In this document: positions 1 to 45,460 of the stretch, piece after piece
How the letters are laid out: every line of letters starts with the position of its first letter
Numbering within the stretch: position 1 is the stretch's first letter
DNA from: Planctomycetia bacterium
GTDB lineage: Bacteria; Planctomycetota; Planctomycetia; Pirellulales; UBA1268
Length of the DNA stretch: 45,460 nt
Direction of reading: 5' to 3'
Assembly: GCA_026401075.1 (NCBI GenBank)
Contig: JAPLNQ010000251.1
Location: 1 to 45,460, forward strand
The notes under the pieces: model-generated
The model's input: the letters and a program-made list of their open reading frames with translations, nothing else
What the model was told of the DNA's origin: nothing
Databases searched by the model: none
Made by a program: the position numbers and the translations under genes

Positions 1-20
1 CGCAAGGTAGAATTTGTTGA

Positions 21-455
21 GTGTCTTTCGATCATCGGCCGCATGCATCAGCCGGCTGGTGGAACTTTCGCTCCACCCTGACATTTCTTGAACACAAACG
101 ACTTCCACAACGTCTCGCTTCGTCCCGACAACCGGGTGAGATTGATGTGCTGGCGCAGTCGCTCGGAGGGGAAATTGCCTCACTCAGGGCATCGAAAGCC
201 GAACTCTTTGACCTGCAACGCTGGGTCGTGGAGCGTTCGCCGCTTTTCGACGCAGAGTGGTATTTACTCACCTATCCCGACGCGAAGGCGTCGGGATTGG
301 ATCCCGTCGTGCATTACGTGATGGTCGGGGCGAGGGAACTCAGGAACCCCTCGGCGAACTTTGATACCGCGGCCTATCTTTAGCAGAACCCGGACGTGGA
401 AAGGAAGGGGTTGAATCCGCTTTACCACTTCATCCGCTATGGCGACAAGAAATGA
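21..455 (+). pseudogene. FD-x-x-YL/NPDV repeat protein, interrupted by an in-frame TAG
   Basis: The frame opens with GTG directly after an in-frame TGA and runs 120 codons to a TAG at 381-383. The same frame then continues for 23 sense codons to TGA at 453-455. The last 60 or so residues before the TAG hold one full repeat of the type FDAEWYL..YPDAK..GLDP..HY...G. A second repeat starts as FDTAAYL, is cut by the TAG, and resumes as QNPDVERKGLNPLYHF in the same frame. Such repeats are commonly seen at the ends of glycosyltransferases and other glycan-cluster proteins. The TAG replaces a single residue between two conserved halves, so a point nonsense mutation is the simplest reading. The start is uncertain and the gene may be the remnant of a longer one lying upstream of the window. 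Confidence 0.5.
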
Positions 456-494
456 GGCGGCAGTGCCCACTCGGATTAACCGGGTGAGAGGGTC

Positions 495-1694
495 TCAGGG
501 CCGCAAACGCCGTCCCTCGCGCTGGCCGAACTGGCGATAGTGCTGCGCCGCATCCACCCCTGCGGCGGCGACGTCGGGATTGGCCAGCAGATAGGCCGCG
601 GCATCGAAACCATTCGGCCGGTTGGCGTCGGGCGTTCGCCACCACTCCCTCCCTGGCGATGCCTTCGCCATGAGTTGCACTGAGACTGGATGCCCACCGT
701 ACTTGTTTGGCACACGCTCGCCTGTGGAAATGTCCGTCACGTTCCGATAGAAGACGGAACCGTAAATCGGATCGGACAGCATCGGCGTGTAGTAGACGCA
801 GTCGTCAAAAAAATAGTGGGTAACTTGGCTCCATCGCGTGCGGGTGGGGTCCACGTGGGCCCCCCCGCCGTGCAAAAGATTGGCTGCCCAGACCAAGGCT
901 TGGCCTTTACGGGCCCGAAAAACCTCGTTCGGCAGACGGTGGACTCGCACCAGTTCAGCCCACATTCTCTCGAAATCGACGTAGTGCGACCTGGGCTGTG
1001 CCTGCTCGGCCGAGCAAACGCCGATATGCTCGTTCACGTAGATCGGCAATCGGTGGCTGCCCGGATAATAGTTGAGTGCTCCGTTGCCTTCATCGATGTC
1101 TTCCATGGCCAGCCACACGCCGCACATGAAACGCTCGGGCACGCTGCTGAAATGTACGCTGTCGGTATGCCGCGGCTGCTGCGTTCCGACTGGGAAGTTT
1201 AGGGTCTGGAACGGAAAGCAACGACGACCGTAGAGCGTTTGCAACAAACGCAGGATATTGACGTTCGAGGCGATAGCCGCCACATCGGCGTTGAAAGTCG
1301 ATGCGTCCTGTATGCGCAAGCCTTGGTTATTTCGCCAGCCTTCCTTGCGCCAGTTGTCCCAGTCATACCGAGGGCCAAGGTCGGCCTTGATTCGCTCCAC
1401 CCGCTCGTCGATGCCCGGATCTGGAAAGTCGATGACGGCATAGCCCCGTTCATTCAGTTCCCGAGCCACCCGCAAGGTCTCTGCATCGATGGCTTTGCTG
1501 GCAAAAATGTCGTGGAAGAATGGCGACTCGACATCAGGAACCCCTGGCAAAGGGTTCACAAAGCTGTTCCGCTTCACCAATTCGTCACTCGCAGGCATGC
1601 GTCGCACCTCTTCAGATTGAATCTTCAATATCCGGGGCACCTGGACACACTCCGGGGATCCGGGGACAACTCGTTTTATTCGATCATTCGACAC
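495..1694 (-). CDS. Phytanoyl-CoA dioxygenase (PhyH)-like protein with C-terminal FD-YL/NPDV repeat
   Basis: 399 aa from a GTG start. It is a likely Fe(II)/2-oxoglutarate-dependent oxygenase of the PhyH family. The double-stranded beta-helix metal site is visible: H176 and D178 in RHTDSVHF, the distal histidine near 275 in LLHGGGAHVD, and an arginine shortly after (TRTRWSQ) that would bind 2-oxoglutarate. The segment GNGALNYYPGSHR is typical of the family. The last 40 residues (FDAAAYLLANPDV...HYRQFGQREGR) are not part of PhyH. They match the repeat of the neighbouring broken gene at 21-455, which converges on this one with a 39 nt gap. With glycosyltransferases next door, hydroxylation of a sugar or lipid precursor of a surface glycan is plausible, but the substrate is unknown. 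A Met at residue 33 is an alternative start. Confidence 0.8.
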   Translation of the reverse strand: MSNDRIKRVVPGSPECVQVPRILKIQSEEVRRMPASDELVKRNSFVNPLPGVPDVESPFFHDIFASKAIDAETLRVARELNERGYAVIDFPDPGIDERVERIKADLGPRYDWDNWRKEGWRNNQGLRIQDASTFNADVAAIASNVNILRLLQTLYGRRCFPFQTLNFPVGTQQPRHTDSVHFSSVPERFMCGVWLAMEDIDEGNGALNYYPGSHRLPIYVNEHIGVCSAEQAQPRSHYVDFERMWAELVRVHRLPNEVFRARKGQALVWAANLLHGGGAHVDPTRTRWSQVTHYFFDDCVYYTPMLSDPIYGSVFYRNVTDISTGERVPNKYGGHPVSVQLMAKASPGREWWRTPDANRPNGFDAAAYLLANPDVAAAGVDAAQHYRQFGQREGRRLRP

Positions 1695-1857
1695 CCCTCA
1701 AACGGCGAACCGAGCCCGTCCGACCCTGCCCAACCAGCTTACTTCACTGTAAGCTGCAAATGCGAATCTGCGCCGCCCCGCGTTTTGTCGAGTGTGGGAG
1801 CCAGTCACGCCCGAGGTGTGATTCACCCACAACACATAGGTTTACGCGACTCTTACC

Positions 1858-3993
1858 GTGCCCCTGCCAAGACGGCTCGCCGACACCACCGTTGCCCTGC
1901 TGACGCTGATCCGCCGCCACCAGCGGATCCATGACCTTTGTCTGCGCACTGCGGCAGCGCTTTTAAAGCTTCCCGGCGGCGCACGGCTGGTGCGGACGAT
2001 CCAGGAGACCCAGCGGCCCCCTGTTGCCCCGTACACCGAGTGGATCGCTCGCTTCGACACGCTGAGCGAATCGGATCGCAGGGCGATCGCCAGCCACATC
2101 GACCGTTTCCCCAGCCGGCCGACGTTCTCCGTGATCATGCCCATCTTCACCGATAATGCCGGGCACCTCGGGTCGGGCATCGAGTCTGCGCTGCGGCAGC
2201 TCTATCCGGCAACGGAGCTCTGCATCGCCTTGGGACCAGCGGCGGCGCAGTCGCGGTCGGTGCGAACACTGCTAGCCGATGCGGCCACCGCCGACCCGCG
2301 GATCAGGATTGCCGACGCGGTCGCCGACACCCGCGACGCCGCTGTCGCCAAGGCGGCGATGGCGATTGCCAGCGGCGAGTTTGCAGTGCTCTTTGATCCC
2401 CGCCATCTCCTCTTGGAGCGGGCCCTCTATGAGATGGCCGCCGAGATCATCGCGCACCCCGACGCCGACATCCTCTTCAGCGACGAGGACCACGCCGACG
2501 ACGCCGGCCAGCGGTACCAGCCGATCATGAAAACGGGTTGGAACCCGGAGATGATGCTCAGCCACGACATGGTCGGCAATCTGAAGGTGGTGCGCCGCTG
2601 CCTGATCGAGAGCATCGGAGGCGTTCGAGCCGGCTTTCGAGGCTGCCGCGACTACGACCTTGTCCTGCGGGCAAGTGCGGCAACGACGGCCCAGCGCATC
2701 CGCCATATCCCGCTCGTGCTCCACCACTCCCGCAAGAAGACCGATACACGCGGTGCAGACAGCCTCGACCACGCATCCGCCATGGAGGTGGTTAGCGAGC
2801 ATCTGAAACGCACCGGGCAGGACGGTGCCACCGTGACCCCCCTGCCCGGCGCCCCCGGATGGCTGGAGGTCCGCCGGACGGTCCCCAGCCCGCCGCCACT
2901 GGTATCGGTCATCATTCCCACCCGCGACCGAGCCGATGTGCTGGGAAAATGCCTCGGCGGACTGTTGGTGGCCACCGATTATCCCGCGCTCGAGGTGATC
3001 GTCGCCGACAACGACAGCAGCGAACCGGCGACGTTTCGCCTCTTCGACCGCCTCGCCTCCGATCCGAGGGTGCGGATCCTCCCCTGCCCTGGCCCCTTCA
3101 ACTACTCGGCGATCAACAATAAAGCGATCGCCCAGTCGCATGGCGAGATCCTGCTCCTACTCAACAACGACATCCTGATCCGCCAACCCGACTGGCTCAC
3201 GAACATGGTCGCACAGGCCGTGCGGCCCGAGGTGGGGGCGGTGGGGGCCCGGCTGCTCTATGAAAATGGCACGATCCAGCACGCCGGCGTCATCCTGGGC
3301 GTGGGCGCGATCGAGCCGGTGGCGGGCCATGTCTACGAACGGGTGGCGGCTGATGCCCCCGGTCATCTCAACCATCTGCGGATCGCCCGCAACATGTCGG
3401 CTGTCACGGCGGCCTGCCTGGCGATGCGTCGGACGGTTTTCGACGAGGTCGGCGGGTTTGACGAGAAAAACCTGCCTGTGGCCTTCAACGACGTCGACCT
3501 CTGCCTGAAGGTGGGACAGCGCGGCTACCAGATCATCTGCACGCCACAGGCGGAATTGACCCACCTGGAATCGATCTCACGCGGGTCGGACCTCAGGCCC
3601 GAGGCCATCGAACGCTTCAAACGCGACATCGCACACATGAAGCGGACCTGGGGCAGGCAAATCAACAACGATCCTCACTATGGTCCGAATTTTCACAAGG
3701 TAGTGGTCGACTACAGCCTGGCCTTCCCGCCAAGCCGCAAGAAGACCTGGCTTCGCGAAGACGTGCCGACGCCCCCATCCGCGCCGGCAGCCGCGGCACC
3801 GACTCCCATCCCCGCACTGCATGGCGAAGCCACGGCCGCGCCGCAGCGGTATGCGACTCTGCATCTGCCCAAGACCCGCCACTCCGCGGCCGTATGCGAT
3901 CCTGCACATTCCCAAGACGGCAGGAACAACGCTCCGCACAATCCTGAGCAAAGCATTTCCCAAAGATGTCTTTCCCTCGAAGACCGAGCTTGA
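1858..3993 (+). CDS. Tandem-domain family 2 glycosyltransferase
   Basis: 711 aa from GTG; no upstream in-frame ATG exists and the true start could be slightly later. Two GT-A (GT2) domains are visible. The first begins near residue 90 (FSVIMPIF), with a DED acidic motif near 206 (FSDEDHAD). The second begins near 349 (VSVIIPTRDRADV), with NNDILI near 437 and NDVDLCLKVGQRGY near 544. This architecture is common in O-antigen or exopolysaccharide clusters, where one protein adds two sugars in the cytoplasm from nucleotide-sugar donors. After about residue 620 comes a Pro/Ala-rich linker and then YATLHLPKT, which mimics the start of the sulfotransferase encoded in another frame immediately downstream. 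The last 40 residues therefore look like frameshifted fusion sequence rather than a native C-terminus. Confidence 0.8.
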   Translation: MPLPRRLADTTVALLTLIRRHQRIHDLCLRTAAALLKLPGGARLVRTIQETQRPPVAPYTEWIARFDTLSESDRRAIASHIDRFPSRPTFSVIMPIFTDNAGHLGSGIESALRQLYPATELCIALGPAAAQSRSVRTLLADAATADPRIRIADAVADTRDAAVAKAAMAIASGEFAVLFDPRHLLLERALYEMAAEIIAHPDADILFSDEDHADDAGQRYQPIMKTGWNPEMMLSHDMVGNLKVVRRCLIESIGGVRAGFRGCRDYDLVLRASAATTAQRIRHIPLVLHHSRKKTDTRGADSLDHASAMEVVSEHLKRTGQDGATVTPLPGAPGWLEVRRTVPSPPPLVSVIIPTRDRADVLGKCLGGLLVATDYPALEVIVADNDSSEPATFRLFDRLASDPRVRILPCPGPFNYSAINNKAIAQSHGEILLLLNNDILIRQPDWLTNMVAQAVRPEVGAVGARLLYENGTIQHAGVILGVGAIEPVAGHVYERVAADAPGHLNHLRIARNMSAVTAACLAMRRTVFDEVGGFDEKNLPVAFNDVDLCLKVGQRGYQIICTPQAELTHLESISRGSDLRPEAIERFKRDIAHMKRTWGRQINNDPHYGPNFHKVVVDYSLAFPPSRKKTWLREDVPTPPSAPAAAAPTPIPALHGEATAAPQRYATLHLPKTRHSAAVCDPAHSQDGRNNAPHNPEQSISQRCLSLEDRA

Positions 3994-4573
3994 GACAAAT
4001 AAGTGGGACTATCTGCCGTTCGATGCCTTGAGAGACCGATTCGATCTCGTCACTTCGCGACGGTTCGTCATGGGGCACTACACCCTCTCCAGCCTGCTGG
4101 AACTTTTCCCTGATCGGGAGGTTATCACCTGCCTACGGGAACCCTTCGCCAGGACGACTTCGGCCATCAGTCACCTGTGGCGAGTCGAAGGGATCCCGCC
4201 GGAAAAGCTTTTGAGCGATCCCACACTTTGCAACGCCCACATCGTGAATCACCAAGTTCGTTGCCTGGCGTCACGCCCACGCGCCGAATGGACCGTCGAA
4301 TATTCCGAATCCCTCGTCGACGAGGCCCTGCAGAATCTTGAGCGAGTCAGGATCGTCGGAATCCGGGAGAGGTTTCCAGAGTTCATGGCCAGTGTCGCTA
4401 CTGAACTGCAAATCCCTTTGCACATCAGTCTCAACCGGCGGGAAAACGTCGCCTCAACCGACATCAGCGATCAACTGGCCCCCTTCGCCGACCAGATTCG
4501 CGAAATGATCGCGGGCGATCTCGAACTCTACCGTCAGGTGCGCCTGCGGGCAGGAAGCCAGCAGGTGCCATGA
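3821..4573 (+). CDS. Sulfotransferase-family protein overlapping the GT2 gene
   Basis: 250 aa if started at the ATG at 3821; an ATG at 3851 is an alternative. The PAPS-binding loop reads ILHIPKTAGTTLR near residue 26. A second cofactor-site motif, REPFARTTSAISH, lies near 107. These are typical of the membrane or Golgi-type sulfotransferase superfamily (Sulfotransfer_2), which moves sulfate from PAPS to glycans. The first 170 bases overlap the GT2 gene in a different frame. Because the GT2 C-terminus carries a degenerate copy of the same PAPS loop, the original product may have been a GT2-sulfotransferase fusion, later split by a frame change. The stop overlaps the next ATG (ATGA), which implies translational coupling to the following glycosyltransferase. 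Sulfated polysaccharide synthesis is the likely role. Confidence 0.7.
   Translation: MAKPRPRRSGMRLCICPRPATPRPYAILHIPKTAGTTLRTILSKAFPKDVFPSKTELETNKWDYLPFDALRDRFDLVTSRRFVMGHYTLSSLLELFPDREVITCLREPFARTTSAISHLWRVEGIPPEKLLSDPTLCNAHIVNHQVRCLASRPRAEWTVEYSESLVDEALQNLERVRIVGIRERFPEFMASVATELQIPLHISLNRRENVASTDISDQLAPFADQIREMIAGDLELYRQVRLRAGSQQVP
3850..3935 (+). repeat. 43-bp imperfect duplication at the GT2/sulfotransferase junction
   Basis: TATGCGA...CTGCA...CCCAAGAC occurs at 3850 and again at 3893, an offset of 43 bases, which is not a multiple of three. The first copy reads YATLHLPKT in the GT2 frame. The second reads YAILHIPKT in the sulfotransferase frame. Similarity is clear over about 27 bases and then fades. 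Confidence 0.55.
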
Positions 4574-5529
4574 CAACCACCCCGGCACCATCGGCGATAC
4601 CGGCCACCACGGACGACCCCGTCGACATTTCCGTCGTCATTCCGGCCTACCACGGCGCCGCCACGATCGCCGCCTGCCTGGCATCGGTGCAGCGGGCCAC
4701 GGAGGGGCGGCGTGCGGAGATCATTGTCGTCGACAGTTCGGGCGACCGCTGCTGCGAGATCGTCCGCGAGCAGTTTCCGAAAGTGACGTGCGTTCTGTCG
4801 CCCACCCGGCTCTCGGCGGGCGCCGCCCGCAATCGCGGTATCGCGATCGCACGGGGAAGAATCTTGTTTTTTGTCGACCAGGATTGCGTGGTGCCTCACG
4901 ACTGGATCGCCGCCCTCGAAAAGCACTTTGCAGATCCTGCCACCGGCGGTGCCGGGGGATCGCTTGGGATTCTCAACCCAGAAAGTCTCACCGGCTGCGG
5001 CGTCTATTTCCTCGAATTCTTCCGGCACTTTCCCCACGATGGACCGCCGCAACGGAATCGGAATTTTCTGCTCGGTAGCAACTGCGCTTATCGGCCCGAC
5101 GTGCTCCGCGACAATGGGTTCCCTGATCAGACGCTTGGCGAGGACGTGCTCCTGTCGCATCAGATGCAGCCGCAGGGTTTCGACTTGGTCTACGATCCCC
5201 GCGTGGAGGTGCTGCACCGCAACCGCGAGGGCAGACAGGAGTTCTTCCGCTACAACGCGAAGATGGGAGCCGCCTCCGCCGCCGACCAGTTGATCATGAT
5301 GCGTCACAGATCGCTGCTTTTTTTACGGTTTCCTGCCCTCGCCTTCCTGACGCCCGTGATCGTCTTGCCCTTGATCTTCGTCCGCCTGCTGCGCTGTAGC
5401 AAAAGAAGACGATATCTCCCAACCTTTCTGCTGCTCCTGCCGCTCTGCCTGGCAGGGAATCTGGTGTGGGCCGCCGCCTTTCGCCGAGAGGTCTTGGCAT
5501 CCCGCCGGCGGGGTTCACTGAGTTCGTGA
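4570..5529 (+). CDS. GT2 family glycosyltransferase, ExoA-like
   Basis: 319 aa; the ATG overlaps the sulfotransferase stop by 4 bases. The GT-A domain starts at about residue 18 (DISVVIPAYHGAATI), followed by AGAARNRGIAIA and the acidic motif FFVDQDCVVP near 100, which would bind the metal and nucleotide-sugar. GEDVLLSHQM near 190 matches the usual catalytic ED motif. The C-terminal third is hydrophobic, with two probable membrane segments (about 250-275 and 283-305), so the enzyme should sit on the inner face of the cytoplasmic membrane. The organisation resembles succinoglycan-type ExoA enzymes. It likely acts in the same surface-glycan pathway as its upstream partners. Its 3' end overlaps the convergent glycosyltransferase gene by 15 bases. 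Confidence 0.82.
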   Translation: MTTTPAPSAIPATTDDPVDISVVIPAYHGAATIAACLASVQRATEGRRAEIIVVDSSGDRCCEIVREQFPKVTCVLSPTRLSAGAARNRGIAIARGRILFFVDQDCVVPHDWIAALEKHFADPATGGAGGSLGILNPESLTGCGVYFLEFFRHFPHDGPPQRNRNFLLGSNCAYRPDVLRDNGFPDQTLGEDVLLSHQMQPQGFDLVYDPRVEVLHRNREGRQEFFRYNAKMGAASAADQLIMMRHRSLLFLRFPALAFLTPVIVLPLIFVRLLRCSKRRRYLPTFLLLLPLCLAGNLVWAAAFRREVLASRRRGSLSS

Positions 5530-6531
5530 GCCTCGTCGGCTCTTGGGCCAGCAGCGATGGTCCATGATCCGCCAGATATCGCCGCAGGTGGCCCGACGCG
5601 TGACCGCCCGACGCTTTCCCACGAATTTCGGCAGGCCCAGCATGGCATGCCACTTGGCCTTCACGACCGCAGCCCCGCAGCCCCGCAGTGTGAACAAAGC
5701 CAGATCGTAAAACAGCAGGGCGATGTGCCCTGGGAGAAGCACGAGCACGAGCGGGAAGGGCATGTTCTTGACGAAGCACCAGACGAGATTGCGGTGGCCG
5801 TGATAGACCGCGAAGGTGCTCCTGCGACCACCCGCTGAAGCGAAGCTTACGTGCGACACGCCCGCGGCGGCGACCGACCGGGCGGCATATCCCGCCAGCC
5901 GCAGGCGGAAGCCCAGGTCGACGTCCTCGAAGTAGCAGAAAAAATCCTCGTCGAAGCCCCCCACCTCAAGGAACGCCTCTCGCCGATAGAGCGCCGCCGC
6001 GGCACACGCCGAGAAAATCTCCCCATCTGGCTCGTAGCAGTCGCCATGTGTCTTTTCATGGCCATCCCGCCAGGCGACGCCGCTGATGTGATAGACATCT
6101 CCCACGCCGTCGAGCAGGCCGGGCCGACCATCGAGCCGCTGCCACGATCCGAACGACGCCGCCTCCGGATGCTGCCGTGCGGCGGCCAAGAGCGCCGTCA
6201 GCCAGCCCCGATCGGGAAAGGCATCGGGATTGAGCAGGGCCACGAATTCGGTCGTGCAAGCTTCGACGGCGCGGTTGTTGGCCGCCGCAAACCCGGCGTT
6301 GACGTCGGAATCGATCTGCTCGAGCCTGGCCGTCAGTCGATCATCCCTCGCCACCCACTCCCGTGCAGCGGCCGCCGACCCATCGGTGCTGCAGTTGTCA
6401 ATCAAAACGATCCGCTCAGGCGGCGTGTCCTGTTCTGCCAGGCACGACAGACACCGCAGCAGATGCTCACCGCCATTGAAATTGACGATGATCACCGTCA
6501 CCGGCGCGAAAGGGCTGACAGACATCGACAC
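5515..6531 (-). CDS. GT2 family glycosyltransferase, rhamnosyltransferase-like
   Basis: 338 aa. The N-terminus has the GT2 signature VTVIIVNFNGGEHLL (11-25), then LIDNCSTDGS, DVNAGFAAANNRA and LLNPDAFPDRGWL near 100. The acceptor-side motif FDEDFFCYFEDVDLGFRL near 195-212 is typical of WbbL-like rhamnosyltransferases. A hydrophobic stretch at about 250-285 (FPLVLVLLPGHIALLFYDLALF) suggests membrane association. The gene is convergent with the preceding ExoA-like gene, overlapping by 15 bases, and divergent from the small membrane protein at 6656. The start MSMSVSP could be either of two closely spaced ATGs. The sugar specificity cannot be read from sequence. Confidence 0.8.
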   Translation of the reverse strand: MSMSVSPFAPVTVIIVNFNGGEHLLRCLSCLAEQDTPPERIVLIDNCSTDGSAAAAREWVARDDRLTARLEQIDSDVNAGFAAANNRAVEACTTEFVALLNPDAFPDRGWLTALLAAARQHPEAASFGSWQRLDGRPGLLDGVGDVYHISGVAWRDGHEKTHGDCYEPDGEIFSACAAAALYRREAFLEVGGFDEDFFCYFEDVDLGFRLRLAGYAARSVAAAGVSHVSFASAGGRRSTFAVYHGHRNLVWCFVKNMPFPLVLVLLPGHIALLFYDLALFTLRGCGAAVVKAKWHAMLGLPKFVGKRRAVTRRATCGDIWRIMDHRCWPKSRRGSRTQ

Positions 6532-6604
6532 GCTGGGCTACTCGGATCGGAGGGACGGAATTCTTCCATCGTACCCTCGCCGGGAAAACGCCGCCCGTGG
6601 CCTC

Positions 6605-6654
6605 CCTTCGCCGCGGGTCGGCGACAAAGCCTTCGCCGTGGGTCGGCGACAAAG
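6605..6654 (+). repeat. Two tandem 25-bp repeats upstream of a small membrane protein
   Basis: The unit beginning CCTTCGCCG and ending GGCGACAAAG is present at 6605-6629 and 6630-6654 with one C/T difference. The second copy ends one base before the ATG at 6656. The repeat lies in the divergent intergenic region of the glycosyltransferase gene and the channel-like gene. Confidence 0.8.
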
Positions 6655-6655
6655 T

Positions 6656-7009
6656 ATGATCTGTCGCATGTTCGAACATCGCACCGCTCCACTGCTTCCA
6701 CGGCACCATTTTTTCCTTCGCGTGCTCGGCTACATCGCCGCGGCCACCGTGTTGGTGGGAACTGCCCTGGGGCTTGGCGTGCTGGGCTACCACCATCTCG
6801 GCGGCCTCCCGTGGATCGACGCCCTCGTGAACGCCTCCATGATTCTCGGCGGCATGGGGCCCGTTGATCCGATCGCCTCGGACGCCGGCAAACTGTTCGC
6901 CTCGTTCTACGCGCTCTTTTCCGGGCTGCTGTTTATCGGTGCCGCCTCGCTCGTGCTGGCCCCGTTTATGCACCGTGTCATGCACAAGCTCCATATCGAC
7001 GACGAGTGA
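6656..7009 (+). CDS. Small two-TM, potassium-channel-like membrane protein
   Basis: 117 aa from the ATG at 6656 (ATG at 6668 is equally possible; the ORF-track start at 6230 is a shadow). It has TM1 at about 15-38 (FLRVLGYIAAATVLVGTALG), a short re-entrant-looking segment (LPWIDALVNASMILGGMGPV), then TM2 at about 83-104 (FASFYALFSGLLFIGAASLV) and a basic His-rich tail. TM1-pore helix-TM2 is the layout of a two-TM K+ channel subunit, but GGMGP sits where GYGD is expected. Related short proteins with the same ASMILGGMGPV segment and FYALFSG motif are, to my knowledge, widespread conserved hypotheticals. The function is unproven; ion selectivity cannot be inferred. Confidence 0.65.
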   Translation: MICRMFEHRTAPLLPRHHFFLRVLGYIAAATVLVGTALGLGVLGYHHLGGLPWIDALVNASMILGGMGPVDPIASDAGKLFASFYALFSGLLFIGAASLVLAPFMHRVMHKLHIDDE

Positions 7010-7052
7010 GAGCCGTCCCCCGGTGGCATGGGCCGCCAGTCGAATGCCATAC

Positions 7053-7081
7053 TTGACTTAAACCATTGCCAGTCAATGATT
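7053..7081 (+). promoter_or_regulatory. Weak candidate sigma70-type promoter
   Basis: TTGACT at 7053-7058 is followed after 17 bases by ATGATT at 7076-7081, in a locally AT-rich stretch upstream of the DUF1501 cluster. The -35 is good and the -10 is poor, so this is only a candidate. Confidence 0.25.
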
Positions 7082-7130
7082 TACTGAGGCACTTCCACCC
7101 GGACAGGAAACCGGACAAGGAATTGTGAGC

Positions 7131-7170
7131 GTCATGTGACGATAGAATAAGGTACAATCGTTGTCATGAC
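7131..7170. promoter_or_regulatory. Imperfect inverted repeat, candidate operator of the DUF1501 cluster
   Basis: GTCATGTGACGAT (7131-7143) and ATCGTTGTCATGAC (7157-7170) form an imperfect inverted repeat around a 13-base AT-rich spacer. The sequence TACAAT, a possible -10, spans the spacer and right arm about 95 bases before the ATG at 7254. The placement and symmetry suggest a dimeric regulator site; no regulator gene lies nearby. Confidence 0.35.
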
Positions 7171-7253
7171 AGCGACAGCCAATTGACCGCGAAAGCGGCC
7201 AACGGCGCTCCACGCCAGCAGTGGGCGCAACCCAGACTCAGAGGAGAGGGACC

Positions 7254-8687
7254 ATGGGCAGATCGAATTGGGCGGGTGGAACTGAGCAGGCTTCCGGCAA
7301 CTGTGCAGGGCCGGTGTCACGACGCAGCTTCCTGGAGATCGGTGCCATCGGGGCGACCGGCCTGGGGCTCTCCGACCTGCTGCGGCTGCGGGCCGAGGCG
7401 GGCACGGTTTCTGTCCCGGACGACACCGCGGTCATCTTCATCTGGCTGCCGGGCGGGTTTCCCCACATGGAAACCTACGACATGAAGCCGGAGGCCCCGG
7501 CCGAATATCGTGGCGAATTCAAGCCGGTGAAGACCAACGTCCCGGGCATCGAGGTCACCGAACTCTTCCCGCTCCACACGAAGGTGGCTGATCGTTTCTC
7601 CTTGATCCGCTCCATCTCCCACGACTTCGCCGACCACGGCGGCGGACACAAGCGGCTGATGACGGGCCGCATTCCCAAGACGCCGGTCGGCACGGTCAAC
7701 GACGCCCCCGCCTGCCCGTCGGTCGTCGCCAAGATGCGCGACACCATCTCCCGCGGCCTGCCCCACAACATCCTCATGCCTGATGATGGCCGTCAGGGCG
7801 TCGATACGTTCGCCTTCGGCTCGGCCTATCTCGGCCCGTCGTATGCACCCTTCACCATCCCCGGCAACCCCAGCGACAAGGCCTTCCAGGTGAAGAACCT
7901 CTCGCTGACGAGCGACATGGCCACGCGGCTCGCCGACCGACGATCGCTGCTCGGTGGCGTCGATCGCCTGCGGCGCGAGGTCGACCGCTCCGGCGCGATG
8001 GCCGCCATGGACCGGTTCAACACCAAGGCCTACGACCTGCTCACGAGCGAGGCCGCCCGCAATGCGTTCGACCTCTCACTGGAGACCGCTGAGGTGCGCG
8101 AGCGATATGGCAACCACTCCTGGGGACAGCGCACGCTGATGGCACGTCGCCTCGTCGAGGCTGGAGCGAGCTTCGTGAGCGTGGTGCTCGAAAACCCGAT
8201 GGCCCCGGGCGGACTGCCCTTCGGCACGACCTACAACTGGGACTGCCACGCGGTGAACTGCCACATCTTCACCGACACGCGGTTCCGTGCTCCCTATTAC
8301 GACCAGACCGTCACGGCTCTCATAGAAGATCTCTACGCCCGCGGCCGCGACAAGCGGGTGCTCGTCGTCGCCACCGGCGAGTTCGGCCACACGCCGCGAA
8401 TCAACTACGCCGTTGGCACCGCCACTGGCGTCAAGCAGCCGGGCCGCGACCACTGGCCGCGGGCGATGTCGGTGCTCGTCTCGGGCGGCGGACTGAAAAT
8501 GGGACAGGTCGTGGGCTCCACCAACGCCAAGGGAGAGGATCCCAAGGATCGGCCGCTCACCCCCAACGACCTCTGGGCCACGGTCTACCGGCATCTCGGC
8601 ATCGACTACACCCACTCGTTCCTGGATCACACCGGCCGACCGATGCCGATCCTGCCGTTCGGAAATCCCATCCGCGAACTCATCTGA
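7254..8687 (+). CDS. DUF1501 family protein, Tat-exported
   Basis: 477 aa from the ATG at 7254, chosen because GAGGAGAGGG lies just upstream and because it gives a short n-region; the ORF track starts 33 bases earlier at a GTG. SRRSFL at residues 22-27 followed by a hydrophobic stretch is a Tat signal. The mature protein is an intact DUF1501 (alkaline-phosphatase-like fold) sequence: IFIWLPGGFPHMETYD near 62, DFADHGGGHKRLMTGR near 125, ATGEFGHTPRIN near 382 and GRDHWPRAMSVL near 407. These Asp/His/Glu clusters fit metal binding. The biochemical role of DUF1501 is not known; members usually sit beside DUF1549/DUF1553 genes, as here (39 bases upstream of one). It is the first gene of the cluster running to 22257. 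Confidence 0.85.
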   Translation: MGRSNWAGGTEQASGNCAGPVSRRSFLEIGAIGATGLGLSDLLRLRAEAGTVSVPDDTAVIFIWLPGGFPHMETYDMKPEAPAEYRGEFKPVKTNVPGIEVTELFPLHTKVADRFSLIRSISHDFADHGGGHKRLMTGRIPKTPVGTVNDAPACPSVVAKMRDTISRGLPHNILMPDDGRQGVDTFAFGSAYLGPSYAPFTIPGNPSDKAFQVKNLSLTSDMATRLADRRSLLGGVDRLRREVDRSGAMAAMDRFNTKAYDLLTSEAARNAFDLSLETAEVRERYGNHSWGQRTLMARRLVEAGASFVSVVLENPMAPGGLPFGTTYNWDCHAVNCHIFTDTRFRAPYYDQTVTALIEDLYARGRDKRVLVVATGEFGHTPRINYAVGTATGVKQPGRDHWPRAMSVLVSGGGLKMGQVVGSTNAKGEDPKDRPLTPNDLWATVYRHLGIDYTHSFLDHTGRPMPILPFGNPIRELI

Positions 8688-8726
8688 CCAGCCGTGCGTG
8701 GTGCTGCAGACACTGAGGCGACAACC

Positions 8727-11273
8727 ATGAAACGACCTGCTGCCAGCCACATCGCCCTGGCGATGTTCGTCTGCGTGACGGCCGCCCTGTCGGCCCTCTT
8801 GTCGGCCACGATCGGTATCGCCGACGAGGCCCCTGCCGCAGCTCCCGCTACGCCTGCGGCACCAGCCGCGAACGGTCGCCCGGTGTCGCTCTCGATGCAC
8901 AACGGCCGCCCCGACGGCGAAGGCGTCGTGCTGCGTGGCGAGGATGCCCGCCAACAGGTCGTGGTGACGGGCACCGACGCCGACGGCAAAACATTCGACC
9001 TCACCCGCGTCGCCACGTTCACTTCCCTGCCGGCCGGCGTGGTCGCCGTGGACGAGCAGGGAGTGGTGAGCCCGCTGGCCAACGGCGCGACGACCATCAC
9101 CGCCACGATCGCAAGCACGCCCCCGCTGACCGCCACGGTATCGTTCACCGTCGAGAGCTTCGAACAGAATCCCGGCTACGACTTTGCGAACCGCATCGTC
9201 CCGATCCTCACGAAGAACGGCTGCAACGGTGGCGGCTGCCACGGCGCGGCCAACGGACAGAACGGCTTCCGCCTGTCGCTGCTCGGCTTCGAGCCAGCGG
9301 AGGATTACGAACATCTGATCAAAGAGTCGCGGGCTCGACGGCTTTCGTTCGCCGCACCCCATCAGAGCCTGCTCTTGCAGAAGGGCACGGGCCTCGTGGC
9401 GCATGGCGGCGGCGGGCGGCTCGAGCCCGGCTCCACCGACTACAAACTGATCCGCAACTGGATCGCTGCCGGTGGCCCACCGGCCAACCCCGCGGCCCCG
9501 CGGCTCTTGAAGCTCGAGGTCTACCCCGCGTGGCGGCTGATGCGGCCGCACGCCGAACAACAGCTGCTCGTCACCGCCATCTATAGCGACGGCTCTCGTG
9601 AGGACGTCACCGGCACCGCCGTCTACGAGGCCAACGTGCCCGAAATGGCGAGCATCGGCAAGCGCGGCCTCGTGCGGACCAACGACGAGACGGGCGACGT
9701 GGCGATCATGGTCCGTTACCAGACGGAGGTGGCGGTCGCTCGGGCCACGATTCCGCTCGGCGCGCCGCTCGCATCCCTGCCCCCCGCCCGCAACTTCATC
9801 GACGAGCTGGTCTTCGCAAAGCTCAAGGTGCTGGGGCTCCCGCCTTCTGCGGTCGCCGACGACGCGACCTTCCTGCGGCGGATGATGGTCGATCTGGGTG
9901 GCCGCTTGCCCACCGCCGCCGAGGCGGAGGCCTTCCTCGCCGACCCGTCGGCCGGCAAACGCGACGCGGTGATCGAGAAGGTGCTGGCCAGCGGCGACTA
10001 CGCCGACACGTTCGCCACCAAGTGGTCCGCCCTGCTCCGCAACCAGCTCGACTCCGAGTTTGCCGAGCCCGGCAAGCCGGGCAACTACGCCTTCCATAAA
10101 TGGATCCGCCAGGCGATCCAGGAAAACATGCCCTACGACCAGTTCGTGCGGCACGTCATGACGGCGGCGGGCGAAGCGAGCGAAAACCCCGCGGTGCTCT
10201 GGTACCGGGCTGTGAAAGACGTCAACGCTCAGGTCGAGGATACGGCGCAGCTGTTTCTCGGCCAGCGAATTCAGTGCGCGAAGTGCCATCACCATCCGTT
10301 TGAGCGGTGGAGCCAGGAGGACTACGCCCGGTTCTCAGCATTCTTCACGCAACTTGGGAAGAAGCCCGGGCTCAACGAGGCCGAGCAGCGGATCTTCCAC
10401 AAGACGGGCGTGGCGACGGCCAAGCACCCGAAGTCGGGCGACCAGCTCACGCCTGCGGGTCTCGGCGGCACACCGCTCACCATCGACGCCAGCGAGGATC
10501 CGCGGCTGCAACTGGCCGACTGGCTGACGTCGCCAGAAAACCCGTTCTTCGCGCGGTCGCTGGTGAACCGCACCTGGAAGCACTTCTTCGGCCGCGGGCT
10601 GGTCGATCCGGAGGACGACATGCGGGCCACGAACCCCGCGTCGAATCCTGAACTGCTCGACGCGCTCACAAAGCGATTCGTTGACCACGGCTTCGACATG
10701 CGGGATCTCGTGCAGACGATCTGTCAGTCGACCACCTACCAGCTCAGCTCCGATCCGAATCAATACAACGCCGACGACCGCCAGAACTTCTCCCGCTCCT
10801 ATCCCCGTCGACTGCCGGCGGAGGTGCTCTGCGACGCGATCGACGCCACGACCGGCACGAAGACGAATTTCGGCGGCATGCCGCCCGGCTCGCGGGCCGT
10901 GCAGTTGCCCTACGCCGACTACTCCTCGGAGTTTCTCACCGTGTTCGGCAGGCCGAAGGGCGACAGCGCCTGCGAATGCGAGCGCGGCTCCGACGCCAAC
11001 CTCTCGCAGGGCCTCCATCTGGTCAATTCGGCGGAGATCATGGGCAAGCTGAGCAACGGCAGCGGCCGTGCCGCCACCCTCGCGAAAGATCAGTCGGCCC
11101 AGAGCGACGCCAAGCTCCGCGAGCTCTACCTGACGGCATTCGGCCGTCCACCGACAGCGGAAGAGCAGACCTTCGTGCTCGCCTACCTCGAGCAGAAGGC
11201 ATACTCGCAGCAGGCCTTCGAAGACGTCGTCTGGAGCCTGCTCAACAGCAAGGAATTCCTCTTCAACCACTAG
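8727..11273 (+). CDS. Big2/DUF1549/DUF1553 exported protein with haem-like motifs
   Basis: 848 aa from the ATG at 8727; the ORF-track GTG at 8694 is less likely because a signal peptide (MKRPAASHIALAMFVCVTAA) begins at this ATG. After an Ala/Pro linker comes a bacterial Ig-like (Big2) domain at about 55-150. A cytochrome-type motif with unusual spacing, CNGGGCH (C166, C171, H172), follows. DUF1549 begins at about residue 350 (NFIDELVFAKLKVLGLPP). A CAKCH motif lies at 517-521 within QIQCAKCHHHPFERW. DUF1553 fills about 590-845 (SLVNRTWKHFFGRGLVDPEDD). This is the standard partner of DUF1501 in Planctomycetes. A periplasmic redox or surface role is usually assumed, but no reaction is established. 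TAG stop. Confidence 0.85.
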   Translation: MKRPAASHIALAMFVCVTAALSALLSATIGIADEAPAAAPATPAAPAANGRPVSLSMHNGRPDGEGVVLRGEDARQQVVVTGTDADGKTFDLTRVATFTSLPAGVVAVDEQGVVSPLANGATTITATIASTPPLTATVSFTVESFEQNPGYDFANRIVPILTKNGCNGGGCHGAANGQNGFRLSLLGFEPAEDYEHLIKESRARRLSFAAPHQSLLLQKGTGLVAHGGGGRLEPGSTDYKLIRNWIAAGGPPANPAAPRLLKLEVYPAWRLMRPHAEQQLLVTAIYSDGSREDVTGTAVYEANVPEMASIGKRGLVRTNDETGDVAIMVRYQTEVAVARATIPLGAPLASLPPARNFIDELVFAKLKVLGLPPSAVADDATFLRRMMVDLGGRLPTAAEAEAFLADPSAGKRDAVIEKVLASGDYADTFATKWSALLRNQLDSEFAEPGKPGNYAFHKWIRQAIQENMPYDQFVRHVMTAAGEASENPAVLWYRAVKDVNAQVEDTAQLFLGQRIQCAKCHHHPFERWSQEDYARFSAFFTQLGKKPGLNEAEQRIFHKTGVATAKHPKSGDQLTPAGLGGTPLTIDASEDPRLQLADWLTSPENPFFARSLVNRTWKHFFGRGLVDPEDDMRATNPASNPELLDALTKRFVDHGFDMRDLVQTICQSTTYQLSSDPNQYNADDRQNFSRSYPRRLPAEVLCDAIDATTGTKTNFGGMPPGSRAVQLPYADYSSEFLTVFGRPKGDSACECERGSDANLSQGLHLVNSAEIMGKLSNGSGRAATLAKDQSAQSDAKLRELYLTAFGRPPTAEEQTFVLAYLEQKAYSQQAFEDVVWSLLNSKEFLFNH

Positions 11274-11333
11274 TCGCTCGATCGCGATCGCGGCTCTTGC
11301 CTGCCTCTTCTTGCCTGCCTTTTGGGGTGTTTC

Positions 11334-14174
11334 ATGGCGAATGTTTTTCCTGCCGCAGCGGCACTCCTTCCGTGCTTGTTGATGGCGACCACGCTCTCGG
11401 CCGCGGGGCTCCCCAACGCTCGGCTGCTCGTGCTGTCGCCTCCGGGTGGCCAGCAGGGCACCGATCTCGAAGTCGGCATCGAGGTAGAAGACCTCGACGA
11501 GGCGACCCATCTGATCTTTTCGCACCCGGGCATCACCGCCACGGCCAAGCTCACGCCGCGGCCGTTCGACAAGACGCCTGAGCCGTTTGCCACCCGCTAC
11601 GCGGTGACGATCGGCAAGGACGTGCCGCCCGGGTTTTACGAAGTGCGGGTGGCGGGCCGCTTCGGGCTGTCGAGCCCGCGGCCGTTCGAGGTGAGCGACC
11701 TGCCGCAGGCGAAGGAGACCGCCGACAACCACGCTGCCGACAAGGCGATGCCGCTGCCGTTCGACACGATCGTCGATGCCCGGGCCGACAGCGGCAATCT
11801 CGACTGGTTCCAGTTCGACGCCAAGGCCGGCCAACGGGTGGTCGTGCTCTGCCAGTCGCGCGGCCTCGACTCCCGCTTGAGCCCGCTGGTGGAAGTGCTC
11901 AACGCAGACGGCGAGCAGTTGCGATTCAGCCGCGGCACCTATCGCCGCGAGCCGGTGGTCGACTTCACGGCGCCGGCCGATGGCACCTACCGTGTCAGGA
12001 TCGCCGATGCGACGTATCGGGGCGGCAGCCATTTCCCCTATCGGCTCGTGCTCGGCACGCGACCGTTTATCGACTATGCATGGCCGCCGGTGGCGGCCGC
12101 GGGCACGACCGGGCCGTTCACGCTCTTTGGCAGGAACCTGCCCGGCGGCAAGCCGGTGCCGGGAGTGCCGCAGGCCGACGCTGGGCTCGAGCAGGTCGAC
12201 GTGCAGATCGCGGCGCCCACGCAGCAGCAGAACCTCAGCCTGAGCGGCGCCAGCACGAGGCGGGATCCCAATGAGGTCGAGGTGCAGGGCTTCGACTATC
12301 GGCTGCCCTCGCCGCAGGGACCGTCGAACCCCGTATTCATCTCACTGACCAGCCTGCCGATCGTGGTCGAGCAGGAGCCGGGTAACAACGAACGCTCGAA
12401 GCCGCAACCGCTCACACTCCCCTGCGAGGTCGCCGGCCGGTTTCACCCCGACCGTGACGCCGACTGGTTTTCGTTCACCGGCAAGAAGGGGGAGAGCTAC
12501 TCCGTCGAGGTCTTCTCGGAACGGCTGACGCTGCCCACCGATCCCGCGGTGTTGGTCGAATTCGTGGGCACCGACGACAAGGGGAAGGAGACCGTCCGCA
12601 CGGTCGCGGAGCAGGACGAACCGGCCCAGCGATTCTCCAACAACCGGCCGTTCGACATCCTCACCCACGACCCCGCCGTGCAGTTCACCGCCGATGCCGA
12701 CGGCACCTACCGCATCACGGTCCGCGACCTCTACGCGGGCTCGCTCGCGCAGCAGCGAAACGTCTACCGGATGGTCGTGCGGCAGGCCGTGCCAGAGTTC
12801 CAGCTGCTGGCCACCTGCAAGGCGCTCGTGCAACACGCCGACCTGCAGAGCCCTGCGTTTCCGTCCGGCCCCACCCTGCGCCGCGGCGGCACGCAGTCAC
12901 TTGTCTTGCAGGCCTATCGTCGGGGTGGGTTCACCGGCCCGATCGCGATCTCCGTCGAGGGCCTGCCGCCCGGGGTGACATGCCCCACGGTGAGCATCCC
13001 CGCCGGCGAACACCAGGCCAGCATCGTGCTCAAGGCGGCAGACGATGCGGCTGCGTGGCGTGGTTCGATCACGATCGTGGGCACCGCGAAACTCGGCGAC
13101 CAGCAGGCCCGCCGCGAGGCTCTCTTCAGCACGGCGGTCTGGAACAAGAACAGCCGCGTCGAGTCGATCGAGGGGCGAGTGTCGCGCGACATGATGCTCT
13201 CCGTGATTGAAGAGGAGGCCGCGTTCCGGCTGGTGGCGGCCGAGGAGAAACCGTGGGAGGTCGCGCGGGCCGGCAAGCTCGACATCCGCTTCAAGGTGCC
13301 GCGGCGGCACGAGCTCAAGGGCAGCCTCCGTGTGGAACTCCGTGGGCTGCCGCCTTCCCTCTTCCCGCAGCTGCCGTCGGTGGTGATCGATGGCCAGGCC
13401 ACCGAGGGCACGCTCTCGCTGACCATGCCGACGAAGGCAGCGCCCGGCGACTATGCGGCGTTCCTCGTGGGACAGATCCGCGTGGCCTATCCGCGCAACC
13501 CCGAGGCCGCTGCGCGGGCCGAGGCCCGTAAGCAGGAGTTTGCGGCTGAACTGGCGAAGCTCACCGAACAGTCGAAGGCGGCCGATGCCCTCCGCGTCGA
13601 GGCCGAGAAGAAGGCGACCGAGCTGGCGGCGACCGCGGGCGATTCGGGACAAGCAGCAACGATTGCAGCGGCCACCGAGGCGAAGAACAAGGCGATTGAG
13701 TCAGCGAAGGCCGCCGCCGAAACACTGCGGGCCGCCACCGAGGAGCAGAAGTTCATCGACAAACGTGCCACCGATCTTGCCAATGCCGCGAAGGCACAGG
13801 AACTCGACACCTTCATCGCTTCCGACACCATCATCGTACGGGTGCTCGAGGCGCCGATGGAGTTTGCGGCAGCGGCCCCGACGGCATCAATCTTCGCCGG
13901 CACCATCGGTGAGATTCCCGTCTCGCTCAAACGGCTCCTCGACTTCGCCCAGCCGGTCGACGTCGAAGCCCAGCTGCCGACGGGAGTGACCGGCATCACG
14001 CTTGAGAAGACTCAGGTCGCCGCAGACGCGACCGCGGGAAAAATCGTGGTGAAGGCCGACGCCAAGGCCACGCCCGGAACGCACGCGGTCATCGTGCGGG
14101 CGAAGCTGAACTACAATGGACAGGGTTTGCAACTGGAACGCCCTGTCGAACTCAAGATCGAAGTCGCCCCATGA
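11334..14174 (+). CDS. Exported protein with PPC (pre-peptidase C-terminal) domains and a coiled-coil segment
   Basis: 946 aa from the ATG at 11334, which begins a signal peptide (MANVFPAAAALLPCLLMATTLSAAG). Two PPC-like beta-sandwich domains can be seen. One is at about 130-235 (DNHAADKAMPLPFDTIVDAR...DWFQFDAKAGQ...GTYRVRIAD). The second is at about 345-490 (EQEPGNNERSKPQPL...DADWFSFTGKKGE...GTYRITVRD). Such domains are non-catalytic and bind surfaces or fold partners. Residues 722-832 are an Ala/Glu/Lys-rich coiled-coil stretch that interrupts an otherwise beta-rich protein. No peptidase domain is present. The gene lies 60 bases after the DUF1549 gene, and its TGA overlaps the next ATG (ATGA). 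It is likely a structural or scaffolding member of the exported complex. Confidence 0.8.
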   Translation: MANVFPAAAALLPCLLMATTLSAAGLPNARLLVLSPPGGQQGTDLEVGIEVEDLDEATHLIFSHPGITATAKLTPRPFDKTPEPFATRYAVTIGKDVPPGFYEVRVAGRFGLSSPRPFEVSDLPQAKETADNHAADKAMPLPFDTIVDARADSGNLDWFQFDAKAGQRVVVLCQSRGLDSRLSPLVEVLNADGEQLRFSRGTYRREPVVDFTAPADGTYRVRIADATYRGGSHFPYRLVLGTRPFIDYAWPPVAAAGTTGPFTLFGRNLPGGKPVPGVPQADAGLEQVDVQIAAPTQQQNLSLSGASTRRDPNEVEVQGFDYRLPSPQGPSNPVFISLTSLPIVVEQEPGNNERSKPQPLTLPCEVAGRFHPDRDADWFSFTGKKGESYSVEVFSERLTLPTDPAVLVEFVGTDDKGKETVRTVAEQDEPAQRFSNNRPFDILTHDPAVQFTADADGTYRITVRDLYAGSLAQQRNVYRMVVRQAVPEFQLLATCKALVQHADLQSPAFPSGPTLRRGGTQSLVLQAYRRGGFTGPIAISVEGLPPGVTCPTVSIPAGEHQASIVLKAADDAAAWRGSITIVGTAKLGDQQARREALFSTAVWNKNSRVESIEGRVSRDMMLSVIEEEAAFRLVAAEEKPWEVARAGKLDIRFKVPRRHELKGSLRVELRGLPPSLFPQLPSVVIDGQATEGTLSLTMPTKAAPGDYAAFLVGQIRVAYPRNPEAAARAEARKQEFAAELAKLTEQSKAADALRVEAEKKATELAATAGDSGQAATIAAATEAKNKAIESAKAAAETLRAATEEQKFIDKRATDLANAAKAQELDTFIASDTIIVRVLEAPMEFAAAAPTASIFAGTIGEIPVSLKRLLDFAQPVDVEAQLPTGVTGITLEKTQVAADATAGKIVVKADAKATPGTHAVIVRAKLNYNGQGLQLERPVELKIEVAP

Positions 14175-17100
14175 ACGCCCTTCGCTCCCGTCTTAGCCGC
14201 GTCATCATCTCTACCGCCGCGTGCGCGGCCGCCCTGCTCGCCACGCCAGCGCTCGCCGCGGTCCGGTCGACTTCGAAAAAGAAATCCTGCCGATCCTCCG
14301 CAGCAACTGCCTGGCCTGCCACAACGTGTCGGTGGCGGAGAGCGAGCTGGTGATGGAGACGCCGCGGATGATCCTCAAGGGAGGCGTGTCGGGACCGGCC
14401 GTCGTGCCCGGCAAGGCCGACGACAGCCTGCTCTTCACAATGTCGGCGCACCGCGAGGAGCCGGTGATGCCGCCCGCCGACAACGATCGCAACGCGCACA
14501 ACCTCAGCCCTGAGCAGCTGGGCTTGCTCAGACTCTGGATCAACGAGGGCGCCGCCGGCGAGGTCACGGGCACGGGGCCGATCGCCTGGCAGCCGCTGCC
14601 GGCCAGCCTTCACCCCATCTATGCCGTGGCCGTCTCTCCGGACGGCAGCCACGCCGCGGCCGCCTGTGCGAATCAGGTGTTGGTCTACGACGTACCCACC
14701 CGACGGGAGATCGGACGGCTGAAGGATCCCGAACTGCTGGCGGCGATCCGGGCCACCGGCACATCGTCTGCCCAGACCGACATCGCCCAACTTACTGACA
14801 TAGCCCGCCTAGCTGACATCGCCCATATGGATACGGTGCAGTCGCTGGCGTTCAGCCCGGATGGCGAACGTCTGGCCTCGGGTTCATTCCGCACGGTCTC
14901 CATCTGGCGGCATCCGCACAACGTCCGCATCGCGGAGTTGGCTGCGGCCGATGCCGACGTCGCCTGCATGGCGGTCTCACCTGATGGTGCCGTGGCGGCG
15001 ATCGGCGAGACAGGGGGCACGATTCATCTCGACGACGTGGCCACCCGCAAGCGGCTCCGCACCCTGACAGGACACGGCGAAGGTGTCTCGGCCCTGGCAT
15101 TCAACGCCGCGGGCGACCGGCTCCTCTCCGGCTCGCTCGACCGCACGGTGCGGATGTGGAACGTTGCCGACGGGAAGGAGATGGGCGTGCTCCAGTCGCC
15201 GGCACAGGTCACGGCGATCGCGCTGGTGATGGAGGGAACGCAGGTCGCCGTCGCCACTGACGACAACCTCATTCGCACGTGGCCGCTCCCCGGATCGATG
15301 GCCACCCCGCCGACAGTCGCCGATGCGACAGCACCGCCCGCCGCGCCGCAGCCCATCAAGCAGTTCGCCGGTCATGCCGCCCGGATCACGTCACTCGTGC
15401 CCATCGATGCGAAGGCCACCCGTCTCCTCTCGGGCAGCCACGACGGCACGGCACGGATCTGGGACGTCGCTGGCGGCAATCAGGTGGGCAGTTACGACGA
15501 CGGCGGCCCGATCACGGCAGTCGCCGTTCGGCCGGATGGCAAGCGGATCGCCACGGCCAGCGAGTTTGGCCGGGTGAAGCTCTGGAACGCCGAGAACAAC
15601 CAGCTCATCACCGAGATCGCCGCCGAGCGGCCCGTGGCCAGCACCGTCAACCGCCTGCGGGTGGCCGTCGACCTCGCCAAGCAAAGGGCACTCAACGCCA
15701 AGGCCGATCTCGCCCAGGTGATCAAGGACCGCGACGCCGAGCGCGAGGCCATCTATGCCGCCGTGCTCGAGGTGGCCAAGACCGACGTCGAGGCCAAGAA
15801 GAAAACGGAGGCCGTGACGCAGCCCCGGGCAGATCACACGAAGGCACAAGAGACACTCGCGAAGCTCAAGGCTGACTTCACCGCCGCTGAGGATGCCAAG
15901 AAGAAGCTCGTGGAAGCGACCGCCACACCGCCGGCCGAGCCTGCTGCCACGACCGACGATGAGAAGAGGGCGGCAGAAGCGAAAAAGAAGGCAGACGCCG
16001 AGGCCCTCAAGAAGGCCGAGGCCGCGGTCGTCGATCTGACCAACAAGGTCAAGGCAGCGGAGACGGAGGCGACGAAGGCCGAGGCCGCTGCCATGAAGGC
16101 CGACACCGAGAAGACGACCGCCGAACAGGCCCATGCCGCGGCCAAGGTGACCGTGACGCGGGCGCAGGAATCGACCCAGAAGGCGGAGCAGAAGATCCCG
16201 CCGGTGCGGGTCGAATACGAGACGCTCAAGCTGGCGGAAAAGACCGCCGTCGACGAACTCGCGATGGCCGAGCGGGTGGTCGAGGTCCGCGGCAAACGGA
16301 TCAAGGATCTGGAGAGCCGCAGGTCGTCGGCCGAAAAGCTCGTCCGCGACACGGCCGCACAACTCAAGGCGACGGCGGTGGCCGAGAAGGCCGAGAAAAA
16401 TGAGGCCGATGCCGCGGCGGCGCAGGCGGCGATCGAGGCGCAGCAGGCCGCCGCGAAGGCGTTTGCAGACGCCAATGCCGCGTTGGAAGCGGCCAATGAA
16501 TCCGCGATGGACGCCGAGATGAAGGCGATGACGCTCGTGCAGCAGACCACCGACATGAAGGGCATGGCCGAACGCAACGCGACCGAGGTGGAGGAGCAGG
16601 TGAAGGCCGCGACCACGGCCCAGGATGCCGCCGCCAAGGCGCTCGCCGCCGCCGAGGAGAAGCTCAAGCAGGCCAAGGACGACAATGCGAAGACGCTCGC
16701 CGCCGCAGAGGTGACCAACGCCACCGAGAAGAAACGTGCCGCCGATACGGAACTGGCCGAGGCGACCGCTCGCAAGACCGCGGCCGCCACCACGAAGACC
16801 GCCGCCGAGCAGCAGGTGGTCGCGGTCGAGGCTCAGGCCGGCCAGCTCCGCGAGGCCGCCAAGCAGGCGTTGGCGGCTGCAACGACCACGCTGGGCGAAG
16901 TCACCGGCGCGGTGCAGTCGGCCGACGCCGCCGCTGGGAGCGGACAGGCCCGGATGGAGACGGCCATGCACCAGCGGGTCCGCGCCAGCCTGGCCATGGC
17001 CGAACAGCGGCGACCGGTCCGTAGCCTGGCCTTCTCTCCCGATGGCATCCAGGCCGCCATGGCAGGCGACGACGGCGAGATCCGGCTCTTCTCGAGCGAG

Positions 17101-17946
17101 ACAGGCCACTTGCTCGACCCCATCACAGGCCAGGGTGGAGCCGTGATCGCCGCCACGTTCGTCGGCACCGGCTGCCTGCTCTCGGTGGCCGCCAACAAGT
17201 CGCTCGTCGTCTGGAACACGCTCGCACCGTGGGTGCTGGAACGCCGGCTGGGCGCGATCGATTCCCCTCAGGTGTTCGTCGACCGCGTCACCGCGCTCGA
17301 CTTCAGCCCCGACGGCCGCCTGCTGGCCACCGGCGGCGGCGTGCCCTCGCGGAGCGGCGAGCTCAAGGTCTGGGACGTCGAGACGGGCAGCCTCGTCCGC
17401 GAGATCACCGAGCCGCACTCAGACGCTGTATTGTGCCTGCAGTTCTCCCCCGATGGCCGGCAGGTCGCATCCGGGGCGGCTGACCGGTTCACGAAGGTGT
17501 TTGATGTCGAGACAGGGAAGTTCGTGCAGTCGTTCGAGGGACATGGCCAGCACGTGCTCGGCGTCAGCTGGCGAGCCGACGGCCGCGTGTTGGCGACGGG
17601 GAGCGCCGACAAATCGATCAAGCTCTGGGACTTCCGGGCCGGCGAGGTGCTCCGCTCGCTGCCGCCGCTCGCGAAGGAGGTCACGGCAGTGCGATTCATC
17701 GGCGCCACCGACAACTTCCTCGCGGCCGCGGGCGACAAGACCGTCACCACGAGAACCAGCGAAGGTGGCACGGGCCAGGCCTACGCCGGCTCGACCGACT
17801 ACGTCTATGCGGTGGGGGTGAACACGATGGGAACCGTCATCGTGGCCGGCGGCGAGGATGGCGTGGTGAGGATCTGGGACCAGAAGGGACAGCCGATCAC
17901 CACGTTCACGCCACGGCCTCCGCTCCCTGCGGCAGCAGCGAAATGA
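14171..17946 (+). CDS. Planctomycete cytochrome C / WD40 / coiled-coil giant protein, apparent 1-nt frameshift near 14260
   Basis: About 1,258 codons once the frame is restored. The ATG at 14171 overlaps the previous stop as ATGA and starts a clear signal peptide (MNALRSRLSRVIISTAA...ATPALAA) in one frame. The mature part begins as GPVDFEKEILPILRSNC in another frame (ORF track start 14221). Restoring one G in GCGGTCCGG would join them. Domains are: a c-type cytochrome domain with CLACH near residue 47; WD40 repeats at about 140-490 (SPDGERLASGS, GSLDRTVRMWN, GSHDGTARIWD); a long Ala/Lys/Glu coiled coil at about 490-940; and a second WD40 set at about 940-1250 (GSADKSIKLWD, GGEDGVVRIWD). The two half-propellers may close around or be separated by the coiled coil. 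Function unknown; likely an exported scaffold. Confidence 0.8.
14779..14832 (+). repeat. Three in-frame 18-bp tandem repeats in the WD40 region
   Basis: GACAT(C/A)GCCC-type units start at 14779, 14797 and 14815. They encode DIAQLT, DIARLA and DIAHMD. The stretch uses rarer codons (CTT, ATA, CTA) than the surrounding gene, consistent with a recent local expansion in a loop. Confidence 0.7.
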
Positions 17947-18024
17947 CCGCCCGCTCGTCAGACGCGATGACGGTTCGCTGATGCCAGAGTTCGTGGCGAA
18001 GGCAGCCCGTCGAAGACCAGCCCT

Positions 18025-20772
18025 ATGAGCCACTTCCGAATGCAGTCCGCCTGCGTCTTCGCGGTCACTCTTATCGCGGTGGCTGTCGGCGGCCCGACTG
18101 TGGCGAGAGTCCGGGCCGAGTCCCCTGCCCCGTCAGGCGGGCAGGCCCACGCCCAGTTGGCCATTTATTCCGAAAAAATCCGGCCGCTGCTGGCGGATCG
18201 CTGCTTCTCCTGTCATGGCGGTCTCAAGCAGGAGGCTGGCCTGCGGCTCGACACGGTCTCCCTGATGCTCGAAGGGGGCGAATCGGGCGGCGTGGTCACG
18301 AAGGGCAATCCCGACGCGAGCCTGATCCTCGAGCGGGTGAACGACCCCGATCCGGCGACGCGGATGCCGCCCGAGGGCGAGGGTGAGCCGCTGTCGGCCG
18401 AGCAGTTTGCGATGCTGAAGGACTGGATCAAGGCAGGCTGTCCGGCGCCAGCGGATGAGAAACCGGAGGCCGACCCGAAGAGCCACTGGGCATTTCAGCC
18501 GAGAGTGCGACCGGAAGTGCCCGCCGTGAAGAACACGTCGTGGGTGAGAAACCCGATCGACGCCTTTCTCGCCGAGGCCCACGAGCAGGCGGGCGTCGTG
18601 CCGCAGCCCGAGCCGCCGCGTGCTGTTCTGATTCGCAGGGTCTCTCTCGATCTCATCGGCCTGCCGCCGCAGCCGGAGGAGTTGGCCTCACTCGGGGCCG
18701 ATGTGTCGGCCGACTGGTATGAGAAGTTTGTCGAGAAGCTGCTCGCCGATCCACGGCACGGCGAACGCTGGGGCCGCCACTGGATGGATATCTGGCGCTA
18801 CAGCGACTGGTGGGGTCTGGGAGACCAGCTTCGCTACAGCCAGAAGCACATGTGGCACTACCGCGACTGGATCATCGAGTCAGTCAACGCCGACCTGCCC
18901 TACGACGAGATGGTCCGCCAGATGCTCGCGGCCGACGAGCTCTATCCCGAAGATCCGGCGAAACTCCGCGCCACCGGTTTTCTCGCCCGCAACTGGTTCC
19001 TCTTCAACCGCACGCCGTGGATGGACGAGACGGTGGAGCACGTCGGCAAGGGGCTGTTGGGACTGACGATGAACTGCTCCAAGTGCCACGACCACAAATA
19101 CGATCCCGTGAGCCAGGAAGATTTCTACAAGATGCGGGCCTTCTTCGAGCCGATCAGCGTGCGGCTCGACGTCGTGCCGGGCGAAGGCGACCTCGAGAAG
19201 GACGGGATCCCGCGGGTCTACGACGGCCTGCTCGACACGCCCACGTATCTCTTCGTGCGGGGCGAGGACACGAAGCCCGACAAGACAAAACCGATCGAGC
19301 CGGGCGTGCCCGACGTGATCGCGTTCAAGCAGCTCGCAATCCAGCCGATAATGCTCCCGAAGCCGGCAGCCGCGCCCGAGCGCCGGCCGTGGGTGCTCGA
19401 CGCCCATCTCGCCACGGCCCGCCGTTCGGTCGAGTCGGCCGAGGCGGCGGTCGCGAAGGAATCAACGCCGGTGACGCAGCAGGCAGTGGCCGTCGCCAAG
19501 GCGGAGTTGGCAGCGGTCGAAAAGCGTGCCGATGCGACGCGGGCCGCATGGGCCGCCGCAGACTCTGCCTCCGCCTCCGAGGCCGATCCACTCCGCAAGC
19601 AGGCGGATGAGTTGGCGAAAGCTGCGGTTCGAGCGGAACGCGAACTCGCCGTCGCCAAGGCATGGGGCAAGGTTGCGGAGATTGCAGCCAAGGTCGCGAA
19701 GCTGGCGCAGGAAAAGAAAGAGGCTGCGTCGGTCGCACCTCTCGAGAAGGAACTGGCCAAGGCGCGTGAGTCGCTGGAGAAGGCAGTAAAAGCGGTGGGC
19801 GAGGCCGAAGAGAAGTTCACGCCGCTCGTCGGCGCGAAATGGACGCCCACTCGGTTCAAGAACTCCACCGCTGACGATCCGCCGGTGCCGTTTCCGACCA
19901 CGAGCACCGGCCGTCGCAGGGCCCTTGCCGAGTGGATCGTCGACCCGCGGAATCCGCTCGCCGCCCGCGTGGCGGTCAATCACATCTGGATGCGGCATAT
20001 CGGCAAGCCGCTTGTCAGCACGGTCTTCGATTTTGGCCGCAAGGGCAACGCACCAACGCATCCGAAACTGCTCGACTGGCTGGCAAGCGAACTGGTCGAC
20101 GGCCCGGCGGGCACACACCCGTGGAGCATGAAGCACCTGCATCGTCTGATCGTCACGTCGGCCGCCTACCGGATGGGCTCGTCCACGGCGGGCGCTGAGG
20201 CCAGCCTGAGGACCGATCCCGACAACCAGTTCCTCTGGCGACGCGAGCCGGTCCGGCTGGAGTCGCAGGTTGTTCGTGACTGCATCCTGGCCCTGGCCGG
20301 CACGCTCGATGCCACGATGGGCGGCCCTTCGATCCCCGCTGGCGAACAGTCGAAGTCACATCGTCGCAGCATCTACTTCTGGCACTCCGATATCGACCGC
20401 AACCTCTTCCTCACGACGTTCGACGATGCGGATGTCAAGGAATGCTACCGACGCGACCAGAGCATCGTGCCGCAGCAGGCCCTCGCGCTCTCCAATGCGG
20501 CGATCGTGCACGACTCAGCGACGACAATCGCGGAGCGGATCATCTCTACTGGCACGGCGGCAGGTGCCGGCATGAGCGATGAGGTGTTTCTGGATCGGGC
20601 GTTCGTGATGCTGCTCGACCGCAGGCCTTTGGCCGACGAACGGGCCGCCTGCGCCGCGGCGATCGGCAAGTGGCGTGCGCTCGGGAAGCCGGCCGGCGCG
20701 GGGGCCGATCCGGCGCTCGTGCACATGGTGTGGGCACTGCTCAACCACAACGATTTCGTGACGCTGAGGTGA
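18025..20772 (+). CDS. Planctomycete cytochrome C / DUF1549 / DUF1553 exported protein
   Basis: 915 aa with an N-terminal signal peptide ([20 protein letters not shown]). A cytochrome domain follows with CFSCHGG at 60-66 and the family segments TRMPPEGEG and [15 protein letters not shown]1549 starts at about 175 ([26 protein letters not shown]) and ends with [13 protein letters not shown], whose CSKCH is at 351-355. Residues about 459-602 form an Ala/Lys/Glu-rich coiled-coil insertion before DUF1553 ([47 protein letters not shown]). The two CxxCH motifs could bind c-type haem, though the second is conserved in the family in a non-cytochrome context. The next gene follows after 4 bases, so the two are translationally coupled. 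Confidence 0.87.
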
Positions 20773-20776
20773 ACCC

Positions 20777-22257
20777 ATGACCTGGAACACGTTCTCCGCC
20801 GCCGGACAAGAGTCCCCCGGCTTACGCCGGGGGCTTGTATCGTCGCTCGACGCATCGTCAGGCTTTCGCCGGGGGCTTCTTGGACGACGCGCGTTCCTGG
20901 CAGACATGGGCCTCGGATTCACGGGGCTGGCACTCGGCGCGATGCTCCAGCGCGACGGGCTCGGCAGCAGCGACGTCTGGACGCCGCCCGACGGCAGGCC
21001 GCACTTCGCGCCCAAGGCCAAGGCTTCGACCCCAAGCCGGAGATCACGAAATACGCCGGCAAGACCATCGCCGAGAGTCCCTACGCCGAGGTCCAGAATC
21101 CCGCCAAACTCGCCAAGGAGCGGGCACCCGTCCCCGACGCCAACGGCCAGCAGCGAAACATCCTTTTTCCGCTGCAGGTGGGCTTCAAGAAGCACGGCAA
21201 GAGCGGGATCGAGGTGAGCGACTGGTTTCCACACACGGCAAGGAACATCGACAAGATCTCGATCGTGCGATCGATGTGGACGACAGACTCCAACCACGGT
21301 GCGCAGACCCAGTTTCACACCGGCCGCCACATGCTCGACCCGGTGCAACCCACGCTTGGCGGCTGGGTACACTACGGCCTCGGCTCGCTCAACGACAACC
21401 TTCCCCAGTTCATCTCGATCGGCACGCGAGAGTACTGGAACAAGAAGGATGGCCAATACCTGGGGCCTGCACACGACGCCGTGCCGCTGCGGATCGACCC
21501 GAGCAATCCGCTAGCCTTCGGAAGACCCGAGAGGCCGCTCTCGCGTGAAGCGCAGTCGATAGGCTTCGATCTGGTCGAGCAGCTCAACGGCCTGACCGGG
21601 GTTGAATACCCGAACGACCCGGCGACGGCCGCACGGATCGCCTCGTATGAACTGGCGTTCAAGATGCAGCGGAGCGTGCCGGAGGTGGTGGACTTCGCCG
21701 ACGAGACGGAGGAGACGAAGAATCTCTACGGACTCGACCTGCCCCACTGCAAGGATTTTGGCATGCAACTGCTGGCCGCACGGCGGTTCGTGGAGCGGGG
21801 TGTGCGATTCATCCAGATCCAGCACGGCGGCGGCGGGGCCGGCGCCTGGGACGCCCACGGCGGGCTCAAGGCCAACCACGAGAAGCTGTCACTGCAGGTG
21901 GACCAGCCGATAGGAGCGTTACTCGAGGATCTCGACCGCCGCGGGCTGCTCGACGAGACGATCGTGATCTTCGCGACCGAATTCGGCCGCACGCCCGGCT
22001 CGCAGGGCTCCGACGGCCGCGACCATCATCCCTTCGCGTTTTCGGTCTGGATGGCCGGCGGCGGGATCAAGGCGGGCCATGTGCACGGCGGCACCGACGA
22101 GCTCGGTTTCCATGCCGTGGAGCACCGACACTACGTCACCGACATCCACGCCACGATCCTCAAGCAGCTCGGCCTCGACTCGCACAAGCTCGACGTCCCC
22201 GGCCGTAAACGGCTGGCGATCGACCACGGCACGCCGATCGACGACATCATCGCGTGA
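20777..22257 (+). pseudogene. Second DUF1501 protein, split by a probable internal deletion/frameshift
   Basis: The ATG at 20777 starts 4 bases after the preceding stop, with GAGGTGA as a plausible ribosome site. The N-terminal frame carries a Tat motif ([18 protein letters not shown]) and [14 protein letters not shown]. The DUF1501 sequence then continues in a different frame as [20 protein letters not shown] from 21025 to 22257 (ORF track 21178). In the first DUF1501 of this window and in the family generally, the two parts are joined by about 15 residues of the type VIFIWLPGGFPHMET, which are missing here. A short deletion of length not divisible by three explains both facts. The rest is well conserved ([20 protein letters not shown]), so the lesion is recent or an assembly error. 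A palindromic repeat is inserted before the Tat motif. Confidence 0.8.
20814..20833. repeat. Perfect 8-bp-stem palindrome inside the DUF1501 5' coding region
   Basis: CCCCCGGCTTACGCCGGGGG forms an 8-bp GC stem with a TTAC loop. A partial second copy (GGCTTTCGCCGGGGGCTT) follows within about 50 bases. Together they encode the repeated [16 protein letters not shown] before the Tat motif. This resembles a REP-type mobile palindrome that has landed in a coding region. Confidence 0.65.
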
Positions 22258-22286
22258 AGACCGCTTGGGCGAGTGCCCGCCGGGGT

Positions 22287-22304
22287 CGTGACGGGGCCGT
22301 CACG
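22287..22304. terminator. GC-rich hairpin between convergent genes
   Basis: CGTGACGGGGCCGTCACG is a near-perfect palindrome between the stop of DUF1501 (22257) and the stop of rnc (22332, minus strand). No T-tract follows, so it is a candidate bidirectional terminator only. Confidence 0.4.
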
Positions 22305-22331
22305 GGATCTCCGCGGCCGAACGTGCACGGC

Positions 22332-23129
22332 CTACCCGCCGGCCGTGCCACGGGCTGCCGACTCGAGCTGCAGTTCAGAGAGCGCGTTGGAGGCGGCTCG
22401 TTGTTCCGCCTCCTTTTTGTTACGGCCCCAGGCCGGCGGATACCGCCGCTGACCGATCTGGGCCGACACGTGAAAACTCTTGCTGTGATCGGGCCCCGCC
22501 TCCTCGACCACCTCGTAGGTGGGCGTCACGCCGTAATCTCGCTGCGACAACTGCTGCAGGAGCGACTTGTGATTGAGCCCCTGCTCGCCAGAGGCCACCT
22601 TGACGATCTCCGGCTCCAGCATCCGCGCCACCAGCGCCCGCACCGGCTCCAGACCACCGTCAAGATACATCGCGGCCACGAGCGACTCGAACAGATCTGA
22701 GAGCACCGACGCCGGCACCGGACGGTTGAGTGCCAGCCCCTTGCCGACGATGAGAAAGTCGATGAGCTGCAGCCGCTCCGTGATCCGTCCGCAGGTCTCC
22801 CGGCTTACCACTACCGACTTGATCCGGGTCAGGTCTCCCTCCAGCGAATCGGGGAAGAGTTGGTAGAGCGTCTCGCAGACGATGAACCCCAGGATCGCAT
22901 CGCCGAGGAATTCCAGCCGCTCGTTCGACGCCAGTCGATGCTGGGCTCCCGAGGCATGCGTGAAGGCGGCCACCAGCAGGGATGGATCACGAAACTGGTA
23001 TTCAATCCGCCGCTGGCACTCCGCGATGTCGACAATGCCCTCGGGCCGATCACCACGGTCCCAACGAGGCTGTCCACCCCGCGGCTGCTCAGCCCGTTGC
23101 TGCTGTTCCTTTCGATTCATGCCGTCCAT
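22332..23129 (-). CDS. rnc: Ribonuclease III
   Basis: 265 aa, within the usual range for the family plus a 30-residue charged N-terminal extension. The RNase III signature NERLEFLGDAIL with its catalytic acidic residues is at about 68-79. The second acidic site is in SDLFESLVAAMYLDGG near 143. A double-stranded RNA-binding domain follows at about 185-255 (NHKSLLQQLSQRDYGVTPTYEVVEEAGPDH is the start; AWGRNKKEAEQRAASNAL the end). The enzyme cuts double-stranded RNA in rRNA maturation and mRNA decay. It is convergent with the DUF1501 cluster and divergent from htrA. ATG at 23129 or 23120 could both be the start. Confidence 0.92.
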   Translation of the reverse strand: MDGMNRKEQQQRAEQPRGGQPRWDRGDRPEGIVDIAECQRRIEYQFRDPSLLVAAFTHASGAQHRLASNERLEFLGDAILGFIVCETLYQLFPDSLEGDLTRIKSVVVSRETCGRITERLQLIDFLIVGKGLALNRPVPASVLSDLFESLVAAMYLDGGLEPVRALVARMLEPEIVKVASGEQGLNHKSLLQQLSQRDYGVTPTYEVVEEAGPDHSKSFHVSAQIGQRRYPPAWGRNKKEAEQRAASNALSELQLESAARGTAGG

Positions 23130-23424
23130 ACCGTGCCCACGTTCCTATTCCACTGGCCAAAGGTACGCCCCTTCGCGGCGGCCTGTCAACGCAACACCCT
23201 GACAAACCCCGGCGAAAACGATAGTGCGGCCGTTTGACGAACCATCCTCAAACCGCCCGCGTAGAGACAATTCAGACACGCGATGAAGCCGGTGCCAGCG
23301 CGGCAGCCGGCATGGATGCGTTTGCAGCCGCGAGTCGGCAGGCATGACGCCGGTGGCCTCCGCGCCACACGTCGGCCTGCCTACAATCCTCTGAAGTCCG
23401 CTAAGAAAGGTCAAAAACACTTTT

Positions 23425-24959
23425 ATGAACCCATTTCGTGATACGAGCGTTTCCATGAGTCTGGCGGGGCCCCCGTTCGCCCGCCGGCCGGGCGTTCTTT
23501 CCTACCTTCTGACCTGTGCGGTGCCGGTGGCCGCGGTGCTCAGCCTCTCGATGGCCGCCCGTGGCGACGAGACAGCCGAAATGGCCGAAGCCCTCATGCA
23601 CGCCAACTCGCTCTCCAAGGCGTTTCGCCATGCGGCGGAGCAGGCCATCCCCAGCGTGGTGGTGGTCCGCAGCGAGACAAAAGCGAAGAAGGTCTCCGCC
23701 AACCGCGGACAAGGACAGGGCCAAGGACAGCGGCAGGGGCAGGGCCAGCGGCAAGGGCCTGACCGCGGCGGCGAAAACCCCTTCAAGGGCACGCCGTTTG
23801 AGGATTTCTTCAAGGATGGGGTGCCGGAGGGCTTCGAGTTCAACCAGCCAGAGGGCGGCCAGTCACAACCCCGGTCGGGCGTCGGCTCGGGCGTGATCGT
23901 CGATAAGGACGGCCTCGTGCTCACCAACAACCACGTTGTTGCCGGGGCCGACACGGTCACGGTCGAACTCCCCGACGGCCGAGAGTTCAAGGCGGCGGAG
24001 ATCAAGACCGACCCCGACAGCGACCTCGCCGTCATCAAGCTGGAGAATGCCCACGAACTGCCGGTATCGAAGCTCGGCGATTCTGACAAGCTCGACATCG
24101 GCGACTGGGTGATCGCGATCGGCAATCCGTTCGAACTGGAAACGACCGTCAGCGCCGGCATCATCAGCGGCAAGGGCCGCGAGCTTGGCAGCATCCGCCG
24201 GGCGAAGTTCCTCCAGACCGATGCCGCCATCAACCCGGGCAACTCGGGCGGGCCGCTCGTCAACCTCGCCGGCGAGGTGATCGGTATCAACACCGCCCTC
24301 GCCTCAAACACCGGCGCCTATCAAGGCGTCGGCTTCGCAATCCCGATCAACCTGGCCAAGTGGGTGAGCGGCCAGCTCATCGCCAAGGGCTCGGTGGAAC
24401 GTGGCTACCTCGGCGTGTCGATCGGCCCCTTGAGCAATGAGATGGCCTCGAAGCTCGGAGTGAAGAGCCGTAAGGGGACGTGGCAGTGGACGGACCGCGG
24501 TCGCTGCAGGAAGTGGTGGAGAAATCGGCCATCGGCAAGCCGCACACCGTCACGGTGCTGCGCGACGGCAAGTCGATGTCGCTCTCCATCTCGGTCAAGC
24601 CGCTGCCCGACAAGATCGCGAAGCGCGACGGCTCCGGCAGCCGCAAGCTCTCCACAGAGGATGAGGAGACCTTCTACTCGGAGGCCTTCGGCATCGAGGT
24701 CCGCGACAAGGCTTCGCTGCCCGAGAACGCCTACGAGGGCTTCGACGGCGTGGTGGTCGATCGCGTCGACAACGACGGCGTGGCGGCCGAGGCGGGCATC
24801 GGCCCGGGCGTGCTGATCCGCAAGGTCGGCAAGACGGCCGTGAAGACGATCGCCGACTTCGCTGAGGCGATCGAGAAGGAGTCTCCTGTCGAGGGCGTGG
24901 TGTTGCAGGTGCGAACACCCCGCGGCAACAGCGTCATCCTGCTGAAAAAGGGACTGTAA
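23425..24959 (+). pseudogene. HtrA/DegP-like serine protease, split by a probable deletion/frameshift in PDZ1
   Basis: The first frame (23425-24816 in the ORF track) has a membrane/signal segment at about 27-45. A Gly-Gln repeat linker follows, then a trypsin-like protease domain with the full triad: H170 in TNNHVVAG, D200 in DSDLAVIKL, S274 in NPGNSGGPL. It stays recognisable to EMASKLGVKSRKG near residue 350. Homology resumes in another frame as AVDGPRSLQEVVEKSAIGK (ORF 24480-24959) and continues through PDZ2 (VVVDRVDNDGVAAEAGIGPG) to the end. The usual PDZ1 core (of the type VLVSxVxPxxPAxxAGLxxGD) is missing at the junction near 24477, so a short deletion with frame change is likely. The protease domain alone could still be made with a false C-terminus. 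Upstream 295 bases contain a possible -10 (TACAAT, near 23390) but no clear -35. Confidence 0.8.
23704..23760 (+). repeat. Gly-Gln hexanucleotide repeat tract in htrA
   Basis: About nine degenerate GGNCAG-type units encode GQGQGQRQGQGQRQG between the membrane anchor and the protease domain. It looks like a flexible spacer prone to length change. Confidence 0.7.
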
Positions 24960-24995
24960 CTATCGGTCTGCTGAGTCCGTCGGTAGAGTAGCCGC

Positions 24996-25706
24996 ATGGC
25001 AACGCTTGGCGTCAACATCGATCATGTGGCCACGATCCGACAGGCCCGTCGCACCGTCGAACCCGACCCCGTGTGGGCGGCGGCGCTTGCCGAACTTGGC
25101 GGCGCTGATGCGATCACCGTCCACCTTCGCGAAGACCGTCGCCACATCCAAGATCGCGATCTCGAGGTGCTCAAGTCCACCGTGCAGGTGAAGCTCAACC
25201 TCGAGGCCGCGATCGCGCCGGCGATGATCGAGATCGCCTGCCGGGTGAAGCCTGACCAGGTGACGCTCGTGCCGGAGAAGCGCGAGGAGGTGACCACCGA
25301 GGGGGGCCTCGACGTGGTCACCCACCGGACAGCGACGGCGGAGGCGGTCCGCCGGCTGCACGAGGCCGGCATCGTCGTCTCGCTGTTTCTCGACCCCTGC
25401 CCGCGGCAGATCGATGCCGCGGTCGACCTCGGCGTCGCGGCCGTGGAACTGCACACCGGCTGCTATGCCAACGCCACAACCGACGCCGAGAGGCATGCCC
25501 AACTCGCGGAGTTGTCGCGGGCCGGGCTAATGATCCGGCAGGCGAAGCTCGAGCTGAACGCCGGCCACGGCCTGACCTACCGCAACGTGGTGCCGGTGGC
25601 CCGCCTCGAAGGCATGGGCGAGCTCAACATCGGCCATTCGATCGTGTCGCGAGCCGTGCTCGTGGGCTTCTCACAGGCCGTCCGCGAGATGAAGGCGCTG
25701 CTGTAG
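24996..25706 (+). CDS. pdxJ: Pyridoxine 5'-phosphate synthase
   Basis: 236 aa, full length for the family. It condenses 1-deoxy-xylulose 5-phosphate with 3-amino-2-oxopropyl phosphate to give pyridoxine 5'-phosphate, the last ring-forming step of the DXP-dependent vitamin B6 pathway, in the cytoplasm. Family motifs are present in order: [14 protein letters not shown] at 4-17, [13 protein letters not shown] near 40, [17 protein letters not shown] near 88, [11 protein letters not shown] near 150, and [11 protein letters not shown] near 190 with the catalytic histidine. It follows htrA by 36 bases and may be co-transcribed. TAG stop. Confidence 0.95.
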
Positions 25707-26062
25707 GGGATGTGGCTACACCGCCATCCGGCACGGGCATTTGCATAGTCATCCGCATTGGTTCGCCGGCTGCGGCATGCTCGTCGCCGGCGGATTCTGC
25801 TACAGGATGCTCTTGGACGAATCGTACATCGCTCGTGAGACGCAGAATTCACCGGACTCCTGCGCGTGCCTCCGACCGGCTCCTCACGATCTGGAGTCGG
25901 CGGAGCCGGGATCGGCGGAAGCTCGAGGAGCTTTTGGATTTATCGACCTTCTGAGGAATGCGCTGCCGTAGGTCGTGTAAGGAGAAAAAGCCACTGCGAC
26001 GAGACTTCTGCCGTCCCGGCGGTTTGGGCCGCACAACTGCCCATGTCGATGTTGGATGGGCT
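25707..26062. other. Intergenic region, nothing recognised
   Basis: This 356-base gap lies between pdxJ and the stop of the convergent alkaline phosphatase gene. ORF-track entries here (for example from TTG at 25741) show no family resemblance and are probably chance frames. I see no tRNA, hairpin with T-tract, or repeat. Confidence 0.6.
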
Positions 26063-27808
26063 TTACCGCCCCGTGAAGGCCGCGGGGTCGTCGAGCACGA
26101 AGAGGTGGCCGTGGTCGGCGGTCACGATCACGACCGAGTCGTTCCAGGCGTCGTGCCGCTCGATCCACTTCACCACCGCCTGAAACGCCGCGTCGCCGCT
26201 CTTCACCGCGCCGATCGCCGAGTCGATGTCGTTGGCGTGCGAAGCCCAGTCGACGTCGCCCGCCTCCACCATCAGCCAGAAGTTGCCCCGGCTGTGCAAG
26301 ACGTCGAGCGCCGCGCGGGTCATGTCGGCCAGCGTCGGATTCTCGCTGAGATCGGCCTCTGAATAGGGTTTCAGTGGGCAGTATTTCTTGCGGAGCCGGT
26401 CGGCCGACGCCTGCTGCTCGGGCCGGCAGCCGACGGGATCGAAATCGCCGTCGGCCGTCTGGTAGGGCAGATTGCCCTCGGTCACGCCGAACAGGCCAAA
26501 GAGCCGCAGCTTCCGCTGAATGGCGTCCTCGGCCGCGACGGCCAGCACCTCGTCACCGGCCTGGGCGAAGGTGCGAAGGGCGAGCCGGTAGCGGCCCCCT
26601 TTCCGCGCGTCGATCGCGGCGAGCGTCGAGTCGGCCACGTATTTTCCACCCGGCTCGAAGTTGGCCCCCTGATCCTTGTCGCTCTCCCGGTCTCCCCGCA
26701 CTCCAAAGCCCGCACCGATCAACACGTCGAGCCCAGCAAGCGGCTCGGTGCGGTGGGCGATCGAAGGCTGGCCGAGCATGTCACGGGCGATGTCCTGGTA
26801 GTCGTCCCGCGTGACGTTGTTGGCATAACTGCAGGCAGGCGTGGCATGCGACACCGGCACGCTGGTCACAGCGCCCACGGCATAGCCCCGAGCCTGGAGC
26901 TTGCGGGCGATCGGTTCGAGATGGCGGCCCGTCGTGTCGACGTTGATAGCGTCGTTGTAGGTCTTGCGACCTGAGCACAGCGATGTCGCGGAGGCGGCCG
27001 AGTCGGTGACGGCATGTGGCCGGCTGCGGTCGCGGCCGATCAGGTAGCGGTAGTCCGGCAGCGGCGCCCAGGGGCTCTGGCCACCGCGGCGATGGTCGTA
27101 GCCGCCCGGCGTCTCGCCGCCGGGATTCTTCACGGCCTGGGCATCGACATCGACCTTCGTGCCGTCGTTGGCCGGGCTTGTGACACAAAAACCAAAATCG
27201 GTCGGCGCACCGCGGTAGTCCTGAAACCCGAGGCCTGCGCCGCGGCCGGAGTCGTAGGCCACCTTGCCTTGCGCGGCGATCGCGGCCGTCCGCGTGGTCG
27301 TCCAGTCCATGCCGTCAAAGACCACCAGCACGATGTATTTCTTGCCGGCCTCGGCCGCCATCAGTTGGAGCCTGTGGATGTCGGTCTGATCGAAGTAGTC
27401 AGCCTCCGGATTGAGCGTGTCGTCGGGCAGCCGGCCGTAGAGGCTCGTCAGCCGTGCGGCATCGCGGTAGGCACTGTTTGGGCCCGCCACACCGTCGAGC
27501 AGCGTGCCGAACGTGTAGACCGGGATCAGCCGGTTGGAATGGTTGGACCACGAAATGAAGCGGCCAGACTGATCGCCCCAGTGTCCCCACGCGGCCTTCC
27601 CCGTCGCCTCGGCCTCGGCCTCGATCGCCCGGATTGGATCGGCGGCCGAGGCGGGAGCCGCCGGGGCCGCGGGCGGCTGGCCCACCGAGGGCGCTGCTAC
27701 CAGTGTCAGCCCCGCCAGCATCGCCAGCGCAAGAACTGCGCACCACTGCCGCCACACTGGGCCATGTGGCCCCTGCCCATCATTTGTTGTCGTGATCATG
27801 AATGTCAT
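26063..27808 (-). CDS. Alkaline phosphatase family protein, exported
   Basis: 581 aa from the ATG at 27808; the ORF-track start is a TTG 36 bases earlier, and an ATG at 27799 is also possible. A signal peptide core is at about 20-40 (VLALAMLAGLTLVAAP). The phosphatase fold is clear: VVFDGMDW near 165 (metal ligand Asp), VTDSAASATSLCSG near 270 (the nucleophilic Ser of the alkaline phosphatase D-S-A motif), EAGDVDWASHAND near 505, and VTADHGHLF near 560. The family removes phosphate from monoesters in the periplasm and binds two zinc and one magnesium ion. It is divergent from ppc, separated by the repeat array. The protein ends soon after the last metal motif, which is slightly short for the family. 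Confidence 0.87.
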   Translation of the reverse strand: MTFMITTTNDGQGPHGPVWRQWCAVLALAMLAGLTLVAAPSVGQPPAAPAAPASAADPIRAIEAEAEATGKAAWGHWGDQSGRFISWSNHSNRLIPVYTFGTLLDGVAGPNSAYRDAARLTSLYGRLPDDTLNPEADYFDQTDIHRLQLMAAEAGKKYIVLVVFDGMDWTTTRTAAIAAQGKVAYDSGRGAGLGFQDYRGAPTDFGFCVTSPANDGTKVDVDAQAVKNPGGETPGGYDHRRGGQSPWAPLPDYRYLIGRDRSRPHAVTDSAASATSLCSGRKTYNDAINVDTTGRHLEPIARKLQARGYAVGAVTSVPVSHATPACSYANNVTRDDYQDIARDMLGQPSIAHRTEPLAGLDVLIGAGFGVRGDRESDKDQGANFEPGGKYVADSTLAAIDARKGGRYRLALRTFAQAGDEVLAVAAEDAIQRKLRLFGLFGVTEGNLPYQTADGDFDPVGCRPEQQASADRLRKKYCPLKPYSEADLSENPTLADMTRAALDVLHSRGNFWLMVEAGDVDWASHANDIDSAIGAVKSGDAAFQAVVKWIERHDAWNDSVVIVTADHGHLFVLDDPAAFTGR

Positions 27809-27897
27809 GATAACCGCACAAAACCATGTTCTGTTCCCACCCAAGATTTTTTAAGGCGGTCCCGGCGCATCATTTGCAGTCCTGTTCGGCACGGGAT

Positions 27898-28060
27898 GTC
27901 CCCTCCCCCTGTGGCGGCAAGTTTTCAACTTGTCCGTTGTCCCCTCCCCCGTGGCGGCAAGTTTTCAACTTGTCCGTTGTCCCCTCCCCCTGTGGCGGCA
28001 AGTTTTCAACTTGTCCGTGTTCCCGGCATCGATTCCACAAGTTAAAAACTCGTGGCCACG
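27898..28060. repeat. Repeat locus A: three direct 40-41-bp palindromic units plus one inverted unit
   Basis: Units of the type GTCCCCTCCCCC(T)GTGGCGGCAAGTTTTCAACTTGTCCGTT start at 27898, 27939 and 27979. Each contains the palindrome CAAGTTTTCAACTTG. An inverted unit, CCACAAGTTAAAAACTCGTGGCCAC, follows at 28035-28059. Related copies are found at about 30990-31085 and 32495-32600. The upstream part TTCGGCACGGGA (about 27885) also belongs to the element, because locus C has it in inverted order. Confidence 0.85.
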
Positions 28061-28142
28061 CGTCGAACTCCTTCGGTCTCGTCCTTCATGCCGAGACAAC
28101 CTCAACTCCCCTCTCCCACTCCCCACATAAAAAGGCTCTTCC

Positions 28143-30920
28143 GTGGCCAACGACGATCTGCTGCGTCGCGACGTCCGCCTGCTCGGCGACATGCTCGGCG
28201 CCGTGATCGTGGAATTGGCCGGCCAGGATTCGTTTGCCCTGGTGGAGGAAGTTCGCGGCCTTGCCCGCGACCGCCGCGCCGGCCGGCACGATGCCGAACG
28301 GGCGCTCGCGGCAAAGATCGAATCGCTCGACACCGCCCAGGCGGAGTGCGTCGCCCGCGCCTTCAGCATCTATTTCGACCTGGTCAACATCGCTGAGGAT
28401 CGGCAGCGTGTCCGCGTGCTCCGTGAACGCGAGCGGGAGCGGTCACCACAGCCGATCGGCGAGTCGTTGGCCGCGGGCATCGCCGAACTCAAGTCGCTCG
28501 GTCTCTCCGCCGCCGATGTGCAGCAGGCGCTCGACCGTCTCTCGATCGAACTCGTCTTCACGGCCCATCCCAGCGAGGCCAAGCGACGCTCGATCCGGGC
28601 GAAGCTGCGGCGGATGCGGCACAGCCTGCAGGAACTCGACCGCAGCGACCTCCTGCCCCGGGAACGCTCACGGCACGAAAGCGACCTGCACAGCGAACTC
28701 GACGTGCTCTGGCAGACGGAGTTTCTCAGGCCCACGCGGCCGACCGTGCTCGACGAGGTGGAACGCGGCCTGTCGATCATGCCACGGCTGTGGGAGGCGG
28801 TGCCGCAGGTGCATGCCTCGCTCCGCAGCGGCCTTGCAGCATGCTATCCAGGGGAGTCGTTCCACATCCCTCCATTCCTGACGTTCGGATCGTGGATGGG
28901 GGGCGATCGCGACGGCAATCCGTTTGTCACCGCAGATGTCACGGAACGCACGCTCTTGTGGCTGCGGGCCGCGGCGATCGACCGCCATCTCGACTGGTGC
29001 GACCGCCTCCACGACCTGCTCACGATCTCGCTCCATGCCGCCCGGGGCGCCGGCCCGTTGGTCGAGCGACTCGACGCCCTCGCCACGGCGTGGCCCGATC
29101 TGGCCGCTGCCCTCGAACCGCCCGCCCCGCACGAGACCTACCGCCGCTGGCTCCGCATGATCCGCTTCCGGCTGGAGCGGTCCCACACCGCGAGCCTCGC
29201 CGAGCCTGCGGCAGACGCTGCCTATGCGTCGGGAGGCGAACTGGAGGCCGACGTCGCCCTGCTCGTCGATTCGTTAGGCCACGACCACGGCCTCGCCGAC
29301 CAGTCCCCCGCCACGCACTGGCTCGACCTTGTGCGAACCTTCGGCCTCCACATGACGCGACTCGACGTGCGGCAGGATGCCCGCGCCTACGGCGACATCA
29401 TGGGGGAGATCCTCGCAGCCGCGGGCCGCGTGGCAGACACAGCCACCTACTCCGCGCTCGACGAGCCGGCCCGCCGTGCTCTGCTCGTTGACTCGATGCC
29501 CAACGCGGGCAGCCAACCGAATGCCAGCGACAGCGACATCCGCAACGACATCCCCAGCACAGGCCTGACTCCACTGACCGACGACACGCTGCGTCTCTTC
29601 GAGGTGCTCCACCGGGCGGTGGCGCGGTTCGGCCCGGAGTGCATCGGCACAGCGATCATCAGTCTTACCCGCAGCCCGGCCGACGTGCTCGCAGTGCTCT
29701 GGCTGTGGCGGTGGGCACGCGCGCGGGCAACCGCCCGCGGCGAAGCGGTCGCGGCCAGCGACATCGACATCTCGCCCCTCTTCGAGAAGATCAACGACCT
29801 CACCCACGCCCACGACACGCTCTCCGCGATCCTCGACGAGCCCTCTTACCGCGAGCATGTGGCCGGCCGGGGCAACCGGCAGATCGTGATGGTCGGCTAC
29901 TCCGACAGCACGAAGGACGGCGGCTACCTGGCGGCCTGCTGCGGCCTCCAGGCGGCGCAGGGCAATCTCCACGCCGCAGCCGCGGCCCGCGGCGTGAGCC
30001 TCACCTTCTTTCACGGCCGGGGCGGATCGCTCGGCCGCGGCGGCGGGCCGGCCGCGCGGGGCATCCTCTCGCTGCCGCCCGAGACGCTCGACGGCAGCCT
30101 CCGCCTCACCGAGCAGGGAGAAGTGCTCGCCGAGCGGTACGACGACACCGAGGTCGCCTGTCGGCATCTGGAGCAGGTATCGTGGGCCACGCTGGTGGCA
30201 TCGAGCGTGCGTCGGAGCGAGCCCCGCCGAGAGTGGACCGACGTCGCCGACCGGATGGCCGAACGCTCGTGGACCGTCTACCGCGAACTCGTCGATCAGC
30301 CGGGCTTCATCCGCTATTTCTCGGAAACGACCCCGATCGACGACATCGAAACCCTGCCGATCGCGTCGCGGCCCTCCCGCCGCCGCGGCGAGCGCACGCT
30401 CGACGACCTCCGCGCCATCCCCTGGGTGTTTGCCTGGACACAGAGCCGCTGCATGATCCCGGCCTGGTACGGCCTCGGCACGGCGCTGGTGGAAGTGAAA
30501 TACGACGACCGCCATGCCTGGCAGAACGTCTGCGACATGTATCGGCAGTGGCCGTTCTTTCAGGCCACGATCGACAACGCCACGCTGGCTCTCGCCAAGG
30601 CCGACATGTACATCGCGCAGCGGTACTCGGAACTCGTCGACGATGCCGACATCCGCCGCCCGATCTGGCAGCGAATCGCCGCGGAGCGTGACCGCACGAG
30701 GCAGGCGATCCTCGACATCGTCGGCGGCGGCGAACTCCTCGCCACCACGCCCTGGTTCCAACGGTCTATAGAAGCACGCAATCCATATATCGATCCGCTC
30801 AACCTCATCCAGATCGAGTTCATGCGCCGCCGCCGACAGCGGCCCGACGACGAGTCGCTCCGCGATCTCCTCCGGCTCTGCGTGCAGGGCATCGCCGCCG
30901 GCATGCGCACGACCGGGTAG
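28143..30920 (+). CDS. ppc: Phosphoenolpyruvate carboxylase
   Basis: 925 aa from a GTG start, full length. It converts phosphoenolpyruvate and bicarbonate to oxaloacetate, refilling the TCA cycle. The catalytic histidine is H142 in VFTAHPSEAKRRS (Ser replaces the common Thr). GSWMGGDRDGNPFVT is near 249 and GYSDSTKDGGYLAA near 585. The flexible glycine loop FFHGRGGSLGRGGGPAARG is near 620, and the C-terminal DPLNLIQIEFMRRRR carries residues of the allosteric/inhibitor site. The usual C-terminal NG is replaced by MRTTG. No strong ribosome site precedes the GTG. Repeat locus A lies upstream and locus C directly after the TAG stop. Phosphofructokinase follows, so two glycolytic/anaplerotic enzymes are neighbours. 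Confidence 0.95.
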   Translation: MANDDLLRRDVRLLGDMLGAVIVELAGQDSFALVEEVRGLARDRRAGRHDAERALAAKIESLDTAQAECVARAFSIYFDLVNIAEDRQRVRVLRERERERSPQPIGESLAAGIAELKSLGLSAADVQQALDRLSIELVFTAHPSEAKRRSIRAKLRRMRHSLQELDRSDLLPRERSRHESDLHSELDVLWQTEFLRPTRPTVLDEVERGLSIMPRLWEAVPQVHASLRSGLAACYPGESFHIPPFLTFGSWMGGDRDGNPFVTADVTERTLLWLRAAAIDRHLDWCDRLHDLLTISLHAARGAGPLVERLDALATAWPDLAAALEPPAPHETYRRWLRMIRFRLERSHTASLAEPAADAAYASGGELEADVALLVDSLGHDHGLADQSPATHWLDLVRTFGLHMTRLDVRQDARAYGDIMGEILAAAGRVADTATYSALDEPARRALLVDSMPNAGSQPNASDSDIRNDIPSTGLTPLTDDTLRLFEVLHRAVARFGPECIGTAIISLTRSPADVLAVLWLWRWARARATARGEAVAASDIDISPLFEKINDLTHAHDTLSAILDEPSYREHVAGRGNRQIVMVGYSDSTKDGGYLAACCGLQAAQGNLHAAAAARGVSLTFFHGRGGSLGRGGGPAARGILSLPPETLDGSLRLTEQGEVLAERYDDTEVACRHLEQVSWATLVASSVRRSEPRREWTDVADRMAERSWTVYRELVDQPGFIRYFSETTPIDDIETLPIASRPSRRRGERTLDDLRAIPWVFAWTQSRCMIPAWYGLGTALVEVKYDDRHAWQNVCDMYRQWPFFQATIDNATLALAKADMYIAQRYSELVDDADIRRPIWQRIAAERDRTRQAILDIVGGGELLATTPWFQRSIEARNPYIDPLNLIQIEFMRRRRQRPDDESLRDLLRLCVQGIAAGMRTTG

Positions 30921-30964
30921 CTTATTTCACGCGAAACACGAACTCGTTCAATGCTGTGCTGTGC

Positions 30965-31090
30965 GACAAGTGCCGTGCTTTCACCCGTGGCAACAAGATT
31001 GCAGCTTGTTGGGCTCGGGGCCGCATTCGGCAAGTTGAAAACTCGCCGCCACGGGGAGGGTACTTCCCGTGCCGAATAGGAATGGACTTC
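30965..31090. repeat. Repeat locus C: inverted pair of the GTGGC-AAGTTTTCAACTTG element
   Basis: CCCGTGGCAACAAGATTGCAGCTTGTTG near 30992 faces GGCAAGTTGAAAACTCGCCGCCACGGGG near 31030. The following bases, up to TTCCCGTGCCGAATAGGAATGG, are the reverse complement of the left end of locus A. The element lies between the ppc stop and the pfk start. Confidence 0.75.
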
Positions 31091-31167
31091 GTTTCTTTTC
31101 TCCTGGCCGGCCGCCCCGGCGGTGAACAACCCACGACCTCCCCTCCCACGACCTCCGGGACACACCT

Positions 31168-32490
31168 GTGACCACCGCCGCCGATCTCGTCGTGAAAACG
31201 CTCGGCCCCTGCCGGATCGACTCGCCACTCAAGCCGATGCTCGAATCCCGCCGCACCACCGTGCACTACGTCGGCGAGGACGACCGCGTGCTCTTCCACG
31301 ACACGCTGAGCCTCGTGCGGGAGAGCGGCTGCACGCTCGATTCCCTCCCCGGATTCGAGCCGGCCGGCCCGCGGCGCAAGATCTTCTTCGACGCCTCCAA
31401 GATGCGGGTCGGCATCGTCACCTGCGGCGGACTCTGCCCGGGCATCAACGACGTGATCCGCGGCATCGTCATGGAACTCACGTTTCACTACGGCGTGAAG
31501 AAGATCCACGGCTTCCGCAACGGCTACCAGGGATTTGTGGCGAAGTATGGCCACGACGTGGTCGAACTCACGCCGAGCGTGGTCAGCAATATCGACGAGG
31601 ATGGCGGCACGATCCTGGGCACGTCGCGGGGCGGACAGGATCCGGAGGAGATCGTCGACTGCCTCGAGCGGATGAACATAAGCTCGCTGTTCGTGATCGG
31701 CGGCGACGGCACGCTGCGGGGCGCGATGCAGATCGCGGCAGCGGTCGCGGCCCGTGACACCAAGATCGCCGTCGTCGGCATTCCCAAGACGATCGACAAC
31801 GACATCCCCTTCATCGACCAGAGCTTCGGGTTTCAGACAGCCTTCGGCGAGGCGACGAAGGCGATCCAGTCGGCTCATGTCGAGGCAAAGGCGTCGCCCA
31901 ACGGCGTGGGCCTCGTGAAGCTGATGGGCCGCCATTCCGGCTTCATCGCCTGCTATGCGTCGCTCGCCGAGCCCGACGCCAACTATGTGCTGATCCCGGA
32001 GGTGCCCTTTCAGTTGGACGGTCCGCACGGTCTGCTCGACCACCTGCTCGACCGGGTCAAGCGGAGCGGCCATGCCGTGATCGTGGCGGCGGAGGGAGCC
32101 GGGCAGGATCTGATCGAGCAGTCCGCCGAGGGGCACGACGCCTCGGGCAACCGTAGGCTGCAGGACGTGGGGCTCTTGCTCAAGGCCCGGATCGCCGACC
32201 ACTTCGCGGCGGCAGGCGTGGAACTGAACCTCAAGTACATCGACCCCAGCTATCTGATCCGCAGTGTGCGGGCCAATCCATACGACAGTGTCTATTGCCT
32301 CCGGCTCGCGCAGAACGCCGTGCATGCGGCGATGGCGGGCCGCACGGAGATGGTGGTGGGCCGCTGGCACGGCCGGTTTGTCCACATCCCGATTCCGCTG
32401 GCGGTGAGCCACCGCAACCAAGTGGCCCCCGACGGCGACCTCTGGCTCTCGGTGCTCGAGGCCACCGGCCAGCCCCGGTCGTTCGAGTAG
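31168..32490 (+). CDS. 6-phosphofructokinase (PfkA superfamily)
   Basis: 440 aa from GTG, longer than the 320-residue E. coli enzyme and similar to the long plant/spirochaete-type group. It phosphorylates fructose 6-phosphate in glycolysis. Motifs: VGIVTCGGLCPGINDVIRG near 80 (phosphate-donor loop), GTSRGGQDPEE near 152, IGGDGTLRGA near 177, PKTIDNDIPFIDQSFGF near 206 with the catalytic Asp, and LMGRHSGFIA near 251 for substrate binding. Gly in GGDGT is the residue expected for ATP users, while Lys in PKTIDND is found in pyrophosphate enzymes and in the plant/trypanosomatid-like ATP enzymes. ATP is the more likely donor, with some doubt. Repeat locus C is upstream and locus B follows the TAG stop. 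Confidence 0.88.
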   Translation: MTTAADLVVKTLGPCRIDSPLKPMLESRRTTVHYVGEDDRVLFHDTLSLVRESGCTLDSLPGFEPAGPRRKIFFDASKMRVGIVTCGGLCPGINDVIRGIVMELTFHYGVKKIHGFRNGYQGFVAKYGHDVVELTPSVVSNIDEDGGTILGTSRGGQDPEEIVDCLERMNISSLFVIGGDGTLRGAMQIAAAVAARDTKIAVVGIPKTIDNDIPFIDQSFGFQTAFGEATKAIQSAHVEAKASPNGVGLVKLMGRHSGFIACYASLAEPDANYVLIPEVPFQLDGPHGLLDHLLDRVKRSGHAVIVAAEGAGQDLIEQSAEGHDASGNRRLQDVGLLLKARIADHFAAAGVELNLKYIDPSYLIRSVRANPYDSVYCLRLAQNAVHAAMAGRTEMVVGRWHGRFVHIPIPLAVSHRNQVAPDGDLWLSVLEATGQPRSFE

Positions 32491-32494
32491 GCCC

Positions 32495-32600
32495 TTTCCC
32501 CCGTGGCGGCAAGTTTTCAACTTGTCCGTTGTCCCCGCCATCGATTCCACAAGTTAAAAACTTGTGGCCACGGGTCGAACTCCTTCGTGCGAGACAGCCT
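32495..32600. repeat. Repeat locus B: direct unit plus inverted unit
   Basis: CCCCCGTGGCGGCAAGTTTTCAACTTG... begins 5 bases after the pfk stop. CCACAAGTTAAAAACTTGTGGCCAC follows at about 32547-32571, then GTCGAACTCCTTCG. The 85-base block is nearly identical to the right part of locus A, and weaker similarity continues (GAGACA-CCTCAA). Confidence 0.85.
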
Positions 32601-32735
32601 CAAACCCTCTCCCCCCGGGAAATGCACTGGGCCGCAGCTCTTTTTGACCCCATGGGCGGTCATGCGCCGCTTGCCGGTTGCGCCGCCATGCGAGATGCTC
32701 TTGGTGGCGGTTACGCCATCCCCAGGAGTCGAACG

Positions 32736-35700
32736 ATGCCGACATGCCCCGCGCCCGTCCTAAGATTCGTCCTCCTCATCGCGACGATAGGCAGCGCCTT
32801 CTGCAGCGTGACCGCAGCCGCAGCCGACTGGCCGCAGTGGCGGGGTCCCGACGGCCAGGGCCATGCCGCCGCGGCCCAAGACCTGCCGGTGACGTGGAGC
32901 GAAACTGAAAACATCGCCTGGAAGACGCCGCTCCCCGGCCGGGGCTGGTCGTCGCCGGTGATCGATGGCAGCCAGATCTGGATGACCACGGCGATCGAAA
33001 CGGGGATCTCGGAAGAGGAAAAGAAGAAACGCCTCGAGGGCGTCAAGCCGAGTCAGCCGCTCAATGTGTCGGGACCGGTGGCGCTGCATGCCCTCTGCAT
33101 CGACCGCGACTCGGGAAAACTCCTGCACAACATCGAACTGATGGTCGTCGCCGACCCACAGCCGATCCACTCACTCAACTCCTACGCCTCCCCCTCGCCG
33201 GTTCTCGCCGCCGGCCGGCTCTACTGCCACTTCGGCGGCTTTGGCACCGCATGCGTCGACACCACCACGGCGAAGGTCGTCTGGAAAAACCGTGACCAAC
33301 GGCTCAACCACGAGAACGGCCCCGGCAGCACTCCCCTGCTCTGGCATGACACGCTGATCTTCCACTGCGATGGCAGCGACACGCAGTCGATCGTCGCGCT
33401 CGACGCGGCCACCGGGGCGCTGGCCTGGAAGACGCCCCGCAGCGGCGAACTCCGCAGCGACCCCCAGCTCAAGAAGGCCTACGGTACGCCGATGGTGCTC
33501 ACCCTTGGCGGGCGGGACGTGCTCGTCTCGCCGGCGGCCGACTGGCTCTACGGCTACGACCCAGCCACGGGGAAGGAACTCTGGAAGATGAGCTACGGCG
33601 TGCTCGGCTTCTCGATCGTGCCGCGACCCGTCACGGCCCACGGGATGCTCTACATCAGCACGAGCTTCATGCAGCCCGAACTGCTCGCCATGAAGCTCGG
33701 CAACGCCGCGGCCGCCCCCACGATCGCCTGGCGGGAGAAGAAGGGCGCGCCGCAAATGCCCTCGCCGCTCGTGGTCGGGGACGAGCTCTACATGGTCAGC
33801 GACAAGGGCGTGGCCACCTGCCTCGATGCGAAGACCGGCGATGCAGTCTGGACAGAACGGCTCGGCGGCAATTTTGCGTCGTCGCCGCTCTACGCCGACA
33901 GCCGGATCTACGTGTGCAACCGGGATGGCGCGACGTTCGTGATCAAGCCCGGCCGTACCTTCACCCTCGAGGCGACGAACCACCTCGAGGGCCAGATCAT
34001 GGCCACGCCCGCGGCGCTCGACCGGTCGATCTACCTCCGCACCGACAAGGCGATCTACCGGATCGAGAAGCGGCAGCCACCGGCCGCCGCCAGCACACGG
34101 CCTCCCGTAACGGCTCGTGCCGTGGCCTTCCAGGCTCCGGCGGCAGCGACGCCCCCGGCACCGACTCCCGCGGCACCGACTCCCCCGACGCTTGCCGCCA
34201 CAGCCGCCGCGCCCAAGGGCGAGGTGTTTTCCTTCAGGTTCGACACGAGCAAGATCTATCCGGGCACGGCCCGGGAGGTTTCGGTCTACGTGCCGAAGCA
34301 GTACGACGGCACGACCCCCGCCTGCGTGCACGTCAACCAGGACGGCATCCAGTTCAACGCGCCCGACGTCCTCGACCGGCTGATCGCCGAGAAGCAGATC
34401 CCGGTGATGATCGGCGTCTTCGTGAAGCCAGGAGTCGTGCCCGCCACCAGGGAGGGAGCGCTCGACCGGTTCAACCGGAGCTTCGAATACGACGGCCTCG
34501 GCCCCGACTACGCCCGCTTTCTCCTGGAGGAAATCCTGCCCGCCGTCGAGACGAAGAAAACCGCCGACGGGCGGGCCATCGTGCTCTCGAAGAGTGGCAA
34601 CGACCGCTCGATCGGCGGCACCTCCAGCGGTGCGATCGCGGCCTTCACGGCGGCCTGGGAACGGCCCGACGCCTTTTCACGGGTCTATAGTGGCATCGGC
34701 ACGTATGTCGGCCTCCGGGGCGGCCATGCCTATTCGACGCTCATCCGCAAGGTCGAGCCGAAGCCGCTGCGGATCTTTCTGGAGGACGGCTCGAACGACC
34801 TCAACATCTACGGTGGCGACTGGTGGATGGCCAATCAGGCCATGCAGCGGTCGCTCGAATTCGCCGGGTATGACGTGCGGCATGCGTGGGGTGACGGAGC
34901 TCATAACGGCAAGCACGCCACGGAGCTGTTTCCAGAAACGTTTGCCTGGCTGTGGCGCGAATGGCCGAAGCCGGTGACCGCAGGACTGGGCAGCCCGCAA
35001 CTTCAGGAGATCCTCGTTCCGGGCGAGAACTGGCGGCTCGTCGGCGAGGGCTACAAGTTCACCGAGGGCCCCGCGGCCAACGCCAAGGGCGAACTCTTCT
35101 TCAACGACGTGGGCGATGGGAAGACCTACCGTGTCACGCCCGACTGGAAGCCGGAGATCTGGCTCGCCGATTCGCACAAGGGTGATGGACAGAACTTCGC
35201 TCCCGACGGCCGGCTCGTGGCAGCCAGTGGCGGCGACACGGCGATCCTCGCCTGGGACGCGGCGAAGCAGCCGACGACGCTCGCGCAGGGATGGCGGGGC
35301 AACGACGTGGTCGTGAATGCCGCCGGCGTGGTCTACGTCACGGAGCCCGGCTGGGATGGAAAGTCGCCAAGCAAGATCCACTGCCTGAAAGCCTCCGACG
35401 GCGGCGCGTTTACCGACACTGTCGTCGATACCGGCCTGAAGTTTTCCAACGGGCTCTGCCTGTCACCCGATCAGAGCCTGCTCTACGTCGCCGACAGCCG
35501 CACCCACTGGGTCTATAGCTACCAGGTGAATGCCGACGGCACGCTCGCCCACAAGCAGCGGTACTATCATCTTCATGTGCCCGACACGGCCGACGAAAGC
35601 GGTGCCGATGGGATGCGAGTCGACCGCGACGGCCGGCTCTGGGTGGCAACGAAGATGGGCATTCAGGTCTGCGATCAGGCGGGCAGGGTCAACTGCATCA

Positions 35701-35861
35701 TCCCCACGCCCAACGGTAAGATCTCGAACCTCTGCTTCGGCGGGCCCGACTTCACGACGCTCCTGGCCACCTGCGGCGACAAGGTCTACGTCCGGAAGGT
35801 GAAGCCGACGGGCGCACCGAATTTTCTCCCGCCTTCCACGCCAGCCAAGCCGAGACTCTGA
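32736..35861 (+). CDS. Exported three-module protein: PQQ-like propeller + esterase + SMP-30/gluconolactonase
   Basis: 1,041 aa from the ATG at 32736 (CCAGGAG upstream; a signal peptide begins here). The ORF-track start at 32295 lies inside pfk and is a shadow. Residues 30-450 form a PQQ-like beta-propeller (DWPQWRGPDGQG; repeated ALDAATGALAWKTP-type blades). A Pro/Ala/Thr linker follows at 450-493. Residues about 495-750 are a Fes-like alpha/beta-hydrolase esterase with the nucleophile in GGTSSGA near 626, a likely acid in EDGSNDLN, and histidine in WGDGAHNGKH. Residues about 760-1030 are an SMP-30/gluconolactonase propeller with probable metal ligands in FTEGP, FSNGLCLSPD and SGADGMRVDRDG. 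It may bind, de-esterify and delactonise sugar or uronate esters outside the cytoplasm; this is inference. The isomerase gene follows after 14 bases. Confidence 0.88.
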   Translation: MPTCPAPVLRFVLLIATIGSAFCSVTAAAADWPQWRGPDGQGHAAAAQDLPVTWSETENIAWKTPLPGRGWSSPVIDGSQIWMTTAIETGISEEEKKKRLEGVKPSQPLNVSGPVALHALCIDRDSGKLLHNIELMVVADPQPIHSLNSYASPSPVLAAGRLYCHFGGFGTACVDTTTAKVVWKNRDQRLNHENGPGSTPLLWHDTLIFHCDGSDTQSIVALDAATGALAWKTPRSGELRSDPQLKKAYGTPMVLTLGGRDVLVSPAADWLYGYDPATGKELWKMSYGVLGFSIVPRPVTAHGMLYISTSFMQPELLAMKLGNAAAAPTIAWREKKGAPQMPSPLVVGDELYMVSDKGVATCLDAKTGDAVWTERLGGNFASSPLYADSRIYVCNRDGATFVIKPGRTFTLEATNHLEGQIMATPAALDRSIYLRTDKAIYRIEKRQPPAAASTRPPVTARAVAFQAPAAATPPAPTPAAPTPPTLAATAAAPKGEVFSFRFDTSKIYPGTAREVSVYVPKQYDGTTPACVHVNQDGIQFNAPDVLDRLIAEKQIPVMIGVFVKPGVVPATREGALDRFNRSFEYDGLGPDYARFLLEEILPAVETKKTADGRAIVLSKSGNDRSIGGTSSGAIAAFTAAWERPDAFSRVYSGIGTYVGLRGGHAYSTLIRKVEPKPLRIFLEDGSNDLNIYGGDWWMANQAMQRSLEFAGYDVRHAWGDGAHNGKHATELFPETFAWLWREWPKPVTAGLGSPQLQEILVPGENWRLVGEGYKFTEGPAANAKGELFFNDVGDGKTYRVTPDWKPEIWLADSHKGDGQNFAPDGRLVAASGGDTAILAWDAAKQPTTLAQGWRGNDVVVNAAGVVYVTEPGWDGKSPSKIHCLKASDGGAFTDTVVDTGLKFSNGLCLSPDQSLLYVADSRTHWVYSYQVNADGTLAHKQRYYHLHVPDTADESGADGMRVDRDGRLWVATKMGIQVCDQAGRVNCIIPTPNGKISNLCFGGPDFTTLLATCGDKVYVRKVKPTGAPNFLPPSTPAKPRL

Positions 35862-35875
35862 ACATAAGTCGCATC

Positions 35876-36976
35876 ATGCATCCATTACAAAGCTCTCGCC
35901 GAGGATTTCTCGCGGCCGTCTCGGCCCTCTCGACCGTCAGCGGCCTCACGGCAGCGCCGCTTGCAGCCGCCGACGTCCGCCGACGCGGCATTCCGCTGGG
36001 GTTCGACAATTTCGCCGTGCGTGCCATGAAGTGGAACGCGCGGCAGCTCATCGACCACGCAGAATCGCTACGGTGCGACTCGCTCTTCATCACCGACTTC
36101 AGCCCCTTCGACGGCCGCTTCGACGACGCCTCGCTCGGGGACATCCGTCGCTACGGCGCCGATCGCGGCATCGCCATCGCATTGGGCTCGTGGAGCATCT
36201 GCCCGTCGTCCAAGACATTCAAGCACGACTGGGGCTGCGCCGAGGAGCACCTGGCGCTTGGCATCCGGATGGCGAAGGCACTGGGTTCGCCGGCCTTCCG
36301 TGTGATCCTCGGCAATCGCGACGACAGGCTTTCCGATGGCGGCATCAGTGCGCGGATCGCCGATACGGTCGAGGTGCTGAAGTCCCAACGCACGAGAGCG
36401 ATCGACAGCGGCGTGAAGATCGCGGTGGAAAACCATGCCGGCGACATGCAGGCGAGGGAACTGAAGGCGCTCGTCGAGGCGGCCGGGCCGGACTATGTGG
36501 GCGTCAACTTCGACTCGGGCAACGCCTGCTGGTCGCTCGAGGATCCTCTCTCCGCGCTCGCCACGGTGGCTCCTCACGTGCTCACGACGAGCCTCCGCGA
36601 CACGATGCTCTGGGAATCGACAGAGGGGGTGACGGCGCAGTGGACGGCGATGGGCGAGGGCTGCACCAATCTGCCCGGCTTCTTCGATCTCTTCGAGAAA
36701 GGCTGCCCGGGGGTGACGGCACACATCGAAACGATCTCGGGATTTCCGCGATCCTTCCCGATCGATGAACGAGACTTCTGGCAAGCCTATCCCGACGCCC
36801 GCGCAGCAGACCTGGCCGGCCTGCTCGCCCTGGCGAAAAAAGGCCGGCGGATCGAGCCGTTCACGCCGCCGGTGGGCGACGGCCGGCAGCAGGCCGAGCA
36901 GCAGTATCAGCTCGGCGAACTCCAGCGGAGCATCCGCCACTGCCGAGACGTACTCGGGCTGGGTGTGCGCGCGTAG
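35876..36976 (+). CDS. Sugar phosphate isomerase/epimerase-like TIM barrel, Tat-exported
   Basis: 366 aa. SSRRGFLAAVSALSTVSG at 6-23 is a Tat signal, so the folded protein is exported. The remainder is an AP-endonuclease-2/xylose-isomerase-like TIM barrel. IAVENHAGD near 183 supplies a likely metal-binding Glu, and GVNFDSGNACW near 209 an Asp; AHIETISGFPR near 283 supplies a further acidic ligand. This family includes hexulose-6-phosphate and inosose epimerase/isomerase enzymes, but the exact reaction cannot be read. It starts 14 bases after the propeller-esterase-lactonase gene, so the two probably form an operon processing the same extracellular sugar acid or lactone. Confidence 0.8.
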   Translation: MHPLQSSRRGFLAAVSALSTVSGLTAAPLAAADVRRRGIPLGFDNFAVRAMKWNARQLIDHAESLRCDSLFITDFSPFDGRFDDASLGDIRRYGADRGIAIALGSWSICPSSKTFKHDWGCAEEHLALGIRMAKALGSPAFRVILGNRDDRLSDGGISARIADTVEVLKSQRTRAIDSGVKIAVENHAGDMQARELKALVEAAGPDYVGVNFDSGNACWSLEDPLSALATVAPHVLTTSLRDTMLWESTEGVTAQWTAMGEGCTNLPGFFDLFEKGCPGVTAHIETISGFPRSFPIDERDFWQAYPDARAADLAGLLALAKKGRRIEPFTPPVGDGRQQAEQQYQLGELQRSIRHCRDVLGLGVRA

Positions 36977-37025
36977 GGCCCGGCGGTGCGATCTTACCGC
37001 TGGCTGCTTGAGCAACCCGGGCGGA

Positions 37026-38285
37026 ATGCCCTATGCTCCGGGCTTTCCCATTCCGCCCTCTAGCCCGCCACGTGCCCCCCTGAACGCCGCCGCCCCGAAG
37101 TCATTGCTCATCACCGGCGTCACCGGACTGCTGGGCGCTACCCTCATCCGCGATCTCCTCCTCGACGGCCGGAGCTTGGCCGTCGTCGTCCGCCGCAGCC
37201 GGAAGCAGTCAGCCGCCGCCCGCGTGGAAGCCATCATGGTCCACTGGGAGAAGACGCTCGGGAAACGGCTGCCGAGGCCGACCGTGCTCGAAGGCGACCT
37301 GACACGGCCGCTCTGCGGTCTCGATGCCGATGCCCGCCGCTGGGTGGGAGAACACTGCGACGAACTGCTCAACAACGCCGCCAGCCTCACCTTCCGCGGC
37401 TCCGACCGCGCAGAGGAGCCCTGGCGGACGAACGTAACCGGCATCAGCCAGGTGCTGGCACTGGCCCGCGAAACCGGTCTCAGGCATGTCCATCATGTCT
37501 CCACGGCCTACGTCTGCGGCCTCCGCTCAGGCCTGGTCATGGAAGACGACCTCGACGTCGGCCAGCCATTCGGCAACGACTACGAGCGGACCAAGGTGGA
37601 GGGCGAGAAACTCGTCCGCGCCGCAGCCGAGCCTGCCGGCGGCTTTCTCGACACCGCCACCGTCTACCGTCCATCGATCATCGTGGGCGACTCGAGCACC
37701 GGCTGGACATCCACCTACCATGGCCTGTTCGCGGGCCTCCGGCTCGGCCACACGCTCTTGACCAAGGTCACGAAGGGCACGACGAGCGGCCCGGCCCTGC
37801 TCGGCCTGATCGGCGTGGCACTCCACGACACCAAAAACTTCGTGCCGGTCGACTGGGTGTCGGCCGTGATTGCCCACGCGGTCCAGACGCCGTCTGCTCG
37901 GGGCACTACCTACCATCTCACGCACCCCGAGCCGCTCTTGATGGATATGGTCGGCCGGCTCATCCAGCAGGCCGTCGAATCCTACTCACAGGATGCGTCA
38001 CCCGATGACCCCGACCTGTGCGACGAGCAGTGGTTTGCTGACAATCTCGGCACGCAGTTGGACATCTACAAGAGCTACCTGCGGAACGACCCCACGTTTG
38101 ACCGCTCGCACACGGCCGCCATCGCCGGGCATCTCCCCTGTCCGCCGCTCGACATGCCGACGCTCATGAAAATGGCGAAATTCGCCATCGACCATGAGTT
38201 TGGTCGCAAGAGCCCATGGCTGGCAGCCGCGGAAACCAGCCCCGCTCCCATGCAAGCCCGACGCGCAAGCGAGGGAATCCGCTAG
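37026..38285 (+). CDS. Extended SDR, thioester-reductase-like NAD(P)-binding protein
   Basis: 419 aa from the ATG at 37026; the ORF-track start at 36765 lies inside the preceding gene. The Rossmann motif GVTGLLGATL is near residue 26. NNAASLTF is near 119, HVSTAYVCG near 157, and the catalytic YERTK (YxxxK) near 186. The layout fits the NAD_binding_4 / thioester-reductase group that reduces fatty-acyl or peptidyl thioesters, although many uncharacterised planctomycete SDRs share it. The C-terminal 100 residues (MDMVGRLIQQAVESY onward) are less conserved. No adenylation or carrier-protein partner is visible. A CTG at 37080 could be a later start. TAG stop; convergent with the Fae-like gene 12 bases away. 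Confidence 0.75.
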   Translation: MPYAPGFPIPPSSPPRAPLNAAAPKSLLITGVTGLLGATLIRDLLLDGRSLAVVVRRSRKQSAAARVEAIMVHWEKTLGKRLPRPTVLEGDLTRPLCGLDADARRWVGEHCDELLNNAASLTFRGSDRAEEPWRTNVTGISQVLALARETGLRHVHHVSTAYVCGLRSGLVMEDDLDVGQPFGNDYERTKVEGEKLVRAAAEPAGGFLDTATVYRPSIIVGDSSTGWTSTYHGLFAGLRLGHTLLTKVTKGTTSGPALLGLIGVALHDTKNFVPVDWVSAVIAHAVQTPSARGTTYHLTHPEPLLMDMVGRLIQQAVESYSQDASPDDPDLCDEQWFADNLGTQLDIYKSYLRNDPTFDRSHTAAIAGHLPCPPLDMPTLMKMAKFAIDHEFGRKSPWLAAAETSPAPMQARRASEGIR

Positions 38286-38297
38286 GTCTTGAAACCC

Positions 38298-38852
38298 TCA
38301 AAGCCCGCCAGACTTGGCGAGGTCGTGAAAATAGTGGCCGACCTTCTTCTGGTTCTTGAGGAGCCAGTCGATGGAAGGCTCGTTATTCATCGCCTTGCCG
38401 ATCGCCTTGAGCGTGGCCTCGCGATGCGTGCGGAACAGCACGTCGTGGTCGATCTTTAGCTTCGCATCGGCGACTGACGGATCGAGCCAGACCGCCACGA
38501 TGATGCCGATGTCATTCGCCTTTGACTTCGGTATGTATCCCTCGCGCACACTGTCGAGCACGGCATTCGCGATCGCCGCCTGCACGGTGCCCATGAGAAT
38601 GTTCGTGTAGCGGGCATTGGGAGCGGTGTATTTGCTCACCATCAGCGTGGCGGGACGCACCTGCACGTCGCTGTTGAGGATCGCCCAGACACGCGTGTGC
38701 CCCTTCACCTGATCACCGATCAGGTTGGCGATCGCATAGCCCACCGGGCCATCGAGCTCACCGATCACGACCTCCGGCTCAGCCGCGCTCCATGCGTCGT
38801 CGGCCTCCACGAGCGCCTCGCCGGTCCGCATGACGATCTTCTTGCCTGCCAT
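38298..38852 (-). CDS. Formaldehyde-activating enzyme (Fae)-like protein
   Basis: 184 aa, with CTGGAGGC eight bases before the ATG as ribosome site. The start KKIVMRTGEALVEADD, ATLMVSKYT near 68 and the alternating segment AAIANAVLDSVREGYIPKSKAND near 93 match Fae, which joins formaldehyde to tetrahydromethanopterin. In classic Fae the loop after GEALV carries a histidine (H17 of the methylotroph enzyme) that acts in catalysis. Here the segment is EADDAWSAAEPEVVIGELDG, without His. The C-terminal extension HREATLKAIGKAMNNEP onward is also longer. It may be a Fae paralogue with a changed function. Planctomycetes are known to carry H4MPT-linked C1 genes, but none of the others are in this window. 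Confidence 0.75.
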   Translation of the reverse strand: MAGKKIVMRTGEALVEADDAWSAAEPEVVIGELDGPVGYAIANLIGDQVKGHTRVWAILNSDVQVRPATLMVSKYTAPNARYTNILMGTVQAAIANAVLDSVREGYIPKSKANDIGIIVAVWLDPSVADAKLKIDHDVLFRTHREATLKAIGKAMNNEPSIDWLLKNQKKVGHYFHDLAKSGGL

Positions 38853-38925
38853 AAAAATGCCTCCAGGGAAACGATGGGCTGCCGGATAGTGCAGGCCACG
38901 TTATTCACCATCGGCGGCGGCCAAG

Positions 38926-39063
38926 TCAATCGGCGGCATCGGGCAGCCGGGCCACGATCCGCAGCGGGCCGCCGCTGCCGCCGGCGATCTTCATCGGCAG
39001 GGCGGGCCTGCGGCACACCGCGCGCCGAAAAGGACTGCCAGGGATGGCTTTTTCCAAAGCCCG
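38926..39063 (-). pseudogene. Possible C-terminal remnant of a cyclase-family protein
   Basis: Directly after the TAG stop of the SprT-like gene, and in the same frame, 45 codons run to TGA. They include RRPALPMKIAGGSGGPLR followed by IVARLPDAAD. This resembles the last strand of cyclase/kynurenine-formamidase-like proteins (typically LPLKIxGGxGSPVR-VVAL). The rest of such a gene is absent. The identification rests on a short motif remembered from the family. Confidence 0.3.
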
Positions 39064-39696
39064 CTATTCCCCTACGGGCAACACTCGGCACAGCGGGTGC
39101 ATCCGATATTCGCGGCCAGTTTTCTGCTCGATGCAGCGGAAGCGGCTCCGCAGCTTTGGTCCCAGGCAAAACATCCTGCCGCCATCGGTGCGGAAGATCG
39201 TCCCCACCGCCAGCGATTCCACGAACACGAGTCCGGGATCGATCGCATCGTATCGGGCAAGTGCCAGCATCAGATCCCGGTCGCTGCAGGTGGCCGCCGC
39301 GGGATTCTGCATCGCCCGCCGGAGCGCGGCGTTGATGTCGTCGGGGAGCATGCCGCCGGCCACCACGGGCTGAAGGAGCCTTTCAAACTCCACCTTCCAT
39401 TCCGACCCGTGCGGCCGCACGCGGCGGATCCGAGCCCGGTGGGATTCCCAGGTGGCGGCGTGGGCGATCTCGTGGAGGAGCGTGGTGAGGAAGGCGTAGG
39501 GATTGAGGTCGTCGTTTACGGAAATGCGATGCCGCCGCCGCAGGGCCGTCGGGGCCCGGTGGTCGCCGAGTTTCGTCCGTCGCGGCCGGCTGAGCCGCAC
39601 GTCGACGGGGTGGGCGGCCAGCAGCCCTGCAACGTAGCCGTGCGTGCTCTCGGGCAGCCGCGGCCAGAGCCCGGCGTGCGGCAAAGAACGGCTCAT
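39064..39696 (-). CDS. SprT-like zinc metallopeptidase domain protein
   Basis: 210 aa from the ATG at 39696 (MSRSLPHAGLW); the ORF-track start is 270 bases further upstream and overlaps the divergent oxidase gene. The zinc motif HEIAHAATW is near residue 95, with a probable third ligand in PHGSEWKVEFERLL near 114. RRHRISVND before the helix is typical of the SprT fold. The C-terminal part (IFRTDGGRMFCLGPKLRSRFRC) may be a small metal or nucleic-acid-binding unit. Eukaryotic SprT relatives cleave DNA-protein crosslinks; bacterial members are poorly known. Its nearness to C1/formaldehyde-type genes may be chance. Confidence 0.72.
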   Translation of the reverse strand: MSRSLPHAGLWPRLPESTHGYVAGLLAAHPVDVRLSRPRRTKLGDHRAPTALRRRHRISVNDDLNPYAFLTTLLHEIAHAATWESHRARIRRVRPHGSEWKVEFERLLQPVVAGGMLPDDINAALRRAMQNPAAATCSDRDLMLALARYDAIDPGLVFVESLAVGTIFRTDGGRMFCLGPKLRSRFRCIEQKTGREYRMHPLCRVLPVGE

Positions 39697-39814
39697 GACA
39701 GGCGGTCTCCCTCGACGATCCTTCTCATTCCTGGCCACACTGGCCAGACTGGGGGCCTCGTCGAGCAAGCTAGCGGCAGAAGCCGATTTTGCACAATCCG
39801 GAAGTGTGCTCGCC

Positions 39815-40969
39815 ATGGAACGCTTCGACTCTATCGTGATCGGCACGGGCGGCATGGGAGCCGCTGCCCTGATGCACCTGGCCGCCCGCGGGGCCCGCGT
39901 CTGCGGGCTCGACCGCTTTCCGCCGGGCCACGACCGGGGCAGTTCCCACGGCCAGACGCGACTCATCCGGCTCGCCTATTTCGAGCATCCCGATTATGTG
40001 CCGCTCCTGCGCCGGGCGTATGAACTCTGGCACGCATTGGGGGCCGCGACAGGGAAGCCGCTGCTGGTGGAGTCGGGCCTGCTCATGGCAGGGCCACCCG
40101 ACGGCGAGGTGGTGGCCGGCGCGGTCGCATCGGCCGCGATCCACTCGCTGCCGATCGAACGGATGACCAGCCGCGAGGCCATGGTCCGCTGGCCCTCGAT
40201 GCGGCTGCCGGAAGACTGGGCCGCGGTCCACGAGGCCCGTGGTGGCTATCTCTTCGTGGAAGACTGCGTGAGGGCCCACGCGGCGGAGGCCGTCCGACTG
40301 GGTGCCCGCATCGAGACCGGCGCCGCGGTCCGCGGCTGGCGGACAGTCGGGCCTGACGGCGGCAACGGGCATGTCGTCGTGGAGACCGACCAGGGAAGCT
40401 ACGCCGCCGACACGCTGGTGGTCACAGCCGGTGCCTGGGCGGCCGACCTGCTCCAGTTGCCGAGGGTGCCGCTGCGGGTGCTCCGCAAGTCGCTGTTTTG
40501 GTATCAGCCCGAGGCGGCCGTCCGGAGGGACCATGCCGCTGGCAGTCTGCCCTGCTTCGCCTTCGACACGCCGACCGGTTTTTTCTACGGGTTTCCAGCG
40601 ATCGACGACCGGGGCGTGAAGATCGCCGAACACACCGGGGGAACGCCGGTCGCGGATCCGCTGGCCGTCGACCGCGTGATCGACGCGGGAGAACAGATGA
40701 GTGTTGAGGCGGCGCTTGCGGCCCACCTGCCCGGGGTATGCGGACCGCTGACCGAGCACGCAGCGTGCCTCTACACCATGTCGCCCGACGGCCATTTCGT
40801 CGTCGGCCTCCACCCGCAGCACGCCCGCGTGGCCATCGGCGCCGGGTTTTCCGGCCATGGATTCAAGTTCGCCAGCGTCATGGGCGAGGTCCTGGCCGAC
40901 CTTGCCCTCGACGGGAAAACTGCCCATCCGATCGGCTTTTTGTCGCCCGAGCGGCTCGGCAGCGGCTAA
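39815..40969 (+). CDS. Sarcosine / N-methyltryptophan oxidase-like FAD enzyme
   Basis: 384 aa from the ATG at 39815; the ORF-track start overlaps the divergent SprT gene. The N-terminal FAD-binding motif DSIVIGTGGMGAAALMHLA is at 5-23 and SSHGQTRLIRLAY, characteristic of monomeric sarcosine oxidase and SolA, is near 43. ACLYTMSPDGHFVVG near 314 contains the cysteine that carries covalent FAD in this family. GAGFSGHGFKFASVMGE near 345 closes the flavin site. The family oxidatively demethylates N-methyl amino acids, releasing formaldehyde and hydrogen peroxide. The Fae-like gene lies 1.1 kb away on the other strand, which makes a C1 link attractive but unproven. Confidence 0.85.
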   Translation: MERFDSIVIGTGGMGAAALMHLAARGARVCGLDRFPPGHDRGSSHGQTRLIRLAYFEHPDYVPLLRRAYELWHALGAATGKPLLVESGLLMAGPPDGEVVAGAVASAAIHSLPIERMTSREAMVRWPSMRLPEDWAAVHEARGGYLFVEDCVRAHAAEAVRLGARIETGAAVRGWRTVGPDGGNGHVVVETDQGSYAADTLVVTAGAWAADLLQLPRVPLRVLRKSLFWYQPEAAVRRDHAAGSLPCFAFDTPTGFFYGFPAIDDRGVKIAEHTGGTPVADPLAVDRVIDAGEQMSVEAALAAHLPGVCGPLTEHAACLYTMSPDGHFVVGLHPQHARVAIGAGFSGHGFKFASVMGEVLADLALDGKTAHPIGFLSPERLGSG

Positions 40970-41009
40970 CCCGCCTCACAATCGGGGGGCATCGCCACGC
41001 ACGTCGTGC

Positions 41010-41027
41010 CAGGAGTCCTGTCTCCTG
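41010..41027. other. Small palindrome between oxidase and propeller genes
   Basis: CAGGAGTCCTGTCTCCTG has 6-bp arms. It lies 40 bases after the oxidase stop and about 105 bases before the next ATG. It could be a terminator stem or an operator; no T-tract follows. Confidence 0.3.
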
Positions 41028-41132
41028 AGGCGTCCACATTTTCCGGCAATTGTTCGCTTCATTTCGATCTCCACGGATCGCTGCCGATAGATTATTCTTA
41101 CACGTCGGAAACCCAAGGATTGGATCGGTGGC

Positions 41133-42407
41133 ATGCCCGCGTTGAATACGAGTCTCTGCTTTTTGTCCGCCTGCTGTGTGTATGCGGCGGCTTCCGCATT
41201 CCAGGCCTCGGCGGGGGAGTGGCCGCAGATTCTCGGTCCCGACCGCAACGGCATCGCGGCGGACGAAGTCCTCACCGACGAATGGCCGGCGGACGGCCCC
41301 TACACGCTCTGGCAGCGTGACGTGGGCCGCGGCTACGCCGGCGTGGCCGTGGCAGACAAACGGACGCTGCTCTTCCACCGAGTGGACAACAACGAGGTCA
41401 CGGAAGCACTCGACGCCGCGACCGGCAAAACGCTCTGGACCGACCAACACCCGACGAAGTTCACGCCAGAGGTTGGCGGCGGTGATGGGCCGCTCTGCGT
41501 GCCCGTGATTCAGGGCGGTCGCGTGTTTACGTTCGGCGCGGAGGGGGTGCTCACGTGCCTCGACGCGGCCACGGGCAAGCGGTTGTGGCAGCGGGATACG
41601 CATGCCGACTTCGGGGCGCAGACAGGGTACTTCGGTGCGGGCAGTTCACCGATCGTGATGGGCAAACTGGTGATCGTGAACGTCGGGGGTTCCAAGAACG
41701 AGGCCGGCATCGTTGCTTTCTCGGTCGCCACTGGGGAAACGGTCTGGACGAAGACCGGCGAGCGGGCGAGCTACTCCTCGCCAGTACCCGTCATGATCGC
41801 CGACGCTCCCCACCTGCTGGTCATCACGCGGTACCGGGTGATCCTGCTCGACCCGGTGACCGGTGCGATTCGCTGGCAGTTTGCCTTTGGAGCCCGTGGG
41901 CCAACCGTGAACGGCGCCAACCCGCTCGTACTCGCCGACAAGAACGGCAAGCCCCACCTGCTCGTGACGGCGTCGTATGGAATCGGGTCGCTGTATGGGG
42001 CGTTCGACAAGGCCAGCATGACCAAGGTCTGGGCCGGTACCGATTCGCTCGCCACGCAATACTGCACGCCCATCGCCCGCGGTGGCTTTCTGTTTGCCAT
42101 CGACGGCCGCGACGACGGGCCACCGGGTGACTTCAAGTGCATCAAGCAGTCGGACGGCGAGGTGCTCTGGAAAGAGCCCAATTTCGGCTACGGCTCGCTG
42201 ATCTTCGCAGACGGCAAGATCATCGCCACGAAGGTCGACGGCGAACTGGTGCTCATTCAGCCCGACATGGCTGGGCTGAAGGTGCTCGCGCGGGCCAAGC
42301 CGTTCCCGAGCACGATCCGCGCCCTGCCCGCCCTCGCTGCGGGCAAGCTCTACGTGCGTGACGAACACACGCTCAAGTGCCTCAGCGTGAAGCACCGCGC
42401 TCGCTAG
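41133..42407 (+). CDS. PQQ-like beta-propeller protein, exported
   Basis: 424 aa with a signal peptide (SLCFLSACCVYAAASAFQASA). The mature protein begins EWPQILGPDRNG, the planctomycete variant of the WPQWRGP motif. It then shows repeated blades of the type LDAATGKTLW (near 92), LDAATGKRLWQRD (near 148), FSVATGETVWTK and LDPVTGAIRWQF. It resembles BamB/PQQ-dependent-enzyme propellers without visible catalytic calcium or PQQ residues, so a binding or scaffolding role is more likely than catalysis. The 163-base upstream gap is relatively AT-rich near 41085-41105 (GATTATTCTTACAC), a plausible promoter area. Its 3' end overlaps the convergent methyltransferase by 26 bases. Confidence 0.82.
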   Translation: MPALNTSLCFLSACCVYAAASAFQASAGEWPQILGPDRNGIAADEVLTDEWPADGPYTLWQRDVGRGYAGVAVADKRTLLFHRVDNNEVTEALDAATGKTLWTDQHPTKFTPEVGGGDGPLCVPVIQGGRVFTFGAEGVLTCLDAATGKRLWQRDTHADFGAQTGYFGAGSSPIVMGKLVIVNVGGSKNEAGIVAFSVATGETVWTKTGERASYSSPVPVMIADAPHLLVITRYRVILLDPVTGAIRWQFAFGARGPTVNGANPLVLADKNGKPHLLVTASYGIGSLYGAFDKASMTKVWAGTDSLATQYCTPIARGGFLFAIDGRDDGPPGDFKCIKQSDGEVLWKEPNFGYGSLIFADGKIIATKVDGELVLIQPDMAGLKVLARAKPFPSTIRALPALAAGKLYVRDEHTLKCLSVKHRAR

Positions 42408-43287
42408 ATCGCCAGGCTTCGGCGAGCAGGATGCCGCAGGCGACCGACACGTTGAGGCTTTCCACAGCGCCCGTGCCGGGAATCTGAACCGCCTCGTCGG
42501 CGAGGGCCGCGATCGGCTTCGACACGCCCTCCCCTTCGCTGCCGAGCACCAGCACGATCTTGCCGCCGAGGCTCTTGGGCGAAAGCGGGCTGCCGCGGTG
42601 GCTCGATGTCGCCACGACGCGAAACCCCAATTCCTTGAGCCGCAACAGATCCGCGCGTGGGTCGGCGAGATCGCAGACCGGCACATGCTCGGCCGCTCCT
42701 TCCGCCACGCGAACGGCAGCCGGCGAGAGCGGCGGCAGATCGCCGTGGGCCCCCAGCACGGCGGCCGTGCCGAAGTGGGCCGCGGTCCGCAGGATGGCGC
42801 CGAGATTGTGCGGATTCTGGATGCCGTCGAGATAGAGGAGCGGTCCCTTCAGCCGCCGCTCCTCGATCGCCCGCAGCAGGTCGGGCATCCCCCACCGGGG
42901 ACAGGCGCGGGCGAGGATCACGATCCCCTCGTGGTGCGTCGATGCGCTGATGCGGGCCAGGTTCTCCTGCGCCACCACCTGAAAACCCAGCCGCGCCTTT
43001 GCGCAGTGGGCGAGGAGCGCGGCAAACTGGCGGCGGCGTTCCTCGGCGACGTAGACGCGGATGATGTCCCCGGGCCGGCGGGCGAATAACGCCTCACAGG
43101 CGCGGACCCCGTGATACTTCTCCTCGGCCTTGCCCTGATGGCGGGCGGCAGGACGCTCGCCCGGCCGGGCCGCAGGACGCTCACCCGGCCGGGCCGCGGG
43201 CTTTCGAGCCACGTCCTTGCCCACGCTTGGATCCTGGCGTGGACCAACTCCTGCGGGACGACGCGGCGACGGACGGGAACGCTTCAT
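42382..43287 (-). CDS. TrmH/RlmB-family rRNA 2'-O-methyltransferase
   Basis: 301 aa from the ATG at 43287; the longer ORF-track start lies inside the preceding gene. A basic N-terminal tail with three tandem RPGERPAA units is followed by a substrate-binding domain (KYHGVRACEALFARR at about 57-71). Next is the SPOUT methyltransferase domain, with motif 1 LDGIQNPHNLGAILRTA near 152, motif 2 VLVLGSEGEGVS near 247 and motif 3 IPGTGAVESLNVSVA near 273. Closest in layout to RlmB, which methylates the 2'-OH of G2251 in 23S rRNA using SAM. It is the third gene of a minus-strand operon, 49 bases after the acetolactate decarboxylase. Confidence 0.88.
   Translation of the reverse strand: MKRSRPSPRRPAGVGPRQDPSVGKDVARKPAARPGERPAARPGERPAARHQGKAEEKYHGVRACEALFARRPGDIIRVYVAEERRRQFAALLAHCAKARLGFQVVAQENLARISASTHHEGIVILARACPRWGMPDLLRAIEERRLKGPLLYLDGIQNPHNLGAILRTAAHFGTAAVLGAHGDLPPLSPAAVRVAEGAAEHVPVCDLADPRADLLRLKELGFRVVATSSHRGSPLSPKSLGGKIVLVLGSEGEGVSKPIAALADEAVQIPGTGAVESLNVSVACGILLAEAWRSSERGASR
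43141..43200 (-). repeat. 24-bp tandem repeats in the methyltransferase N-terminal tail
   Basis: Two to three units of about 24 bases encode RPGERPAA in the minus-strand frame. They give a disordered basic tail that may help rRNA binding. The repeat is GC-rich and likely to vary in copy number. Confidence 0.65.
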
Positions 43288-43336
43288 GGGGTTGGGCCGC
43301 CGGGGTAGAGCTGAGGACACGGAAACACGTCTATTA

Positions 43337-44173
43337 TCACTTGCCGTCGGCGGGCCCGCCACGCAGGCGTTCGATGCGATCGAGTTCATCGCCCAGATCG
43401 GTCGACAGGTTGACACTATTGAAATCGGCCGACTCGTCGAGTTTGACCAGCCAGCTGCCGCAGACGTCATACAGGATCGTACCTCCGCGCAGATGACAAT
43501 CGAGCACATGCCCTCCACTGCGGCGGTCTGCCGCCAGAAAATGCCAGTGATAGCCCGGCACCGTGATGCCGTGGGCCCATCGCGGGCTGCGGATGCCCAC
43601 GAACGTGCCACGCAGGTTTTCCCGTTTCCAGACCGACTGGAAATCGCTGCGGGAGTTGATCGGGCGATACGGCTTCGACTGCGGGTGCACGCTCCGCAGG
43701 GTGATCGCTGCCAGCTCCGCGTTGATCCGCACGGCGACGAAGTTGTTGGGGTGGCCGACCACGCCGTCGAGCCGCCGCTCGAGCTCAGCGAGTGAATCGA
43801 CCGCCGGACAGGGCAGTTCGCCATCGCGGTCGAACGGCGTGACCACGGCAAATGGGATCATGGCACCCGGCCCGACCTCCACCACCTCCCCATCGCTCTT
43901 GATCTGGTATCCCTTGCCGTCCACCACGACGAGTTCGCCATCGAGCCTGTCGAGTGTGCCCAGTCCAAAGTCGCCATCGGCCAGCAGCCCCGCGAACGGC
44001 ACCCTACCGTCAAACTGGCCTAGCAGCAGGGCGTTGATGACCGACACCTGCGTGATTCTGTCCCGGTCCGGCTTGGTGTCCCCACCTGTCACTGGCTGTT
44101 CGGCCAGGGCCGGCCAGACGACGACCATTGCGACACACCAGAGCAGCAACGGTCTCATGTTCGAATGCCGCAT
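43337..44173 (-). CDS. Acetolactate decarboxylase, with signal peptide
   Basis: 278 aa from the ATG at 44173 (44158 is an alternative). It should turn alpha-acetolactate into acetoin. Family motifs: ITQVSVINALLLGQFDG near 37, GDFGLGTLDRLDGELVVVDG near 67, HPNNFVAVRI near 140, GTFVGIRSPRW near 194, and GYHWHFLAADRRSGGHVLD near 212, whose three histidines bind zinc. Unlike the usual cytoplasmic BudA/AlsD, it starts with a signal peptide (MRPLLLWCVAMVVVWPALA), so it is probably exported. It lies 35 bases after the D-2-hydroxyacid dehydrogenase gene in the same direction. No acetolactate synthase is present in the window. Confidence 0.88.
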   Translation of the reverse strand: MRHSNMRPLLLWCVAMVVVWPALAEQPVTGGDTKPDRDRITQVSVINALLLGQFDGRVPFAGLLADGDFGLGTLDRLDGELVVVDGKGYQIKSDGEVVEVGPGAMIPFAVVTPFDRDGELPCPAVDSLAELERRLDGVVGHPNNFVAVRINAELAAITLRSVHPQSKPYRPINSRSDFQSVWKRENLRGTFVGIRSPRWAHGITVPGYHWHFLAADRRSGGHVLDCHLRGGTILYDVCGSWLVKLDESADFNSVNLSTDLGDELDRIERLRGGPADGK

Positions 44174-44208
44174 GGGTTCCTCACTCTTCGCTCCCGCACC
44201 TGCCGTGA

Positions 44209-45180
44209 TCAACGATTGACGACGTGTTGCGGCTGGCCTGCTAAGAAGGCCCGGAGGTTTGCGGCCGTCACCTCGATCAGTCGGCGTCGCGCATTCCGCG
44301 TGGCCCAGGCGATATGCGGCGTGATGATAGAGTTCCTCGCCGTGAGCAGCGGATTCGACGCCAACGGCGGCTCCGCCGAGAGCACGTCGAGGCCCGCCCC
44401 GGCGATGCGGCCCTGGTCGAGCGCGGCGGCGAGGTCGGCCTCGTTGACGAGCGGCCCGCGCGACGTGTTGATCAGGAACGCCGTCGGCTTCATGAGGCCG
44501 ATCGTCTCCGCGTTGATCAGGCCTTGAGTCTCGGGCGTGAGCGGACAGTGGAGGCTGACGACGTCGCTCTCGCGGAGCAGCGTGGGCAGGTCGACCATCG
44601 TCGCGAGCTCGTCGTGGCTGCCGCTAGCGGCCGTCCGCCGATGGGCGAGCACTCGCATCCCAAACGCCCGGCCGACCGCGGCCACGGCCCGACCGATCCG
44701 TCCGTAGCCAACGAGCCCGAGCGTGAGCCCGGCCAGTTCCACCAGGTCTCCGTCCCAGTAGCAGAAGTCCTGGGATGCCGCCCAGCGGCCCGCGCGGACG
44801 GTCTGCGCGTGGTGGCCGGTGTGGTTGGTGAGTTCGAGCAGGAGGGCAAACACCGCCTGCGTCACGTTCGGCGTGCTGTATTCCGGCACGTTGCAGACCG
44901 GAATGCCACGCTCCTTGGCCGCCTCCACGTCGACGATGTTGTAGCCGGTGGCCAGCACGCCGATGCACGAGAGCCGCGGCAGCGCAGCGATCGCCTCCCG
45001 AGAGATCACCGTCTTGTTGGTGAGGACGATGTCGGCATCGCGGGCCCGTGCGACAACATCGGCGGCCGCTGTTCGCGGGTGGACGGTCACGGGTCCGATC
45101 GCCTCGATCTCCGACCAGCTCAGGTCCCCGGGATTGGCCGTGTGGCCGTCCAGAATCACGATGGAGCGAGGGTCTTTCAT
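44209..45180 (-). CDS. D-2-hydroxyacid dehydrogenase, glycerate dehydrogenase/hydroxypyruvate reductase-like
   Basis: 323 aa from the ATG at 45180; the ORF-track extension upstream has no family similarity. It is full length for NAD-dependent D-2-hydroxyacid dehydrogenases. GVLATGYNIVDVEAAKERGI is near 74, VPEYSTPNVTQAVFALLLE near 98, the NAD-binding GLVGYGRIGRAVA near 148, NTSRGPLVNE near 231 (catalytic Arg), and TPHIAWATRNARRRL near 285 (catalytic His). The ALLLE and PHIAWAT segments are typical of glycerate dehydrogenases. It is the first gene of the three-gene minus-strand operon. Confidence 0.88.
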   Translation of the reverse strand: MKDPRSIVILDGHTANPGDLSWSEIEAIGPVTVHPRTAAADVVARARDADIVLTNKTVISREAIAALPRLSCIGVLATGYNIVDVEAAKERGIPVCNVPEYSTPNVTQAVFALLLELTNHTGHHAQTVRAGRWAASQDFCYWDGDLVELAGLTLGLVGYGRIGRAVAAVGRAFGMRVLAHRRTAASGSHDELATMVDLPTLLRESDVVSLHCPLTPETQGLINAETIGLMKPTAFLINTSRGPLVNEADLAAALDQGRIAGAGLDVLSAEPPLASNPLLTARNSIITPHIAWATRNARRRLIEVTAANLRAFLAGQPQHVVNR

Positions 45181-45317
45181 GGTCACAGAGGATAGCACGA
45201 CGGCGGGGAGGGGTCCGCAGGACCGGGCTTTTTCCCAGTGACCTGCCGCAGCCGCACGGGTACATTCAAGGGTCCGTGGCTCGATAATCCCTTCGACTGC
45301 CTCCGGCGGACCCTCCG

Positions 45318-45460
45318 ATGATCGGCACACGTGGCGTCTCCGCAGGCATTCGGGCCTTGATAACGGTGGCCCTGCTGGCGAACGCGGCAGGGCTCCGTGC
45401 CGAAGACACAGGCGGTTCGAGCGACGCCGCCCGTTCGGCCTATGCGACGGCAGCTGCATT
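45318..45460 (+). CDS. Start of an exported protein, cut by the window end
   Basis: The ATG at 45318 opens 47 complete codons to the edge. They read as a signal peptide (ALITVALLANAAGLRAEDT) with an Ala-x-Ala-like cleavage region, followed by SSDAARSAYATAAA. It is divergent from the dehydrogenase gene, with a 137-base gap. The family cannot be determined from this part. Confidence 0.55.
   Translation, partial: MIGTRGVSAGIRALITVALLANAAGLRAEDTGGSSDAARSAYATAAA

Follow-up and report, generated by a model that had tools for sequence, protein, structure and literature searches.

The palindromic repeats that occupy the three gaps around ppc and pfk in the window, the whole stretch of 45,460 nucleotides analyzed here, are very probably REPs of the GTAG/GTGG superfamily. 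They are arranged mostly as inverted doublets (REPINs), are best read as non-autonomous mobile elements, and are most likely mobilized in trans by a single cognate RAYT (TnpAREP, HUH-Y1) encoded on contig C142 of the same genome. A small non-autonomous mobile element was one of the two options offered by an earlier sequence-only reading of this DNA; it is well supported by hundreds of copies, REPIN anatomy, a REP-flanked cognate RAYT, and congener sites that lack the repeat. The best reading is a new genus-level GTGG REP/REPIN family, its newness being judged from a stem search in 117 genomes. What appeared to be a local oddity is hereby placed in a named element class with its likely enzyme identified.

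Repeat units around ppc and pfk

The unit GTGGCGGCAAGTTTTCAACTTG has six matches at ≤3 mismatches in the window, all of them within 27911–32571, against a chance expectation of 0.01. Each of the three gaps contains a GTGG-tagged inverted hairpin pair whose members lie 24–25 nt apart, in agreement with the inverted partner about 25 bases away that had been read from the letters. The units and their flanking genes are as follows.

27911–27936, + strand: REP unit A1, GTGG tag plus hairpin CGGCAAGTT(TTC)AACTTGTCCG
27951–27976, + strand: REP unit A2, direct repeat of A1, spacing 40 nt
27992–28017, + strand: REP unit A3, direct repeat, spacing 41 nt; left half of REPIN A
28035–28059, − strand: REP unit A4, GTGG-CCACGAGTT(TTT)AACTTGTGG, inverted partner; right half of REPIN A
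28143–30920, + strand: ppc, phosphoenolpyruvate carboxylase (PF00311), flanking gene outside the element
30987–31011, + strand: REP unit C1, GTGGCAACAAGATTGCAGCTTG, diverged subtype GTGG-CAACAAGAT(TGC)AGCTTGTTG; left half of REPIN C
31028–31052, − strand: REP unit C2, GTGG-CGGCGAGTT(TTC)AACTTGCCG, near-canonical; right half of REPIN C
31168–32490, + strand: pfk, phosphofructokinase (PF00365), flanking gene outside the element
32503–32528, + strand: REP unit B1, canonical; left half of REPIN B
32547–32571, − strand: REP unit B2, GTGG-CCACAAGTT(TTT)AACTTGTGG; right half of REPIN B

Gap A is divergent, with an alkaline phosphatase gene on one side and ppc on the other. Its units A1, A2, and A3 are identical to one another and equally oriented, which confirms the tripling of the direct unit (27911, 27951, and 27992) noted earlier; these tandem units at 40–41 nt are read as a local amplification of a REP together with its short flank. 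Gap C, between ppc and pfk, pairs a unit of the diverged subtype with a near-canonical one, and gap B, 3′ of pfk, holds a plain inverted pair. Loci A and B have 96 nt in common at 91.7% identity, which corrects the about 85 near-identical bases described before. Locus C, which had been called inverted, is not merely an inverted copy; it forms its own inverted pair, one half of which is the diverged subtype. As had been proposed for these palindromic units, a tagged hairpin folds for every unit of loci A, B, and C. In addition, loci A and B form long end-to-end hairpins, with −38.6 kcal/mol for locus B as RNA. On the + strand at 32736–35861, the window also contains one large ORF that combines a PQQ-type β-propeller with esterase and SMP-30/gluconolactonase-like regions.

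Copy number, anatomy, and placement in the genome

The window lies on contig 7 of an assembly of 301 contigs and 4.16 Mb. This genome has 237 perfect copies of the core CAAGTTNNNAACTTG (reversed control, 0), and tagged units at ≤2 mismatches occur 213 + 210 = 423 times (reversed control, 0); at ≤3 mismatches, the number rises to 510, with 2 in the control. Because the repeats number several hundred genome-wide, they are not peculiar to the three gaps around ppc and pfk. The sequence-only reading had reserved a simple local duplication for the case of no further copies in the genome and no transcript effect; further copies do exist. A local segmental duplication around ppc and pfk with no mobile history would be in line with the stretch common to loci A and B, but it is at odds with more than 400 genome copies and with a cognate RAYT flanked by repeats. 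This candidate, already refuted by the copy number, has practically no chance of being correct.

Anatomy and placement were examined in a sample of 0.94 Mb taken in pieces, which contains 188 units in 81 clusters. An exact GTGG tag is present in 184 of the 188 units. Adjacent units form 65 inverted pairs with GTGG outermost, 56 of which have a gap of 22–24 nt between the 22-nt units, and the commonest type of cluster, accounting for 42 of 81, is a lone inverted pair whose two outer ends carry GTGG. Direct pairs are mostly spaced by 40–41 nt, as seen in the same sample. The doublets are mostly asymmetric, a CGG-type unit being combined with a CCA-type unit in 41 of 60. Over 86 distinct units, 94% of stem cells are paired, compared with a maximum of 85% in 1000 shuffles, and compensatory changes on both sides of the stem, such as TA/AT and GC/CG/AT, are found. 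Inverted doublets with outermost GTGG, a near-constant gap, and an end-to-end fold together constitute the anatomy of a REPIN.

The same features are known from the REP doublets and RAYTs described by Bertels and Rainey in 2011 (PMC3116915), namely inverted doublets that fold as one hairpin, a high copy number, an extragenic position, and a RAYT flanked by the same REP. The present elements differ from them by another stem, by a GTGG instead of a GTAG tag, and by their usually asymmetric CGG-type plus CCA-type doublets. Moreover, doublets are more conserved than singlets in Pseudomonas fluorescens (PMC3116915), whereas singlets are not more degenerate here, with 0.60 mismatches compared with 0.61 in clustered units, a value that comes from only 10 singlets. 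With the GTAG-tagged REP superfamily (Di Nocera 2013, PMC3733652), the repeats share a four-base tag directly before a stem of 6–9 bp with a 3-nt loop, doublets with outer tags, and a location near gene 3′ ends. Members from Planctomycetes/PVC and a GTGG variant (Opitutus terrae GTAG-20) have already been described in this superfamily (PMC3733652). The distinguishing feature is the stem CAAGTT/AACTTG, which among the 117 genomes rises above background in the genus of the window only.

Although genes cover 86% of the sample, 178 of the 188 units are intergenic (binomial p about 1e-139), with genes called by a simple home-made predictor based on codon usage. Convergent gaps hold 34 clusters where 10.5 are expected (about threefold over-representation), and divergent gaps hold 4 where 21.3 are expected (about fivefold under-representation). 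In codirectional gaps, clusters begin at a median of 33 nt past the upstream stop codon. Part of the sample consists of contigs in which REPs had been found beforehand, which makes its density unrepresentative; contigs picked regardless of REPs contain 7 units in 130 kb. GTAG REPs show a similar placement near gene 3′ ends (PMC3733652). For the present family, purifying selection would leave copies near gene ends; the tolerated sites lie mostly just downstream of genes, where an insertion would do the least harm.

The same placement could mean that selection maintains the hairpins as 3′-end RNA structures (terminators, mRNA stabilizers, or pause sites) and that mobility concerns their origin only. 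Strong enrichment just past stop codons and in convergent gaps fits this explanation, the hairpins are stable as RNA, and such roles of REPs have been discussed (PMC3733652). Against it stand several observations. In a test for intrinsic terminators, defined as a G+C-rich hairpin followed by a T run, no REP hairpin in 27700–32800 is followed by a T run and no REP in this range coincides with a terminator-like site. An Rfam search of the repeats gives no match, the orthologous gaps at ppc and pfk are devoid of repeats in those congeners that were compared, and locus A is situated in a divergent gap with no gene end. Selection for 3′-end RNA structures is, therefore, considered unlikely. The second option of the sequence-only reading, a shared regulatory or attenuation structure, has the same missing terminator signature, Rfam family, and congener repeats against it, as well as the occurrence of the repeats at hundreds of places in the genome; a dedicated regulatory role for ppc and pfk is not supported. 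For mobile REPINs, transcribed hairpins may still add 3′-end stability or pausing as a side effect.

The putative RAYT and other Y1 transposases

A search for a REP-associated transposase, proposed along with the mobile element, leads to one matching gene with the same repeat on both flanks. This putative RAYT gene is located at G000:C142:13640-14341 (G000 being the genome of the window) and is bordered by four REP units on the left and five on the right. The flanking clusters, at 964–1139 and 1848–2070 of the excised piece L053 of C142, include a 117-nt block, which is repeated at 97%. REP sequence makes up the final ~20 codons of the gene itself (L053 1831–1896); here the repeat supplies the C-terminal end of the protein.

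The protein passes the NCBIfam model NF047646 (REP_Tyr_transpos) with 82.4 bits at a cut-off of 80, and it remains below the cut-off of Pfam PF01797 with a score of 14.7 at a gathering score of 23. We read the latter value as that of a divergent RAYT, PF01797 being a general IS200-like model and no defining test for RAYTs. A search with Pfam Y1_Tnp at the default threshold returned only two genes flanked by terminal inverted repeats (TIRs); the RAYT emerged after the threshold was relaxed. Its closest solved structure is E. coli TnpAREP (PDB 4ER8; E=8.6e-5), with which it has the HUH, W, and Y---NP motifs in common, so that all three motifs of RAYT/TnpAREP proteins (class 2 TnpA-Y1) are present. 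They read NHVH, WQ, and YVEYNP here, as opposed to DHLH, WE, and YIHYNP, which are typical of subclass 2.2, to which the E. coli protein belongs (PMC6006769). The repeats differ as well, with perfect or nearly perfect palindromes in the present family and bulged REPs in E. coli.

The gene on C142 is the sole full-length match among the matches listed for G000, most of the others probably being translated REPs that hit the C-terminal end of the RAYT. Searching genome contigs with the RAYT yields only distant relatives of 28–46% identity from many phyla. Among 26 relatives from other genera, about 22 have repeated tagged hairpins in their flanks, with stems of their own and mostly with GTAG or GTGG tags. 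No repeated tagged hairpin is seen in the flank examined for 4 of the 26, and three of the others have GGAG or GGGG tags. Coevolution of REPs and RAYTs has been reported for other species (PMC8266576, PMC6006769). The present system represents a clean REP–RAYT pair, with a GTGG tag and an AT-rich stem, outside Proteobacteria.

By analogy to E. coli and other RAYTs, we infer that the repeats transpose. The RAYT would recognize the GTGG tag and the hairpin in single-stranded DNA, its tyrosine would cleave the REP, and the doublet would be copied or inserted at another place.

Two further Y1 transposase genes of the same genome, on contigs C255 and C222, pass Pfam and could in principle have mobilized the repeats instead. 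The first (L016, C255, 1325–2032, + strand) is TIRtron-like and lies between inverted repeats of the AAATGGGGACGGGAGCGAATT type, a similar repeat being found also farther downstream near a nucleotidyltransferase-like ORF. The inverted repeats that flank the second (L017, C222, 1468–2157, + strand) contain GGTGCCTGGCACC. Both, thus, resemble the TIRYT/TIRtron arrangement (Di Nocera 2013) of a Y1 gene between terminal inverted repeats and are not tied to the GTGG REP: neither flank contains one, the terminal inverted repeats at each gene are unrelated to it, and both proteins fall below the NF047646 cut-off. Mobilization by either of these two transposases is, hence, highly improbable.

Distribution within the genus

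In the search of 117 genomes, comprising the own genome and relatives, the pattern is above background solely in the genus of the window, where the genomes contain 423 (own), 17, 53, 2, and 56 units. With such unequal counts, gain and loss of REPINs become directly comparable across sister species. For G002 (53 units) and G004 (56 units), no RAYT was found in assemblies that are 90% and 72% complete, respectively, which makes this absence weak.

At the sites of the window, none of the congeners compared carries repeats (three congeners for gap A, four for gap C, and four for gap B, where G002 aligned on the left side only). Since this holds for all three sites, the copies in the window are, judged from these alignments, recent and lineage-specific. 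The sites compared are not clean insertions: a search for an exact insertion junction or target duplication at the three gaps of the window and at one single REP found none, the gaps themselves having turned over. Of five REP sites on contig 10, one is common to G002 and G003, and the other four show no REP where the flanks are comparable, with a coverage that varies and amounts to 1–2 congeners at some sites.

The RAYT of G000 sits in the gap between msrB-like and argF-like genes. A tentative and rather doubtful extension is that the REPIN population expanded recently within a single lineage of this little-studied genus, the sister species having few or diverged copies, and that the msrB-like/argF-like gap may be a site where Y1 transposases and repeats replace one another. 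In G002, this gap (L051, G002:C69, 1291–1803, + strand) contains a different HUH transposase-like ORF with direct repeats of its own, AAGCCCGAAGCGCCAGCGAGAGGAAACC, and in G001 (L049, G001:C150), an ORF similar to that of G002 adjoins argF.
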